NCBI RefSeq assembly: GCF_022662105.1
Contig: NZ_JAKMCP010000002.1
Coordinates: 248,001-312,000, forward strand
Length of the DNA stretch: 64,000 nt
Direction of reading: 5' to 3'
Origin: Aestuariivivens sediminis
GTDB taxonomy: Bacteria; Bacteroidota; Bacteroidia; Flavobacteriales; Flavobacteriaceae
A model generated the notes under the pieces. That model saw only the letters and a program-made list of their open reading frames with translations. It had not been told where the DNA came from and ran no database searches. The position numbers and the translations under genes were made by a program. Positions 1 to 64,000 of this stretch are shown one piece after another. Every line of letters starts with the position of its first letter. Within the stretch, counting starts at the first letter, position 1.

Positions 1-1096
1 CTCCCAATTGTTTACCGGCAAAAGCTTACGGTTAGGCGGTAGTAAAGAACTTTACAGGGAGAACGGGACTGTATTTGGTGACCTTTCTGCAATTTTGATT
101 GACAACATGCCGTTTTGGGCTGAATTTAGCAGTACACCGAGTAATAAAGTCTCATTAATGAGTGACTGGGAACACAAAATGCAAGCTATTGTTAATGAAA
201 CCATTAACGAAAACGTTACAAGTCTGGCAGGCGTGCCTTCCTGGATGCTTGTGCTCCTAAACCAGGTTTTGGAGACTACTGGCAAATCTAATCTGTTAGA
301 GGTTTGGCCTAATTTAGAAGTGTATTTTCATGGTGGTGTTAGCTTTACCCCCTATACTAACCAATATAAGAATATTCTACCCAAAAGGGGTTTCAAATAT
401 TATGAAATTTACAATGCTTCTGAAGGTTTCTTTGCGATTCAAGATCAAAATAATTCCAACGAGTTACTGTTAATGTTGGATTATGGAATCTTTTATGAGT
501 TCATTCCCATGACGCTTTACGATACTCCAAAAGAAAAGGCTATTCCGCTTGGCGAGGTGGAATTAAATGTCAACTATGCCATAATCATAACCACGAATGC
601 GGGACTATGGCGTTACAAAGTGGGCGATACCATTAGATTTACCTCCTTGAATCCCTACCGAATAAAAATATCCGGTCGAACCAAACACCATATTAATGTT
701 TTTGGGGAAGAACTCATCATTGAAAATGCCGAAGTGGCCTTAAAAAAAGTATGCAAACGTACCAAGGCCGAAATTGTCGATTTTACAGCTGCGCCCATAT
801 TTATGGATGGTAAAGCAAAAGGTGCGCATGAATGGCTTATTGAATTTAAGACCCCTCCCAAGGATATTGATTATTTTACCGAATTATTCGACAATGCATT
901 AAAAGCTTTAAATTCAGATTATGAGGCCAAACGCTATAACAATTTAACCTTAAATAAGCCAACCATAAATGTAGCTCGTCATAATTTATTTTACGACTGG
1001 TTAAAGCAAAACAATAAGCTGGGTGGACAACATAAAATACCTCGTCTTTCCAATACCAGAACTTATTTAGAATCACTTTTAAAACTAGATTCATAG
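1..1096 (+). CDS. GH3 auxin-responsive promoter family protein, 3' part
   Basis: This is the C-terminal part of a GH3-family acyl-adenylate/amide synthetase-like protein. The reading frame is open to the first bases of the window (codons for S-Q-L precede the first possible TTG start at 8), so the true start lies outside. About 364 residues remain of a family usually near 500. The text SGKSLRLGG-like start, GDLSAILIDN, the FHGGVSFTPY stretch, YNASEGFFA and WRYKVGDTIRF follow the family pattern of the adenylation core and C-terminal domain. The substrate in Bacteroidota is unknown. A bidirectional hairpin at 1272-1296 separates it from the convergent clpX. Confidence 0.85.
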   Translation, partial: SQLFTGKSLRLGGSKELYRENGTVFGDLSAILIDNMPFWAEFSSTPSNKVSLMSDWEHKMQAIVNETINENVTSLAGVPSWMLVLLNQVLETTGKSNLLEVWPNLEVYFHGGVSFTPYTNQYKNILPKRGFKYYEIYNASEGFFAIQDQNNSNELLLMLDYGIFYEFIPMTLYDTPKEKAIPLGEVELNVNYAIIITTNAGLWRYKVGDTIRFTSLNPYRIKISGRTKHHINVFGEELIIENAEVALKKVCKRTKAEIVDFTAAPIFMDGKAKGAHEWLIEFKTPPKDIDYFTELFDNALKALNSDYEAKRYNNLTLNKPTINVARHNLFYDWLKQNNKLGGQHKIPRLSNTRTYLESLLKLDS

Positions 1097-1271
1097 ACCC
1101 ATTTATCGACTAAATTTACGTCCAGCAGTTTTTTAACGAGTATTTATTTCGACTTATCTAAAAGCGAATAAAAACTTTTGTGTGATAATTAATTAGAATT
1201 ACTTTTAGTTAACTTATAAGTAAGGCTTTGAAATTCCTCGTAATGCTTTTATATTAATTAACCATCCATAA

Positions 1272-1296
1272 AAAACCACGCCAAAAGCGTGGTTTT
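1272..1296. terminator. Bidirectional intrinsic terminator between GH3 gene and clpX
   Basis: A perfect 10-bp inverted repeat (AAAACCACGC, loop CAAAA, GCGTGGTTTT) is followed on the plus strand by a T-rich tract and on the minus strand by a T run. It lies between two convergent genes and can terminate both. Confidence 0.85.
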
Positions 1297-1321
1297 CTTT
1301 TATATTACTACCTGACTTTTA

Positions 1322-2554
1322 TCAAGATACAGCCTTAAGTTTCTTCAAAGTGGTTTTGGTTAATTTTTCTTCGGCATAAAGTTTATTCACATTTAATTTT
1401 TTCTCTTCACTGCTTGGCAATTCAAACATAGCATCTGTTAAAATTTCTTCACAAAGTGAACGTAATCCCCTTGCCCCTAATTTGTATTCGATAGCTTTAT
1501 CAACAATAAAATTAAGTGCGCCGTCAGTTATGGTAAACTCGATATCATCCATGGCAAACAGCTTTTTGTACTGTTTAATAATTGCATTCTTTGGTTCAGT
1601 GAGAATAGCCCTTAATGTTTTAGCATCAAGTGGGTCCATATAGGTTAATACCGGCAGACGTCCTATGATTTCAGGAATGAGTCCAAAGTCTTTTAAATCC
1701 TTGGGGATAATGTATTGTAACAAATGGTTCTGGTCCACAACATTATCAGAAATTGATGCACTATACCCAACGGCCTGCATGTTTAACCGTTTAGAAATAA
1801 CACGCTCAATACCATCAAAAGCCCCTCCGGCTATAAACAAAATATTTTCCGTATTAACCTCAATGAATTTTTGATCCGGATGTTTCCTACCCCCTTTTGG
1901 CGGTACATTAACCATAGTACCTTCTAAAAGTTTTAACAAAGCTTGTTGTACACCTTCTCCTGAAACATCACGGGTTATGGATGGATTATCACTTTTACGA
2001 GCAATTTTATCGATTTCATCAATAAATACAATGCCTTTTTCCGCTTTATCCAAATTATAATCGGCTGCTTGCAATAAACGTGTTAATATACTTTCTACAT
2101 CTTCCCCAACATATCCCGCTTCTGTCAACACGGTCGCATCAACAATGGCTAAAGGCACATTTAACATTCTTGCTATGGTTTTTGCCATTAATGTTTTACC
2201 CGTTCCCGTTTGCCCCACCATAATGATATTACTTTTTTGGATATCAATATCATCATTTGAAGCTGGTTGTAATAATCGTTTATAATGATTATATACGGCT
2301 ACAGACATCACTTTTTTGGTCGCCTCCTGACCAATAATGTAAGTATCTAGAAATTCTTTGATTTGTAGCGGCTTACGTAGTTTTAACTCTGCAGATAAAT
2401 CACTACTGTCACTTTGCTTAGATTCTTCAATAACAATGCCATGGGCTTGCTCAATACATCTATCACAAATATGAGCATCCAATCCAGCAATTAATAAGTT
2501 TGTTTCCGGCTTTTTTCGACCACAAAACGAACATTCTAACTCTTCTTTTGCCAT
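1322..2554 (-). CDS. clpX: ATP-dependent Clp protease ATP-binding subunit ClpX
   Basis: ClpX is the AAA+ unfoldase that feeds substrates to ClpP in the cytoplasm. The 410-residue length is normal. The N-terminal zinc-binding domain has C8, C11, C30 and C33. Walker A is GQTGTGKT at residues 114-121, the pore loop is GYVGED, Walker B is IVFIDEIDK, and sensor text [13 protein letters not shown] is present. The loop that docks on ClpP, IGF in E. coli, aligns with VGY here ([10 protein letters not shown]). Gene order tig-clpP-clpX on one strand suggests co-expression, though a hairpin follows tig. Identification is near certain. Confidence 0.98.
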
Positions 2555-2618
2555 TAATTATGTTTTAATCCCTCTTTCAACCTTCTTGTTAAGGCTATAT
2601 AAAACTACAAATTATATT

Positions 2619-3293
2619 TTAATTTCTTATCAACACCTCATCTATCATACCATACTCCTTGGCTTTATCAGCCTTCATCCAAAAGTCTCGATCACTGTCA
2701 TTATAAACTTTATCATACTCCTGGCCTGAATGCTTGCTTATAATTTTATAAAGTTCTTCCTTTAGGGTCAATATTTCCCTTGCTGTAATTTCAATATCAC
2801 TTGCCTGACCCTGGGCTCCTCCTAATGGTTGATGAATCATAACCCTTGAGTGGGTTAATCCACTACGTTTTCCTTTTTCTCCTGCACACAATAATACCGC
2901 TCCCATTGAAGCAGCCATTCCAGTGCAAATGGTAGCGACATCCGGTTTGATAAATTGCATGGTATCATAAATTCCCAAACCCGCATAAACACTGCCTCCT
3001 GGAGAATTGATATAAATTTGAATATCCTTCGATGCATCTGCACTTTCCAGAAATAACAGTTGTGCCTGAACAATGTTTGCAACTTGATCATTAATTGCCG
3101 TCCCCAGAAAAATAATCCTGTCCATCATTAATCTAGAAAAGACATCCATTGCAACGGCATTCATTTGGCGCTCTTCAATAATATTTGGCGTTAAATTAAT
3201 GGGGTACATACTACTAATTATTTTGTTGTAATACGTACTGCTAATGCCTTGATCCTTTATAGCGAATTTTTCAAATTCCTTTGTGTAATCCAT
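2619..3293 (-). CDS. clpP: ATP-dependent Clp protease proteolytic subunit ClpP
   Basis: ClpP is the serine peptidase that forms the tetradecameric chamber partnered by ClpX. The 224-residue protein shows the catalytic serine in [11 protein letters not shown], the histidine in [11 protein letters not shown] and an aspartate in the DSDRDFWM stretch, with INSPGG of the oxyanion region. It lies 64 bp upstream of clpX on the same strand. An N-terminal extension of about 30 residues before the [10 protein letters not shown] core is compatible with a processed propeptide. Confidence 0.98.
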
Positions 3294-3370
3294 AATCTAT
3301 ATTCTAATTTTATCTATTTTAACCTTTATACCTTAAGGCTCAATCCTTTTTGTTTCGTTATCATTGAATA

Positions 3371-3406
3371 AAAAAAAGCGCCTAAACTAACTCGGTTTAA
3401 GCGCTT
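3371..3406 (-). terminator. Intrinsic terminator after tig
   Basis: The arms AAGCGC-C-TAAAC (3376-3386) and GTTTA-A-GCGCTT pair with one mismatch. On the minus strand the stem is followed by a run of T (plus-strand A tract at 3371-3377). It lies just after tig and before clpP, so clpP may need its own promoter or read-through. Confidence 0.8.
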
Positions 3407-3430
3407 AAATATAAGGAATTATTATTTGAT

Positions 3431-4759
3431 TTATTTGTCGCCGTAAACTTCTTTAACAAAGTTTTCGTAACTCAATTCTTTCACTTTCAAATTGGCCTTT
3501 TCTTTGTAAACCCCTAGCAATTTTTGACTAATTAATTGCTCTGAAATGCGACGCGCTTCCTCCTGGTTAGATAACACACGAGCAGCAATATCGTCTAATT
3601 CTTTATCTGATGGATTCATTTGTCCAAATTGGGCCATCTGTCCTTTGATCATTTCCCTTGCATGATTTTTAATATCCTCCATGGTGACTTGGATATTGTT
3701 TTCTTCAATGAGTTTACCCTCTATTAATTGGTAACGCAGGCTTTTTTCGGACTTTTCATATTCTTCCTTGGCCTGATCCAGATCCATTTCCTTCTCACCA
3801 GCGGTCTGTAGCCATTTGGTTAAAAATTCGGATGGCAAATCGAACTTCGTGTTTTCTACCAAATATTCGGTAACATCGTTTAACAGCTTTTGGTCTGCTT
3901 GCTGGATAAATTGCTTTTCGGCATCTTCCTTGATCTTGGCTTTTAACTCGGTAACTGTTTTAACAACGTCCTTTCCAAATAATTTATCAAATAACTCCTG
4001 ATCTAAATCAGCCAGTTCCCGCTTGTTAATTTCGGTAATGGTAAAAGTTACTTCAATATCCAATCCGTGGACCTCATCATGCCCCAACTTTAGAGCATGC
4101 ATCAATTCATGATCGTCATCGTATAACCCTTTAGTTTTTAGGGTAAAAACATCTCCTACTTTGGCCCCTACAAATTTCTTTTCCGTCTCTTTTCCCTTGA
4201 ATTTATCTAATGTTAAAGTTACCGAATTATCAATTTCTTTGTCTTCATTTTTATAGGTTCCTGTAATCTCACTGTCCTTTTCAATGGTATCCTGAGGCAC
4301 TAATTTCCCATATTGCTTTTGAATACGTTCTATCTGCTCTTGAATCATTTTATCATCAGCAATGATATTATATTGAGTAATCGCCTTTTTACTTTTAAGG
4401 TTTACTTCAAACTCCGGAGCCAATCCCAACTCGAATTCAAATGTAAAGCCATCGGCATCCCAATCGATATTATCCTGTGGCTTAGGTAATGGTTGTCCTA
4501 ATACATCCAACTTTTCTTCGGTAAGATATTTGTTCAATGCATCTTGAAGTAACTTATTTACTTCGTCAACCAATACCGCTTTACCATATTGTTTTTTTAC
4601 CATTCCCATCGGCACATGTCCTTTTCTAAACCCCGGAATGTTTGCAGTTCTGCGATAATCGGATAAGATTTTTTCTACTTTATCGCTATAATCTTCTTTA
4701 GCGATGTCTACTTTAACCACCGCATTTAATGCATCAACGTTTTCTCTTGTAATATTCAT
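3431..4759 (-). CDS. tig: Trigger factor, ribosome-associated chaperone
   Basis: Trigger factor binds the ribosome exit tunnel and shields nascent chains. The 442-residue protein carries the ribosome-docking signature GFRKGHVPM near residue 45, a middle domain diverged from the FKBP-type prolyl isomerase fold, and an alpha-helical C-terminal chaperone domain. Start ATG at 4759 gives the expected MNITRENVDALNAVV beginning. A good Bacteroidota promoter lies upstream (4795-4826) and a terminator downstream. Confidence 0.95.
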   Translation of the reverse strand: MNITRENVDALNAVVKVDIAKEDYSDKVEKILSDYRRTANIPGFRKGHVPMGMVKKQYGKAVLVDEVNKLLQDALNKYLTEEKLDVLGQPLPKPQDNIDWDADGFTFEFELGLAPEFEVNLKSKKAITQYNIIADDKMIQEQIERIQKQYGKLVPQDTIEKDSEITGTYKNEDKEIDNSVTLTLDKFKGKETEKKFVGAKVGDVFTLKTKGLYDDDHELMHALKLGHDEVHGLDIEVTFTITEINKRELADLDQELFDKLFGKDVVKTVTELKAKIKEDAEKQFIQQADQKLLNDVTEYLVENTKFDLPSEFLTKWLQTAGEKEMDLDQAKEEYEKSEKSLRYQLIEGKLIEENNIQVTMEDIKNHAREMIKGQMAQFGQMNPSDKELDDIAARVLSNQEEARRISEQLISQKLLGVYKEKANLKVKELSYENFVKEVYGDK

Positions 4760-4794
4760 GTTTTAAACTCTAATTATAACTAAAAATCGGGACG

Positions 4795-4826
4795 CAAAAG
4801 TATAACATTTTTTGCAGCCCGACAAA
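4795..4826 (-). promoter_or_regulatory. Bacteroidota-type promoter of tig
   Basis: Read on the minus strand, TTTG (4823-4826) is separated by 20 bases from TACTTTTG (4795-4802), matching the Bacteroidota vegetative consensus TTTG-N19-TAnnTTTG. The tig start codon lies about 36 bases downstream of the -7 element. Confidence 0.65.
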
Positions 4827-4982
4827 GTTTTAATTACTTGATTTAGAAGCTATTTTTTCTTCTGTAAAAACTGAATTTTATATTCCAGAAATAACAGGCT
4901 TTAGTTGCACTTCATGATCCATCTTGATAGTCCATGCCATTTTATGATTTCTTACTTTACGAAAATTATATTCGGAAAAAAT

Positions 4983-5333
4983 TCATGCCCTTTTGTCTTC
5001 TTTCAAAAGCGAATGCAATATGGATTGAAGTATGGACAACAGGACACTAAAGAGAATGGCCCACCAAATGTTATTCACTGAAAATCCAGTAATTAAATTA
5101 TCCGCCAGGAGAATAATAAGTGCATTAATAATGAGTAAGAACAACCCAAGGGTAATAATGGTTATGGGTAGTGTAAAAATGATTAAGATAGGCTTTACCA
5201 ACAGGTTTAAAATGGATAGTACAGCAGCTACTATTATGGCCGTTACAAAACTATCGACATAAACACCGGATAATATATTTGCCAGAATAATTACCGCTAA
5301 GGCATTTAACAAAAGTTTGATTATAAGTTTCAT
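4983..5333 (-). CDS. Phage holin family protein (four-TM superfamily IV-like)
   Basis: This 116-residue, strongly hydrophobic protein has about four membrane segments (LLLNALAVIILANILSG, FVTAIIVAAVLSILNLL, PITIITLGLFLLIINAL and WWAILFSVLLSILQSIL). It matches the chromosomal 'phage holin family' membrane proteins common in Bacteroidota, which share NLLVKPIL and LPITIITLGLF. The family name does not imply a phage; no phage genes are nearby. Function is unknown. Confidence 0.75.
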   Translation of the reverse strand: MKLIIKLLLNALAVIILANILSGVYVDSFVTAIIVAAVLSILNLLVKPILIIFTLPITIITLGLFLLIINALIILLADNLITGFSVNNIWWAILFSVLLSILQSILHSLLKEDKRA

Positions 5334-5364
5334 AGGCTTGAAGTTTCATTAAAAGTACAAAAAA

Positions 5365-5475
5365 CTATGCCACAAATCCCTTAACCCCTTCAAAAAAGTC
5401 CTTCGGATTTTCGGCATGCAACCAGTGGCCTGCATTGGCAATGGTAACAATTTTAGCTTTTGGAAAATGATTTGA
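5365..5475 (-). pseudogene. Detached 3' end of an alpha/beta hydrolase gene
   Basis: On the minus strand this segment encodes about 37 residues (NHFPKAKIVTIANAGHWLHA, then ENPKDFFEGVKGFVA and a TAG stop). It copies the end of the intact hydrolase at 6355-7125. From 5400 to about 5475 the DNA matches 6387-6462 with about three mismatches; the last dozen codons diverge. It has no start and directly abuts the stop codon of the methyltransferase at 5477. It is a remnant left by insertion or partial duplication. Confidence 0.85.
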
Positions 5476-5476
5476 A

Positions 5477-6337
5477 TTAAATCCTTTTAAAAATCACTAT
5501 ATCTTGATATTCTCTTCCAGTGTTATTAAGTGTTTTACTTTTCCAAAAGCCATCTACAATTCTTATATATTCCATACCAGCATTTTGAAGCATTGATTTT
5601 AATACATTTTTATGTATGGCTATATTGCCAGATTTAACGTTTTCATTCATCAACCTATAGCCTTCTCTCTTATAAGGAAAATTAAAATGTTCTTTTTCAG
5701 ATATATATTTTTCATCATGTGAATCATACAGAAAAAATGTTGAAAAACACAACCCATTGGGTTTCACCACTCTTGCTATTTGATAAAAATAGTGCTGTAT
5801 TTCATCCAATTGCATATGCGTAAACAAAGAAATTGAGAAAACCTTATCAAAACTATTATTGCCATAAGGAAATTTAAATTCTGTTGCCTTCATTTTAGAC
5901 GTATTATACAAATCATTAAAAACTGGAACATATTTAAACTTAAAGTTAGAAAAATCTTCACCTATACCTTTATTACACCATTCAACGCCCTTTTTCACTA
6001 CATCAAATCCATCATAAGTGCCTTCTTTGTTTAAATATTTTGTAAGTGCAATTGCTGTCCTTCCTACTCCACTACCTATATCCAAAACCTTATCGCTTGG
6101 TAATAAATCAATTTCTTCTTTGAGTAAATTCAACTGGAATTGCCCCTGCTTTAAATACTCTTTTGAACCTATTGAAGAGCCTGTATAAATCATACCCCTT
6201 GGCGGCACATATTTATGCCTTCTGCCTAACACCTGATCTAATAAATCAATTGGAAAATAATATAACCTTCTAAACAAAAACCTTTGATTGGATGACAAAC
6301 TGTACCAAATCTTTCTAATACTATTTGTTTTCTTCAT
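5477..6337 (-). CDS. Class I SAM-dependent methyltransferase
   Basis: The 286-residue protein has motif I VLDIGSGVGRTAIAL near residue 94, followed by GFDVVKKGVEWC (motif II region) and FDKVFSISLFTHM, the arrangement of class I methyltransferases. No signal peptide is visible. The substrate cannot be read from the sequence. It looks more AT-rich than its neighbours and sits exactly between the intact hydrolase gene and a second copy of that gene's 3' end, which suggests it arrived as a cassette. It starts 17 bp after the hydrolase stop, so it may be translated from the hydrolase transcript. Confidence 0.8.
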   Translation of the reverse strand: MKKTNSIRKIWYSLSSNQRFLFRRLYYFPIDLLDQVLGRRHKYVPPRGMIYTGSSIGSKEYLKQGQFQLNLLKEEIDLLPSDKVLDIGSGVGRTAIALTKYLNKEGTYDGFDVVKKGVEWCNKGIGEDFSNFKFKYVPVFNDLYNTSKMKATEFKFPYGNNSFDKVFSISLFTHMQLDEIQHYFYQIARVVKPNGLCFSTFFLYDSHDEKYISEKEHFNFPYKREGYRLMNENVKSGNIAIHKNVLKSMLQNAGMEYIRIVDGFWKSKTLNNTGREYQDIVIFKRI

Positions 6338-6354
6338 ATAATCATATAAAAATA

Positions 6355-7125
6355 TTAAGCAAACTTAATAACCGCATCAAAAAAGGCCTTCGGATTTTCG
6401 GCATGCAACCAATGGCCTGCATTGGCAATGGTCACAATTTTAGCTTTTGGAAAATGATTGGAAATTATGGTTTCATCCTCTATACCAATATATTCCGAAC
6501 GATCTCCTCGTAAAAACAAAGTATCTTTTTCGAAAGTAGCGAAGGTCGGTAAAGGCTCTCCTATCTCTGCAACTTCTTGCTTTAAAACACTCAGATTGAG
6601 GCGCAAGGCTAAACGATCTTTTTCCTTCCAATAGAGGTTTTTTAATAAAAATTGTCTAATGCTCTTTTCAGGAATGTAGTGACTTAAAACGTCTTCGGCT
6701 TCCCCTCTGTTTTTTATTTCGTCGAAATTTAAGGCCGACAATCCTTCCAAAATGACCTCGTGATGTACTGGATAAAATCGAGGAGAAATATCAGCAACCA
6801 GTAACTTTGAAACCAAATTTGGGTAAAGTGACGCAAATAACATGGCGGTTTTACCCCCCATAGAATGCCCTAAGAGTATAATTTCTTTTAGATGATATGC
6901 CTCACAGTATTTTTTTAAGTCTTCCGCAAGAAATTCGTAACTAAAATCATTACTCCAAAAACTTCTACCATGATTTCTTTGGTCGACCAAATGCACTTGA
7001 AATCCAATGGAACTAAACTCTTTTGCCAAGGTCTTCCAGTTATCCCCCATCCCTAAAAACCCATGTAAAATAACAAATGGTATTCCTTCTCCTATGATGT
7101 TCGAATGTAATATCTTATTTGTCAC
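6355..7125 (-). CDS. Alpha/beta fold hydrolase (YbfF-like esterase)
   Basis: The 256-residue protein has the alpha/beta-hydrolase layout: oxyanion-side HGFLGMGDNW, DQRNHGRS, nucleophile elbow GHSMGG (Ser about 97), a late aspartate, and the catalytic histidine in NAGHWLHAENP. It is probably a cytoplasmic esterase; the substrate is unknown. The start is GTG at 7125, preceded in frame by a stop eight codons upstream. Its last codons (AFFDAVIKFA) differ from the detached copy at 5365-5475 (DFFEGVKGFVA), so the present C-terminus may have come with the inserted segment. Confidence 0.85.
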   Translation of the reverse strand: MTNKILHSNIIGEGIPFVILHGFLGMGDNWKTLAKEFSSIGFQVHLVDQRNHGRSFWSNDFSYEFLAEDLKKYCEAYHLKEIILLGHSMGGKTAMLFASLYPNLVSKLLVADISPRFYPVHHEVILEGLSALNFDEIKNRGEAEDVLSHYIPEKSIRQFLLKNLYWKEKDRLALRLNLSVLKQEVAEIGEPLPTFATFEKDTLFLRGDRSEYIGIEDETIISNHFPKAKIVTIANAGHWLHAENPKAFFDAVIKFA

Positions 7126-7197
7126 TAATCTATCATTTAATTGTTCCTATCATTACCAATAGGGACTCCGTGATTTCGCCTGTAAATATTCAACCCC

Positions 7198-7911
7198 CTA
7201 TTTTAACCTATTCAGATACATTTGTATTACATTCTCTACACCCAAATACAAACTTTCGGCTATCAAGGCATGGCCAATAGAAACTTCCAATAACCCGGGA
7301 ATTTCATTCTTGAAAAAGGCAATATTATCCAAGGATAAATCATGACCAGCATTAACGCCCAAACCCAACTTGTTTGCCAATTCGGCACAAACAACATAAG
7401 GCTTCACAGCCTTTTTATTACCTAAACTATATTGATATGCAAAGGCTTCGGTGTACAACTCGATTCGATCTGTACCAGTCCGTTTTGCTCCTTCAATTTG
7501 TTTTAAATCCGGATCAACAAATATCGAAGTTCTTATCCCTTTATTTTGAAATTCCTTGATTACATCAATTAAAAACAATTTGTTCTTAACCGTATCCCAA
7601 CCGGCATTACTGGTTATCGCGTCAACGGCATCCGGTACCAAGGTTACCTGAGTTGGTTTTACCTCCATAACCAGATTTATAAAAGATTCTACGGGATTTC
7701 CTTCAATATTAAATTCTGTAAACACCTCAGGTTTTAAATCACGAGCATCTTGATATCGTATATGTCGTTCGTCCGGTCTCGGATGGATGGTTATGCCTTC
7801 AGCACCGAACCGCTGAACATCTTTGGCAAATTGAAGCACATTAGGGACATTACCTCCTCTAGAATTGCGCAAGGTCGCTACCTTGTTGATATTTACACTT
7901 AACTTAGTCAT
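7198..7911 (-). CDS. pdxJ: Pyridoxine 5'-phosphate synthase
   Basis: PdxJ condenses 1-deoxyxylulose 5-phosphate with 3-amino-2-oxopropyl phosphate to form pyridoxine 5'-phosphate. The 237-residue TIM barrel shows [48 protein letters not shown] and the phosphate loop region [12 protein letters not shown], followed by [13 protein letters not shown]. Length and motifs are typical. A -7 element lies at 7929-7936. The CBS-domain gene is divergently transcribed 80 bp away. Confidence 0.97.
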
Positions 7912-7928
7912 GTAATCACATTAAAACG

Positions 7929-7936
7929 CAAAAATA
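7929..7936 (-). promoter_or_regulatory. Candidate -7 element of pdxJ
   Basis: TATTTTTG on the minus strand exactly fits TAnnTTTG and lies 18 bases before the pdxJ start codon. No clear TTTG is seen at the -33 position, so only the -7 half is supported. Confidence 0.4.
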
Positions 7937-7991
7937 CAAAGTTGAAAAGGGTTAAATACTATTTTTTTAATTAATTTGCGTGTACATAACC

Positions 7992-8660
7992 ATGGAAGAT
8001 ATGAAACTTTCAGAATTAATTATAAACGATATAAATCCCGTAAGGAGTTCCGATAAAATCAGTGATCTACAGCAACTTTTTAATCAATTAATCTATTCCC
8101 ATATCCCTGTAGTTGATAGCGATAACAATTACATCGGGTGTTTATTCGAAACGGATGTTCATTGTTTTGAGGGCAGCAAATCTATTATGGATTACAGTTA
8201 TGCTTTGGAAGATTTTTATGTAAAAAGCACGACCTTATGGTTAGATGTCCTGGAAGCGTTTGCCAGAAATTCGAGTAATATCATGCCCGTGCTGGATGAG
8301 AACAATAATTATCTGGGCTATTATGAATTAAATGACGTCATAAGCTTATTTGGAGAATCGCCCTTTTTCATCGACCCAGGGGGAATTGTAGTCATAGAAA
8401 AAGGGGTAAACGATTATTCGTTTAGTGAGATAAGTCAGATTGTCGAATCTAATGGCGGGAAATTATTAGGCGCTTTTATTTCTAAAACTAAAAATGATGT
8501 CGTTCAGGTAACCCTAAAAATTGGCAAAACCTCCCTGAGTGATATTTTACAAACCTTTAGAAGGTATAGTTACCATATTGTTTCCGGACATGAAGATGAC
8601 AGTTATAACCAAACTCTAAAGGATCGTTCAGACTACTTAAACAAATATTTAAACATGTAA
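7992..8660 (+). CDS. CBS domain-containing protein
   Basis: About 222 residues, with two N-terminal CBS motifs (YSHIPVVDSDNNYIGCL and SSNIMPVLDENNNYLGYYE) and a C-terminal ACT-like part. CBS pairs usually bind adenosyl ligands; the target is unknown. The frame is open from a GTG at 7980, but ATG at 7992 or 8001 (MKLSELI) is more likely. It is followed 6 bp later by nadK, an order often seen in Flavobacteriaceae, so it may sense nucleotide state for the same operon. Confidence 0.8.
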   Translation: MEDMKLSELIINDINPVRSSDKISDLQQLFNQLIYSHIPVVDSDNNYIGCLFETDVHCFEGSKSIMDYSYALEDFYVKSTTLWLDVLEAFARNSSNIMPVLDENNNYLGYYELNDVISLFGESPFFIDPGGIVVIEKGVNDYSFSEISQIVESNGGKLLGAFISKTKNDVVQVTLKIGKTSLSDILQTFRRYSYHIVSGHEDDSYNQTLKDRSDYLNKYLNM

Positions 8661-8666
8661 TTCATT

Positions 8667-9551
8667 ATGAAGGTTGCTGTATTTGGGCGATTTTACAATA
8701 AAACGACAAGTGCTTCAGTATTGGCGCTCTTTAATTATTTGCTTAAAAATAACATTGAGGCCTATATTGAAACCGAGTTCTACAACTTAATAAAAAACAA
8801 TTCGACCATTATCAAAGACTTCGAATCGTTTAAAACCTTTGACGCTTTAAATGACTCATTTGATTTATTTGTGAGTGTTGGAGGCGATGGTACCATTTTA
8901 AGAGCGATAACCTTTGTAAAGAATATAGACATTCCCATTATCGGAATTAATACAGGTAGATTAGGGTTTTTGGCTACAATTCAAGATAATGAGATAGAGA
9001 CGGCCATGCAAGATATTATTGATGGGAAATATAGAATTTCTGAACGCAGCTTACTTTCGGTTGAAACCCTTCCAAAAAACGATACCATCGCTTCACTTAA
9101 TTTTGCTTTAAACGAAGTTGCGGTAAGTAGAAAAAACACCACTTCCATGATTACTGTTGAAACCTATTTAGATGGCGAATACCTTACCTCTTATTGGAGT
9201 GATGGTTTAATTGTGTCTACCCCAACAGGTTCCACCGGATATTCATTAAGCTGTGGGGGACCCGTTATTACCCCGGGTGCCAAAAATTTTGTCTTAACGC
9301 CTATTGCTCCTCATAACTTAGGTGCTCGTCCATTAATTATTCCAGATTCCACAGAAATCCAATTAAAAGTTGATGGACGTGAAGAAAATCACCTGGTCTC
9401 ATTGGACTCTCGTATAGCAACACTTGATAATGGCACATTAATAACCATTAAAAAAGCCGACTTTAAGATTAAAATGATCGACCTCTTAAATGAAAGCTTT
9501 TTTGTAACCCTTCGCAAAAAATTACTTTGGGGGGAGGATAAACGAAATTAA
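8667..9551 (+). CDS. nadK: NAD kinase
   Basis: NAD kinase makes NADP+ from NAD+ with ATP (or polyphosphate) in the cytoplasm. The 294-residue protein has the GGDGTILRA motif near residue 73, NTGRLGFLA, the NE-type region FALNEVAVSR and the second signature STPTGSTGYSLSCGGP. It is 6 bp downstream of the CBS gene and clearly co-transcribed. It is the single enzyme for NADP formation in most bacteria. Confidence 0.97.
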   Translation: MKVAVFGRFYNKTTSASVLALFNYLLKNNIEAYIETEFYNLIKNNSTIIKDFESFKTFDALNDSFDLFVSVGGDGTILRAITFVKNIDIPIIGINTGRLGFLATIQDNEIETAMQDIIDGKYRISERSLLSVETLPKNDTIASLNFALNEVAVSRKNTTSMITVETYLDGEYLTSYWSDGLIVSTPTGSTGYSLSCGGPVITPGAKNFVLTPIAPHNLGARPLIIPDSTEIQLKVDGREENHLVSLDSRIATLDNGTLITIKKADFKIKMIDLLNESFFVTLRKKLLWGEDKRN

Positions 9552-9849
9552 TCCTGAGGTATGGATTATCATTACAGCAAAACCTTCAAAACAATATTTT
9601 GAATTAAATTCAGTTTTAAACAATGAACTTATCTAAACTTTTTAAGACACAAAATTTGATGATTTTGTGCTCTGAAACAGTCATTTTTAAAGCAGATAGC
9701 AGGGCTTTATTAGGAAACAAGTTGAATTTAGAAGTAAGACAGGGCATTTTTTAGTCCATTGATAAAAGTTTTGATAAGTTCGAGACTTATGAAGCTCAAA
9801 TTATAATGGGCTCATCTTATTTATTATATTTGCACACTTTTGAACATTT
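9552..9849 (+). other. Intergenic stretch after nadK with hairpin
   Basis: The 298-bp gap holds a perfect 8-bp hairpin at 9648-9669 (CACAAAAT, six-base loop, ATTTTGTG), too AT-rich and without a T run to be a strong terminator. A 43-codon ATG frame spans 9623-9754 but has no recognisable features. TATATTTG at 9825-9832 fits TAnnTTTG and may be the -7 element for the next gene. Confidence 0.45.
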
Positions 9850-10539
9850 ATGAGGCATCTAATCATATTGGCATTAAGTATTTTTAGCATCAATTTAAGC
9901 CACTCCCAAATAAACGAAGTTGGTCTTTTTTTAGGCGGAAGTAATTTTATTGGAGATGTTGGGTCCACAAATTACATTGCCCCTAAAAAGCTTGCTTTTG
10001 GGGCCGTTTATAAATGGAACAGAAGTCCAAGACACTCTTGGAGAGCCTCCTTGATTTTCACGGAACTCGAAGGTATAGACACAAATTCAGATGACCCCAG
10101 ACGTATACAAAGGGGTTATGAATTTACAAATGATATTATCGAGCTTTCGGTGGGTATGGAATTTACCTTTTTTGATTTTGACCTTCATACCGGGAAAAAA
10201 TTAACCACTCCTTACTTATATGGTGGGATAAGTGTTGCGCATCATGATAACTTTTATTTCCTGAATGGTACTCAAACGCCGGAAAACACATCTAGTTGGG
10301 CCTACGGAATTCCTATGGCTCTGGGTGTTAAAACCACCTTTTTAGATAATTTTATTTTAAGTGTGGAAATTGGGGCCAGATATACATTCTCTGACGAATT
10401 GGATGGCAGCATTCCAGATGATCAATTTCGACAACAATACCGTTTTGGAAATATTAATAATTACGATTGGTATGTATTCTCTGGAATTACCCTCACCTAT
10501 ACCTTCGGATTAAATCCATGTTACTGTCCTTCAAATTAA
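9850..10539 (+). CDS. DUF6089 family outer membrane beta-barrel protein
   Basis: The 229-residue protein has a signal peptide (HLIILALSIFSINLSHSQ), then alternating aromatic strands typical of an eight-stranded barrel (GLFLGGSNFIGDVG, TPYLYGGISVAHHD, LSVEIGARYTFSD) and a C-terminal CYCPSN tail. It matches the DUF6089 family found between nadK and uppS in Flavobacteriaceae. The conserved position ahead of uppS and bamA suggests an envelope role, but no function is established. Confidence 0.75.
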   Translation: MRHLIILALSIFSINLSHSQINEVGLFLGGSNFIGDVGSTNYIAPKKLAFGAVYKWNRSPRHSWRASLIFTELEGIDTNSDDPRRIQRGYEFTNDIIELSVGMEFTFFDFDLHTGKKLTTPYLYGGISVAHHDNFYFLNGTQTPENTSSWAYGIPMALGVKTTFLDNFILSVEIGARYTFSDELDGSIPDDQFRQQYRFGNINNYDWYVFSGITLTYTFGLNPCYCPSN

Positions 10540-10540
10540 A

Positions 10541-11281
10541 ATGGATATAATAAAAGACATAAATAGGAAAGCACTTCCCAAACATGTGGCCATAATAATG
10601 GATGGCAACGGTAGATGGGCTAAACAAAAAGGGATGTTGCGCACCTTCGGCCATGAAAATGGCACCAAGGCCGTTAAACGAGTCGTTGAAGCGTCGGCTG
10701 AATTAGGTATCAAAAACTTAACACTCTATGCTTTTTCCACCGAAAACTGGAAAAGACCAAAACTAGAAGTCGAGACCCTGATGAGGCTTTTGGTATCTTC
10801 CTTAAAAAAAGAAATCAAAACGCTTAAAGATAACCGTATAAAGCTTTGTGCGATTGGCAGTTTAAAGACCCTGCCAGCAAAGGTTTACAGTGAACTTCTT
10901 GAAGTTATTAACGCAACAAAACAAAACAGCCATATGACCCTAACACTGGCGTTAAGCTACGGTTCAAGAGAAGAACTTATAAACAGTGTAAAAGAAATTA
11001 GCATTAAAGTTAAAAATAATATAATTTCGCCCGAAAATATTGATGAATCAATTATAAATGAGCATCTTTACACGCAAAATTTGCCAGACGTAGATTTACT
11101 CATTAGGACAAGTGGAGAAAAACGTATAAGTAATTTTCTATTATGGCAAATTGCCTATGCCGAATTGTATTTTACAAATACACTATGGCCAGATTTTACA
11201 AAGGAACATTTGTATGAATCTATTATTGAATATCAAAAAAGAGAACGACGATTTGGGAAAACAAGCGAGCAACTCAGTTAG
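10541..11281 (+). CDS. uppS: Isoprenyl transferase (undecaprenyl diphosphate synthase)
   Basis: This cis-prenyltransferase elongates farnesyl diphosphate with isopentenyl diphosphate to the C55 carrier for peptidoglycan and surface glycans. The 246-residue protein shows the signature HVAIIMDGNGRWAKQKG (catalytic Asp), FSTENWKRP, and near the end DLLIRTSGEKRISNFLLWQ and ELYFTNTLWPDF. It begins one base after the DUF6089 stop and overlaps the bamA frame, so the three genes are translationally tight. Confidence 0.97.
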   Translation: MDIIKDINRKALPKHVAIIMDGNGRWAKQKGMLRTFGHENGTKAVKRVVEASAELGIKNLTLYAFSTENWKRPKLEVETLMRLLVSSLKKEIKTLKDNRIKLCAIGSLKTLPAKVYSELLEVINATKQNSHMTLTLALSYGSREELINSVKEISIKVKNNIISPENIDESIINEHLYTQNLPDVDLLIRTSGEKRISNFLLWQIAYAELYFTNTLWPDFTKEHLYESIIEYQKRERRFGKTSEQLS

Positions 11282-13877
11282 GAGTTTATGTCTATATACT
11301 TTTATTAAAGCCTGTTTAACAGCACTAGTTATTGTAATTTATTTTAGTAATAACTGTTTTTATGCTCAAAATACAACGTACAGCGACGGTGAAAAATACA
11401 TTTTGGGAGATATAACGGTGTCTGGGAATACCACATTTAATGATCAAACCATTATATCCTATTCCGGTTTGAGAAAAGGAAAGGAAATAACCATCCCAGG
11501 AGAAGATATTGCCAATGCCATAAAAAAACTTTGGGGCTCTAATTTGTTTAGTGACATAGAAGTTTTCTTAACTAAAGTTGAAGGTGATACAGCCTTTTTA
11601 CAAATTAAACTATCCGACCTGCCTCAACTTAATGAATTAAAAGTAAATGGGGTGAAAAAGGGTAAAATAGAAGGTATCATTAAAGACAATAAGTTAAATA
11701 AAGGTGTTAAAGTTACGGAGAACCTTATTAAAACGACTGAAAATTTCCTTGAAACCAAATATAAAAAGGAAGGTTATTTAAATACTAAAGTCCATATTAA
11801 CACCATTGAGGTTGAAGACTCAATAAAAACGTCACGTGTTAATATGGTATTGAATGTCGATAAAGGAGAAAAGGTTAAAATTAAAGACATTGTTTTTCAG
11901 GGTAATGACGTTTTAAGTGACAAAAAACTTAGAAAAGCCATGAAGAACACAAAAAAAATTAATCGCTTACGCATATTAAAGCGGTCAAAGTTTGTGGATT
12001 CTGCCTACCAAGCCGATTTAGGACATCTTATAGATAAATATAAAGAAAACGGTTATCGAGATGCCCGTGTCATTTCAGACAGTTTAATCATTAACAATGA
12101 TAAAACCATTTCACTTCAAATTAATGTTAACGAAGGAGAACAATATACTTTTGGTGATATCAAATTTATAGGGAACACCGTTTATAGTGACGAATTTCTT
12201 AATAGAATTTTACGTATAAGAAAGGGGGATACCTATAATGGTGTGCTTTTGGAAAAAAGGATTGCAGATCCCTCAAAACCGGATGCCCTGGATATCACCA
12301 ATCAGTATCAAAATAATGGTTATTTATTTTCTACCATAAATCCGGTAGAAGTTAGTGCCGATGACAATGTCATTGATCTTGAAATAAGAATTATCGAAGG
12401 AAAGCCTGCCTATTTTAACAATGTTAGTGTATCCGGAAACGACAAAACTAATGATCATGTCATATACCGTGAAATGCGGACACGTCCAGGACAGTTATAT
12501 AGTAAAGCTGATGTAGTGCGTACAATTAGAGAATTAGGACAATTAGGATTTTTTGATGCTCAAGAACTCACACCAGATATCCAAAATCCCAATCCAAATG
12601 AAGGAACCGTAGATATTGAATATAAAGTAAAAGAAGCCGGGTCCAGTCAAATTGAATTACAAGGGGGTTATGGCGGTGGCGGCTTTATTGGTACACTTGG
12701 ACTCTCATTTAATAATTTTGCCATTAAGGATATCTTAAATAAAAAAGCTTACAAACCTATTCCTATGGGGGATGGACAAAAATTAGCTTTGCGTTTACAA
12801 GCTAGTCGCTTTTTCCAAACGTATAGCTTTTCATTTTCAGAGCCCTGGCTGGGAGGTAAACGCCCTGTTCAATTTTCCGCCTCCATATCACATACCAAAC
12901 AATTTTTATACGATTACATAACAAGAAGGGCCGATAAATCCAGACGATTTAATATTACAGGAATCACATTTGGATTAGCCAAACGCTTATCCGTACCAGA
13001 CGATTACTTTACCTTATCACAAGCTATCAGTTTCCAACATTATGATTTACAAAATTACAACACAGGTTTATTTACATTTGGAAATGGTAGCTCTAAGAAT
13101 TTATCCTATACGGTCGGACTTAGCAGAAACAACACACGTATAGATCCTATATTTCCCACTGGGGGATCTAATTTCGCAGCCACTGCCAAATTAACCATCC
13201 CCTATTCTTTATTTAACAATGTAGACTATACCGCCTTGAAAAGCGAACGTGATGACAATCAGGACATACTCGCTGATCCAAATAGTTCTACGGCCGACAG
13301 AACTACTGCTTCAAACAGAATTAGTGAAATAGATCAGGAGCGTTACAAATGGCTTGAATTTTACAAAGTAAGTTTTAAGGGGGATTGGTACACTCAAATT
13401 GTAAAAAACTTAGTTTTAAAACCAAGTGTGGAATTTGGATTTTTGGGAGCCTATAATAATGACAGAGGTATTATTCCTTTTGAGCGTTATTTCCTTGGTG
13501 GGGATGGTCTGGGCACTTATAGCCTGGATGGACGTGAGGCAATTGCTTTAAGAGGTTACCCAAATCAATCTTTATCCGACCAGGATGGTGGGACCATTTA
13601 TAACAAATTTTCACTTGAGCTTCGTTACCCGATAACCTTGGGGGCTTCGGCAAAAATTTACGGATTAACCTTTTTAGAAGGAGGGGCTTCTTATAATAGT
13701 TTTAGAGATTACAATCCTTTTAATATTAATCGCTCTGCAGGTTTCGGAGTTCGTATTTTTATGCCGGCATTTGGGTTATTAGGAATTGATTTTGGGCATG
13801 GATTCGATACTATTCCGGGAGACACCGGGACGAAACATGGTTGGGAAACCCATTTTATAATAGGACAGCAATTTTAA
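11214..13877 (+). CDS. bamA: Outer membrane protein assembly factor BamA
   Basis: BamA is the Omp85-family core of the machine that folds beta-barrels into the outer membrane. The frame carries a signal peptide (TALVIVIYFSNNCFYAQ), five POTRA repeats (for example DITVSGNTTFNDQTI, DIVFQGNDVLSDKKL, DIKFIGNTVYSDEFL and NVSVSGNDKTNDHVI) and a 16-strand barrel; loop 6 appears as EAIALRGYPNQS. The start is uncertain: ATG 11214 overlaps the end of uppS by 68 bp, the frame is open to 11151, and there is no ATG between 11214 and the signal peptide. A TTG near 11253 is another option. Confidence 0.93.
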   Translation: MNLLLNIKKENDDLGKQASNSVRSLCLYTFIKACLTALVIVIYFSNNCFYAQNTTYSDGEKYILGDITVSGNTTFNDQTIISYSGLRKGKEITIPGEDIANAIKKLWGSNLFSDIEVFLTKVEGDTAFLQIKLSDLPQLNELKVNGVKKGKIEGIIKDNKLNKGVKVTENLIKTTENFLETKYKKEGYLNTKVHINTIEVEDSIKTSRVNMVLNVDKGEKVKIKDIVFQGNDVLSDKKLRKAMKNTKKINRLRILKRSKFVDSAYQADLGHLIDKYKENGYRDARVISDSLIINNDKTISLQINVNEGEQYTFGDIKFIGNTVYSDEFLNRILRIRKGDTYNGVLLEKRIADPSKPDALDITNQYQNNGYLFSTINPVEVSADDNVIDLEIRIIEGKPAYFNNVSVSGNDKTNDHVIYREMRTRPGQLYSKADVVRTIRELGQLGFFDAQELTPDIQNPNPNEGTVDIEYKVKEAGSSQIELQGGYGGGGFIGTLGLSFNNFAIKDILNKKAYKPIPMGDGQKLALRLQASRFFQTYSFSFSEPWLGGKRPVQFSASISHTKQFLYDYITRRADKSRRFNITGITFGLAKRLSVPDDYFTLSQAISFQHYDLQNYNTGLFTFGNGSSKNLSYTVGLSRNNTRIDPIFPTGGSNFAATAKLTIPYSLFNNVDYTALKSERDDNQDILADPNSSTADRTTASNRISEIDQERYKWLEFYKVSFKGDWYTQIVKNLVLKPSVEFGFLGAYNNDRGIIPFERYFLGGDGLGTYSLDGREAIALRGYPNQSLSDQDGGTIYNKFSLELRYPITLGASAKIYGLTFLEGGASYNSFRDYNPFNINRSAGFGVRIFMPAFGLLGIDFGHGFDTIPGDTGTKHGWETHFIIGQQF

Positions 13878-14208
13878 ACTAAAATTTATTTTGGCACGAT
13901 ATTTTCTAATAAGTTTAATGATTTACAACTTAGTTAAAAACAATAAGAAATTATAAATTGTTTTATTTAATGTATCGTAACATTTCTTAAATAAGTAACC
14001 TGCCTAAAGAAAATGGGAAGGAGAACGTATACAACAAGTATTTAAAAACGTTTTTAATATGTTGAACGATTTATTAAAATATAAATGTGTGAAATTTTTA
14101 AGGTTAAAATTCGTTAATTTTGAAATGGCAATGTAAAATTTTTAATACCAATGAAAATGTTTACTTTGCGAATTACATTCAATAATTAAAATTAATGAAA
14201 TTAATCAG
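13878..14208 (+). other. AT-rich intergenic region upstream of the OmpH genes
   Basis: This 331-bp stretch has no convincing frame. It is very AT-rich, with repeated A/T runs and no strong hairpin. TTACTTTG at 14161-14168 is a near match to TAnnTTTG and could be a -7 element for the OmpH pair, but no TTTG is placed correctly upstream. Confidence 0.4.
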
Positions 14209-15237
14209 ATGAAAAATAAAGTTCTTTTTTTATTGGCATTAATACTCCTTCTATGCTTTTCCGTGCATGCGCAAAGAGGTGTACGAATAGGGTATATAGA
14301 TACTGAATATATTTTAGAAAATGTTCCGGAATATCAAGAAGCGACAAATCAACTCGAAAGCAAAGCTCAGAAATGGAAAAGTGAAATCGATGTGAGATTG
14401 GGTGAATTGGAACAAAAACGCACTGCACTAAGTAACGAAAAGGCTTTGTTAACGAAAGAACTTATAAATGAGCGAGAAGAGGATCTGTATTATGAAGAAA
14501 AGGAAATATTGGACTATCAACAAAAGCGATTTGGTCCAAATGGCGATTTGTTTATTCAGAAAAAACAATTGATGCAGCCCATTCAAGATCAAATCTTTGC
14601 TGCTGTGCAAGATGTGGCAGCTGGCAGAAAGTATGATTTTATTTTCGATAAATCGGCAGATGTAGTAATGTTATATTCCGCAAAGCAGTACGATTTAAGT
14701 GAACAAATATTAAGGACAATCACTAGAGCATCTAAACGCAGACAGGTATCTTCTAAAGCGGAGCGAAAAGCTGCGGAAGAAGAAGAATTAGTCCCTGAGA
14801 TTAATGAAGAACTTGAAGCACGTGAAAAGGCATTGGAAGAAAAAAAATCAGAGCGGGAAAGTGCAATAGAAAAACGACGACAAGAAATTTTAGCTGCCCG
14901 TGAGGCCAAAAAGAAGGCTGCTGAAGAGCGTCGACAAGAAATCTTAGCTGAACGCGAAAAGGCGATACAAGAAAGATTAGAAGACAGAAAAGAACAAAGT
15001 AGCGATGCCAATGAAGAAATTACAGATAAAAGTAATGTCGAAACCGTGAGCGACTCTACAGCTGTAGAAACACCCAAAACAAGAGAAGAATTAATAGAGG
15101 AAAACAGACAAAAAAAATTAAAAGACAGAGAAGCTCGTAAAAAAGAATTAGAAGAACGAAAAAAGAGAATCCTTGCAGAACGCGAAAAAGCTATAGAAGA
15201 CCGCCAAAGAGCACGAGACTCTCTAAGTAACAATTAA
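14209..15237 (+). CDS. OmpH/Skp family chaperone with long charged C-terminal tail
   Basis: A Skp-like periplasmic chaperone for outer membrane proteins. It has a signal peptide (FLLALILLLCFSVHAQ), an OmpH core to about residue 180 (IGYIDTEYILENVPEYQEA, coiled coil, then YDFIFDKSADVVMLYS), and an extra tail of some 160 residues of charged coiled coil. The tail repeats a unit like RRQEILAEREKAIQER three or four times with an acidic linker between. Typical Skp proteins are 160-180 residues, as is the next gene. It follows bamA, fitting a role in delivering barrels to Bam. Confidence 0.85.
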   Translation: MKNKVLFLLALILLLCFSVHAQRGVRIGYIDTEYILENVPEYQEATNQLESKAQKWKSEIDVRLGELEQKRTALSNEKALLTKELINEREEDLYYEEKEILDYQQKRFGPNGDLFIQKKQLMQPIQDQIFAAVQDVAAGRKYDFIFDKSADVVMLYSAKQYDLSEQILRTITRASKRRQVSSKAERKAAEEEELVPEINEELEAREKALEEKKSERESAIEKRRQEILAAREAKKKAAEERRQEILAEREKAIQERLEDRKEQSSDANEEITDKSNVETVSDSTAVETPKTREELIEENRQKKLKDREARKKELEERKKRILAEREKAIEDRQRARDSLSNN

Positions 15238-15271
15238 CAATTTATAACATATTTTAATACAAATTAACAAA

Positions 15272-15778
15272 ATGAAACACTTAAAAACTATTTTATTAGC
15301 AACGGCCATATGTATAGGAACGGTTAGTTTTTCTAAAGCCCAAAGTAAGGTTGCCCATATAAACACGGCAGAATTAATTCAGGCTATGCCAGAAATGAAA
15401 GCTGCACAATCTGAGCTGGAAGCCTTAGGTAAAACGTACCAAGCTGATATGCAAGCCTCCATCACCGAATACCAAAATACAGTTAAGCAATATGAAGCTG
15501 AGGCCGCAACAAAAACGGATGAAGAAAATCAAAAAAGAGGTTTAGAACTTCAAGAAAAACAACAACGCATCCAACAATTTCAAGCAGATGCACAACAAGA
15601 CATGCAGAAAAAAGAAATTGATTTGTTAAAACCTATAACCGAAAAAGCAAAATCAGCCATACTTAAAGTTGCAAGAGCACAGGGTTTTGATTATGTTTTA
15701 GATTCTTCTCAGAATATGGTTATCATGTCTGATGGTAAAAATCTTTTAGACGATGTTAAAAAAGAATTAGGTATTTAA
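15272..15778 (+). CDS. OmpH/Skp family periplasmic chaperone
   Basis: The 168-residue protein has a signal peptide ending near SKAQ, then KVAHINTAELIQAMPEMKAA, a central coiled coil rich in Gln and Glu, and the closing strand segment GFDYVLDSSQNMVIMSDG. Length and layout are those of canonical Skp, which forms trimers that hold unfolded outer membrane proteins. It lies 34 bp after the longer paralogue and before a strong terminator, closing the bamA-ompH-ompH group. Confidence 0.9.
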   Translation: MKHLKTILLATAICIGTVSFSKAQSKVAHINTAELIQAMPEMKAAQSELEALGKTYQADMQASITEYQNTVKQYEAEAATKTDEENQKRGLELQEKQQRIQQFQADAQQDMQKKEIDLLKPITEKAKSAILKVARAQGFDYVLDSSQNMVIMSDGKNLLDDVKKELGI

Positions 15779-15806
15779 CAATCCTTGCTTACAATTTATA
15801 TTTTAA

Positions 15807-15854
15807 AAAAAGCTGCTTTTTGCTTAGCCTGCTCTAAGTAAAAAGCAGCTTTTA
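15807..15854 (+). terminator. Strong intrinsic terminator after the second ompH gene
   Basis: A long stem of about 20 bp (AAAAGCTGCTTTTTGCTTAG paired with its complement containing one G-T pair) closes around a short loop and is followed by T-rich sequence. It separates the OmpH genes from murI, which must be read from its own promoter or by read-through. Confidence 0.88.
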
Positions 15855-15869
15855 TATTTTTATATATAA

Positions 15870-16649
15870 ATGAATACAGACCCTATTGGTATATTCGATT
15901 CCGGTGTAGGTGGTACGTCCATATGGAAAGAGATCCATAGGCTTTTGCCCCTTGAAAATACAATTTACCTGGCAGATAGTGCCAATGCCCCTTATGGTTC
16001 AAAAAGCAAGGAGCACATAATCGATTTAAGTATTAAAAACACGGAATTGCTTTTGGAAAAAAATTGTAAGCTCATTGTTGTGGCGTGCAATACAGCAACT
16101 ACCAATGCTATTGATTATCTCAGGCAAACCTACAGTGTTCCATTTATAGGAATTGAACCTGCTATAAAACCGGCAGCATTACATACCAAAACTCAAACCA
16201 TTGGAATCCTCGCTACAAAAGGCACTCTGAGTAGTGCGCTGTTTTCGAAAACGTCGACACTATTTACCAGTAATATTAAAGTCATAGAACAAATTGGTGA
16301 TGGCATAGTAGAACTTATAGAAAGCGGAAAATTATATACAGATGAAATGATTTCACTTTTAAAGCTCTATTTAAGTCCAATGTTAGATGCCAATATTGAT
16401 TATTTGGTCTTAGGTTGCACACATTACCCCTACCTGATTCCATTACTTTTAGATTTACTCCCATCTCATGTTAAAATTATAGATTCAGGTAAAGCTGTAG
16501 CACGACAAACAAAAGTGGTTTTGGAACAGCATCTATTAATGAACCTGCAAAATTCAAAATCAAATATTCAGTTTTATTCAAATGGTGATCCAGGCATAAT
16601 GCAATCGCTATTGGGTAAACGCTATAAGGTGGAATACCTGAAATTTTAA
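15870..16649 (+). CDS. murI: Glutamate racemase
   Basis: MurI makes D-glutamate for peptidoglycan. The 259-residue protein has GIFDSGVGGTSIWKEI at the start, the first catalytic cysteine in VVACNTATTNAID and the second in LVLGCTHYPYL, with YLADSANAPYG and FIGIEPAIKPA between. These are the two cysteines of a cofactor-independent racemase. It begins 16 bp after the terminator, so its promoter must overlap that hairpin. Confidence 0.97.
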   Translation: MNTDPIGIFDSGVGGTSIWKEIHRLLPLENTIYLADSANAPYGSKSKEHIIDLSIKNTELLLEKNCKLIVVACNTATTNAIDYLRQTYSVPFIGIEPAIKPAALHTKTQTIGILATKGTLSSALFSKTSTLFTSNIKVIEQIGDGIVELIESGKLYTDEMISLLKLYLSPMLDANIDYLVLGCTHYPYLIPLLLDLLPSHVKIIDSGKAVARQTKVVLEQHLLMNLQNSKSNIQFYSNGDPGIMQSLLGKRYKVEYLKF

Positions 16650-16812
16650 TTTCCTATGTAATACAAACCCAACTTCAAATATTGTTGAACGTAATTTAAA
16701 TATAGCCTTAGACAAATCATTCCTGAATTTAAAAATGAAAAATCCAATTTAGAAAATTAAAATGTACGTCTTTTAAGAGGAGATGACCGTTTTCCATTGG
16801 GTCAAGAAGAAT

Positions 16813-17325
16813 TTATTTAAACCATCCCGAGTACTTAATATAATTATTGGCAATTCTATGGATTTCACCAGAAATTAATTCCTCACTAATATCCTTAACT
16901 TTTTTCGCAGGGACTCCTGCATAAATACTGCCACTCGCCACCCGGGTGTTCTTTGTTACAACAGCTCCTGCAGCAATTATACAATTACTTTCTATGACAC
17001 AATCGTCCATAATAATGCTCCCCATACCCACTAACACATTATCATGAATAGTACAGCCATGAACAATAGCATTATGCCCTATAGAAACGTTATTACCTAT
17101 ATGGGTTGGTGATTTTAAGTATGTGGCATGTATTACTGCTCCATCCTGTATATTCACCTTATCACCGATTTTTATATAATGAACATCTCCTCGAACTACA
17201 GCATTAAACCAAACACTACATTGGTTCCCCATGGACACGTCGCCAACTATAGTTGCATTATCGGCTATAAAACAATCTTGGGGTATTTGTGGTGAAATTC
17301 CATTTATTGTTTTTATTATTGGCAT
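16813..17325 (-). CDS. Gamma-carbonic anhydrase family protein
   Basis: The 170-residue protein is a left-handed beta-helix of hexapeptide repeats of the YrdA/PaaY type. VWFNAVVRGD and the metal-ligand histidines in VIHATYL and SIGHNAIVHGC match the family. Enzymatic activity as carbonic anhydrase is possible but many members are uncharacterised. It ends with the typical GVPAKKVKDISEE segment. No signal peptide is visible. Confidence 0.88.
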   Translation of the reverse strand: MPIIKTINGISPQIPQDCFIADNATIVGDVSMGNQCSVWFNAVVRGDVHYIKIGDKVNIQDGAVIHATYLKSPTHIGNNVSIGHNAIVHGCTIHDNVLVGMGSIIMDDCVIESNCIIAAGAVVTKNTRVASGSIYAGVPAKKVKDISEELISGEIHRIANNYIKYSGWFK

Positions 17326-17454
17326 ATTTTGAGCTTTTAAATTGATTTTCTTGAGTGGTCTGAAAAAATATCCAGAACTCTGTGACCATTTTAAATATAT
17401 GATTTCGTAATGACATCAAACAGCAGAATCATCAATAAAACTCCTTTAGAACAT

Positions 17455-18456
17455 CTAGTTCACTGCAGGGCAATGACAATCGTAACGTTCTCTTCTACAG
17501 TTAAAGTTATAGCCCAATGTTATTTGATGAAACCCTCCATTTGCAAACACCAACGAATTTGACTGGTAGGTATAATTATATGCAAACATAAATTGATTGT
17601 AATCAACTCCTAAAAGGGGAGACAGTAATTGTAACTTTTGACTGCTCACCCCAGAGCCATCCAGGTACTCGGCCCCGTCAAAACTTCTTCTGTACGACAA
17701 TCCTGCCCATAATCTTCCAAACTCCATTTCCTTGTAGACTTTTCCATTTAAGTCTATTGACGCCTCTTGTGTGCCATCCTTATACTGGAACATTACCGAT
17801 GGTTCATAACTCCACTCACTATCCAATTTACCGAAAACGCCCCCTATGGATACCAAATAACGTCTTAAATTACTGGTAATTTCGATATCATTGTTTATTC
17901 CCGAGTTCTTTAATACATTTTTAACGGTTGCATGTGCATAAAAATCCAAATAATGGTAAGAAAATCCAAAATCGATATTCAAATTAGTGTCGCTTTCCAC
18001 AGTTCCAGAAATAATGGGATCCGGACCATCAAACAAAAATGTTGTTTCATCCAATTTATATTGGATAAATCCAACACTCAAGCCAAAGGAGAGCATGTTT
18101 AAATCAACTTCATTTCTGGAGAACATGATGTGATGTGCATAAGTGGCATAAGCTCCTGTTTGGGAATGATATCCATTTTTATCGGTGTACAGGATTCCTC
18201 CAAAGGCTGAGGGAGAATCTCCAACTCTACCATTGAGACTTAAGGTTAAAAGCTTTGGCGCATCTTCGTGCCCAAACCATTGTTGTCTCGCCGTGAGTCT
18301 GATTTTTGAACAATTGGCAACACCAGCCATTGAGGGATGGATCAAATAATAATTGTCCGTTAGATAATCCGTATAGACCGGTAACCCTTCTTGTGAGATA
18401 CCAATATTATTTATTAATAGCACTGTGAAAAATGCTAATACACATCGTAAATTCAT
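17455..18456 (-). CDS. PorP/SprF family type IX secretion membrane protein
   Basis: The 333-residue protein has a signal peptide (FFTVLLINNIGISQ) and the PorP/SprF start YTDYLTDNYYLIHPSMAGV with KIRLTARQQWFG, then a barrel to the last strand. PorP/SprF proteins help type IX-secreted adhesins reach or stay on the surface, and flavobacteria usually carry many paralogues next to large adhesins. No adhesin gene is adjacent here, so this may be a solitary paralogue. The C-terminus CRRERYDCHCPAVN is cysteine-rich. Confidence 0.85.
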   Translation of the reverse strand: MNLRCVLAFFTVLLINNIGISQEGLPVYTDYLTDNYYLIHPSMAGVANCSKIRLTARQQWFGHEDAPKLLTLSLNGRVGDSPSAFGGILYTDKNGYHSQTGAYATYAHHIMFSRNEVDLNMLSFGLSVGFIQYKLDETTFLFDGPDPIISGTVESDTNLNIDFGFSYHYLDFYAHATVKNVLKNSGINNDIEITSNLRRYLVSIGGVFGKLDSEWSYEPSVMFQYKDGTQEASIDLNGKVYKEMEFGRLWAGLSYRRSFDGAEYLDGSGVSSQKLQLLSPLLGVDYNQFMFAYNYTYQSNSLVFANGGFHQITLGYNFNCRRERYDCHCPAVN

Positions 18457-18589
18457 AAATAGTTTATCTAAGTAGGTTTAGTCTATTTCTAATGTTCTGA
18501 TGGCACAAGTTTAATAATAGCCTTTCCAAGAATCCTATAAATGCCGTGGAACAAATCTCAAATATATGGATATCTAAGTTTTCTTTTAG

Positions 18590-18597
18590 TATTTTTG
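18590..18597 (+). promoter_or_regulatory. Candidate -7 element of the nfu gene
   Basis: TATTTTTG exactly fits TAnnTTTG and lies 16 bases before the ATG at 18614, implying a very short leader. No good TTTG is seen at -33. Confidence 0.4.
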
Positions 18598-18613
18598 TAA
18601 AAAAATAGCCAAA

Positions 18614-19519
18614 ATGAATACTTTTAAGGTTTCTATACAAGAAACAAGTAATGACAATATCATCAAGTTTGAGGTTAATCAATTTATAACCAATCATCAG
18701 AGCTTTGAATTTAACAATATTGATGAAGCTAAGGATTCCCCTTTAGCACAGCAATTATTCTATTTGCCTTTTGTTAAAAAAGTGTATATCTCAGGCCATT
18801 TCATAGCTGTTGAACGCTATAATATTGTAGAATGGAGCGATGTGCAAGATGAAGTAGCCGAACAAATTGAAGCCTATCTAAATGAAGGTGGTGTCGTTAT
18901 TGAGCTGGCTCACGCTTCGTCGGGTAAAGTCCCCGTAACTATTTATGCCGAAAGCACACCAAATCCATCAGTAATGAAATTCGTTGCCAATAAAAAAATG
19001 GTGTCATCACTTTTTGAATTTACCTCAATTGACGATGCGAAGTTATCGCCTTTAGCTACGGCTTTGTTCCACTTTCCTTTTGTTAAAAGTGTATTCCTCG
19101 AAGAAAATTATGTATCTATTACCAAATATGATATGGCTGAATGGCAAGATATTACCATGGAACTTCGTGAGTTTATAAAAACCTTCATTGAAGATGGCAA
19201 AGATATAGTTCTTCCTCACGCTGCTGAAACATTAAATCAATCAAACGACCATTTGAATCAAAAGTTTGATTCTTTGGATGACACCTCTAAAGAAATAGTC
19301 ACAATTTTAGAAGAATATGTAAAACCTGCCGTTGCTAGTGATGGTGGTAACATTCAGTTTATTTCCTATGATGCCATGCAAAAAAATGTAAGTGTGATGT
19401 TACAAGGAGCCTGCAGTGGTTGTCCATCTTCAACCTTCACCTTAAAGAGCGGCATTGAAAATATGCTCAAACAAATGTTGCCTGGTAAAGTGGAAACTGT
19501 GGACGCCATTAATGGATAA
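18614..19519 (+). CDS. NifU family Fe-S scaffold with tandem Nfu N-domains
   Basis: The 301-residue protein has two copies of the Nfu N-terminal domain (about residues 1-95 and 108-195; each has a FEF-D-AK-SPLA-LF-PFVK pattern ending in WxD) and a C-terminal NifU domain with the cluster-binding CxxC in GACSGCPSS. It carries or delivers Fe-S clusters to target enzymes in the cytoplasm. The second N-domain begins with the family phrase ESTPNPSVMKFVANK. A terminator follows at 19549-19576. Confidence 0.9.
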   Translation: MNTFKVSIQETSNDNIIKFEVNQFITNHQSFEFNNIDEAKDSPLAQQLFYLPFVKKVYISGHFIAVERYNIVEWSDVQDEVAEQIEAYLNEGGVVIELAHASSGKVPVTIYAESTPNPSVMKFVANKKMVSSLFEFTSIDDAKLSPLATALFHFPFVKSVFLEENYVSITKYDMAEWQDITMELREFIKTFIEDGKDIVLPHAAETLNQSNDHLNQKFDSLDDTSKEIVTILEEYVKPAVASDGGNIQFISYDAMQKNVSVMLQGACSGCPSSTFTLKSGIENMLKQMLPGKVETVDAING

Positions 19520-19548
19520 TTATAAAACTATTGAAATGACAAAATGTT

Positions 19549-19576
19549 AAGCGTTCAATTTCACGAACGCTTTTTT
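19549..19576 (+). terminator. Intrinsic terminator after the nfu gene
   Basis: AAGCGTTC (19549-19556), loop of eight bases, GAACGCTT (19565-19572) and a T run to 19576 form a textbook terminator. Confidence 0.88.
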
Positions 19577-19606
19577 ATGTCTTATATTTAAACTTTAAAA
19601 AGACCT

Positions 19607-21718
19607 ATGAAGCATATATTCTATTTTATCTTGCTTTTACTTATCGCCCTATTAAGCTGTAAAGGACAGAACACAACTCCTATGGAACATAAATATACGA
19701 ATGCCCTTGTCAACGAAACGAGCCCTTATTTACTGCAACATGCACATAACCCTGTAAATTGGCATCCTTGGAACGAAGAAACACTTAACAAGGCTAAAAC
19801 TGAAAACAAGCTAATGCTCATCAGTATTGGCTATGCTGCATGCCATTGGTGCCATGTTATGGAACATGAAAGTTTTGAAGACAGTTTGGTCGCTCAAGTT
19901 ATGAATAGTAATTTCATTAACATAAAAGTTGATCGTGAGGAACGTCCCGATGTAGATCAAGTTTACATGAATGCAGTACAGCTTATGACTGGCAGCGGTG
20001 GCTGGCCTTTAAATGTCATTGCCTTGCCTGATGGCAGACCTGTTTGGGGTGGCACTTATTTTAAAAAGGAACAATGGATAAATGCACTTGAGCAAATCTC
20101 GAAACTCTTTGAAGAGCAACCCAAAAAGCTTTATGACTATGCAAATAAATTAACCGAAGGTATCAAATCCATTGATATTGTCAATTTAAATACAGATACA
20201 CCGGTCTTTGAAAAGTCATACATTGAAAATGCCATAGGTAAATGGTCCAAACAATTTGATCAAAGCTTCGGAGGTTTAAATCGGGCGCCAAAATTTATGA
20301 TGCCTAACAATTATCATTTTTTACTCCGTTATGCCCATCAAACGAATAATAAAGAACTTATGGATTTTGTAAATCTAACACTAACAAAAATGGCCTATGG
20401 CGGAATTTTTGACCATATAGGTGGTGGGTTTTCAAGATATTCTGTAGACACCAAATGGCATATCCCTCACTTTGAAAAAATGCTTTATGACAATGCTCAA
20501 TTGGTTAGTTTATATTCAGATGCCTACCTGTTAACCAAGAATGATTTGTATAAAGAGGTTATTATGGAAACCTTAGATTATATTAAAGAAGAAATGACCA
20601 ACAGCGAAGGGGCATTTTATTCCTCATTAGATGCGGATAGCAACACCCCTGAAGGTATTTTGGAAGAAGGTGCTTTTTATGTCTGGACTAAGGACGAGCT
20701 GAAATCCATTTTGAAAGCGGATATTGAGCTTTTTTCAGATTATTTTAACATTAACAGCTATGGTCTTTGGGAACATAATAACTATGTTTTAATAAGAAAA
20801 GACAGTAATGCCCATTTTGTTGATAAGCACCAAATTTCTGAGGCAGAACTTATTAAAAAAAGAGGACAGTGGAAAGCTCTACTCCTCAAGGAACGCAATA
20901 AAAGGGACAAACCAAGGTTAGATGACAAAACGCTAACTTCCTGGAATGCTTTAATGATTAAAGGTTACGTTGACGCCTATCGCGTGCTCGACATAAAAGA
21001 TTATCTGGCTTCTGCGGAAAAAAATGCCCGTTTTATTTTAGAACAACAGTTACGCGAAGATGGCGGTTTGAATCATAATTATAAAAATGGCACAAGTAGC
21101 ATTAATGGATATCTCGAAGATTATGCCACTACCATTGATGCATTTTTAGCACTTTACGAAACCACGTTAGACCAAAAATGGTTAAACACTTCAAGGGATC
21201 TGGCTAATTATGCTTTCGATCATTTTTTTGATGACCACAGTAATATGTTCTTTTTCACATCCGATAAGGATCCTTCATTGGTATCCAGAAGTATTGAATA
21301 TCGTGATAATGTAATTCCTGGAAGTAACTCCATAATGGCAAAAAATTTATTCAGACTCGCCCATTATTTTGACAATGATCATTATGGTAATGTTGCAATG
21401 ATTATGCTAAATAATGTTAAACCGGAAATGCGGGAATATCCAACGGGTTATTCCAATTGGTTCGATTTGATGCTTAATTATACCAATCCATTTTACGAAG
21501 TGGCTGTTGTAGGGGAAGAGGCGAAAGGTAAAATATTTGAATTAAATAAGACCTATATCCCTAACAAATTAATAGCAGGCAGTAACAAAGAAAGTAAAAT
21601 GCCATTGTTGGAGAACAGATTTACTCCGGAAGACACCTACATTTATGTTTGCGTAAACAAAGCTTGTAAACTCCCTGTTACTCAAGTAGATCAAGCTCTT
21701 AAATTAATAGAAAAATGA
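19607..21718 (+). CDS. YyaL-type thioredoxin-domain (DUF255) protein, predicted lipoprotein
   Basis: The 703-residue protein resembles YyaL/SPATA20: an N-terminal thioredoxin-like domain with [14 protein letters not shown] and a long (alpha/alpha)6-type domain like N-acylglucosamine 2-epimerases ([32 protein letters not shown]). The true function is unknown. The start gives a lipoprotein signal with lipobox ALLSC, placing it outside the cytoplasm, whereas many relatives lack a signal. Its stop overlaps the ATG of the next gene (ATGA), indicating translational coupling. Confidence 0.85.
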
Positions 21719-22071
21719 ATGCACTGGTAATTTTTTTGATTGCCATAGTAGCCTTTGAACACATTTACTTTTTAATTTTGGAAATGTTTTTTTGGACAAA
21801 ACCCAAAGGCATAAAAACATTTGGACTAAAATCTAAAACTTTTGCCGAAGAAACCAAAATATTGGCAGCAAATCAAGGTTTATACAATGGATTTTTAGCA
21901 GCTGGATTACTTTTTTCTATTGTTGAAAGAGATCTAAAAATGGCCTCTTTTTTATTAATTTGTGTAATTATAGCAGGAATTTATGGGACATATACCACTA
22001 AAAACCGAAAACTTTTTTATATTCAAGCAGTTCCAGCCATACTGGCTGTAACAGTAACTTTAATTAATTAA
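21715..22071 (+). CDS. DUF1304 family membrane protein
   Basis: The 118-residue protein has about four membrane segments and the DUF1304 features [27 protein letters not shown] and a central GIYG. The start overlaps the previous stop by four bases. Function is unknown. It is followed 15 bp later by an MscS-type channel, so the three genes probably form one transcript. Confidence 0.8.
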
Positions 22072-22086
22072 TTTAAACTTGACATT

Positions 22087-22902
22087 ATGAACATGGAAAA
22101 TGTAGATACTGAAAAATGGATAACCCTTGCTACGGAATACGGCATTAGAATTTTGGCGGCAATCATTATATGGATTGTTGGTTTGTGGATTATTAAAAGG
22201 TTGTTGAAAGGGACAAAAAAAGTAATGTCAAGCAGTAATTATGATGAAAGTTTGCAAAAGTTTCTATTAAACCTTCTAGGGTGGATCTTAAAAATTTTAT
22301 TAATCCTTGCTATTCTAGCTAAATTAGGGGTGGAAACAACATCCTTTGCTGCTATTTTAGCTGCCGCTGGTTTAGCCATTGGCATGGCACTACAAGGGTC
22401 CTTAGGGAATTTTGCAGGCGGTGTTTTAATTATGATCTTCAAACCTATTAAAATTGGTGATTTAATTGAGGCTCAAGGTGAAATTGGTGTCGTTAAGCAA
22501 ATTGAAATATTTACCACCAAACTTACCGGACTTTCCAATAAGGAAATCATAATTCCTAATGGGGCTTTATCCAATGGTAATATTATAAACTATACCACAG
22601 AAGGCACACGCCGTGTAGATTTAATTTTTGGTGTAGGCTATGATTCCGATATTAAGAAAACCAAAGAAGTTTTGATGCAAGTAGTTACTACGCATCCTAA
22701 AGTTTTGCAAGAACCGGCACCCGCTGTAACCGTTTTGGAACTGGCAGACAGCTCCATTAATTTTGCAGTAAGACCATGGTGCGAAACTGCCGATTACTGG
22801 AATGTTTATTTTGATGTGACGGAACAAACCAAGGAAGCCCTTGATGCTGCCGGTATTGAAATTCCATACCCACATCATGTCGAAATTAGAAAACAAGGTT
22901 AA
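22087..22902 (+). CDS. Small-conductance mechanosensitive channel (MscS family)
   Basis: The 271-residue protein has three membrane helices and the Gly/Ala-rich pore helix of MscS (AAAGLAIGMALQGSLGNFAG), then the beta-domain (FKPIKIGDLIEAQGEIGVV) and the cytoplasmic vestibule ending in IPYPHHVEIR. It releases solutes on hypo-osmotic shock from the inner membrane. Length is near that of E. coli MscS (286). An alternative start ATG lies at 22093. Confidence 0.92.
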   Translation: MNMENVDTEKWITLATEYGIRILAAIIIWIVGLWIIKRLLKGTKKVMSSSNYDESLQKFLLNLLGWILKILLILAILAKLGVETTSFAAILAAAGLAIGMALQGSLGNFAGGVLIMIFKPIKIGDLIEAQGEIGVVKQIEIFTTKLTGLSNKEIIIPNGALSNGNIINYTTEGTRRVDLIFGVGYDSDIKKTKEVLMQVVTTHPKVLQEPAPAVTVLELADSSINFAVRPWCETADYWNVYFDVTEQTKEALDAAGIEIPYPHHVEIRKQG

Positions 22903-22951
22903 ATCGTTTACACGTCTTCCAGTTTTAAAAAACTGTACAGGATTATTTGAA

Positions 22952-23623
22952 CTAAAGTTTGGGTTTTATAGCAATAAAATCCTTTAAATAGTAAGGTTCA
23001 AAATAAGCGACATTTTCAAATTCATTTATCTTAAATTTGTTATAGGCCAATGCCCCCATGTCATTAGCAGACGGTAATTTACCTTTAATAAAAACCGCAT
23101 TGGGATGATTGATATGGGTCATTGTTTTTTCAACACCATTCCCAATAAAATAGACTTTATCTTCTTTTAAATATTTCCCAAAAGCATCGTAATCTATTAT
23201 TTGTGCTTGAGTATCCCTTATTTGACAATGCTGAGTGTCAAAAACTGCAGAGTACACTTCCTGCCTTCTGGCATCCAACATGGGTACAATTACCCCATTT
23301 TGTTCTTTGACTTGATGGGATAAAGATTCTAATGTTGGTATGGAAATCAATGGAAGATCCAACGCATAGCAAAGTCCCTTGGCTGCTGAAACACCAATAC
23401 GTAACCCTGTGTAAGATCCCGGACCTTTACTAATGGCGATAGCATTTAGTTTTTTTCGGTTAACATTTGTTTCTTTTAAAATATCATCGATGTAAACATG
23501 TAAACGTTCCGCATGGGAATAGTTTTTATCATAGTCTTCTTTTAGTAGAATTGTTCTACCATTTACACTTAATGATACGGAACAATTAGTTGTTGCCGTT
23601 TCTATACTTAGTATATATACCAA
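22952..23623 (-). CDS. tsaB: tRNA threonylcarbamoyladenosine biosynthesis protein TsaB
   Basis: TsaB is the non-catalytic partner of TsaD in making t6A at position 37 of ANN-decoding tRNAs. The 223-residue protein begins LSIETATTNCSVSL, has ISKGPGSYTGLRIGVSAAKGL and PMLDARRQEVYSAVF, the pattern of the YeaZ/TsaB ASKHA fold. Its start codon directly follows the stop of the TolC-like gene, so it is probably co-transcribed with the efflux operon. Confidence 0.93.
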   Translation of the reverse strand: MVYILSIETATTNCSVSLSVNGRTILLKEDYDKNYSHAERLHVYIDDILKETNVNRKKLNAIAISKGPGSYTGLRIGVSAAKGLCYALDLPLISIPTLESLSHQVKEQNGVIVPMLDARRQEVYSAVFDTQHCQIRDTQAQIIDYDAFGKYLKEDKVYFIGNGVEKTMTHINHPNAVFIKGKLPSANDMGALAYNKFKINEFENVAYFEPYYLKDFIAIKPKL

Positions 23624-24964
23624 TTAATTTAATGTTATTGTTTTACCAATGTAAAAATCCAAAACTTTTGTCTTAAAAACAAAATCATACTTCGCATTTA
23701 TCAGTGAAGATTGTGCATTTATAAGTTGTACTCGCGATTGCTCTAAATCAAAGGCGGTCATACTACCTAAATCAAACCGTTCCTTGGCGTTAAAAAAAGC
23801 AAATTCTTGAGATTCAAGGGTCTTAATGGCTGCCTGATATGCTTTAAAGGCAGCATGTGCATCGGTGTAAGCCCTTTGTATATTGGACTCAAGATTTATT
23901 TTGGCCTGTTCCAAATTAAGTTTACTGTTTTCTTCTTGAATTTTAGATTTTGCAACGGCTGTTTTATTCCGATATCCAGAAAAAACAGGAATATTCACAT
24001 TCAAACTCAAGCTATGCCCTTTATTATCATTGATTTGTTGAAAAAATGAATTGGAACTCGTTAAATTGGAAAAATTTGCACCAGTATTAAATCCATATCC
24101 CAAACTTACATTTGGATAATACCCACTTTTAGATATCTCGGTGTTTAATTGTGCATTTTCAATATTTCTTTCTGCCACTTTAATTTCTACGCGATTTGCC
24201 AAAGCATATTCCAAAACAGGCGATGCATCAGAATATAATAAAGTTTCCGAAGGGGTACCAACATCCATCACTTCAACATTAAAACCATCAAAAGGGAGTT
24301 GCAACAATTGAGACAAATTAAGTAAGGCTAAATTTAAATTGTTATCGGCAATGGTCACTTGTTGGGCATCCCTGCTTAAGGTAGCCTCAGCATCATAAAT
24401 ATTGGCCTTAGGCTGAACCCCGGCATCCACCAATGCCTTCACCTGAACTAACTGCTTTTTACTAAACTCAAATTGCGCTTGTGTGGTTTCCAAATTCTCC
24501 TTGTTGAACAATACATTCAAATAAGCGTTGACCACATTTAATGTGATGTCGTCTTCAATACGTTCTAATTCTAATTGATTGGTTTCCAGGTTTAAAAGAG
24601 ACTGTTTATACACATTTGTGTTTCTAAACCCATTAAAAACGGTTTGGGACACATTCAATCCAGCGCTTGTTGAATGAAATGTTCGATCCACAAAATTTCC
24701 CGGAAACAATTCGGACTGGCCCAGGCTAAGTGACTGTCTAATCCCTAAACCGATCGATGGTAAAAAATTACCCTGTGAAGCCTTGATATCCTGTTTGTTC
24801 AATAACAACGTGTTTTGAACTTGTTTTACAGAAATATTATGTTCAAGGGCATAATCAACACATTCTTGTAATGTCCATTTCTTGTCTTGGCCAAAGGCCA
24901 TTACACCGATGGATAATATTATAAATACTAACCTTATTTTAGTCAATGTCTTCTTCTTCCTCAT
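23624..24964 (-). CDS. TolC family outer membrane efflux protein
   Basis: The 446-residue protein has a signal peptide (FIILSIGVMAFGQ), then WTLQECVDYALEHNISV, the typical start of TolC-like exit ducts, and long alpha-hairpins ending SSLINAKYDFVFKTKVLDFY. It would form the outer membrane channel for the MacA-like and MacB-like genes upstream. The start overlaps the end of the adaptor gene by 26 bp, a sign of operon organisation. Confidence 0.93.
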   Translation of the reverse strand: MRKKKTLTKIRLVFIILSIGVMAFGQDKKWTLQECVDYALEHNISVKQVQNTLLLNKQDIKASQGNFLPSIGLGIRQSLSLGQSELFPGNFVDRTFHSTSAGLNVSQTVFNGFRNTNVYKQSLLNLETNQLELERIEDDITLNVVNAYLNVLFNKENLETTQAQFEFSKKQLVQVKALVDAGVQPKANIYDAEATLSRDAQQVTIADNNLNLALLNLSQLLQLPFDGFNVEVMDVGTPSETLLYSDASPVLEYALANRVEIKVAERNIENAQLNTEISKSGYYPNVSLGYGFNTGANFSNLTSSNSFFQQINDNKGHSLSLNVNIPVFSGYRNKTAVAKSKIQEENSKLNLEQAKINLESNIQRAYTDAHAAFKAYQAAIKTLESQEFAFFNAKERFDLGSMTAFDLEQSRVQLINAQSSLINAKYDFVFKTKVLDFYIGKTITLN

Positions 24965-26060
24965 CTTCTTTTGATGCTTTGTTCCACACTTTTATTTTAT
25001 CCCCTTCTTCCACACCATCTACTATCTCAACAATAATCCCATCGGAAGTCCCAAGTCTTACCTCTTTTTTCTTAAACTTTCCATTTTCATCCAAAATCTC
25101 CACAAATGGGGCATCTGTAAAACGGTTAAATTGCACAAGTGCCTCCTTAATGACCAATACACTATCCTTATTTTCTACTTCTATTTCGGCATTGGCACTG
25201 TATCCTGCCCTAATATTTTTCGAGGATTCTACATCAACATCTGCTTTTATAGTAAATTGAACAGCCCCATTCTCCTCCACTCCTTTCGGGGCAATAAAGG
25301 TTAACCTGGCCGGAAATGCTTTTTCATTAATGGCTCCTAAAACTACTGATATGTCTTCGCCTTCCTTTAATTTACCAACTTCAGCTTCATCTACCTTTCC
25401 CTCAAATATCATAATGCTCATATCTGCAACTGTAGCTATGGTTGTTCCGGCATTAAAATTGTTACTTTGGATGACCTGATCTCCCTCACGCACCGGAATC
25501 TCCAATACCGTCCCTGATATCTGAGCGACTATATTGGTATTGGCCGAACTCCCCCCGGATAAGGAACCCTGTTCTATGATTTGATAATCATTCTGTGCCT
25601 GTTTTAAATTTTCTTTTGCCTGATTGTACGAGAGTTCGCTATTTTCGAAATCCTGTTGTGAAATTACTCCTTTTTCAAATAAGGCTGTATTGCGTTTATA
25701 TAAAACTTCTGCATTATTGGCAGCTAATGCTGCAGTCTTAATTCGGCTTGCGGCGCTGGCTAAATTCTGTTCGTTGGGTACGACCCTAATCTTAGCGATT
25801 AAATCCCCCTTTCGAACTATATCGCCTTCCTCCACCAGAATTCTATCTATTATTCCGGACACCTGGGGTTTTAGTTCTATCTCCTCTTCCGGATTTAATT
25901 TACCGGTAGCCACAACCTTAGTTTTTACAGTATCGTAATACGGTTCTTCTGTCGTGAATTCATCTATAGACTGTCCATTTGCTTCTTTAAAATATTTAAG
26001 TACAAAAGCCAGTGCTAAAATGGCAATTATTGTTAAACCAATTTTTACTGTTTTATTCAT
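24939..26060 (-). CDS. MacA-like periplasmic adaptor of an ABC efflux system
   Basis: The 373-residue protein has an N-terminal membrane anchor (IGLTIIAILALAFVLKYF), two half lipoyl motifs (ELKPQVSGIIDRILVEEGD and VAQISGTVLEIPVREGD), an alpha-hairpin of moderate length, and a beta-barrel domain. This is the HlyD/MacA fold that links an inner-membrane ABC transporter to TolC. The acidic tail KEDEEEEDID is unusual in charge. Substrate unknown. Confidence 0.92.
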   Translation of the reverse strand: MNKTVKIGLTIIAILALAFVLKYFKEANGQSIDEFTTEEPYYDTVKTKVVATGKLNPEEEIELKPQVSGIIDRILVEEGDIVRKGDLIAKIRVVPNEQNLASAASRIKTAALAANNAEVLYKRNTALFEKGVISQQDFENSELSYNQAKENLKQAQNDYQIIEQGSLSGGSSANTNIVAQISGTVLEIPVREGDQVIQSNNFNAGTTIATVADMSIMIFEGKVDEAEVGKLKEGEDISVVLGAINEKAFPARLTFIAPKGVEENGAVQFTIKADVDVESSKNIRAGYSANAEIEVENKDSVLVIKEALVQFNRFTDAPFVEILDENGKFKKKEVRLGTSDGIIVEIVDGVEEGDKIKVWNKASKEDEEEEDID

Positions 26061-26079
26061 TTTTATACTGATTAAAATT

Positions 26080-27324
26080 TTATTCTTCCCTAAGGGCCTC
26101 TATGGGCTTTACACTAGTCGCCTTAAATGCCGGTATGAGTCCTATGAGTGTCCCCAACGCCACTAAAATTAACAGTGCCACAAAAACAATGGTAATGGAT
26201 ACCGAGGCATTAACCAAAGTAGCATCATCGCCTTGACCGTAGAAATGATCCAACAAAATAAGTATCCACCCTCCCGTTATAATTCCAAAAATTCCTGCTA
26301 TTAGTGTTAAAAAAACGGCCTCTGCTACAATTTGTCTTTTTATTTCAAATGGGGTAGCTCCCAAAGCCCGACGCACACCAATTTCCTTTGTGCGTTCCTT
26401 TACAGTAATTAACAAAATATTACCAATGGCAAATACGCCAGCTATTAGAGTTGCAATACCTACAAACCACGTTAAAAACTGCATACCAGTTAAAAAGCCG
26501 GTAAACTTATCAAAATTTTCACCCAGATTAAAACTGCCAAATGCTCTGGCATCTTTGGGGTGTATATTATTTAAATTCCTTAATAAAAGTTTAGTATCCA
26601 ACTCAATTTGCTTTATATTATATTCAGGTTTACCGGTTACCATAATCCAACCTATTTTATCGCCCTGATTATAAATTTGCTGAAATGTTGTAAACGGAAT
26701 ATGGATATCGGAACCCGGGCCCATTTGGATATTACTTTCTTCAAAAACACCAATAACCGTAAAATTCATACCGTTAATTTGGATAAAAGCTCCAATAGGT
26801 TCTTCCTTTTTTTCAAATAATTGTTTAAAAATATCTTCAGAAATAACAGCTACTTTTTTGCTCTTTTCTATATCATTTTGATTAATAAATCTTCCAAATA
26901 ACAATTTCTTTTTTTGTACGTCATCCAATAACGGGTAATCTCCGGCGACATTAAATGATCCGGATAAAAAGTTTCTCATCACCGTACTTTGGTTTTGATT
27001 TCTAGGCACTACAAAATCAATTCCTTGAATATTTTCTTCAACTTTTTTAGCATCAGAAAGTGATAACCTAACGCGTCTACCCTCTTGGAATCCCTTAAAT
27101 GGTTTACTGGTACTTTGGCCCCATATAAAGACACTATTGGTAGCAAAGTCTCCAAATAGTCTGTTAAATGAATTCTCCATCCCCCTGGCAGACCCCAACA
27201 GACCGATGAGCAATAATACACCCCACCATACGCCAATCATGGTTATTATAGTACGCAGTTGATTTTTACTCAAACTATCGTAAACTTCCTGCCAGGTATC
27301 TCTGTCTAATAAAAATCTAAACAT
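26080..27324 (-). CDS. MacB-like ABC transporter permease (second copy)
   Basis: The 414-residue protein has an N-terminal membrane helix, a large periplasmic MacB-PCD domain (about residues 45-270) and three C-terminal membrane helices of the FtsX type with KERTKEIGVRRALGATP and SVKPIEALRE. It lacks a fused ATPase; the ATPase is the separate gene at 28549-29250. It pairs with the permease at 27327-28556, suggesting a heterodimeric transporter. Confidence 0.92.
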   Translation of the reverse strand: MFRFLLDRDTWQEVYDSLSKNQLRTIITMIGVWWGVLLLIGLLGSARGMENSFNRLFGDFATNSVFIWGQSTSKPFKGFQEGRRVRLSLSDAKKVEENIQGIDFVVPRNQNQSTVMRNFLSGSFNVAGDYPLLDDVQKKKLLFGRFINQNDIEKSKKVAVISEDIFKQLFEKKEEPIGAFIQINGMNFTVIGVFEESNIQMGPGSDIHIPFTTFQQIYNQGDKIGWIMVTGKPEYNIKQIELDTKLLLRNLNNIHPKDARAFGSFNLGENFDKFTGFLTGMQFLTWFVGIATLIAGVFAIGNILLITVKERTKEIGVRRALGATPFEIKRQIVAEAVFLTLIAGIFGIITGGWILILLDHFYGQGDDATLVNASVSITIVFVALLILVALGTLIGLIPAFKATSVKPIEALREE

Positions 27325-27326
27325 GG

Positions 27327-28556
27327 TTAGTCATTTCTTAAAGCTACAATAGGTTTTATATTTGAGGCTTTCTGGGCAGGTACATAACCCGCTAGAGTAC
27401 CAGCGGCAATTAGGGTTAGTGTTGCCGTAATAATCATGGATGGTCTTACCCCGGGATCTGTAATAAAATAGTCCTTTAAACTTGGTCCTATCCACTCCAA
27501 CACCCCTATCCCAATTAAAAGGCCTAAGTATCCTGCAATAGTCGTGATGACTATGGATTCTGCAAGTATGATTGAAACGATTGATCTGGGAGATGCTCCA
27601 AGAGCTTTTCTTATCCCTATTTCTTTGGTGCGTTCTTTTACGATAAAAATCATGATGTTGCTTATGCCGACTATGCCAGCGGTTAAGGTCCCCAATCCAA
27701 TAATCAAAATAATAATCCCCAATACCACATTCATCTTACGGACCCCTTGAGTCTGGCTCGCCATATTAAACACCCTTATAGCGCGTTGATCTGAATTGGC
27801 AACTGAAAAGCGGTTTTTAAGCTTTTTGCTAATGTCATTTCCAAAATTTATGGCCTGGTCAAAAGTCAAATCGGGTTTATAACTCAAATTAATTTGATCT
27901 ATATAATCATTGTTCCCATAAATTTGCTGTGCAGTGGATACTGGCATATAAATAAGCCGTTCCTCATTATCGCCACCCTTATCCTTAAAAATTCCTATAA
28001 CTTTGTATGGTATGCCATTTAAGTTTAAATACTTCCCTAATGGGTCTTCCTTGATAAATAAATCCTTTGCCACTAATCGACCAATAACGATAACCTTGTT
28101 TTTATAGACGAGATCATTTTGATTTATAAATCGTCCTTCATGGATAATGGTTCTTTCTAAAAACTGATGATCGGGGTGTACTGCTCTTACATTGTAATTA
28201 TTGTGCTCGTTTTTATAGATGGCTGATACGTTCCTGTAAATTCTGGCCGATATGAATTCAATTTTATGGTCAAACTCATCTATTAAATAATTAAAATCTT
28301 CATTCTTGAATTGAATGCGTCTGCCAGCCTGTAGTCCCTTATGTGCTTTAGTCGTTCTTCCTGATCGCACAAATATAGCATTGGTCACATCGTCTGCGAA
28401 AGCTTCTTTAAATGTATTTTTTAGTCCATTAGCTATTCCAAACAATATAGTAAACAATAAAATCGCAAAAGTTACCGTGAAGCCGGACAAAAGACTTCTA
28501 GTTCTATTCTTATTTATACTTTGAAATATTTCACGCCAAAGGTCAATATCAAACAT
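27327..28556 (-). CDS. MacB-like ABC transporter permease (first copy)
   Basis: The 409-residue paralogue of the next gene has the same layout: N-terminal helix after the IFQSINKNRTRSLLSGFTV segment, periplasmic MacB-PCD domain, three C-terminal helices with KERTKEIGIRKALGASP and NIKPIVALRND. It overlaps the ATPase gene by 8 bp and is separated from the second permease by 2 bp. Two distinct permeases in one operon imply an asymmetric transporter. Confidence 0.92.
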   Translation of the reverse strand: MFDIDLWREIFQSINKNRTRSLLSGFTVTFAILLFTILFGIANGLKNTFKEAFADDVTNAIFVRSGRTTKAHKGLQAGRRIQFKNEDFNYLIDEFDHKIEFISARIYRNVSAIYKNEHNNYNVRAVHPDHQFLERTIIHEGRFINQNDLVYKNKVIVIGRLVAKDLFIKEDPLGKYLNLNGIPYKVIGIFKDKGGDNEERLIYMPVSTAQQIYGNNDYIDQINLSYKPDLTFDQAINFGNDISKKLKNRFSVANSDQRAIRVFNMASQTQGVRKMNVVLGIIILIIGLGTLTAGIVGISNIMIFIVKERTKEIGIRKALGASPRSIVSIILAESIVITTIAGYLGLLIGIGVLEWIGPSLKDYFITDPGVRPSMIITATLTLIAAGTLAGYVPAQKASNIKPIVALRND

Positions 28557-29250
28557 GTTGCTCTATTCTAACCTGATTTATGATTTTATCTTCCATAATG
28601 ATACCATCTCGCAGTCTAACAATGCGCTTGCACATATTAGCAATGTCTTCTTCATGTGTTACCATTAAAATGGTTTTCCCCTCATCATTCAATTGTTGAA
28701 TAAATGTTATGATCTCATAAGAGGTATTGGAATCCATCGCTCCTGTGGGTTCATCGGCTAATAACAATTTAGGATTCGCAGCTAAGGCTCTGGCAATAGC
28801 CACTCGTTGGTTTTGCCCACCCGATAACTCTTTAGGTAAATGATGGGACCAATTTTTCAAGCCTACTTTTTCAAGATAGAACATGGCTTTTTCTTGACGT
28901 TCCTTCCGTTTCATCCCTTGATAATACAAAGGTAAAGCAACATTTTCAAGGGCATTTTTATAGTTTATTAGATTAAAGGATTGAAAAATAAATCCTAAAA
29001 ATTTGTTTCGATAAACAGCTGCCTTTTTTTCGGTAAGATTTTTAATAGGCAACCCGTCTAGGATATAATCTCCGGAATCGGCCTCATCCAACATTCCAAT
29101 AATATTGAGCAAGGTAGATTTACCGGAACCAGATGAACCCATAATGGCCACCATTTCGCCTTCTTCAACAGATAAATTAATTCCTTTTAATACGTGTAAA
29201 CTAGAATCCCCGATGGGGTAAGATTTGTGGAGTTCTTTGATGACGAGCAT
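28549..29250 (-). CDS. MacB/LolD-type ABC transporter ATP-binding protein
   Basis: The 233-residue ATPase has Walker A GSSGSGKST, Q-loop FIFQSFNL, signature LSGGQNQRVAIARAL (QN where QQ is usual), Walker B LLLADEPTGAMDS and the H-loop VTHEE. It is the first gene of the operon and energises the two MacB-like permeases. LolCDE-type lipoprotein sorting is an alternative, but the adaptor and TolC genes downstream favour efflux. Confidence 0.94.
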   Translation of the reverse strand: MLVIKELHKSYPIGDSSLHVLKGINLSVEEGEMVAIMGSSGSGKSTLLNIIGMLDEADSGDYILDGLPIKNLTEKKAAVYRNKFLGFIFQSFNLINYKNALENVALPLYYQGMKRKERQEKAMFYLEKVGLKNWSHHLPKELSGGQNQRVAIARALAANPKLLLADEPTGAMDSNTSYEIITFIQQLNDEGKTILMVTHEEDIANMCKRIVRLRDGIIMEDKIINQVRIEQHV

Positions 29251-29342
29251 TATTTCTTTGATGAATTAATTGAGATTTAAAACTCAATGGTTAGACTCAC
29301 AAGACAAAGAAATGTTACAATAATTGTTCCGAAAAGTGACTA

Positions 29343-29561
29343 TTACTTTTTAAATTTATTGTAATTTTTATAAATAATTAAGGCGACCCCTCCAATGAGT
29401 AAATATGGAATTAACATTAAATACACAATACCATCATTTATACCCTGAGCAGCACCATGGCCTTCCTCACTTTCCAATACGGCCCTGCACATTGCACATT
29501 GAGCACTGGTCTCTAGAAAAGAGCACACTGAGAAAATAAAAAATAAAATTTTATTCTTCAT
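29343..29561 (-). CDS. Small membrane protein with CxxC motif in the oxidase cluster
   Basis: The 72-residue protein has a signal-like N-terminus (ILFFIFSVCSFLETSAQ), then CAMCRAVLESEEG with a CxxC pair, and a single C-terminal membrane helix (VYLMLIPYLLIGGVALII). Similar small proteins accompany DUF420 and SCO genes in flavobacteria. The cysteines facing the periplasm suggest a role in metal or thiol handling for oxidase assembly, but this is inference. It is one base from the DUF420 stop region. Confidence 0.7.
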   Translation of the reverse strand: MKNKILFFIFSVCSFLETSAQCAMCRAVLESEEGHGAAQGINDGIVYLMLIPYLLIGGVALIIYKNYNKFKK

Positions 29562-29562
29562 T

Positions 29563-30087
29563 TTAGTAAAATGGAGAGATCATTAAATAAACAATAACAC
29601 CTGTAACAGCAACATAAAGCCATAATGGAAAGGTTATTTTAGCTATTTTTTTATGGTCTTCAAAATTTTTGGTTATTGCCCTAACATAGGTTATTAGTAC
29701 AAATGGAATCACGGCTACAGACAAAACAATATGGCTCACTAAAACAAATAAATAAAGCGCTCTAAAATTGCCTTCATAGATGGTTGAATCACTGGTCATG
29801 TGATGTAATACATACATGACCAAAAACACCGCAGAACACCAAATGGCCGTTGTCATGAGATTTTCATGCAGCACTATCTTTTTGTTTTTAATGGCAAAAA
29901 AAGCCAGCACTAAAATTAAAGCCGTAAATCCATTGATTGTAGCATAAATAGGCGGCAAAAAAACAGGCAATTCAAAATCCAGCCTGACCTTAAACAAAAT
30001 TGCTACTATGATAGGAATGGCTATCGATAATACCACAATTAATTTATTATACTTTTTATCTTCTGAAATTTCTTTGTTCTGAATCAT
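29563..30087 (-). CDS. DUF420 (CtaM-like) membrane protein
   Basis: The 174-residue protein has about five membrane helices with conserved histidines in the NGFTALILVLAFFAI, HENLMTTA, LHHMTSD and SHIVLSVAVIPFVL segments. The DUF420 family includes CtaM, needed for heme-A or heme-B3 oxidase maturation in Gram-positive bacteria. The location beside SCO and cytochrome oxidase genes supports an assembly role. Confidence 0.82.
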   Translation of the reverse strand: MIQNKEISEDKKYNKLIVVLSIAIPIIVAILFKVRLDFELPVFLPPIYATINGFTALILVLAFFAIKNKKIVLHENLMTTAIWCSAVFLVMYVLHHMTSDSTIYEGNFRALYLFVLVSHIVLSVAVIPFVLITYVRAITKNFEDHKKIAKITFPLWLYVAVTGVIVYLMISPFY

Positions 30088-30154
30088 GTAATACGTTTTA
30101 GGAGATTCTTAAACCCCAGTTGGGTTGGTTAGACGGATTAGAATGACACTGTGT

Positions 30155-30901
30155 TTACTCATCAAGTAACTTTTTAATATCTTCTTTTAATAAACTGATT
30201 TCCTCTTTTTCACCGTCGTCACCTACCTCTTCGCTCTCTGAAACAATACCCTTGTAATAAATAATGGGATTACCATACTGGTCTTTTCTGGAACGAATAA
30301 ATCCATTCTTATCAATTAGAGCAAAATTTCCCGAATGCTCGAAACCTCCCAACACATCTTCGTTTTCAGCTGCATAAATATAAAATCCTTCATTGGCTAG
30401 TTTATATATATCCTCTTTATTCCCTGTTAATAAATTCCAATTGGGGTTTGTTATACCATATGTTTTGGCATACTCATTTAGGACTTCAGGCGTATCATAG
30501 TCCGGATTTATAGTAAAAGAAGCAACTCCAAAATCATCAAATTCCTGAAAAGCATTCTGAACTTGAACAAGATTAGCATTCATCCTAGGGCAGATAGTTG
30601 GACAGGTTGTAAAAAAGAATTCTATGACATAAACTTTGCCCCTATAATCTTTATTGGTAATGGTATCGTTATTTTGGTTCAAAAAACTAAATTCAGGAAC
30701 TTGACGTTTAACACCATTATTTTCAATGTAGGCCAATGGAGACTTGTCGTCATTTTTGGAATTGGCAAAATCGCTTCGGCTTTCATTTCTAATAATGTCA
30801 TCATTCGATATCCTGTCTACAATTTTGGGAATGAAAAGGATTCCAAAAACCAATATAACAAATGCAATGCCTATGTAAGAATAATTTGTTTTATTGCTCA
30901 T
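30155..30901 (-). CDS. SCO family copper chaperone for cytochrome oxidase
   Basis: The 248-residue protein has an N-terminal membrane anchor (YIGIAFVILVFGILFI) and a thioredoxin-like periplasmic domain with the copper ligands CPTIC in EFFFTTCPTICPRMNAN and a histidine in GGFEHSGNFALID. SCO proteins load copper into the CuA site of subunit II. A charged C-terminal extension (SEEVGDDGEKEEISLLKED) follows the domain. It is immediately downstream of a SCO-like protein lacking these ligands. Confidence 0.93.
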   Translation of the reverse strand: MSNKTNYSYIGIAFVILVFGILFIPKIVDRISNDDIIRNESRSDFANSKNDDKSPLAYIENNGVKRQVPEFSFLNQNNDTITNKDYRGKVYVIEFFFTTCPTICPRMNANLVQVQNAFQEFDDFGVASFTINPDYDTPEVLNEYAKTYGITNPNWNLLTGNKEDIYKLANEGFYIYAAENEDVLGGFEHSGNFALIDKNGFIRSRKDQYGNPIIYYKGIVSESEEVGDDGEKEEISLLKEDIKKLLDE

Positions 30902-30972
30902 TATTTTTATGTCTTCAAAAAAGATTTGACCTTAGTCTGCCATTAGCAGCCCTCTTCTGGTCAAATCATAAT

Positions 30973-31707
30973 TTAATTAATTTGTTCTTTTAAATCTTCT
31001 GCGCGTCGTATATCCGAATTGAAATTACCTTTACGCTTTTGACGATATTCTGTAAAAAGTATCCGTAAATCGTCATTCATTTTATTTTTTATTTCAGCAA
31101 CTTCAATACAGTTATAACTGTAAAGCCCATAAACGGCAATATTTTTTTCAATTTCGTTGTCGTTTCGGTCATCCAATCGTCCCCTTTGGTTCAACTCTTT
31201 ATCAATTATAAAAACATTATCGGAACCAAATTCATTATCTAAACTGTTAGTACTCTTCAAACTTTTATATAAATTAGATATAGCCTCAGGTTTACCCGTG
31301 ATGAAGTGCCAGAATTTTAAATCTTCATAGGAACTGATTTCAGATTTAAGTCTTTTCAATATATTCTCGGTACCCTTTGGTGCTAAAACTACAATTTGAA
31401 ATTTTTTAAATCCCTTAAACTTATCATAAACCAATTCTTTTAAATTAGACAGTTGCACAAGATGTCTTTCGGGATTATTTCCAATAAATCCCAGTATCGT
31501 AATATGGTCCTTTAAAACCACTTTATTATTAAAGATGCCTTCCATCTGGCCTGGATCCGGAACATTAGAATTCACAATTTCTAAAGGCGTATAATTATGT
31601 GTGGCAGGATAAAGAAACAATAAAAAAGCAACTGGAAGAAAAAACAGTATTCCTAATACCACATATCTACTCGTTTTTTTATAATCCATTTTGGGTTGCT
31701 TCATCAT
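30973..31707 (-). CDS. SCO-like membrane protein without the copper-binding cysteines
   Basis: About 244 residues: an N-terminal membrane helix (VVLGILFFLPVAFLLFLY), then a soluble domain whose order of elements (HITILGFIGNNPERH, FQIVVLAPKG, FWHFITGKPEAISNLY, NVFIIDKELNQRGRLDDR) parallels the SCO fold next door. The CxxxC is absent; IGNNPERH stands in its place. The frame is open from TTG 31722, but ATG 31707 or 31704 is the likely start. It is probably an oxidase-assembly factor that no longer binds copper. Assignment to the SCO fold is inference. Confidence 0.6.
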   Translation of the reverse strand: MMKQPKMDYKKTSRYVVLGILFFLPVAFLLFLYPATHNYTPLEIVNSNVPDPGQMEGIFNNKVVLKDHITILGFIGNNPERHLVQLSNLKELVYDKFKGFKKFQIVVLAPKGTENILKRLKSEISSYEDLKFWHFITGKPEAISNLYKSLKSTNSLDNEFGSDNVFIIDKELNQRGRLDDRNDNEIEKNIAVYGLYSYNCIEVAEIKNKMNDDLRILFTEYRQKRKGNFNSDIRRAEDLKEQIN

Positions 31708-31719
31708 TTTGTAGCTGTG

Positions 31720-31727
31720 CAAAAATA
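31720..31727 (-). promoter_or_regulatory. Candidate -7 element overlapping a terminator tail
   Basis: TATTTTTG on the minus strand exactly fits TAnnTTTG. It begins in the T run that ends the hairpin at 31733-31753 and lies 13 bases before the ATG at 31707. No clear TTTG is found at -33, which would fall inside the hairpin. Confidence 0.35.
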
Positions 31728-31732
31728 AAAAA

Positions 31733-31753
31733 AGGCGGTTAAAAAAACCGCCT
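31733..31753 (-). terminator. Intrinsic terminator after cytochrome oxidase subunit IV
   Basis: AGGCGGTT and AACCGCCT form a perfect 8-bp stem around five A's (plus strand), followed on the minus strand by a run of seven T's. It ends the cyoE-to-subunit IV transcript. Confidence 0.85.
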
Positions 31754-31766
31754 AATTATGATAATT

Positions 31767-31790
31767 AACACTTCGACTGCGCTCCGTGTT
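31767..31790. repeat. Short palindromic element AACAC...GTGTT with CTTCGACTGCGCTC core
   Basis: Arms AACAC and GTGTT flank the core TTCGACTGCGCTCC. The GC-rich core stands out from the AT-rich surroundings and resembles short extragenic palindromic elements scattered in many flavobacterial genomes. Only one copy was seen in this window, so the repeat status is inference. Confidence 0.4.
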
Positions 31791-31804
31791 GTCTTTAATT
31801 TCCT

Positions 31805-32185
31805 TTAAAAATCTCTTTTAATATATCCGGTATCATATACGTCGAATACGTAACCTCCTTCTTGAAGAAGGATAAAAATAAGATACAGGATGAGAAATAT
31901 GGCTGTCCATACTACCATCCGCTGTAAGGCTTTGGTTTCGTCACGCATGTGCATGAAATCCCAGGTAATATAATAGGCCTTAACAATAGTTAAAATAATG
32001 AAAATCCAGTTAAGCAATTTCATTCCCAGGACCTTTCCCATCAAACTTTCAGGTTTGTAAATACCTAGAGCGACTTCTACCGTTGTTACAATTGATAACA
32101 GAATTAATACCCCCCAAATTTTTTGGGTATTACTTTTAAATTTTATTAAGCCCCGTAATATCGCTAAATTATGTCCGTGTGCCAT
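31805..32185 (-). CDS. Cytochrome c oxidase subunit IV family protein
   Basis: The 126-residue protein has three membrane helices (IWGVLILLSIVTTVEVALG, LLNWIFIILTIVKAYYI and VVWTAIFLILYLIFILL) and the family phrase TWDFMHMRDET. It is a small accessory subunit of the heme-copper oxidase in the inner membrane, placed just after subunit III. Subunits I and II are not in the window. Confidence 0.88.
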   Translation of the reverse strand: MAHGHNLAILRGLIKFKSNTQKIWGVLILLSIVTTVEVALGIYKPESLMGKVLGMKLLNWIFIILTIVKAYYITWDFMHMRDETKALQRMVVWTAIFLILYLIFILLQEGGYVFDVYDTGYIKRDF

Positions 32186-32205
32186 TTTTTAAACTGCTCT
32201 TTTAA

Positions 32206-33186
32206 TTAAACTAGATAGAAGAATGTAAATACAAATACCCAAACCAAATCTACAAAGTGCCAATATAGTCCCACCTTTTCTACCATTTCGTAACTTTTAC
32301 GTCTTTCATATGTTCCCAGAATCACATTAAAGAAAATGATGATATTTATAACAACACCCGAAAACACGTGAAAACCATGAAACCCGGTAATAAAGAAAAA
32401 GAAATCTGCAAAAAGTGGAGATCCGTATTCATTGACATGAAGATTTGCTCCTTCTACAACTATTTTACCATTTTCCTTTACACGCTTGAGTGATTCTTCT
32501 CGTGATAATACGGTTTTATGTCCATGCTCATCTAGCAATTGGGTCCTTACCAAAATATTTTCATGTGCTTCCAATCCAGCTACGACTTCTTCAACAGAAT
32601 AGGTTGGAAGGGTTCCTTCCTGTACAAACCACAAACCGGTATTTTTACTATGTGCAGTTCTGTCTTTTTGATCTACTATTGCAAAATCCCTTAGAGCTAC
32701 ACGATGTCCCTCCGCGTCTACAAATTGTAAAATATTTCCACCTTTGGTTTGTACGGCACCATAATCCCCCTTAATAAAAGTTGCCCATTCCCACGCCTGT
32801 GACCCCACGAAAATTAAACCGCCAATTATGGTCAGCAACATGTAAAGGGTAACCTTTGCCTTTTTTAAGTGATGACCTGCATCTACCGCCAATACCATGG
32901 TCACAGAGGACATGATAAGGATAAACGTCATAAATGCCACATAAATCATGGGCATTTCCTGACCGTGTAAAAACGGTACGTGGGTAAAAACCTCATCGGC
33001 GATTGGCCATGCATCTATGAATTTAAATCTCGAAAAGCCATAGGCCGCCAAAAATCCTGAAAAGGTCAATGCATCTGAAACAATGAAAAACCACATCATC
33101 ATTTTACCATAACTGGCCTGTAATGGCCTGTTACCACCACCCCATGTTTTGCCTTCTGTTCCAGTATTCACAACTGTAGTACTCAT
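32206..33186 (-). CDS. Cytochrome c oxidase subunit III with large soluble insert
   Basis: About 326 residues. The frame opens at 33216, but ATG 33186 (MSTTVVNTG) is the better start. Membrane helices of subunit III surround an insert of about 110 residues (residues 145-250) between helices; the family ends with FFITGFHGFHVFSG and LYWHFVDLVWVFVF. The insert starts after WATFIKGDYG and is hydrophilic. The second subunit III gene upstream lacks it. Such forms occur in Bacteroidota oxidases. Confidence 0.88.
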   Translation of the reverse strand: MSTTVVNTGTEGKTWGGGNRPLQASYGKMMMWFFIVSDALTFSGFLAAYGFSRFKFIDAWPIADEVFTHVPFLHGQEMPMIYVAFMTFILIMSSVTMVLAVDAGHHLKKAKVTLYMLLTIIGGLIFVGSQAWEWATFIKGDYGAVQTKGGNILQFVDAEGHRVALRDFAIVDQKDRTAHSKNTGLWFVQEGTLPTYSVEEVVAGLEAHENILVRTQLLDEHGHKTVLSREESLKRVKENGKIVVEGANLHVNEYGSPLFADFFFFITGFHGFHVFSGVVINIIIFFNVILGTYERRKSYEMVEKVGLYWHFVDLVWVFVFTFFYLV

Positions 33187-33213
33187 ATAATGGTTGTTAT
33201 TTGAAAAGTTGCA

Positions 33214-33221
33214 CAAAAATA
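33214..33221 (-). promoter_or_regulatory. Candidate -7 element for subunit III
   Basis: TATTTTTG on the minus strand exactly fits TAnnTTTG and lies 28 bases before the ATG at 33186, within the only larger gap (138 bp) of the cox gene run. A TTTC about 20 bases upstream is a near match to the -33 TTTG. Confidence 0.4.
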
Positions 33222-33324
33222 ATGATTTTATTTATTATCGAAAGAAACATCGCATAATAAATTATGAGGATCTACATAATTAGTATTGAGATGTTCGTTT
33301 GGACCTTTGAAAAAAGAATCCAAA

Positions 33325-33906
33325 CTATCTAAAGAAATATAAAAACAAAAACAGTAGCACCCAAAGGATATCCAAAAAGTGCCAAAAGGTAGCAGCGAGT
33401 TCAAAACCAAGCAAACTTGTAGACGTGTACTTTTGTTTAAAGTGATTATAAATTACCACCAGTAAACATATCAATCCAACTACCACATGCAACAGATGCA
33501 TAAATGCAATAACAAAAATGAATGTCATGGTAATGTTGCTGGTCGGTCCTGTAAAGTGATAACCGCTTCCAATAATTTGATTAAATCCTATAAACTGGTT
33601 GTAAATAAACACCAGTCCCAAACCTAAAGTTATGATCAAAAATAATGTAGTTTGCGTCCTGTTATCATGTTTTAAAGCATGCTTAGCTAAAAGAAATGTA
33701 AAACTGCTCAATATAATAATGGCAACACTTAAAAAGAATGCATTCGGCAGATTAAAATCGGTAAGCCAATCCGGCCTCGATTTACTAACAATATAGGCAC
33801 TTGTCCAACCGGCAAATGTCATTATAAGTGAAACAATCCCAAACCAAAGCATCATTTTCTTTGCCCTGTTATTTTTTTCTTCCTGTGTTCCTTGTGTTAA
33901 ATCCAT
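33325..33906 (-). CDS. Heme-copper oxidase subunit III, short form
   Basis: The 193-residue protein has five membrane helices of the cox3 fold (MLWFGIVSLIMTFAGWTSAY, ... FAMHLLHVVVGL, TFWHFLDILWVLLFLF). The histidine in FWHFLDILWV matches the next gene's LYWHFVDLVWV. It begins 1 bp before the cyoE stop, so both are on one transcript. Two consecutive subunit III genes are common in Bacteroidota caa3-type oxidase operons. Confidence 0.9.
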   Translation of the reverse strand: MDLTQGTQEEKNNRAKKMMLWFGIVSLIMTFAGWTSAYIVSKSRPDWLTDFNLPNAFFLSVAIIILSSFTFLLAKHALKHDNRTQTTLFLIITLGLGLVFIYNQFIGFNQIIGSGYHFTGPTSNITMTFIFVIAFMHLLHVVVGLICLLVVIYNHFKQKYTSTSLLGFELAATFWHFLDILWVLLFLFLYFFR

Positions 33907-33907
33907 T

Positions 33908-34801
33908 TTAGCTTAAAAATTTATCAACTACGTATACCACTTGTACCAGTGAAATATAAGATACGCTAACCAACATAAGTTGTTTTGCGGCCTTTACTGT
34001 CATAATATTAAATAAACGAATTGCGTAATACAACATCCATAATCCCAAAAGTAATACAAGAATAGCAGCAATTATCGATAACTGCAATTTCCCCGTAAAA
34101 CCAAATACCGGTATAATAGATACCAATATAGTCCAAATGGTATACATTATGGTCTGCACAGCTGTTCCCTTATCCTGTTTCCCGGTGGGCAACATGTAAA
34201 ATCCTGCTTTTTCATAATCTTTAAACAAAAACCAACCAATAGCCCAAAAATGGGGAAACTGCCAAAAAAACTGCAGTGCAAATAAGGTACCCGGCTCTAT
34301 CCCAAAATCGTCTGTGGCAGCAACCCAACCTAACATAAACGGTATAGCCCCAGGAATGGCTCCCACAAAAACGGCCAAAGGGGTTTTGGTTTTAAGTGGA
34401 GTATATACACAGGTATACAAAAATATGGATATGGCCCCGAACATGGCCGTTTGTTTATTTATAACATAAAGTATGGTAATCCCGAAAAGGGTTAAAATAA
34501 CTGCTATCCAAAATGCAACATTCACAGTCATTCGTCCTCCGGGAATAGGTCTGTTCTTGGTTCGATCCATTAAGGCATCTAAATCCCTTTCAATAATTTG
34601 ATTAAAGGCGTTAGAGGCCCCTACCATAAAATAGCCCCCCAAGGCTAATAAAAGCAACGTTTTATAATCGACAGATTCCACGCCAAGCAGATACCCTGCC
34701 AATGAGGAAAACACGACACTTAATGCCAATCGCATTTTTGTAATTTCTTTAAAATCTGAAATTACTGAATGGACGGTTAATGAAGATTTTGAACTGTTCA
34801 A
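33908..34801 (-). CDS. cyoE: Heme O synthase (protoheme IX farnesyltransferase)
   Basis: This integral membrane UbiA-family enzyme adds a farnesyl group to heme b to make heme o, a step toward heme a. The 297-residue protein has the prenyl-diphosphate motif NAFNQIIERDLDALMDRT and the second Asp-rich region LFKDYEKAGFYMLP, plus nine or so helices. It heads the cytochrome oxidase run and has a good promoter upstream (34837-34867). Also called ctaB. Confidence 0.95.
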   Translation of the reverse strand: MNSSKSSLTVHSVISDFKEITKMRLALSVVFSSLAGYLLGVESVDYKTLLLLALGGYFMVGASNAFNQIIERDLDALMDRTKNRPIPGGRMTVNVAFWIAVILTLFGITILYVINKQTAMFGAISIFLYTCVYTPLKTKTPLAVFVGAIPGAIPFMLGWVAATDDFGIEPGTLFALQFFWQFPHFWAIGWFLFKDYEKAGFYMLPTGKQDKGTAVQTIMYTIWTILVSIIPVFGFTGKLQLSIIAAILVLLLGLWMLYYAIRLFNIMTVKAAKQLMLVSVSYISLVQVVYVVDKFLS

Positions 34802-34836
34802 TGTACTTTGTGTTGCAGCCTTTTCAAGGGCGAGTG

Positions 34837-34867
34837 CAAAGATACTTCATTAGAGTTTTTTGGGCAA
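34837..34867 (-). promoter_or_regulatory. Bacteroidota-type promoter of cyoE and the cox genes
   Basis: On the minus strand, TTG (34865-34867) is followed after 20 bases by TATCTTTG (34837-34844), an exact TAnnTTTG. The cyoE start codon is 36 bases further on. Confidence 0.6.
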
Positions 34868-34889
34868 TGCTTTTTAAGTGTTATTTTAG
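34859..34889 (+). promoter_or_regulatory. Candidate promoter of the MBL-fold gene
   Basis: TTTG (34859-34862), 19 bases, then TATTTTAG (34882-34889), one mismatch from TAnnTTTG. It overlaps the divergent cyoE promoter, so the two polymerases could exclude each other. Confidence 0.35.
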
Positions 34890-34946
34890 ACCCATAACAT
34901 CCCCTAAAATTTTCGTATTTTTAATGAAATGGTAATACCCCCTATT

Positions 34947-35807
34947 ATGAATCGTTTATCTATTGTTTATATTATTGCAGTTCTTTCTTTTTCATTAGTG
35001 GCCCGTGGCCAAAATGACGATGTTGTTATCCGTACATATCCATTATCCGGTCATGTTTATATGTTAGAAGGTCAAGGAGGCAACATTGGTATTTCTGTAG
35101 GAGATGATGGGGTTTTCATGATCGATAGCCAATTCGGACGGCTAACTCCCAAAATATTGGAAACGATTCACACCATAAGTGAGAAACCCATTAAATTTTT
35201 AGCCAATACCCATCATCATGGCGACCATACCGGTGGCAACGCCAATATTGCAAATGAATACACCACAATAATTGCCCATGACAATGTGAGAAAACGTCTT
35301 GTTGAAAATGATAAAATTGAGGCGCTTCCAGTAATCACCTTTAATGACAGGCTCAGTATCTATATTAATGGTGAACAGGTAATGGTCATGCATTTCGAAA
35401 ACACCCATACAGATGGGGATAGTATGCTGTATTTTACGACGAGTAATGTCTTACATACCGGTGATATTTACTTTGCAGAACGCTACCCATATATCGATTT
35501 GAATTCCGGTGGCAGTGTTGACGGCTATATTGAAGCTGTTAAAAAAGCCCTGATTTTGATTGATGACGACACCAAGATTATCCCTGGTCATGGTAAACCG
35601 TCCACTAAAAAAGATTACCAATTCTTTTTGGATATGTTAGAAGATTTGAAAGCGAAAGTATCATTTGAAATTAAAAATGGTAAATTGGAGGAAGATGTTG
35701 CCAGCAACACCGCAATTTCCAAAACGTATGATGAGCTAGGCTATGGCTGGAGTTTTATTTCATCAGAAAAAATTAGAAGGACGTTTTATAGAAGTTTGAA
35801 ACAATAA
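34947..35807 (+). CDS. Secreted MBL-fold metallo-hydrolase
   Basis: About 286 residues with a signal peptide (MNRLSIVYIIAVLSFSLVARGQ if ATG 34947 is used; the frame also has ATG 34929). Zinc ligands are in NTHHHGDHTGG, then THTDGDSMLYF, HTGDIYF and IIPGHGKPS, the four MBL motifs. It resembles the broad 'MBL fold, SoxH/quinoprotein relay' group rather than a proven beta-lactamase. Periplasmic location is inferred from the signal. Confidence 0.85.
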   Translation: MNRLSIVYIIAVLSFSLVARGQNDDVVIRTYPLSGHVYMLEGQGGNIGISVGDDGVFMIDSQFGRLTPKILETIHTISEKPIKFLANTHHHGDHTGGNANIANEYTTIIAHDNVRKRLVENDKIEALPVITFNDRLSIYINGEQVMVMHFENTHTDGDSMLYFTTSNVLHTGDIYFAERYPYIDLNSGGSVDGYIEAVKKALILIDDDTKIIPGHGKPSTKKDYQFFLDMLEDLKAKVSFEIKNGKLEEDVASNTAISKTYDELGYGWSFISSEKIRRTFYRSLKQ

Positions 35808-35874
35808 ATTAATGACATACGGAATATGGTTGTATACGGCTCTCAAGGTAATTGTTCGGAATATGGCTTTTAGT

Positions 35875-37986
35875 TTAAAAATCCAGATACCAATTGAACA
35901 AGTCTGTTCTTAACCCCAAATTAAACCAAACCGTATCACTTTTAAATGTTGAATTTGTCGTTGCTTCCGGGTTAAAGTTTCTAACCGTAATATCTGCGAA
36001 TAATTTTAAATTGGTAGCCGTATTTATAACGTACCCTGTTTGTAAATTCCCGTAAAAGGAATTTGCATCAATACCTTGACCTACTTTAACACCGCTATCA
36101 TATGGGCGCTCATTATAATTTCTGTAAATATCCCCACCATAACTATAATTATCCGTACCATCGTTAAAGTCCATTCCACGCTTACCAAAAATGAGCTTAG
36201 CATCGGCAAACCAACGTTTGTAATGGTAATGGCCTAACAGGACAAACTCGCTAAAATTGGCCCCCCACAAATGGGCCATGGATTGGTTATTATGACCATA
36301 GTTCAATACCACCGTATTGTGTGAATAGGTGTAGGGACGTATTCGATTATATTCCATTTGAAGCAATAAATTATCCACCTTAAACGCATTATAATACTTA
36401 AGCCCTAATTGATATCCATATTTATTCTTCCAACTCTTTTCACCTGCTTTTATATCGCTCAATGAAAATTCATCAAGAATAAATTGACCATACATATTTA
36501 CATGATCATTGAACTTATATTTGGCTGAGGCTCCAACAATAGCATTTCCGGCCCCTTGACCTGTTTCAAATTCTATTGCACGATAAAAAATTATTGGATT
36601 TAAATAGTTAATATCAAAACCTCTGTTGTTGGTATTGGCCCATAGCACGGATTCGAAAAACCCTAAATTCAAACGCTCGGAAACATTCCAGCTAAGAAAA
36701 TGGTTAGCCATATACTTGGTTAAGTAGGCACCATCTACTGTCACTTCAGGACGTACATCCCTGAGCCACATCCAGGTATTGGTATATTTAATTTTCCAGA
36801 AGGTGGTATTCAATTTTAAAAACGGACTGGGACTCGCCACATCACTCAAAAACAAGGATCGGTATCCATCTCCTATAAAATTTTTTCCGTGGCCAAACTG
36901 AATATTGATAAACTTTGAGGGTGTATAAGACATATAGGCCTCTGCCACGGGATAGTCGTAAGAATCATCTTTAAATCGTTTAGCAATACCACGTCCCGGT
37001 ATAATTGCGGGGTCGGGTCCAAAGGCTTTTAGGCTTTCCGCATAATCGTTTACATACTTGGCAAAGCGGCCTTGACTTTCAAAAACTGAGGCATAGAAAT
37101 TGAATTTATTGCCTAAACCTCCTTGTATCAGAATACCACGCGTATTATTATAAGTTGTATTAAATTCTGCTTCAGTATCCTTACCTACCTGTAAATCTAA
37201 AATAGGATCTATAGTAAACCAGTAGTCCTCCCCTTCTATTTGAACCAAATGTTCATTCCAAAATTTTTTAGCTCCCCAAGTATTAGCTTCTCTTTTAAGA
37301 TTATCTTGCTCTTTGTTAAAATTGTAATAGGTCGAAACCTCATCAAATCTGAAGGGCTTTGATGCAGTATGACTATTGGTCCCCAGCAGGTTCATGTTTC
37401 TGTCAAATTTCGCATAATAAGTGTGTGTAAACGGAATGTTCAACTGACTGGAAAACCGATTATTTCTGTTAGATGGTGGTTCCGATATAACACGGTCGAA
37501 CTCCATTTTTGACTCTTGTTCGAGATTATCTATGTCATCATCTAATCCGTTTGAATTTTCATAATTCGCCATTGGATTTGTCAATGGAATTCGAATTGTC
37601 ATGGCATATTGTTTATAAGTTGGAAGGCCGTTGTAAGTTGCTGGTTTAACTTGCGGAAAATTTGAGAACACACGTTTGGTCTCTGTTTTCAGTGCATCGT
37701 ACATAGCATTGATATGGACGACTTTAAACCCTCCCAGAGTATCTACTTCAAAAAGCACAGAAACCTCACCTTTAAAGTTTTCCTCTATAACTTCAGGGGG
37801 AACATTAAAATTATTATAAATATGTTTGTAAACGTTATGGTTGAAGCATGCTTGTAAGGCGTCTATCTCGAGACTTTCACACCCTTCAAAAACAGGTGGT
37901 TTTTCATTATAAACAATAGTTTGTGCATATATGCCATAATGAATAACAAAAAACAGGAATAAGACATTAAATCTCTTTTTGGTCAT
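35875..37986 (-). CDS. remB: Gliding motility protein RemB
   Basis: The 703-residue protein has a signal peptide (VLFLFFVIHYGIYAQ), an N-terminal domain (about residues 30-135) with PPVFEGCE, a second Cys in LQACF and KRVFSNFPQVKPATYNG that looks like the C-terminal domain of TonB, then a long outer membrane barrel with Wzi/capsule-assembly-like segments. RemB is named from Flavobacterium johnsoniae mutants affected in surface spreading; its biochemical role is unclear. tonB is the next gene upstream. Confidence 0.82.
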   Translation of the reverse strand: MTKKRFNVLFLFFVIHYGIYAQTIVYNEKPPVFEGCESLEIDALQACFNHNVYKHIYNNFNVPPEVIEENFKGEVSVLFEVDTLGGFKVVHINAMYDALKTETKRVFSNFPQVKPATYNGLPTYKQYAMTIRIPLTNPMANYENSNGLDDDIDNLEQESKMEFDRVISEPPSNRNNRFSSQLNIPFTHTYYAKFDRNMNLLGTNSHTASKPFRFDEVSTYYNFNKEQDNLKREANTWGAKKFWNEHLVQIEGEDYWFTIDPILDLQVGKDTEAEFNTTYNNTRGILIQGGLGNKFNFYASVFESQGRFAKYVNDYAESLKAFGPDPAIIPGRGIAKRFKDDSYDYPVAEAYMSYTPSKFINIQFGHGKNFIGDGYRSLFLSDVASPSPFLKLNTTFWKIKYTNTWMWLRDVRPEVTVDGAYLTKYMANHFLSWNVSERLNLGFFESVLWANTNNRGFDINYLNPIIFYRAIEFETGQGAGNAIVGASAKYKFNDHVNMYGQFILDEFSLSDIKAGEKSWKNKYGYQLGLKYYNAFKVDNLLLQMEYNRIRPYTYSHNTVVLNYGHNNQSMAHLWGANFSEFVLLGHYHYKRWFADAKLIFGKRGMDFNDGTDNYSYGGDIYRNYNERPYDSGVKVGQGIDANSFYGNLQTGYVINTATNLKLFADITVRNFNPEATTNSTFKSDTVWFNLGLRTDLFNWYLDF

Positions 37987-38048
37987 TTAGAGGCGCTTTA
38001 TTTTAATACGGAAAGATACTATATTTTGACAAGACCTTATAATATAAA

Positions 38049-38078
38049 AAACCGCTATCAACATTTTGATAACGGTTT
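38049..38078 (-). terminator. Intrinsic terminator between tonB and remB
   Basis: AAACCGCTATCA and TGATAACGGTTT pair with one mismatch around a short loop; on the minus strand a T run follows. It lies 25 bp after the tonB stop and implies remB has its own promoter. Confidence 0.8.
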
Positions 38079-38102
38079 ATAAAAGTTAAAAATCCAATCC
38101 TT

Positions 38103-38825
38103 CTAATCTTGAACTTGAAAAATAATAGGTAAAGAATAGGGTACGGTAACTGGTTTACCGCGTTGTTTTCCTGGTTTCATTTTCGGCAATAAATTGATAA
38201 CTCTGGCGGCCTCCTTTTCTAAACCTGGGTGCGGTGCTCTTGCACGAACACCTGTAATACTTCCCGTTTTATCAATTTTGAAAATAACATTAATACGCTG
38301 TCTTCCAGATAATCCTAAATCACTAGCCAATTCGGTATTAAATTTTTTATTGACAAACTGGGCTATTTTTTCAGACATGCAATCTCTTTTTGCTGAATTA
38401 TTTTTTTCGTTTTCACAACCTGGAAATACGGGCACATTTTCAATGACGGCAAATGGGACTTCAATATCTTCCTCTACCTCTTCCACTTCCACTTCTTCCA
38501 CTTCAACTATAGCTTCCTCCATATCCGTTTCTGTAGATTCAATAACGGTTTCCTCTACTTCCTCCTCATCTTCAACAATTTCGATCACTTCCGGAGCCGC
38601 AGGTGGAGGTGGAGGTGGCGGTGGTGTTTGAATTTGCTCTGTAATTGGAATTTCTTCATCATCCAATTCATCTAAACTCAATTGGCCTATGTCTATATCG
38701 GATTTGTCGTAAGTCTTATAGTTGATAGCAAAATTTGCTAGAAACAACATTAAAGCCAAACCAACAGCAAAATAAAGAGAGCTGTTACGTCCAACGTTTG
38801 CTTTTGGATTTTTCTTCGGTTCCAT
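38103..38825 (-). CDS. Energy transducer TonB
   Basis: The 240-residue protein has an N-terminal membrane anchor (YFAVGLALMLFLANFAINY), a periplasmic linker with eight prolines (QTPPPPPPPPAAPEV) and a long stretch of Glu/Val repeats, and a C-terminal TonB domain beginning VPVFPGCENEKNNSAKRDC and ending VPYSLPIIFQVQD. It passes proton-motive-force energy to TonB-dependent outer membrane receptors. No ExbB/ExbD gene is in the window. Confidence 0.93.
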   Translation of the reverse strand: MEPKKNPKANVGRNSSLYFAVGLALMLFLANFAINYKTYDKSDIDIGQLSLDELDDEEIPITEQIQTPPPPPPPPAAPEVIEIVEDEEEVEETVIESTETDMEEAIVEVEEVEVEEVEEDIEVPFAVIENVPVFPGCENEKNNSAKRDCMSEKIAQFVNKKFNTELASDLGLSGRQRINVIFKIDKTGSITGVRARAPHPGLEKEAARVINLLPKMKPGKQRGKPVTVPYSLPIIFQVQD

Positions 38826-38885
38826 ATTCTTATCGTTTTATCAGGATTGCTAAAATAACCATTTATTTGTCAAAAAAACAAGTGA

Positions 38886-39260
38886 TCAATCATTTTTAAC
38901 GTGTTTAATATTATAAATTAACAGTGAAGTCATTGCCAAAAGTATGCCTAATGTATTTGCTAACACGTCATATACATCGGATGATCTTGTTTTTGTAAAT
39001 ACACTTTGTAACAATTCAATAATTATACCAAACATAAAAGCCAGTAGAACAGATTTTATAACGGCCGCTTTTTTTGCTAATTCCTTTCTTGAGAACACAT
39101 TATACCAAAGCAAGGTCAAAATAAAATAAGTAAAGAAATGGAAGAGTTTATCTCCAGAATCTAAATCAATTTCTGGTAATTCACTAATATTAATTAAGCT
39201 GACGGAAGTTAAACCTATTGAGTAAAGCACTGCTATATGGACCGCAAATTTTTTAAGCAC
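38886..39260 (-). CDS. VanZ family membrane protein
   Basis: The 124-residue protein has four membrane helices with the VanZ-like pattern [18 protein letters not shown], a conserved acidic residue in [26 protein letters not shown] and a closing helix. Most chromosomal VanZ-like proteins have no known role; glycopeptide resistance is not implied. Its start overlaps the gcvH stop by 8 bp. Confidence 0.85.
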
Positions 39261-39636
39261 CCACTAATGCTTTGTAGTCATCTGCCGATAGAAGGGCATT
39301 GACTTGGGATAGATCAGAGCACTTCACCTTAACCATCCATCCATCACCATAAGGATCTGAATTCACCTTTTCCGGTTCGTCTTCTAAAATTTCATTGAAC
39401 GCGATAATTTCTCCCGAAAGCGGTAAAAATAAATCGGATACGGTTTTTACGGCTTCGACTGTTCCAAAAATATCCTCAGCATCAAGTGTTTCGTCAACCG
39501 TTTCAACTTCGACATATACAATATCCCCCAATTCGCCCTGCGCAAAATCAGTGATCCCAATAGTAGCTATATCACCTTCCAACTTAACCCATTCATGGTC
39601 CTTGGTATATTTTAATTCAGATGGTATATTCATCAA
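39253..39636 (-). CDS. gcvH: Glycine cleavage system protein H
   Basis: GcvH shuttles the aminomethyl group on a lipoyl lysine between the P, T and L proteins. The 127-residue protein has [13 protein letters not shown] at the start and the lipoylation site in [14 protein letters not shown] (Lys near 64). Two adjacent ATG codons (39636 and 39633) are possible starts. The order maeB-ruvA-sprA-gcvH is typical of Flavobacteriaceae. A good promoter lies upstream (39660-39689). Confidence 0.96.
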
Positions 39637-39659
39637 TAATAGTTTTTAAGTAATTTCAG

Positions 39660-39689
39660 CAAATGTATTTATTAAATTACAAATTCAAA
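39660..39689 (-). promoter_or_regulatory. Bacteroidota-type promoter of gcvH
   Basis: On the minus strand, TTTG (39686-39689), an 18-base spacer and TACATTTG (39660-39667) match TTTG-N19-TAnnTTTG. The gcvH start is 24 bases downstream, and the sprA stop is just upstream. Confidence 0.65.
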
Positions 39690-39702
39690 TAAGTTGTGTT
39701 CT

Positions 39703-42700
39703 TTAATTTCCAAAATTATAACGTAAGGTCAATCCGGAACGAATGGTAGTTTGTGGAAATGCGGTTGAAATGGCATATTCCGAAAAAGCGTAATCAAAAT
39801 AAAATATACCCGTTAAATTCTTGCTAAAGGCATAATCAGCTGAGTATTTTAATCCCCATATGGTTTGACCTGAAGTTACTTGGTTGTTTTCTAAATCGAG
39901 ATATCTTATGATGGTTTTGTTATCCCTAATGGAAATATCGGCCTTCATATTTAAGTCACTTACAATACGCTTTCTTGGACCAGCTAATTGCGAACGGATT
40001 CGCACATCCTTAATGCGATACCCTAAGCCCAAAACATATTCACTGCCTTGAATTTCAGTCATCAAGTTATTATCGAAACTCAACGACAATAAACGATCTT
40101 TTTTGACCTCGGCTAATATTTTAATCGCGCTTTTCGTTTCAAAATCCACTCGAATTAAGGGGCTGAACATTTCTGTTAAATTAATATTACTATACAAGGT
40201 TTTATTTTTATAATCGCCCGATTGATTTTTGGTTTCCGGTGCTTGACTTGCATAATCTAAACTAAAGTCCGGTGCCGTATAATCCAAATTGGACTGGAAT
40301 TGATTGATGGTATAATTAGAGCGGTAACCATGGGTAATGGAGAACCGTCTGAAGTGTTTCTTAAACCAATTAAATTTCATAAAGCCCGAATATTTTAAAT
40401 CCCAATTGGGAATAGGGATATCCCTAAGCGCGGTAGTCTCAATTTTACTGGCATCTTGGCCGGAGTAAGCAGCCAAAAAAGCAGGCAACAATACCGCTTG
40501 ACTATTTTTGCTAAACCCTAACGGAAAACCATCGGCATCAACATCGTTAATATCGGCTCCATTTTGTTGTGCTAAACGCCTGGCAATAATCAATCGATTG
40601 GCCCTAAAATCATCAAAGGCATCCGAACTGGTCTCGTCACTTTTACTAAAAGCCGTTTTTATTAATATGGTCGAAATATTAAAGTTCCCAAAAGTATTGG
40701 GTGTTAAGGATTCATATTCCAATTCCCCTCCAATAGTATTCACACGATAATTTTCATTATAATTTTCATAGTATGTTCTATTGGCCACAATATCAATTTT
40801 CAAATCTTGAAAAGGTTCTAAATTTGCAGAGATATCTAATGTTTTCGTATTCGTCTCGGTATATTGCTGGTTGAACTCTGGAAATACCGTTAACCAACCA
40901 TTACGCGCAGCCAAATATCTTATATCTCGTTGGCTGCCAAATGTATAGCCAAAGGTTGGTTTTAAGGTACCTATAAATCCTGGTGTTCTCAAATAACCGG
41001 GTAAAAAGGTTCCGTTGTTTTCGGAATAATTCACTTGAATCCGTTTGATACTGGTTAAAATATCTACTCCGGCATTTAACAATTTTGTACCGGTATTATT
41101 TTTGGCCTTGGGTGGATTATTATTTTGATTGGCTCCGGGAGGTCCTGGCCTTGTTGTTCTGGTTCTTACCCCTTTAACGGGCTTTTTGACCAGTCCAAGG
41201 TAATTGTACAATCTATCCATGTTTAGGGATGAATTGATGTTGTGGGTATTAGCATTTTGAATGGTATTCCCCAAATCGTAAGTCTGCCCGTCTATTTCTA
41301 ACTCTCCATAAAGATCTGATCCCTTTTGCCATTGAAAATCACCACTATACTGGTAAGTGGCATCCAAAAAGCTAAAGGTTGGTATTTTATTAAATGGCAG
41401 TTGGTAGGTTATCCCCAGCTGTTGGGTTTGTCTGTTTGGATCGCCAACATCAAAGAAACCATCCCAAACATCTAAATTAGGATCCTGTTCGCCATTTATA
41501 ATATTATCTTTAAAATAATTACGAACAATATTATTGTTTGCTGCCACAAAGTTTAATTGCAAGGCATCGGTTATATTATAATTTATGGTATATTGAAAAT
41601 CGAATGTATAATTTCTTCGGAACAATTCTTCAATACCGATATTACCCTCGCCAAGATCAATCTCCCTGAATTTTTGTTTATTAAATTGTCTGTTAATATC
41701 TGTGTTAACGGTAAAACTCGTAGGCAGCAAATTGAAGTTGAAATCCTTTAAAATTTTGAAATATTGACTCTTAAACAACGAATCGTTCTTTTTAAAGGGC
41801 TCTACTTTTATCGGATTAAAGTTAAAGGCGTAGTTGGCACCAACACGTACCGTTTTATTGACCAAATTTTCAATTTCAAAATCGCGATGTTCCAACTTAT
41901 TATAGGAATAATTGAAGGTTAAATTCTCTACGTCATAAAATCGTGGTATGGCCTCTTCATTAGTCCTAATCTTTCTAACACCTATAAAATTGATACTTTT
42001 ACGTTTGGTATAATCTTCAGATTGTCTTTTAATGGTTTCTTTTTCTTCATTGGTATTTGCTGCAGCAATTCTGGAATCTAAGGTCAAATCCTTGTAGAAT
42101 TGGTCATATTTTGGGGTAATTAATTCTTCACTCTGGGCATAATTAAACGGGAGTTGTACCCCCCACTTTTTTGGAAGTAACTGACCGATATTAACATTGG
42201 TTACAACATCATACTGTTGCACATCTTCCAAACTGCGCTGACTCGGACCTTGTTCTAACGAACCAAATCCTGATGTACTTTGTCTTCCTGTGGCACTAAT
42301 GGTGGCAAAGTCGGCAATATTGGCATCCATGCTTACCACTGATGCCCATCCCCCTTCATTATCCATGTCCGACAAACGCAACTCATTGAACCAAACCTCG
42401 GCACAAACATCATTACCCCCTGAAATATTTTTCACACCGACCATCAGAGTTCTAATGTCACCAAAATTTGGATTTCCTTTTATGGCTATGCGGTGTTGAC
42501 CCTGTACATAATCGGAATATTGATCATTGGGCACCGGAACGGGTTCGCCATCTACCACATCATAAAACGTGGGATCTTGGTTAGTTAAAGAGCCATCTGA
42601 AATTCCCTGTGCCTTAATTTTTCCTAAAACTTCTATTGGTAAATTAACCTCATTCACTTCAGGCCATAAGCCCTCTCGTGAACTGGATTCTGAAACTTTT

Positions 42701-45700
42701 AAAGGAATTTCAATTTGGTAAAAATTCTCGATAAGATCGTTACCCATTCGAATGAAACCAACGAGTTCATCATCTCCCAAGCCACCAATTTCATCTTCTT
42801 CAGCATGCATAAACATCCGCATACGTTTGTACTGGCGCATATCAATATTAATATTCTTAAAAACCGCCCTGGAGTCCTGTGCTTCCAAATTACAGACATT
42901 GACGACCAAGGACTGTTCATTTTGCTCAATAACCGTATTGTTATTAAACAATTCCTCGGGTTCAATACCAGGTGGCCGTTCATAACGTCCTTCATTTTCG
43001 ATGGTTCCTATAATGCCCACCGAAAAATCGGTTTGTGGGTCATCTGGTGTAGGGTCATTCTTGTCCAATGCCAAACGGTAACGTCTCCAATCGCTACGCA
43101 CCAAATCCAAGGTTCCAAACCGAAACACTGTTTTTTGCTCAAAATCCTTGAGATACACACGGGCGAATCGCACCGAACGTAAATCTGTAATGCCTCCTAT
43201 AGCAGTTACATGGCTCCCCCCAACCGGAATTCGAAACTGATACCATCTCACATTTTTTGTGTCTCCATTTGGCAAGGATCTTGGCCTATCCTTAAAATCT
43301 GTTAAAAAGGTTTTAAGCGGATTTGATACCGGTAAATTCTCAAATTCATTTTGATCTAATGGCAGATTTTGTCGGGTAAGCTCCAATTCATATTCAAAAT
43401 AACTATCAATCGTGTTCATGGTATTATCACGATTGATATCCTCGACATCGGGTTGGGTATTTGCCCCTCTATCGGTTTGGCTAAAGGTATCCGGAGTATT
43501 CCCTTCTACACCATTATAGCGTTTGTACCGTTCGAATATATCCCCTGATGCATTCAAAAAATAGGTGTAGTTATCGTTTGCCGGATCATCGCCAAAAACA
43601 GAGCCAAACTCTTGAATCTCTTCCCCGTCATCATAACCATCATAACCCACATCCTGATTATCGCGCTCCTGCCCTGTTGTATCAAAAGCATAAATTAAGG
43701 ATTGATTTTGTGGGACCACAGTACCGTAATCCGTAGGTAACAATAAGCCAACATCGCCATTTTTAGGCAACCCATTTTCGTAAAGTTTACGACCGTCTTT
43801 CAATATATCTTCTGAAATATTACCCAGGTTAAATACTAAAGTACCACCCGGATTAGTTGGGTTTTCCTGAAAGGGATCCTGCAACCAAAACTCAATATAT
43901 TCCACATTGGCCTGTTCTAAATCGGTTGAGGTTAATTGTCTGGTAATTCCTGCCCATGAATTGGCAGGATTATCCAATATGCCATCTTCTGAACCGGACT
44001 GGAAATTATAAGGTCCGCGTTCTTGAGGGTAATAGGTTAAATCCAATGTGAAAATCGCCGAATTTTGACCCGGAACGATATCACGGTTAGGGAAGAGTTC
44101 ATCGATAAACACACGACTGGTAAACAAATCTGATACATCATCATCATTTACATCTCCCGGTCGTTGGCTGCTATAGAAAATAGGATCTATGGTATACCAG
44201 TTCAGCATTGCCCTATCAAATCCGTTTTGAACCCCATTCTCATCTTCCGGTCCTTCCGTATACGTTCTCCCAAGTCCCTTTGGCCTACTGGATAAAAACC
44301 ACGATTGTTGCGATTTTAAATCTATGGCATTTTGTGACCCTTCAAAATCATCAATATAGGAGGTTGCTTCCCCATTTAAATTAGTGCCCTTGGGCGCTCC
44401 GGGAGCTAAATAGGCGAATTCTCCTCGTACCGAAAAATTAGATTCTGCATCGGTATCTATATTAGGTAGCTTATTGGCCAATCGGGTTAAAAAAGGCACT
44501 TGGGTAGCATAATTACCATTAAATCCAAAGATGGTATTGTTAATGGGTTCCGAACCATAATTGGCCTTTTGCGTTATAGGACGTTCATTAAGATTTAACA
44601 AGGTACCGCCCAAAACAAAATTGTCATTAAATTTATGCTCAACATTTATTCCTGTAAATCGTCGCGTCTGCTGACCAAAAACAGCATTGTTTTCTGTTGA
44701 AATATTAATGGGGGTATTAGAGGCCTTTAAGGCTTCATCTAAAATTTGAACACGACCCAATTGGTAATTAACGGTATAATCAATTCCTTCTACCAATTGT
44801 CTTCCTCCAGCTGTTACTACCACAGAACCTCTGGGGACATTAAAGGCTCCAATGGGTATGCCATCTCCCCCTGCCGATTTATAGCGCCCCTTTAATTTAA
44901 ATTTATTCTTTTCGACTTCGTCTAAGGCTGCCGTTTTGGTACTCTTATACAAAATATCATAAACATACTTTTCCTGATTGGGATTAGTGTATATATCCTG
45001 TTCGTAATCGGTCTCATTGTTGTTCGGGTTGCCATCGTCATCCAATATATCGAATAAGTAACGCCCAAATGGCTCTACCTGAGTAAAAATAATTTTCCCA
45101 TTTTGTGGTAATACGGTTATTCCTGGGACAAAATCGAAAAACCCATCTCCACTTCCTTGAGGGTCATTATTAAAATTCAATTTATCCAAATTGAAAAGTC
45201 TTAACAATGGTGTCTCCACAATTTCCCGGTCATCGTTCGGGTTCGTTGGTGTAAGGTTATCAAAAATAGGAAATGTGGTGCCATTAATAGGGGAAATAAA
45301 GTTTAAAGGTGAGGCTTCATTATAAAAAATATTAAGCTTAAACTCATCCTGACTTAGGTTATAAGCGCCGGTGTCATAAATATTTTTCATCATTAAATCC
45401 CAAATAGGCTCATTCACATTGGTTATGCTGCTCTTAAGCATTTTGAGCACTAAATTTGAATTGACCACCGATGTTACCTGGCCCTGACTGTTACTGCTAA
45501 CTTCTGTGGCGTTTACACCATCATTGGCAAATTCACCTACTTGGTATACTTGTCCACCCAAGGTAAATTGAAAGGCAACTGCTAGAACCTCATCATTATT
45601 TAACCGCTGATTTAACGAGATATAACCCAGGCCTCTATTTAAAATATATTCTTGTCCTTCAATAAGTTTTCGGGCATTTTCCAATTTGGCATAGTCGAAT

Positions 45701-46956
45701 CCTTCATTGACACCAGTTACTAAAATTCCCGACTGTACGGTAGCTACATCTCTTACTGCATCGGTTAATTGGGATCCAGCTCCTCCAATATTTTTAGGAT
45801 CAAAATCGTTATTGGCATTATCCGGTACAGCACCTGGACCCACATTGACAAAGTTGGCCGGAGGCACATCCAAGCCTATGCGTTCACTCTCACCTAAATC
45901 CTGAAGCGCTACGATATTCCTGACATTATCGGTACGGTTACTCCTGTTGGTTATCCAGACTTCTGCTCTTGTAATTTGCAAGCCTTTGGTGTTTAAATAG
46001 GGATAGGTTTTTAAAGCTTCATCATAAGTGTCCCTAAAATAGTGTGCTAAAAAAAAGTGCCTGTTTTCGTCATAATCCCTTATAAACAATTCAAACTCCT
46101 CGAGTGTCCCCCCCCCTTGAGCCACAACCGAAGTAGATTGCGACTTCTGCTCTGAAAACACACCTGTTACCGTTGTTCTACCAAACTGTAATTGTGCTTT
46201 AACTCCAAATAAACTTTGTGCTCCCGTGATTAACGAACTGTTAAGAGGCATACTCACATTACCTATTTCAATTTTTTGAATTATATCGTCTTCGGTAGGG
46301 GTGTATTCCAGCTTGATAAGGTTTTGAAAGTCAAAAGTCGATTGCGTATCATAGTTGGCTGTTACCTGCAAACGTTCACCCACTTTTCCAAGAAGACTTA
46401 AACTGATACGTTGATCGAAATCAAAGGTAAAATTACTCCTGTTTCTCGGTGAAAAAACAGGGTTGTCCTGTTTAGAAAACAAGACCCCTAAATCCATCTC
46501 GACTGACCCTTGTGGAACTACTTCAATAGTATTGCCTCCAAATATGGTTTCAAAAAATCCTGAGTTTACATAAAACTCAGGTAAAAGGTTTTTTTGAGCA
46601 TCATCGGCACCTTCTTTTTTCCCATCGAAGGCATCTATTTTTTCTTTGTAATAATTTTTTAAATTTTCTTTTGCCACTAAGGCATAATACTCTTTTGGAG
46701 TTAAAATTACGGGGTAATTGATATTGAAATCGCCAATGGTTTCAGTATAAATATATCTATCTGTTAGGGCATCATACGTATATTTAGACTGAATGCTGTT
46801 AGGATCTGGTGTTTTAAGAGTTCCTAAATTAAATCCTGTTTGGGTTGAATCCTGAGCAGGTTCTTGAGCCCAAACAACTAGGTTAAATACACCAACAATT
46901 AATAGAACAAAATATTTATGTAAAGAATTATAAAATTTATGGTTGGTAGTGTTCAA
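39703..46956 (-). CDS. sprA: Type IX secretion system translocon protein SprA
   Basis: SprA (Sov in Porphyromonas) forms the giant 36-strand barrel through which folded proteins cross the outer membrane, and is needed for gliding. The 2,417-residue length is typical. It has a signal peptide (FVLLIVGVFNLVVWAQ), repeated SprA N-terminal domains, conserved LAPGAPKGTNLNGEATSYID and ends in a barrel strand (IRSGLTLRYNFGN). A nine-G tract (46108-46116, coding strand G) encodes Gly-Gly-Gly near residue 282. It lies 6 bp downstream of ruvA. Confidence 0.97.
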   Translation of the reverse strand: MNTTNHKFYNSLHKYFVLLIVGVFNLVVWAQEPAQDSTQTGFNLGTLKTPDPNSIQSKYTYDALTDRYIYTETIGDFNINYPVILTPKEYYALVAKENLKNYYKEKIDAFDGKKEGADDAQKNLLPEFYVNSGFFETIFGGNTIEVVPQGSVEMDLGVLFSKQDNPVFSPRNRSNFTFDFDQRISLSLLGKVGERLQVTANYDTQSTFDFQNLIKLEYTPTEDDIIQKIEIGNVSMPLNSSLITGAQSLFGVKAQLQFGRTTVTGVFSEQKSQSTSVVAQGGGTLEEFELFIRDYDENRHFFLAHYFRDTYDEALKTYPYLNTKGLQITRAEVWITNRSNRTDNVRNIVALQDLGESERIGLDVPPANFVNVGPGAVPDNANNDFDPKNIGGAGSQLTDAVRDVATVQSGILVTGVNEGFDYAKLENARKLIEGQEYILNRGLGYISLNQRLNNDEVLAVAFQFTLGGQVYQVGEFANDGVNATEVSSNSQGQVTSVVNSNLVLKMLKSSITNVNEPIWDLMMKNIYDTGAYNLSQDEFKLNIFYNEASPLNFISPINGTTFPIFDNLTPTNPNDDREIVETPLLRLFNLDKLNFNNDPQGSGDGFFDFVPGITVLPQNGKIIFTQVEPFGRYLFDILDDDGNPNNNETDYEQDIYTNPNQEKYVYDILYKSTKTAALDEVEKNKFKLKGRYKSAGGDGIPIGAFNVPRGSVVVTAGGRQLVEGIDYTVNYQLGRVQILDEALKASNTPINISTENNAVFGQQTRRFTGINVEHKFNDNFVLGGTLLNLNERPITQKANYGSEPINNTIFGFNGNYATQVPFLTRLANKLPNIDTDAESNFSVRGEFAYLAPGAPKGTNLNGEATSYIDDFEGSQNAIDLKSQQSWFLSSRPKGLGRTYTEGPEDENGVQNGFDRAMLNWYTIDPIFYSSQRPGDVNDDDVSDLFTSRVFIDELFPNRDIVPGQNSAIFTLDLTYYPQERGPYNFQSGSEDGILDNPANSWAGITRQLTSTDLEQANVEYIEFWLQDPFQENPTNPGGTLVFNLGNISEDILKDGRKLYENGLPKNGDVGLLLPTDYGTVVPQNQSLIYAFDTTGQERDNQDVGYDGYDDGEEIQEFGSVFGDDPANDNYTYFLNASGDIFERYKRYNGVEGNTPDTFSQTDRGANTQPDVEDINRDNTMNTIDSYFEYELELTRQNLPLDQNEFENLPVSNPLKTFLTDFKDRPRSLPNGDTKNVRWYQFRIPVGGSHVTAIGGITDLRSVRFARVYLKDFEQKTVFRFGTLDLVRSDWRRYRLALDKNDPTPDDPQTDFSVGIIGTIENEGRYERPPGIEPEELFNNNTVIEQNEQSLVVNVCNLEAQDSRAVFKNINIDMRQYKRMRMFMHAEEDEIGGLGDDELVGFIRMGNDLIENFYQIEIPLKVSESSSREGLWPEVNEVNLPIEVLGKIKAQGISDGSLTNQDPTFYDVVDGEPVPVPNDQYSDYVQGQHRIAIKGNPNFGDIRTLMVGVKNISGGNDVCAEVWFNELRLSDMDNEGGWASVVSMDANIADFATISATGRQSTSGFGSLEQGPSQRSLEDVQQYDVVTNVNIGQLLPKKWGVQLPFNYAQSEELITPKYDQFYKDLTLDSRIAAANTNEEKETIKRQSEDYTKRKSINFIGVRKIRTNEEAIPRFYDVENLTFNYSYNKLEHRDFEIENLVNKTVRVGANYAFNFNPIKVEPFKKNDSLFKSQYFKILKDFNFNLLPTSFTVNTDINRQFNKQKFREIDLGEGNIGIEELFRRNYTFDFQYTINYNITDALQLNFVAANNNIVRNYFKDNIINGEQDPNLDVWDGFFDVGDPNRQTQQLGITYQLPFNKIPTFSFLDATYQYSGDFQWQKGSDLYGELEIDGQTYDLGNTIQNANTHNINSSLNMDRLYNYLGLVKKPVKGVRTRTTRPGPPGANQNNNPPKAKNNTGTKLLNAGVDILTSIKRIQVNYSENNGTFLPGYLRTPGFIGTLKPTFGYTFGSQRDIRYLAARNGWLTVFPEFNQQYTETNTKTLDISANLEPFQDLKIDIVANRTYYENYNENYRVNTIGGELEYESLTPNTFGNFNISTILIKTAFSKSDETSSDAFDDFRANRLIIARRLAQQNGADINDVDADGFPLGFSKNSQAVLLPAFLAAYSGQDASKIETTALRDIPIPNWDLKYSGFMKFNWFKKHFRRFSITHGYRSNYTINQFQSNLDYTAPDFSLDYASQAPETKNQSGDYKNKTLYSNINLTEMFSPLIRVDFETKSAIKILAEVKKDRLLSLSFDNNLMTEIQGSEYVLGLGYRIKDVRIRSQLAGPRKRIVSDLNMKADISIRDNKTIIRYLDLENNQVTSGQTIWGLKYSADYAFSKNLTGIFYFDYAFSEYAISTAFPQTTIRSGLTLRYNFGN

Positions 46957-46962
46957 AATCTC

Positions 46963-47544
46963 TTATAAATTTTTTAATGCCTCTTTTATTATAGTTTCGA
47001 CATTTGCATCAGGTTGATTTTTCACGATTTTATCTACGACGCGTTCAGCTTGTTTTTTAGCAAAACCAAGTACTTCTAATGCAGATAACGCTTCATTTTT
47101 ATTGGTATTGTCTTGAGATACTGAAACTTCATCAATATCGTAAATCTTCAATATTTTATCTTTTAAATCCAGGATCACACGTTGTGCCGTCTTTGCCCCA
47201 ATACCTTTAATGGATTGTATCAATACCACATCGTTGACCGCTATAGCTTCCCTAACCTGTTTCGGTGTTAACGAAGACAACATCGTACGAGCTATATTGG
47301 GACCTATCCCACTTACAGAAATTAACAGCCTAAATATCTCGCGTTCTGCTAAAGTTGAAAAACCAAAAAGTGTATGCGCATCTTCCTTTACTTGCAAATG
47401 TGTAAAAAGTCTTAAATGATCTTTGTCTGGAATTTGCGAATAGGTATGCAGTGAGATGTTTAACATATATCCCACACCGTTACAGTCTATAACCACATGT
47501 GTTGGATTTTTCTCAGTAAGTTTTCCTTGAATATGTGTTATCAT
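46963..47544 (-). CDS. ruvA: Holliday junction branch migration protein RuvA
   Basis: RuvA binds four-way junctions and loads the RuvB motor. The 193-residue protein has the OB domain (MITHIQGKLTEKNPTHVVID), helix-hairpin-helix motifs (SVSGIGPNIARTMLS and SIKGIGAKTAQRVILDLKDK) and the small domain III (EALSALEVLGFAKKQAERVV). ruvB is not adjacent. Start and length are typical. Confidence 0.97.
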   Translation of the reverse strand: MITHIQGKLTEKNPTHVVIDCNGVGYMLNISLHTYSQIPDKDHLRLFTHLQVKEDAHTLFGFSTLAEREIFRLLISVSGIGPNIARTMLSSLTPKQVREAIAVNDVVLIQSIKGIGAKTAQRVILDLKDKILKIYDIDEVSVSQDNTNKNEALSALEVLGFAKKQAERVVDKIVKNQPDANVETIIKEALKNL

Positions 47545-47594
47545 TAAAACCCCTCGTTAACCCATCAAATGTAATAAAATTATTAACATTAAAA

Positions 47595-49895
47595 CTATTT
47601 TGTCTGTTGGTTTTCTTGTTCCCACTTTTCTTTATACTGAGCATCAATAACAGCTATGGCCGTCATATTTACAATTTCATCTACGCTTGCTCCAAGTTGA
47701 AGGATATGTACCGGTTTTCGCATTCCCATCATGATAGGGCCAATGGAATCCGCTTCATTTAATTCCTTTAATAATTTATAGGTTATATTGGCTGAATCTA
47801 AACTGGGAAATATCAGGGCATTGACCTTTTTACCGACCAATTTTGAAAATGGGAATTTTTCTCGTAGCATTTGGTCATTTAAGGCAAAATCCGTTTGCAG
47901 TTCGCCATCGACATCCAAATCGGGATAATGGCGATGTAAATAGGATACAGCATCTCTTACTTTTGTGGCTTTTTCATGATCTGATGATCCAAAATTGGCA
48001 TAGGAAATCATGGCCATCACAGGATTCATCCCAAACATTTTAATGACCTGTGAAGTCATTAGGGCAATTTTGGTTAAATCCTTTGCTGTAGGGTCAATAT
48101 TTATTGAGGTATCACTCAAAAACAATGGTCCTCTTTTAGTCATCATAACATTCGTGGTGGCAATCCTGGTTGCTCCATGAGCCCTTCCAATAAGCTCCAT
48201 CATTGGTTTTACTACCGATGGATAGCTTCGTGAATATCCTGAAATTAAGGCATCTGCATCCCCTGCATTTACCATCATGGCCGCAAAATAATTCCGTTCC
48301 CTCATTAACCTTTGAGCCGAATAATAGGTCACCCCTCTCCGTTTTCGTTGTTCCCAATACACCTTGGCATACCTATCTTTTCTGGGGTTTTCTTCTTCCG
48401 TCTTGGGATCAATAATAGGAACATCATTAGCATCAAACTCAATTTCTTTCATTAAAGCTTCAATAGTTTCCTTACGCCCAAGCAAAATGGGGCGGGCTAT
48501 ACCATCTTCATATACTATTTGTGCCGCTTTAAGAACATTTAACTGATCTGCTTCTGCAAAGACCACTCTTTTGGGTGCCAATTTTGCTCTGTTTAACAGT
48601 AGCCTCACTAACTTATTATCAGATCCTAAACGCTCGAGCAAAGCATCTTTATATTTTTCCCAGTCGGTAATGGTTTTTTTAGCCACACCACTTTCTATAG
48701 CTGCTTTCGCGACAGCTGGAGGTACCTCGGCAATTAATCTGGGATCAAAGGGTTTCGGTATAATATAATCACGACCAAAAGTGAGTCGGGTTTCACCATA
48801 GGCTATGTTAACTTGTTCAGGAACAGGTTCTTTTGCTAATTTTGCCAAAGCTTTTACAGCAGCCATTTTCATAGCTTCATTAATCTTTGTCGCCCTGACA
48901 TCCAGAGCTCCCCTAAAAATAAAAGGAAACCCCAGAACATTGTTTACCTGGTTAGGGTGGTCACTACGACCAGTGGCCATAATAATGTCCTTTCGTGTCT
49001 CGATAGCCGTCTTGTACTTTATTTCCGGATCGGGATTTGCCATGGCAAAAACAATGGGGTTTTTTGCCATTGAAAGCAGCATTTCGGGGGATACTATGTT
49101 TGCCATAGAAAGCCCAATAAACACATCGGCGCCTTTCATGGCCTCTTCCAGGGTGTCAATTTTTCTTTGGGTCGCAAATTCCGCCTTTTCACTTGAAAGG
49201 TTCTCCCTGTCATCTCTAATAACTCCCTTGCTATCTAGCATTACCATGTTTTCCCGTTTCGCTCCACAGGATTGGTACAGCCTGGAACAGGAGATGGCAG
49301 CTGCCCCAGCACCACTAATAACAATTTTTACTTTTTCCAATTTTTTATTTGCAAGCTCTACGGCATTCAACAAGGCCGCAGCTGAAATGATGGCTGTCCC
49401 GTGTTGGTCGTCATGCATGACCGGAATATCGAGCTCCTCCTTAAGGCGTCTCTCTATTTCAAAAGCTTCAGGAGCCTTAATGTCCTCCAGGTTAATCCCA
49501 CCAAAAGTTGGTGCTATATTTTTAACAGTTTGAATAAATTCATCAATATTTTCGGTAGAAACTTCAATATCAAAAACATCGATATCGGCAAATATTTTAA
49601 ATAATAATCCCTTGCCCTCCATCACTGGTTTTGAAGCTTCTGGACCTATGTTTCCTAAGCCTAATACCGCCGTTCCATTTGAAATAACAGCAACTAAATT
49701 GCCTTTGGCGGTATACTTATAGACCTTGTCTTTGTCTTTCTCTATTTCCAGACACGGTTCTGCAACACCCGGCGAATAAGCAAGAGATAAGTCCCTTTGG
49801 CTCGCATATTTTTTTGTAGGAACTACTTTAATTTTTCCAGGCGTAGGCTTGGCATGATATATAAGGGCTTCCCTTCTTTTACTTTCTTCGCTCAT
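47595..49895 (-). CDS. maeB: NADP-dependent malic enzyme with C-terminal phosphotransacetylase-like domain
   Basis: The 766-residue enzyme decarboxylates malate to pyruvate with NADP+. The N-terminal half has the malic domain ([24 protein letters not shown]) and the nucleotide-binding [12 protein letters not shown]. Residues from about 430 resemble phosphate acetyltransferase ([29 protein letters not shown]), thought to be regulatory rather than catalytic in MaeB. A -7 element (49926-49933) lies before the start. Confidence 0.96.
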
Positions 49896-49925
49896 ATTAA
49901 GAATTAATTAATATTATGGAACTAA

Positions 49926-49933
49926 CAAAGATA
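49926..49933 (-). promoter_or_regulatory. Candidate -7 element of maeB
   Basis: TATCTTTG on the minus strand exactly fits TAnnTTTG, 30 bases before the maeB start. No TTTG is placed at the usual -33 distance. Confidence 0.4.
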
Positions 49934-50111
49934 AGAATCCAAATCTTGTAAGTGCTATTCTTTTAAAAAATTGATTTTTTGAAACTGGATTAAACTGGTC
50001 CTTAGTAATAGGTATTTAGTTTAAAAAACTAGCATCTTATCATAATAACCCTCTACAAAAAGGACCATATCTGCAACGGAATTGATGTGTTTCTGTAAAA
50101 TTTTTAAATGA

Positions 50112-50996
50112 TTAGTAGGGGTTCATAAAAGATTCTACTTCGTTTCGTGAAATTTTAGGATTTGCGCCTTCAGATTGGGCGACCAGGGCCCCCACAGCAC
50201 AAGAAAAATCAAGCGCTTCTTGGGGCTTTACCCCATTTAAAAGCGCACTATTTAATGCTCCAAGAAATGAATCACCAGCTCCAACGGTATCCTTAACCTT
50301 AACCAGGTACCCGCAGTTATAATACATGGTGCCATTATACCATAAAACGGCACCGTGAGGCCCAAGGGTAACACATATTTGATTGGTATTCGTTTTGTCG
50401 GCCAGGTACCTTATGTTTTGTTCCAGTGAATTGTATTTTGAGCCCAAATAATGACTTACTTCATATAGTTCATCATCATTAAACTTTATAAAATCTGCCT
50501 GGTCCATGAGATATAATAAGACCTCTGGTGAATAATGTGGCGGTCTTAAGTTCAGGTCGAAAATTTTAAACTTTGCCATCTCCAACAGATCATAAAGTGT
50601 TTGTCGAGACGTATCACCTCTTGCAACTAAACTTCCAAACACAAAAGCATCTGCGCTTTGGACTTCTTTTTGGGCCAATGATGTTAGTTGAATTTTATCC
50701 CAAGCACGTGGGTAGCTAATGTCGTAAGAGGCAGACCCTTTATCATTAAGGATTACTTGCACTTCACCTGTTTTAAGGCGGTCGTTTACCTGAATACACC
50801 CCGTATTTATGCCCTGTCCTTTTAAGTAATCCAAAATCTGCGTTCCCAGATTATCTTTTCCAATAGCACTAATCATGGTCACATGATTACCCAAAGATTT
50901 AAATCGGTTTGCAACATTTAAAGGGGCTCCTCCAATTTTTTTATGTGATGGAAATACATCAAATAAAACTTCTCCAAAGCATACTACGTTTATCAT
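50112..50996 (-). CDS. PfkB-family carbohydrate kinase, probable fructokinase
   Basis: About 294 residues. The frame is open to 51143, but the family start is at ATG 50996 (MINVVCFGEVLFDVFP). GGAPLNVANRFKSLG and the C-terminal signature DTVGAGDSFLGAL (catalytic Asp) place it among ribokinase-fold sugar kinases; FDVFP and the context of a sucrose-phosphorylase-like gene point to fructose as substrate. It is the last gene of the putative sugar operon, 59 bp after the phosphorylase stop. Confidence 0.88.
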   Translation of the reverse strand: MINVVCFGEVLFDVFPSHKKIGGAPLNVANRFKSLGNHVTMISAIGKDNLGTQILDYLKGQGINTGCIQVNDRLKTGEVQVILNDKGSASYDISYPRAWDKIQLTSLAQKEVQSADAFVFGSLVARGDTSRQTLYDLLEMAKFKIFDLNLRPPHYSPEVLLYLMDQADFIKFNDDELYEVSHYLGSKYNSLEQNIRYLADKTNTNQICVTLGPHGAVLWYNGTMYYNCGYLVKVKDTVGAGDSFLGALNSALLNGVKPQEALDFSCAVGALVAQSEGANPKISRNEVESFMNPY

Positions 50997-51055
50997 GGTA
51001 TAAAGGTATAACAAACTCAAATAATACCAAACATGATTAAAAATGAGGAGCAGTT

Positions 51056-52792
51056 TTAAAAGGACATCGTTTTCATTAATCCCGACTCCTTGTAATTTAT
51101 GGTAAAGCTGAAGTTGTTTAAGTTCGCTTTTAACTGTGCACATTCCTCATTAAAGATCCATGTTAAATCCAATTCATCTTCTGGGGTATGTCCAATTGAA
51201 ATCGATCCATTGAAGGCTTTGGAGGTATTTCTTAGTCTCATGATTTTAAGCTGATTCTGTACAATATCCTTCTTAATACCTTGCTTTATTTCGTCTAAGG
51301 TGAGATTGGATCTATTTATTTCCTTATGGCCACCACTCCCCGCTTTATCTGCCGCTTCATAATCATTCTTTCCCGCAAATAAATCCAAATACCAAATTTG
51401 GGGGATCCCTGGAATGAATAATTGGATGGCTCTGGCCAATAATAATTTTTTGTCATCTTCTCCCAAAGCACTAAAAAACGTGGCATTTACTTGATAATAA
51501 GATAATTTTTTTCCTGATGCGCTATAGAGATTTTTAACGCGTCCACCGCGCTCCAAAATAACCTTCATTACATGTTCTATCTCTTCTTCACTTAACAACC
51601 CCTTATTATAATGGCCATTTACTTCTTTTCCTTTAAGATCTAAAACCGGGATACCATCATGGCAGCCCAGCATATTAACCGTTTTATATGCCTTGGTTAC
51701 CAGTTCTTTAACCCAATTTAAAAGGGATTTATTAGAAGCCGTTTCCAGGGTATGAATCATTAACCCCGGCAAAAAAAAGTCATATATTCGGTAACCCTTA
51801 TCCGCAACCTCATCATGCAGATGAAGTCCATATTCGGCATGGATTTCCGGCAATACAATTAAATCATTGTCATGGGCTATTTTTCTAATGCGTTCCAAAT
51901 ACTCCCAGGTTCCCGGTTTATTAAAAAAATTAGATTGACCAATTTCTTTATGGAGATATGCAAAGGCATCAAGACGGAGTATCTTACACCCAAAACCTTT
52001 TAATTTTGCGAGGGTCTCTTCATAAAACGCCCAAACCATTGGGGACTTTGCATTCACGTCCATTTGGCCCAAATAGCTTCGATGCTCATGCACTATGGAC
52101 AGGACTTCGTTTTTATAAGATTCGAGGTCATTCAATTGGACTGAATTCAAATCTCTGCCACTATCAATTGCCGAATTAATTATATCGCAAATCAATTCGG
52201 CCTTATCTAAAGTTAATCCCTCAACTTTGTCTAAATCATTGATAGTAATTTTATGGTATTTTATTTCTTGATAGAAGGTATTCCAATAAGGCTGCTCTGT
52301 ACCATCAGGAAACGGAACTTTCAATATGGGCAGTCCCGATTTTCTCATGAATAATTTATTGAGGTACTCGGCTTTGGGGATGATTATTCCATTTTCATCA
52401 TATTCACCATAACCTTCCCAAAAGGTATTCCAATTAATAAAGAAGTGCTTATACTTGGACTGCTCCCCTAGTTTTAATAAATCTTGAAACTGAGGAGAGG
52501 CTACAGATAAATGATTTAATACAATATCGAATTTTAATTTAATATCCAGTGCATTGAGCGCTTCCAAATTCTCGATAGAAACCAAATCTTCATTGATATT
52601 ATAATCAATTATTGAAAATCCTCTGTCTAAATCACTATTAAAAAAGGTCGGTAAGATATAGAAAAAGGAAAATACATCTTTAAATTCGGCCATTTCAAGC
52701 ATGGTTATAGTATCTTCCAATTTTTCTCCAATACTATCGGGATATGCATTAAGCATAACACCATTTGAAATCCTACTTGTAACCTGATCCAT
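51056..52792 (-). CDS. GH13_18 enzyme, sucrose phosphorylase-like
   Basis: The 578-residue, signal-less protein matches sucrose phosphorylases: start GVMLNAYPDSIGEKLEDT, FDIVLNHLSV, nucleophile Asp in KILRLDAFAY, acid/base Glu in VLPEIHAEYG and the transition-state Asp in GCHDGIPVLDLKG. This subfamily cleaves sucrose (or glucosylglycerate and related compounds) with phosphate to give glucose 1-phosphate. It is longer than the approximately 500-residue bifidobacterial enzyme. Flanking sugar kinases would phosphorylate the released fructose, supporting sucrose as substrate. Confidence 0.82.
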   Translation of the reverse strand: MDQVTSRISNGVMLNAYPDSIGEKLEDTITMLEMAEFKDVFSFFYILPTFFNSDLDRGFSIIDYNINEDLVSIENLEALNALDIKLKFDIVLNHLSVASPQFQDLLKLGEQSKYKHFFINWNTFWEGYGEYDENGIIIPKAEYLNKLFMRKSGLPILKVPFPDGTEQPYWNTFYQEIKYHKITINDLDKVEGLTLDKAELICDIINSAIDSGRDLNSVQLNDLESYKNEVLSIVHEHRSYLGQMDVNAKSPMVWAFYEETLAKLKGFGCKILRLDAFAYLHKEIGQSNFFNKPGTWEYLERIRKIAHDNDLIVLPEIHAEYGLHLHDEVADKGYRIYDFFLPGLMIHTLETASNKSLLNWVKELVTKAYKTVNMLGCHDGIPVLDLKGKEVNGHYNKGLLSEEEIEHVMKVILERGGRVKNLYSASGKKLSYYQVNATFFSALGEDDKKLLLARAIQLFIPGIPQIWYLDLFAGKNDYEAADKAGSGGHKEINRSNLTLDEIKQGIKKDIVQNQLKIMRLRNTSKAFNGSISIGHTPEDELDLTWIFNEECAQLKANLNNFSFTINYKESGLMKTMSF

Positions 52793-52810
52793 GATTATGT
52801 TATGAAATTT

Positions 52811-53728
52811 CTATAATAGTTCGGATAAGACATCGATATTATCTGGAAGTCTTCCAACATTTTGGAGCTTCAACGCGGCAAGTTTTAAGGCAACTTCCAG
52901 GCAATCTTCAATTGGTTTTTCTTTTATGTAGGCATATAAAAATCCAGACCAAAACGCATCTCCAGCTCCTGTTGCATCCATGACGTTTTCAATTTTTATG
53001 GCCGGCAATTGAATAATTTCCTTTCCTTTCTGTGACAATTTAACGCCACTGCTTCCTAGTGTCAGGCATATGGTTTCAACCCCATTTCCATGAAAAAAAT
53101 CAAAAATATCCTCATGGGGTAGTTTTTTCTCAAAAAAACGAAGCATATCGTCCTCACTAATTTTAATCAAAGGATCATACTGGCAATAGGCTTTTACTAT
53201 ATCTACAGCATCTTCCTGGCTTTTCCATAGCTTTTTAGCATAGTTTACGTCCAAGCTTAATTTACAGCCCAACTCAAAAGCCTCTTTAGCTTTTTTTAAT
53301 ATAGTGGATTGGGCCGGTTCCTTACTTAAGGCAAAACAAGTGGTATGAAAAATTTTGGTTTTCTTAAGTAATTCTGTCGTTATCTGATCTTCATAAATAC
53401 AACAATCTGCTTTACGAAACGGTATAAAATCGGGAGTTCCATCAGTTCGAGACACAAAGATCACACTCGTTGGCTTATCGATAATTTTTTTAATATAATC
53501 CGTATTGACACCAACCTGGGACAGCCGATGAAAGACATATTCTCCAAATCCATCGTCTCCCACGGTAGCCACTAATACTGGCTTCAATCCTAATCTGGCC
53601 ATGTTCATGGCAACATTTGCCGGTGAACCTCCCAAATATCTGTGATAATCCCGTGTATTGTTTATTTGAACACCTTGTTGATGTCCAATAAAGTCTATTA
53701 AAACTTCTCCAACACTTATTATGTCAAT
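52811..53728 (-). CDS. PfkB-family carbohydrate kinase with apparent ATT start
   Basis: About 305 residues if read from ATT at 53726-53728. The family N-terminus (DIISVGEVLIDFIGHQQG, then LGGSPANVAMNMARLG) is intact, but no ATG, GTG or TTG lies between the upstream in-frame stop and the conserved start. The first ATG is at 53635, inside the conserved core, and would delete the first strand of the sugar site. ATGA-like GHQ and DATGAGDAFWSGF (catalytic Asp) mark a fructokinase-type enzyme. It precedes the phosphorylase by 18 bp. Confidence 0.82.
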   Translation of the reverse strand: MDIISVGEVLIDFIGHQQGVQINNTRDYHRYLGGSPANVAMNMARLGLKPVLVATVGDDGFGEYVFHRLSQVGVNTDYIKKIIDKPTSVIFVSRTDGTPDFIPFRKADCCIYEDQITTELLKKTKIFHTTCFALSKEPAQSTILKKAKEAFELGCKLSLDVNYAKKLWKSQEDAVDIVKAYCQYDPLIKISEDDMLRFFEKKLPHEDIFDFFHGNGVETICLTLGSSGVKLSQKGKEIIQLPAIKIENVMDATGAGDAFWSGFLYAYIKEKPIEDCLEVALKLAALKLQNVGRLPDNIDVLSELL

Positions 53729-53842
53729 AGTATTTATAATAACAAATTAATTTTTTAAGGAAATCAATGTGATCTTAAGCTAATTTACAATTCCAATCTC
53801 TTCTTTTTCCTTTTTTTTATTAAAAACCATTTTTTAAATATC

Positions 53843-53856
53843 CGAAATCGATTTCG
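53843..53856. promoter_or_regulatory. LacI-family-type operator palindrome
   Basis: CGAAATCGATTTCG is a perfect 14-bp palindrome with a central CG, the hallmark of LacI-family operators. It lies between the GH13 gene and the first kinase of the phosphorylase group, about 115 bp before the kinase start. No regulator gene is in the window, so the binding protein is inferred. Confidence 0.5.
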
Positions 53857-53865
53857 AGCTATTTA

Positions 53866-55236
53866 TCATTTCACAAAAACCAGATATTCCCAGGGTTTCA
53901 ATTCTAAAATTTCATTGTTTATCTGGTATGTTTTATTGGAAAAATAATCCGTATACATGCCATGAGCATCTGAATTGGTAATCTTAAGAAATTGATTTTC
54001 TGAAGACAGATTAAATATTCCTATAACTTTATTTCCTGTAACTCCCCTAATAAAACCAATAACATCTGGATTATCCTCTATCGAAATAGGAAATCCTCCC
54101 GTATCACCGGCCCATATGGCAGGATTCTCTTTTTTAAGATTTACCAGCGCTTTATAAAACGGTTGTAAATTTTTTGGATCATCCCAGGCAATACTATCCT
54201 TTTCAAAAAATTCAAGTCTTTTGTCCATTCCAACTTCCTGTCCTCCCAGTATAAGAGGGAAACCGTAAGAGGTAAAAACAAATGCTGCAAATGCCTGATG
54301 ACCTTCTCCAAGTCTTTCAAATACAGTTCCATTCCAGGAATTCAAGTCATGATTAGAGGTGTATGTCATGCGGAGTGCGGTTCTCCCATATGTAAACATA
54401 TCCTTATCAACCCAATCAGACAGCGCATTCGCATGTTCATCACCTGCCGCTACTTCCCGCATAATAGTTTCTAATTCATCGGCATAACTCCCATCTAGTA
54501 TAAACGTTTCATGACCACATTCGGCCAACCAAAATAAATCTTTAATGGGATCTAACTTTGCTCTTGCTTCTTCCCATAGATAGAGCGGTATTTTATCCCC
54601 ACATCCATGGTCAAGTCTAAATCCATCGATTCCCAATTCTACCCAAAAACGCATGGCATCAATCATGGCATGTCGTGTCTCCGTGTTACTATGGTCCAGT
54701 AGTGCTGTATCCCACCAAACATCTGTCGGACTCATTGCCTCATATGTAATATTTCCGTTGTCATCTCGAATATAAAATTCTGGATGTTCATTTACCCAGT
54801 TATGATCGCGACCTGTATGATTTGGTACCCAATCAAGAATCAAATAAAAACCCATGTCGTGTGTTTTTTTAAGTAGTGTTTTAAAGTCTTCAATGGTTCC
54901 AAATTCAGGATTAACCGCAGTATAATCCTTAGGGGCATAATAACTGCCCAGAGTCCCCTTTCTATTGATTTCACTAATTGGATGAATTGGCATTAACCAC
55001 AAAACATCAACTCCTAATTCTTTAAGTCTAGGCAAATGTTCTGAGAAGGCATTAAAGGTCCCTTCGGGTGTAAATTGTCTAATATTTACCTCATAAATGG
55101 TCGATCCATGCAGTTTTTTGGGAAATGATGATTCCGCTACGTTTTGGATTTCTTCACCAATAATCTTGGTTTCTGATTGATTTTTGCAACCCATTAAAAG
55201 AAACATGGCCAGTAATAAAAAACCAAAATTTTTCAT
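53866..55236 (-). CDS. GH13 alpha-amylase family lipoprotein
   Basis: The 456-residue protein starts with a lipoprotein signal (LLAMFLLMGC lipobox). It has the four GH13 regions: DWVPNHTG, GFRLDHGCG (nucleophile Asp), LAECGHE (acid/base Glu) and YTSNHDLNS (third Asp). It should cut alpha-1,4 glucans or maltodextrins in the periplasm or at the surface. It begins 38 bp after an MFS permease on the same strand. Exact specificity is not readable. Confidence 0.9.
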   Translation of the reverse strand: MKNFGFLLLAMFLLMGCKNQSETKIIGEEIQNVAESSFPKKLHGSTIYEVNIRQFTPEGTFNAFSEHLPRLKELGVDVLWLMPIHPISEINRKGTLGSYYAPKDYTAVNPEFGTIEDFKTLLKKTHDMGFYLILDWVPNHTGRDHNWVNEHPEFYIRDDNGNITYEAMSPTDVWWDTALLDHSNTETRHAMIDAMRFWVELGIDGFRLDHGCGDKIPLYLWEEARAKLDPIKDLFWLAECGHETFILDGSYADELETIMREVAAGDEHANALSDWVDKDMFTYGRTALRMTYTSNHDLNSWNGTVFERLGEGHQAFAAFVFTSYGFPLILGGQEVGMDKRLEFFEKDSIAWDDPKNLQPFYKALVNLKKENPAIWAGDTGGFPISIEDNPDVIGFIRGVTGNKVIGIFNLSSENQFLKITNSDAHGMYTDYFSNKTYQINNEILELKPWEYLVFVK

Positions 55237-55273
55237 AATTATCTATTTTTCTCCTTTAGTAATTAAACACTTT

Positions 55274-56449
55274 CTAAATTATATTCAACTTATCAAATCT
55301 AAGTTTCAGAAATGACGCAAATAGGGCAAATAAAGTTAGCCCCAATAAGGTTAAAAAACTTACCTCAAGACTAAAGGCGTCTGAAATGAACCCTAAAACA
55401 ATCGGTCCCAATAAAAACCCGATAAATCCTATACCCGATACAAATGAAATCCCAGCTGAAGGAGAAACATCTTTTGTTTTTCCGGCAATTCTAAACAGTT
55501 CCGGTATAATTACCGATAACCCAACGCCAATAATTCCAAAACCAATTACAGATACGATCAATCCCTTGTATAGGATAAAAAGATACCCTATACAGGCTAA
55601 AAGACAACCCAATAAAATAGTTTTTATGGATCCTATTTTCTCACTTATTCCATCACCAAAAAATCTTCCTATGGTCATTGTTGCTGAAAACAGTACAAAC
55701 CCTAAACCAGCTAAATTTTCTTTTGAAATTTGAACGACTTCAAGCAAGTATAAGGCACTCCAATGCTCTATCGCTCCCTCACTACTCATAATTACAAAGG
55801 CTAAAAAGGCAATAAGTAATAATGGTTTTAAAATTTTTATCCCCGTGCTTTTATTTAATTTCGAAGTCGTTCTAAATTCGGAAATTTTATAATAATACTT
55901 TGACAACCAGATATTTACAGCAATGACCAAACAGGCCATAAGGATCATATGGTACACGGGTTTGGAAAAAAACACCATTATAAATGTGCCCAATACGGCC
56001 CCAATGGTACCTCCAAGGCTAAAAAATCCATGAGCTGAGGACATGAAATTGTTATCATCCTCCTTTTCAATATGTGACACTAATGCATTCATAGCGACAT
56101 CTGTTGACCCTGAAAACATCCCAACAATAAATAAGGTTATGCACAAGAACGTATAATTGATAGCCAATAACGGGCCTATAAATGCCATTGCAAAAAGCAC
56201 GATGCCTATAACCGTATATTTCCCCAAACCAATTTTCCTGGTAATGAGCGGGACCATAGGCAGAAACACTAAAATCCCTAATGCCATACAAAACAAGGCA
56301 AAACCAATTTGAGTGTCATTTAAGTTTAATTTTTGTTTTACATGGGGGATATATAACACCCATGTTCCAATCATAATATTCAGGGAACAAAACACCCACG
56401 CTACAGAGAAATAACGAGGTTGGGATAGTATAAGTTTTAAAGACCCCAT
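55274..56449 (-). CDS. MFS transporter (fucose-permease-like)
   Basis: The 391-residue protein has twelve membrane helices and an N-terminal LNLNDTQIGFALF segment with GLGKYTVIG, like sugar permeases of the FucP/YfkF group. Its substrate is unknown; position between a GH13 lipoprotein and the trehalase suggests a saccharide. It is 7 bp from the trehalase stop on the same strand, so it is probably co-transcribed. Confidence 0.82.
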   Translation of the reverse strand: MGSLKLILSQPRYFSVAWVFCSLNIMIGTWVLYIPHVKQKLNLNDTQIGFALFCMALGILVFLPMVPLITRKIGLGKYTVIGIVLFAMAFIGPLLAINYTFLCITLFIVGMFSGSTDVAMNALVSHIEKEDDNNFMSSAHGFFSLGGTIGAVLGTFIMVFFSKPVYHMILMACLVIAVNIWLSKYYYKISEFRTTSKLNKSTGIKILKPLLLIAFLAFVIMSSEGAIEHWSALYLLEVVQISKENLAGLGFVLFSATMTIGRFFGDGISEKIGSIKTILLGCLLACIGYLFILYKGLIVSVIGFGIIGVGLSVIIPELFRIAGKTKDVSPSAGISFVSGIGFIGFLLGPIVLGFISDAFSLEVSFLTLLGLTLFALFASFLKLRFDKLNII

Positions 56450-56456
56450 AAGTAAA

Positions 56457-58322
56457 TTAGAATATTAATTCTGGATCGACCAGATCATTTAAATTGTTCA
56501 AATAGCTTTTCTTGAGCAATGAAATCCCATATTGAAATGAAGCATTCATCCAACCAAAACCTCCTTTAGGAACATATTCGAAATCTGTTCCTACATTTCC
56601 ATATTCGGAGTATACCTTCAATGTGGCTTCTACAACATCGTATTTCTCCGGTATGGTTCCATTATAATCTACGGCGTTCCTGGTTATCATATACAACCAT
56701 CGGTATATTAGTTCTTGAGCCTCATGGTTATAGTCATAATTCAGCAATCCTTTCCAAATCATCATTTGATGTGGAGCCCAACCGTTTGGATAATCCCATT
56801 GTCTGTGTGGTCTGGACTCATTAATCTCCCCTCTACTGTCCTTGGTACTTCCTGCGACCCCTCCTTTTTCCTTGAGAAGCGGCAATGCCCTTTCTACAAG
56901 ACTTTTTGCTTGGCTTTTGCTCGCTATACCACACCATAATGGTGTAAATGTTGTTGCCGAGATAAATTTAGATTGCTCTTTGGTAACATGGTTGTAGTCA
57001 ACATACAACCCCTTCTCTTCATTCCAACAATACCGATTGATTAGTGATTTGCGGTTTTTTGCCTTTTTCGACCAAAAGTTGCCGGTGTAGGTATTGGAAT
57101 TTAAGTTTAACTCACCCCCAAATAGATCATTAATAAGATCCGCAAAGTCACTCTCATATTTATATAATAAAACATTGAGTTCAACAAGATTTAAATCCGC
57201 ACAACATCCTTCAATTCTATAGGAGGTGTCGTGACCGGACTCCCTTACCGTCCTATCATGTAAAAAATAAGTGTCTAAGAAAGGGTTCTCCAATTCGTTG
57301 TTTTGATACTTATAAATATATTCTTCTATGGTACACTTTAATTGATCTGCGAATGGTTTTAAAATGGCATCATAGTGCCCTTCCTCAGCCTCAGGAGTAA
57401 TACCTATGCCTTCTGCTAAATATCTATTTAGACCGTTGTAAGTAAGTCTCTTGCCTTCTGTCATCCAAACGGTTTCATATTCCTTAATGGCCGTCTCCAA
57501 GTGACTTTTTAGCCACTCAATATCTTGTGTAACATTGAAAACCTCTCGAATTAGGCTTGTATAAAATGGAGGTTGGGTCCTCGTCAAATAGTACGACCTA
57601 TTCGCATTTAAGATCTTTCCATAATGCTCAATTTCATATTGAAAATTATCGGCCATTGCTTTCGCTAAATCAACTTTGTTATCGCATATCAATCCAATGG
57701 ATTCAAAATAACTATCCCATCCATACATTTCGTTGAATCGTCCTCCAGGGACAACGAACGGAACGCCTTGAATTTGATCATGATGATATTTTAATTTTAA
57801 TGATAAAATACCAGGCGCTTTGTTTAAGGATTTAACGTAATTGGGTGTTATGTTTTTTGGTAACCTTTTCGTTTCAATAGGGTATTTTGTTTCAAGATTC
57901 TTATAATATTTATAGGCCATAGCATCATCAAAAGGGACGTAGATGGGCAAATTTTTGGCGGTAAGGGAGGCGTTCTTTGTATCCTGTATCAAATTTTTAA
58001 TGCCCGATTCATCCATAAATCGTGTCAATTCATTCCAATAATAGGTCTTTATCATTCTAGAAATTCGATGTACCGGTGGTTCTTCAATCTTAGATAATGG
58101 AATATTCGCATATTCATTTCCCCCATTTTTTGCAATGGCCAGTTCTTGTAACAAATTTGATAGATAGTAGGTTCCTTTAATCGCATAAGCCTCATGGGTC
58201 TCACTATAAAGATCGAACGTTTTAGGCCCCTTATCCTCGATTGAGATTTTTTTATCTCCATTGGTGTCTTCTTGCTCTAATAATTTTTGCAGTGTGGTCT
58301 CTATGTGTAGCTTAAAAATCAT
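56457..58322 (-). CDS. GH37 trehalase with EF-hand-like N-terminal motif
   Basis: The 621-residue protein hydrolyses trehalose to two glucoses. Signature 1 is PGGRFNEMYGWDSYF and signature 2 is QWDYPNGWAPHQ; the catalytic acids are in these regions. There is no signal peptide, so it should act in the cytoplasm. Before the (alpha/alpha)6 barrel, residues 19-30 (DTNGDKKISIED, then KGPK) form an EF-hand-type loop resembling the calcium site of fungal neutral trehalases. Its start overlaps the next permease's stop by four bases. Confidence 0.92.
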   Translation of the reverse strand: MIFKLHIETTLQKLLEQEDTNGDKKISIEDKGPKTFDLYSETHEAYAIKGTYYLSNLLQELAIAKNGGNEYANIPLSKIEEPPVHRISRMIKTYYWNELTRFMDESGIKNLIQDTKNASLTAKNLPIYVPFDDAMAYKYYKNLETKYPIETKRLPKNITPNYVKSLNKAPGILSLKLKYHHDQIQGVPFVVPGGRFNEMYGWDSYFESIGLICDNKVDLAKAMADNFQYEIEHYGKILNANRSYYLTRTQPPFYTSLIREVFNVTQDIEWLKSHLETAIKEYETVWMTEGKRLTYNGLNRYLAEGIGITPEAEEGHYDAILKPFADQLKCTIEEYIYKYQNNELENPFLDTYFLHDRTVRESGHDTSYRIEGCCADLNLVELNVLLYKYESDFADLINDLFGGELNLNSNTYTGNFWSKKAKNRKSLINRYCWNEEKGLYVDYNHVTKEQSKFISATTFTPLWCGIASKSQAKSLVERALPLLKEKGGVAGSTKDSRGEINESRPHRQWDYPNGWAPHQMMIWKGLLNYDYNHEAQELIYRWLYMITRNAVDYNGTIPEKYDVVEATLKVYSEYGNVGTDFEYVPKGGFGWMNASFQYGISLLKKSYLNNLNDLVDPELIF

Positions 58323-59551
58323 GATATACTTAAGGCTTTTCGCTTAGACATTTTATCAATAATCAAGACAAAAACAATTAGTAACAGCATTGGTATCAAT
58401 AGAAAATAAAAGGCATTGGCCCCTCCAACATGCTCGAATAATTCACCAACGATCCTCGAACCCAAAGTCCCTCCCAAAGCTGAAAAAATAATAATCAACC
58501 CAGACATAGGTGAATGCAGGTTTTTAGGCAAGGAACTTAATACCGTCGAATTTAATAACGGATAAATGGGTGCAATGAATAGCCCTATTAAAGGCAATAC
58601 AAAGCCCAATACAGGAACCTCCAAAATACTTTCAATCTGTGTTAAATTATCAACATCGACCTTTAACTTGGGCAACACATATAATATGATTCCACCGGAA
58701 ATAACAATACAAATTATTACCAAAAGAACCCAGGACATTTTTTTAGTAAGGTACCCCGCCACAAACCTGCCCAAGGCCAAGGACATCGCAAAAATAACGG
58801 CCATCCTTACGCTCAACTTTTCTGAAAACAAAAATATTTTTTCATTGAACCTGGGTAACCAGGTCATGATTCCCTGCTCGATCATCACGAACAGAAATGC
58901 AGAAATGATAAAAACCAATACCAAAGGGACTATCATTAATTTACCTGAAATAATAAGGTCTTCCTTTAAGCTGGTCCCTATAGCCTCTACTTCATATTCA
59001 ATTTTTGAAAACAGAAGGAATAAAAACGATAGCACAATTAAGCCGCACAATAGATAATACACATTCAGCCAGGAATCCGTGTTTTCAGAATAGAATAAAG
59101 GGAATAGGATATAGGCCAATGCAATTCCCACCATAAAGAAGCCTTCGATTGAACTCATCAGAGAAGAATGCTCTTTTTTTGAATTCGTTACAATCCCTAT
59201 CAAAGAATATACGGATAACTTTATGAGTGCAAAGCTTATTCCTATAGACAAAAACAAAATTTTAGTATAAAGAAAAGAATTCCCATAAATCATTAATAAA
59301 CACCCAAAAAACACTATAGCCAAACCACAGAGCATGCTCTTTTTATATCCGAATCTTGGCAGGAAGGAGGCTACGATAAAGGAAACTACGGCAATAGGCA
59401 AATCTTTAAAAGCCTCCAATATTGAAGCCTGGGATTCACTCACATGATAAACGTTTATCGATTTTGCTATCACAATCCCCACACTATTCAACAAAATGGC
59501 GAAGACGAAATAGTTCAAGAATATTGAAATTTTTATACCGGTATTTTTCAT
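58319..59551 (-). CDS. MFS transporter
   Basis: The 410-residue protein has twelve membrane helices, with LPRFGYKKSMLCGLAI as the intracellular loop 2-3 motif. It overlaps the trehalase start by 4 bp, so a trehalose or other saccharide permease is likely, but this is inference from context. It ends with basic KMSKRKALSIS. Confidence 0.85.
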   Translation of the reverse strand: MKNTGIKISIFLNYFVFAILLNSVGIVIAKSINVYHVSESQASILEAFKDLPIAVVSFIVASFLPRFGYKKSMLCGLAIVFFGCLLMIYGNSFLYTKILFLSIGISFALIKLSVYSLIGIVTNSKKEHSSLMSSIEGFFMVGIALAYILFPLFYSENTDSWLNVYYLLCGLIVLSFLFLLFSKIEYEVEAIGTSLKEDLIISGKLMIVPLVLVFIISAFLFVMIEQGIMTWLPRFNEKIFLFSEKLSVRMAVIFAMSLALGRFVAGYLTKKMSWVLLVIICIVISGGIILYVLPKLKVDVDNLTQIESILEVPVLGFVLPLIGLFIAPIYPLLNSTVLSSLPKNLHSPMSGLIIIFSALGGTLGSRIVGELFEHVGGANAFYFLLIPMLLLIVFVLIIDKMSKRKALSIS

Positions 59552-59568
59552 TTAAGAATACAAATTAA

Positions 59569-60918
59569 TTAATGTCCTCCACCTCCAACCAAAATGGCAC
59601 TATCATTATCATTAGAATTTGGTTGTTTAATGCGTAATGCCAAAATACCGGCTATAATGAAAAACACCCCTCCAAATAGTATAGCATTAACGGCACTGTC
59701 ATGTAACAGATTTTTCACTATTGGTCCAAAAGTTAATGTTTGGATTCCCATTGGAATAACTATCATCATATTTAATATTCCCATATAAACACCTCGTCTT
59801 TCATGGGTTACTACTTTGGACACCATAGAATATGGAATCCCCATCATGGCTGCCCAACCAATACCAAATAATATCATTGGAAAAATAACTAAAAGAGGAT
59901 CGTGAATGTGTGGAATACTAAGCATGGCTATTCCCGTTAAAAATAAGCTAAACACATATACTTTCTTACCACCAAATTTCAAGGCTAATGGTACCAAAGC
60001 CATAGCAAAAATAATTGTGGACACGTTATAAGTGGTATTCATTTTTGCCGCCTGACTCAGTGCTTCTGAAGCATCGAAATTCATACTTTCTCTAAACATA
60101 GGAGCTATAAATTGCCAATATACAAACAGGGCATACCATTGAAATAAATAAACAGCCGACAGTTTCCACATTAGTTTTGGCATGTCTTTAATGGCATCTA
60201 CAATTTCCCTAAAGGGCGTTTTGATACGTTCTAATAAAGGCATGGCATTGTGTTTCCGTATGACTTCATATTCTTCATCGGATGGCGGTATCTCGGGTGT
60301 TTTTAAAACCGACCAAAGTATGGTAGAAACCGATAGAAGGGCTCCAATGAAAAATGAATAATATAGCCATTTTGGAATACGCTGAGCGTTGTCAACAACC
60401 GCTTCGGCACCACCAAACCAGTCCTGAAAAAGAAATATGGAAGCATTGGCTAACACAATACCGGCGCCCACAAATAGACTTTGCATTTGATATCCAAAAC
60501 TCAATTGCTTGTTAGGCAGTTTATCCCCGACAAAAGCGCGATACGGTTCCATAGCCATATTGTTCCCAACATCTAAAATCCATAATAATCCCACTGCAAA
60601 CCATAGTGATGGACTAAAAGGAAAAGCAAATAGGCATAAACTCCCTATTATGGCACCTATTAAAAAAAAGGGTTTCCGCCTACCCCACTTTGGCGACCAG
60701 GTTTTATCTGAGATGGCACCGATTATGGGTTGTATGATTAACCCCGTAACAGGACCTGCAAGATTTAATAGTGGTAATTCATCATGATGGGCCCCAAGAA
60801 AGGAGAAAATCGGATTAACGGCTGTTTGTTGTAATCCGAAACTGAATTGAATGCCCAGGAATCCCACATTCATATTAAAGATTTGCCAGAAAGAAAGTGC
60901 AGGTTTGGTTAGTTTCAT
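59569..60918 (-). CDS. MFS transporter, SLC45/GPH sugar type
   Basis: The 449-residue protein has about twelve membrane helices, GLQQTAVNPIFSFLGA, the loop SPKWGRRKPFFLIGA and PYRAFVGDKLP. The RRKPF motif and acidic pairs are typical of the SLC45-like group that imports sucrose, maltose and related disaccharides. It is 18 bp from the neighbouring permease and 47 bp from the GH97 gene. Confidence 0.86.
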   Translation of the reverse strand: MKLTKPALSFWQIFNMNVGFLGIQFSFGLQQTAVNPIFSFLGAHHDELPLLNLAGPVTGLIIQPIIGAISDKTWSPKWGRRKPFFLIGAIIGSLCLFAFPFSPSLWFAVGLLWILDVGNNMAMEPYRAFVGDKLPNKQLSFGYQMQSLFVGAGIVLANASIFLFQDWFGGAEAVVDNAQRIPKWLYYSFFIGALLSVSTILWSVLKTPEIPPSDEEYEVIRKHNAMPLLERIKTPFREIVDAIKDMPKLMWKLSAVYLFQWYALFVYWQFIAPMFRESMNFDASEALSQAAKMNTTYNVSTIIFAMALVPLALKFGGKKVYVFSLFLTGIAMLSIPHIHDPLLVIFPMILFGIGWAAMMGIPYSMVSKVVTHERRGVYMGILNMMIVIPMGIQTLTFGPIVKNLLHDSAVNAILFGGVFFIIAGILALRIKQPNSNDNDSAILVGGGGH

Positions 60919-60964
60919 ATCTACCGTTATTAAGTTAGTTTAAGATGTTCATTGGACTCGTTGT

Positions 60965-63100
60965 TTACTTTTTCTGAATAATACTTATGGCAAACCCGCC
61001 TCCGGATGCTAATGGTATATCCAGAGAAGACGCTTTTGTTAATTCAAGGTTTTCAATCTCATATGCTTCGGGATTCTTATCCCAATGTGCATTTGGTCCG
61101 TCTTTATAAATGGTGGCATTATAGGTCTTTCCATCATCAAGAAATTCAAAAGTGAGGGTTTGTATTCTTTCATTCTCATCGGTGATCCCACCCACAAACC
61201 AATTTCCGCTTTCACGTTCTTGCCTGGCTATGATTACAAAATCTCCTACTTCGCCATCTAACACTCTCGTTTGTTGCCAATCTACACCTACATCCGTAAT
61301 GAACTGAAATGCCGGATGTATTTTACCATTAAGCATATAATGTTCGGGTAAATCACAAGCCATTTGAATAGGGCTATAAATTACCACATATAAGGCCAAT
61401 TGATGTGCCAGAGTGGTATTTATCTGATTGTTCGCTTTGTATTCGTTGAATTTAATATTAAATACCCCTGGGGTAAAATCGATAGGACCGGCCAACATTC
61501 TAGTAAATGCAACTGTTGGCAAATGACTTGGTGGATTACCCCCATCTGTAGCCCAGGCATTAAATTCTTGGCCCCTTAAACCCTCTCTTGCTATCGCATT
61601 TGGAAATGTTCTACGCTTTCCGGTAGCTTTTATGGGTTCATGGGCATTTACGGCAATTTTCTTCTTGGCGGTCTCCACCAGAACTTTATGGTAGTGATTC
61701 ACCATCCATTGACCATGATGATATTCCCCTCTGGGAATTATTTTACCGACATATCCTGTTTTCACCGAATTAATTCCATTGGCTTTCATAAAATTATAGG
61801 CTTCTTCCATTTGTTTCTCATAGGTAAGTGGGGCTGCTGATGTCTCATGATGCATGATGATTTCGACCCCATGGGCTTTAGCATAATCCCTTACCTCTTC
61901 AAAATTATAATCGGCATAAGGCGTCATAAAATCGAATACCCCCTCCCTGTCATTATCAATCCACTTGTCCCATCCGGTATTCCAACCTTCTACAAGTAGA
62001 CCTTTTATTCCATTTTGGGCTGCAAAGTCAATGTATTTTTTTGCATTTTCCGTAGTTGCTCCATGTCGTGACCCGCCTTCTTTGCCCTCCATCCAAGTGC
62101 TCATATCCTGACTGCCTTCCATGTCCCAGGTAGATTTTCCAATATGCATTTCCCACCAAATACCGACATATTTCATAGGGGTGAAATAATCGACCTCACC
62201 GATCTGGTTAGGGTCATTCAGGTTGAGTATGAGTTTTGACTCGATTAAATCTCCGGCTTTTTCACCTATTTGAATGGTTCGCCATGGGGTATTAAATGGT
62301 AAGGTTAGTTTAGCTTTTCCTCCTAGTCGTTCGGATCCCACCAACTCACTTACCATTCCCAAATTGGCATGATCCACCTTAAGTGTCATCCCAGCGTAAT
62401 TGGTTAAGTCTGCTTCATGAAAACTTAAGTACAGTCCGGCATCCGTTTTCATGGTTACAGGGGTGTTAACGGCATTTTCCGGAATATAAGTTGCACTCAG
62501 GTTAGGATGATTTTGCTTGGAGAGCGCATCAATTTCAGAAAACTTGGTTTCATTGTAAACGTGTTCATAAATATCCCAATCTCCGGGAATCCACCAAACG
62601 GTGTGATCCCCTGTTAAATTAAACTGCGTATTCTCATCAGTAATCAAGACTTCCTTCAAATGGTCTTGAGCAGGGAATTCATACCTAAATCCAATTCCAT
62701 CATCATACACTTTAAAATGAATACTTAACAGCCTTTTTTCCTCTGATTGTTCCTCCAAATTAACTGTTAATTCATTAAAATTATTTCGTACCTCCAATTG
62801 CTCACCCCAAGGCATGGTCCAGGTTTCATCGGTACTCCCTATGGTGAAATTGATGACTTTTAAATTATTTTTTAAGGGAGGTAAGTCCTTAAAATCGAAA
62901 CTCATAAACGATGTATCGATTACAAGGGTCTCCTTATGATGAACCGTATAATAGGGTTGACCAGATTCAGATAAAGCGAATTCCACCAGGATATTGGTGT
63001 TTGGGGAATGGACCGTAAAATTCGTTTCGGCTTTTTTGCATCCTATGGTAATAAGTAACAGTATAAATAAAGTACTAAGATTAATTTTTAATGTTTTCAT
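60965..63100 (-). CDS. GH97 alpha-glucosidase of the inverting SusB type, lipoprotein
   Basis: The 711-residue lipoprotein (lipobox ITIGC) has an N-terminal beta-super-sandwich and a TIM barrel. IIMHHETSAAPLTYEKQ, KIAVNAHEPIKATGKRR and EGLRGQEFNAW carry the three glutamates used by inverting SusB of Bacteroides (in order, E439, E508 and E532 there); retaining GH97 enzymes have an Asp instead at the first site. It releases glucose from alpha-linked oligosaccharides. Its start overlaps the next gene's stop by 20 bp. Confidence 0.92.
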   Translation of the reverse strand: MKTLKINLSTLFILLLITIGCKKAETNFTVHSPNTNILVEFALSESGQPYYTVHHKETLVIDTSFMSFDFKDLPPLKNNLKVINFTIGSTDETWTMPWGEQLEVRNNFNELTVNLEEQSEEKRLLSIHFKVYDDGIGFRYEFPAQDHLKEVLITDENTQFNLTGDHTVWWIPGDWDIYEHVYNETKFSEIDALSKQNHPNLSATYIPENAVNTPVTMKTDAGLYLSFHEADLTNYAGMTLKVDHANLGMVSELVGSERLGGKAKLTLPFNTPWRTIQIGEKAGDLIESKLILNLNDPNQIGEVDYFTPMKYVGIWWEMHIGKSTWDMEGSQDMSTWMEGKEGGSRHGATTENAKKYIDFAAQNGIKGLLVEGWNTGWDKWIDNDREGVFDFMTPYADYNFEEVRDYAKAHGVEIIMHHETSAAPLTYEKQMEEAYNFMKANGINSVKTGYVGKIIPRGEYHHGQWMVNHYHKVLVETAKKKIAVNAHEPIKATGKRRTFPNAIAREGLRGQEFNAWATDGGNPPSHLPTVAFTRMLAGPIDFTPGVFNIKFNEYKANNQINTTLAHQLALYVVIYSPIQMACDLPEHYMLNGKIHPAFQFITDVGVDWQQTRVLDGEVGDFVIIARQERESGNWFVGGITDENERIQTLTFEFLDDGKTYNATIYKDGPNAHWDKNPEAYEIENLELTKASSLDIPLASGGGFAISIIQKK

Positions 63101-64000
63101 GATATGTATTGTTTTTCTGATAAAGTCGTCCTTCCCATGGGCCTAACTTTAAAGATGTATTATTTAATAACTTATTTTCAACAGCCTGATTTGCAATAAC
63201 CAGTTGATAATCTGTATATGAGCTGTTCAGTTCGAGGGCATCTTGGCTACTAGACATATTGAGTATTACTAAATAAGTAGCCTTGGCCCCAGTTCTCGTA
63301 TAAGCAAAAATATTTGGATGCTCCGGTGCTATGTCCTGATAGTCCCCATAAATTAAACCCTCATTATCTTGACGAATATCAAGGAGTTTTCTATAAAAAT
63401 GAAAAATAGAATTAGGATCTTCTAAATTATCCTTAACATTTATCCTGGTATAGTTCGGATTAATTGCAAGCCAAGACGTATCCCCGGACGTAAAACCGGC
63501 TTGATCCTCATCAGACCACTGCATAGGCGTACGCGCGTGATCTCTTCCCGATTGATTCAATTCTTCCAAATAGGTTTCCGGACTAATCCCACTGGCGAGC
63601 ACTTTAGCATAGTTCCCTTTTATTTCTACATCATCGAACTGGTCAAACGACGCAAATGGGAAATTGGTCATCCCAATCTCATCTCCCTGATATAAAAATG
63701 GTGTACCTCTTTGGGTAAGTAAGAGCATGGCAAGCAACTTGGCAGAAGGCTCTCGAAATTCCGGAGAATCGTCTCCAAATTTACTTACTGTTCTTGGATT
63801 ATCATGGTTCGTTAAAAAAATAGTGGGCCAATTGTAATAGTTTACATCACATTGCTCCTTAACTAATTTTTTAAATTCGGTCAAGGACCAGTCATTTTGA
63901 TACCAATTGTCCCGTCCTATCCTGGCCACATCAAACCAAAAGGCCAGATCAATTTCTTCATTACGTTCATCGGTCAGTTCCATCGTCATTTCTGGAGTCC
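63081..64000 (-). CDS. GH13 alpha-glucosidase (oligo-1,6-glucosidase-like), 3' part
   Basis: The frame is open to the right edge, so only the C-terminal 306 or so residues are present; the ATG at 63989 is internal (TPE precedes it in frame). FLTNHDNPRTVSKFGDD is GH13 region IV with the third catalytic Asp, followed by GTPFLYQGDEIGMTNF, typical of oligo-1,6-glucosidases (MalL-like). Nucleophile and acid/base lie outside the window. It overlaps the GH97 start. Confidence 0.88.
   Translation of the reverse strand, partial: TPEMTMELTDERNEEIDLAFWFDVARIGRDNWYQNDWSLTEFKKLVKEQCDVNYYNWPTIFLTNHDNPRTVSKFGDDSPEFREPSAKLLAMLLLTQRGTPFLYQGDEIGMTNFPFASFDQFDDVEIKGNYAKVLASGISPETYLEELNQSGRDHARTPMQWSDEDQAGFTSGDTSWLAINPNYTRINVKDNLEDPNSIFHFYRKLLDIRQDNEGLIYGDYQDIAPEHPNIFAYTRTGAKATYLVILNMSSSQDALELNSSYTDYQLVIANQAVENKLLNNTSLKLGPWEGRLYQKNNTYHENIKN

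Follow-up and report, generated by a model that had tools for sequence, protein, structure and literature searches.

At tRNA islands and SCCmec-like islands, the incoming 3′ end restores the target gene and the old end stays behind as a direct repeat. In homology-facilitated illegitimate recombination (HFIR), one end of the incoming DNA is joined by homologous and the other by illegitimate recombination; short matches of 3-10 bp are reported to be usual at the join, and insertion is described as generally coupled with deletion (PMC3240628). Transformation is reported also to generate duplications via unequal crossing-over (PMC3784515). The minimal mobile elements (MMEs) of Neisseria are described as regions between conserved genes which hold different whole-gene cassettes in different genomes, carry no mobility genes and are exchanged by recombination in their flanks (PMC3898611).

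The locus analyzed here lies in a 64-kb stretch of an Aestuariivivens genome, hereafter referred to as the window. A methyltransferase gene (MT) is found there between an intact alpha/beta hydrolase gene and an orphan duplicate of the 3′ end of this gene, which is followed by a holin-like gene. Like an MME, the hydrolase-holin slot is a variable region between two conserved genes with differing whole-gene cassettes and without mobility genes. Unlike the Neisseria elements, which vary among strains, it varies across species and genera of Bacteroidota, it shows only two cargo families and an empty state, and in one genus its left flank gene is partly duplicated. HFIR can add DNA at a gene end and could give a product such as the orphan locus; the result here, however, is a short duplication, whereas HFIR generally couples insertion with deletion. 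With gene-3′-end islands the locus shares a direct repeat formed by the 3′ end of the target (two of 13 slot genomes), but it has no integrase, is about 1 kb long and carries one gene, and 11 of the 13 slot genomes have no repeat. The locus is a real duplication scar in an MME-like slot and not a new kind of system. Paper listings on Aestuariivivens, HFIR, tycheposons, gene-end islands, illegitimate recombination in Bacteroidetes and MMEs contained no report on the slot.

Organization of the locus

The genes of the locus are on the minus strand of the window in the order pdxJ, alpha/beta hydrolase, MT, orphan hydrolase 3′ end, holin-like gene, trigger factor, clpP and clpX. The names of pdxJ (7911-7198), trigger factor, clpP, clpX and the other flank genes are presumptive, being assigned from their sequences. 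The intact hydrolase gene (6355..7125) starts with GTG and codes for a 256-residue protein which ends with FFDAVIKFA before a TAA stop. The protein matches Pfam Abhydrolase_1 (5.5e-29) and the NCBIfam esterase model PRK10673 (3.6e-45), the latter with 154 bits compared to a cut-off of 399. A 17-nt spacer (6338..6354) separates the hydrolase stop from the start of MT, and most of the MT-bearing relatives shown in the comparison have a similarly short spacer before MT, ending in ..ATATGAA or a similar sequence.

MT (5477..6337), the cargo gene, encodes a 286-residue class I SAM-dependent methyltransferase. The SAM-binding domain was recognized by Pfam (Methyltransf_25, 6.6e-11; Methyltransf_11, 2e-10), and an N-terminal stretch of about 55 residues is well conserved. 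In a search for the function of MT, NCBIfam matches were below cut-offs and PDB matches were weak. A role in defense was considered, for which PADLOC returned only a partial match to mad2 (8.3e-13, 46 bits), in which residues 69-211 of MT correspond to positions 280-406 of the 492-position profile.

The MT stop abuts the orphan (5365..5476), which consists of about 35 codons and has its own TAG stop. Its translation in the hydrolase frame is SNHFPKAKIVTIANAGHWLHAENPKDFFEGVKGFVA, followed by the stop. The orphan has no start codon of its own and nothing was found that points to a protein product. Between the orphan stop and the holin-like gene there is a leader (5334..5364) which begins TTTTTTGTACTTTTAATG.. 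and resembles the sequence after the hydrolase stop of many MT-less relatives. The holin-like gene (4983..5333), the conserved right flank of the slot, codes for a 116-residue membrane protein of the Phage_holin_4_2 family (Pfam PF04020, 1.6e-31).

An earlier note on this DNA had located a hydrolase end in the "111 bases before" the MT stop; this is plus-strand wording for the orphan, which lies immediately downstream of MT. Its description of an AT-richer MT which fills 5477-6337 between the two copies, with no integrase, was borne out by our analysis. In 500-base windows, the GC content is 0.28-0.34 over MT vs about 0.35-0.38 over hydrolase and pdxJ. MT is the sole long ORF between the two hydrolase-end copies, and no integrase or recombinase is encoded there.

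The direct repeat

The two hydrolase ends belong to a direct repeat (5350-5476 and 6337-6463) that is 83% identical over 127 nt at a spacing of 987. In a simple i.i.d. base model, the probability of at least 105 matches in 127 by chance is ~1e-38. The repeated part of the intact hydrolase gene (6369..6463, 95 nt) is 93.7% identical to 5382-5476. Within the repeat, mismatches are clustered, with 2 differences in 73 positions and then 12 in 31 (Fisher p 4.9e-6). The near-identical orphan stretch, 5400..5475, differs from 6387-6462 at exactly 3 of 76 positions (5425, 5446 and 5473), as the earlier note had approximately counted, and the copies diverge beyond it: 18 of 50 positions differ between 5350-5399 and 6337-6386, an interval which includes bases past the stops.

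When direct repeats of at least 50 nt with copies within 6 kb were collected from the window, the 127-nt repeat was the longer of two families. The second family (54 nt, 70%) is contained within two adjacent ORFs, which we take to be MacB-type permeases. A background scan was extended to 364 kb of the genome, i.e. the window and the adjoining 300 kb, about 9% of the total, and yielded 20 direct-repeat matches, 19 after merging. The window pair is the only one in which the 3′ end of a long ORF has a counterpart that lies outside such ORFs. Two near cases were seen, one pair covering the last 13 nt at the end of a 321-nt ORF and another touching the end of an antisense ORF inside a longer ORF; the remaining matches are mostly neighboring paralogues or repeats within ORFs. 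The search for other detached gene 3′ copies that the earlier note had proposed thus gave no second clear case in these 364 kb.

Contig C6 of the same genome has further repeated sequences. Outside long ORFs, a direct repeat of 177 bp with 87% identity, whose copies are 4.3 kb apart (L203 8988-9164 and 13280-13455), adjoins a 34-codon match to an integrase C-terminus (C6:360117-360218) and is possibly an old integrated element. A 7-kb cluster of 65-90% identical segments with duplicated small ORFs is located at L212 about 4719-11772 (C6 about 536700-543800).

Occupancy of the hydrolase-holin slot

In the 23 genomes compared, the slot holds an intact MT in eight, an MT remnant in one, and is empty in 14. 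A second survey covered 56 loci from a set that overlaps with these genomes. Hydrolase and holin-like genes flank filled and empty slots alike; eight of the 56 surveyed loci have no holin-like gene inside the fetched locus. The MT-less interval, from hydrolase stop to holin start, measures 24-154 nt in the 23-genome comparison. In several genomes MT is followed by a TTTTGTA..TTTA-like stretch, and many MT-less relatives have such a stretch directly after their hydrolase gene.

An alignment-based search of genome contigs provided 74 named MT loci. Eleven of them are in the hydrolase-holin slot, in Aestuariivivens, Winogradskyella, Mariniflexile, Algibacter, Flavivirga, Flaviramulus and Seonamhaeicola, and in the last six of these genera slot MT is present without an orphan. 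A flanking repeat was found in 2 of 13 slot genomes tested, that of the window (G000) and A. marinum (G001), and was absent from the other 11. When whole genomes were searched, irrespective of the slot, 12 of 397 drawn from the family, A. marinum not being one of them, gave a match to MT at E 1e-90 or better. Presence of MT in the slot varies within genera. In the genus of G273, taken as Flavivirga because MT of G328 is identical to that of F. amylovorans, slot MT is intact in 2 of 12 genomes, a remnant in 1 and missing from 9; in the genus of G265, it is present in 1 of 4.

Cargo other than MT was also observed. The slot of G008 contains a MORN_2/TonB_C gene, and two Winogradskyella slots contain MT plus a relative (about 49% identity) of that gene. 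The states found are empty, MT, MT remnant, MORN_2/TonB_C gene, and MT with a relative of that gene; no mobility gene was found in the slot.

Individual loci illustrate these states. The MORN_2/TonB_C gene is alone in the slot at L012 2303-3400, and its relative stands after MT at L131 and L136. A decayed slot MT is seen as a remnant in Flavivirga G333 (L090 2341-2472), and the slot MT of a Winogradskyella MAG has one in-frame stop (L157 2817-3671).

Comparison of Aestuariivivens genomes

Four Aestuariivivens genomes were compared: that of the window (G000), A. marinum (G001), A. insulae (G002) and G003, which belongs to another species than the window's strain and served as the MT-less reference within the genus. 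MT is in the slot in three of the four, the orphan is present in two and the site is empty in one. The order is hydrolase-MT-orphan-holin in A. marinum, as in the window, hydrolase-MT-holin without the orphan in A. insulae, and hydrolase-holin without MT in G003. The earlier note had predicted an MT-less strain with a hydrolase ending FFEGVKGFVA; an MT-less congener does exist, but its hydrolase ends FFEAVIRFVG TAG, so the agreement is only approximate. The same note had regarded relatives with this gene order and diverged copies as evidence against an insertion, and A. marinum is in part such a relative. The spacer after the G003 hydrolase is rather long (154 nt) and, by eye, includes a palindrome-like stretch.

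The MT-adjacent hydrolase of the window's genome, A. marinum and A. insulae is one codon shorter and ends with TAA. The extra codon and a TAG stop are found in both orphans and in MT-less G003. Outside the genus MT-bearing relatives keep the extra codon, and G171 has TAG too; the extra codon with TAG is therefore no general mark of MT-less genes. Across the stop, the end of the window's orphan, with TAG and the TTTTTTGTAC leader, is identical to G003 at 45 of 61 positions, and the A. marinum orphan at 40 of 61. The last 48 nt of the window's orphan are 77% identical to G003 vs 69% to its own intact copy, and the first 64 nt are 95% identical to its own hydrolase and 73% to G003. These values suggest that the orphan's end derives from an MT-less type of locus and everything to its left from an MT-bearing type, the two being joined just past the MT stop. 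Against the explanation preferred below we count the modest match of 45 in 61, the lower value for A. marinum, the closeness of the first 64 nt to the orphan's own hydrolase, and the presence of the extra codon, and in G171 of TAG, in MT-bearing relatives.

The two orphans differ in their relation to the intact genes beside them. Identity to its own hydrolase is 95% over 64 nt and then 73% over 45 nt for the window's orphan, and 74% over 58 nt and then 87% over 45 nt for that of A. marinum. Similarity becomes recognizable 1 nt past the MT stop in the window and 15 nt past it in A. marinum; when a gap of ~7 nt is allowed in the latter, both joins meet nearly the same hydrolase codon. Such near-coincidence favors one shared event, with MT and orphan lost from G003 and the orphan lost from A. 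insulae, or transfer within the genus. Since the boundary of near-identity is different in the two genomes, one event fits only with later conversion.

At 4-fold sites of nine genes, the four congeners are 22-55% identical. These sites are near saturation, so unconstrained sequence should be hard to recognize, and a mere 3 mismatches in 76 need recent homogenization or a recent event. Judged by this divergence, the last exchange of sequence between orphan and hydrolase, or else their separation, must be of fairly recent date. In a FastTree tree built from 12 flanking proteins, the window's genome groups with G003 (1.000) and A. marinum with A. insulae (0.803). The MT tree, in contrast, pairs the window's genome with A. 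insulae (100/80), and the conflict fits transfer.

We also considered the short copy as the end of an unrelated tandem paralogue. This was rejected, since the orphan can be aligned with the end of the hydrolase gene and its sequence continues into the holin leader, just as it does in relatives without MT.

Phylogeny and exchange of MT

An MT protein tree of 72 rows was built with a filter of 42% identity and 240 residues; among 80 candidate loci, 9 had too low an identity or too short a match and were excluded. All 14 rows from the slot, which represent 13 different proteins, fall into a single clade with support 100/97, and the slot trait changes once on the tree vs a mean of 13.1 changes when shuffled. 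This topology points to a single entry of MT into the slot, before the genera separated or with later slot-to-slot transfer. The single clade, together with the slots that lack an orphan, implies that the arrival of MT long predates, or is separate from, the event that formed the orphan. The view that the orphan marks the first arrival of MT was rejected for these two reasons, and the reading of the orphan as a scar of MT insertion given in the earlier note finds no support: slot MTs stand without an orphan in several genera, and those tested are one clade. In other respects the earlier interpretation is partly supported; the MT-less-like end of the orphan agrees with the idea of an old end left behind.

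MT is less conserved than the hydrolase between the genera compared. Between Flavivirga genomes G273 and G328, MT proteins are 91% and hydrolases 84% identical. For DNA, identity is 87.3% for MT (64% at 4-fold sites), 80.2% (42%) for hydrolase, 78.7% (39%) for holin, 82.7% (51%) for pdxJ and 84.3% (40%) for the CBS gene. Trigger factor, at 88.2% and 62% at 4-fold sites, is as similar as MT, which counts against an exchange of MT. Over the last 57 aligned nucleotides of the hydrolase gene, G328 is 87.7% (50/57) identical to G273, and for its MT-less sisters G326 and G331 the values are 80.7% (46/57) and 82.5% (47/57); in every earlier part of the gene, the two sisters lead. This pattern, a difference of 3-4 sites, suggests that MT and perhaps the last ~57 hydrolase bases were exchanged between Flavivirga species. 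The hydrolase 3′ end may travel with MT, in Flavivirga without leaving an orphan. The proposal in the earlier note that the incoming segment brought its own hydrolase 3′ end gains something from these signs and from the MT-side end, one codon shorter and with TAA.

A related MT at a tRNA-Pro gene

In MAG contig CALGLR010000115.1 (G164; L053/L149), a related MT is located between an intact tRNA-Pro gene and a 51-bp perfect copy of the tRNA 3′ end, accompanied by a terminator-like hairpin. The repeats are about 1.1 kb apart (L053 1269-1319 and 2390-2465). In congener G363, similarity to G164 starts exactly at the tRNA-Pro 3′ end and the left flanks differ; nothing like the MT side of G164 was found in the 1.3 kb beyond the tRNA-Pro 3′ end. 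Elsewhere, a search for gene-end repeats of at least 50 nt around MT found only G164 among 24 loci, with shorter repeats in L105 and L110, and only A. marinum and the G164 contig among 74 loci, with 28-30 nt in L131 and L153; many of the loci searched have short flanks or are cut at contig ends.

Origin of the orphan

On balance, the orphan was probably left behind when two alleles of an MME-like slot, one with and one without MT, recombined unequally, and was later homogenized with the intact gene. The hydrolase-holin interval would then be a cargo slot with two conserved flanks, whose alleles, being empty or containing MT, the other gene or both, would be swapped through homologous recombination in the flanks and sometimes lost. 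MT would have entered it a single time, either in a common ancestor of several genera of Flavobacteriaceae or with subsequent spread from slot to slot, and may move together with the hydrolase 3′ end as its left homology arm. In an ancestor of Aestuariivivens, alleles with and without MT would have recombined unequally, such that the left side comes from the MT-bearing allele as far as the MT stop and the right side, added via an illegitimate or short-homology crossover, takes up the MT-less hydrolase ~35 codons short of its end. The product would consist of an intact hydrolase gene, MT and the native hydrolase end with its TAG and holin leader as a non-coding orphan, and the two hydrolase ends, about 1 kb apart, would since have exchanged sequence. 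The anatomy of the locus, the empty and filled slots, the single clade of the slot MTs tested and the alternative cargo are direct results; the unequal crossover, the gene conversion and the order of events are what we infer. The window's genome encodes a ComEC-type Competence domain, and judging by this one domain the strain may be competent.

An intact gene followed by cargo and an orphan 3′ end, with near-identity and then divergence, is also the anatomy expected if MT were a tiny, (formerly) non-autonomous element with its attachment site at a gene 3′ end, integrated by a recombinase acting in trans, so that the 3′ end of the element restores the target and displaces the old end. The similar anatomy at tRNA-Pro in the G164 contig keeps such an integrase-type origin alive for some MT members, and integrases are encoded at other places in the window's genome (6 PF00589 matches). 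For the slot we consider this origin unlikely. The cassette has no integrase, the hydrolase-slot and tRNA-Pro loci have, by eye, no ends in common, slot MT is of single origin on the tree, and flanking repeats are confined to the window's genome and A. marinum among the slot genomes and, outside the slot, at 50 nt or more, to the G164 contig (1 of 24 loci; 1 of 63 in a wider set). More doubtful again is a local partial tandem duplication, in which no second allele takes part and an MT-bearing genome acquired, behind MT, a copy of the 3′ end of its own hydrolase gene. The great similarity of the copies over 76 nt within the genome agrees with it, and with interspecies 4-fold sites near saturation the duplication could be recent. 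A copied end, however, should bring along the TAA end of the intact gene and the MT-side spacer, whereas the orphan has one more codon, stops with TAG and enters the holin leader in the MT-less register, and its last third diverges sharply, as the clustered mismatches show.

We give slightly less credence still to independent, fairly recent one-sided recombinations (HFIR) in the window's species and A. marinum, each with a homologous crossover in the hydrolase gene and an illegitimate join past the MT stop. In the window the near-identity breaks off abruptly, as would be expected if a crossover had taken place there, the A. marinum pattern is different, and a 5-nt TAATT match, within the 3-10 bp range, spans the window's join and by eye overlaps the MT stop. 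This match is, however, indistinguishable from chance here, and two joins just past the MT stop at nearly the same hydrolase codon (with the ~7 nt gap) are unlikely to arise twice by chance. No more probable than this is a bolder possibility, that the MT family is a one-gene mobile cassette which uses the target-gene 3′ end as a portable attachment arm, loops out seamlessly via the direct repeat and reinserts, with a protein gene as its target in Aestuariivivens and tRNA-Pro in another lineage, without a recombinase of its own. If it were true, loop-out of MT would restore the native hydrolase C-terminus, as MT-less G003 would look.

With recombination between alleles as the preferred explanation, the locus presents one accessory gene that has held one slot long-term over several genera, coming and going without a mobility gene and perhaps carrying the end of its neighbor along. 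The orphan end can still be read as a scar, which most likely stems from recombination of one allele with another, and from the direct repeat a spontaneous and precise loss of MT is predicted. For marine Flavobacteriaceae, the locus illustrates clearly, if modestly, how genes can be exchanged where no mobility gene is present.
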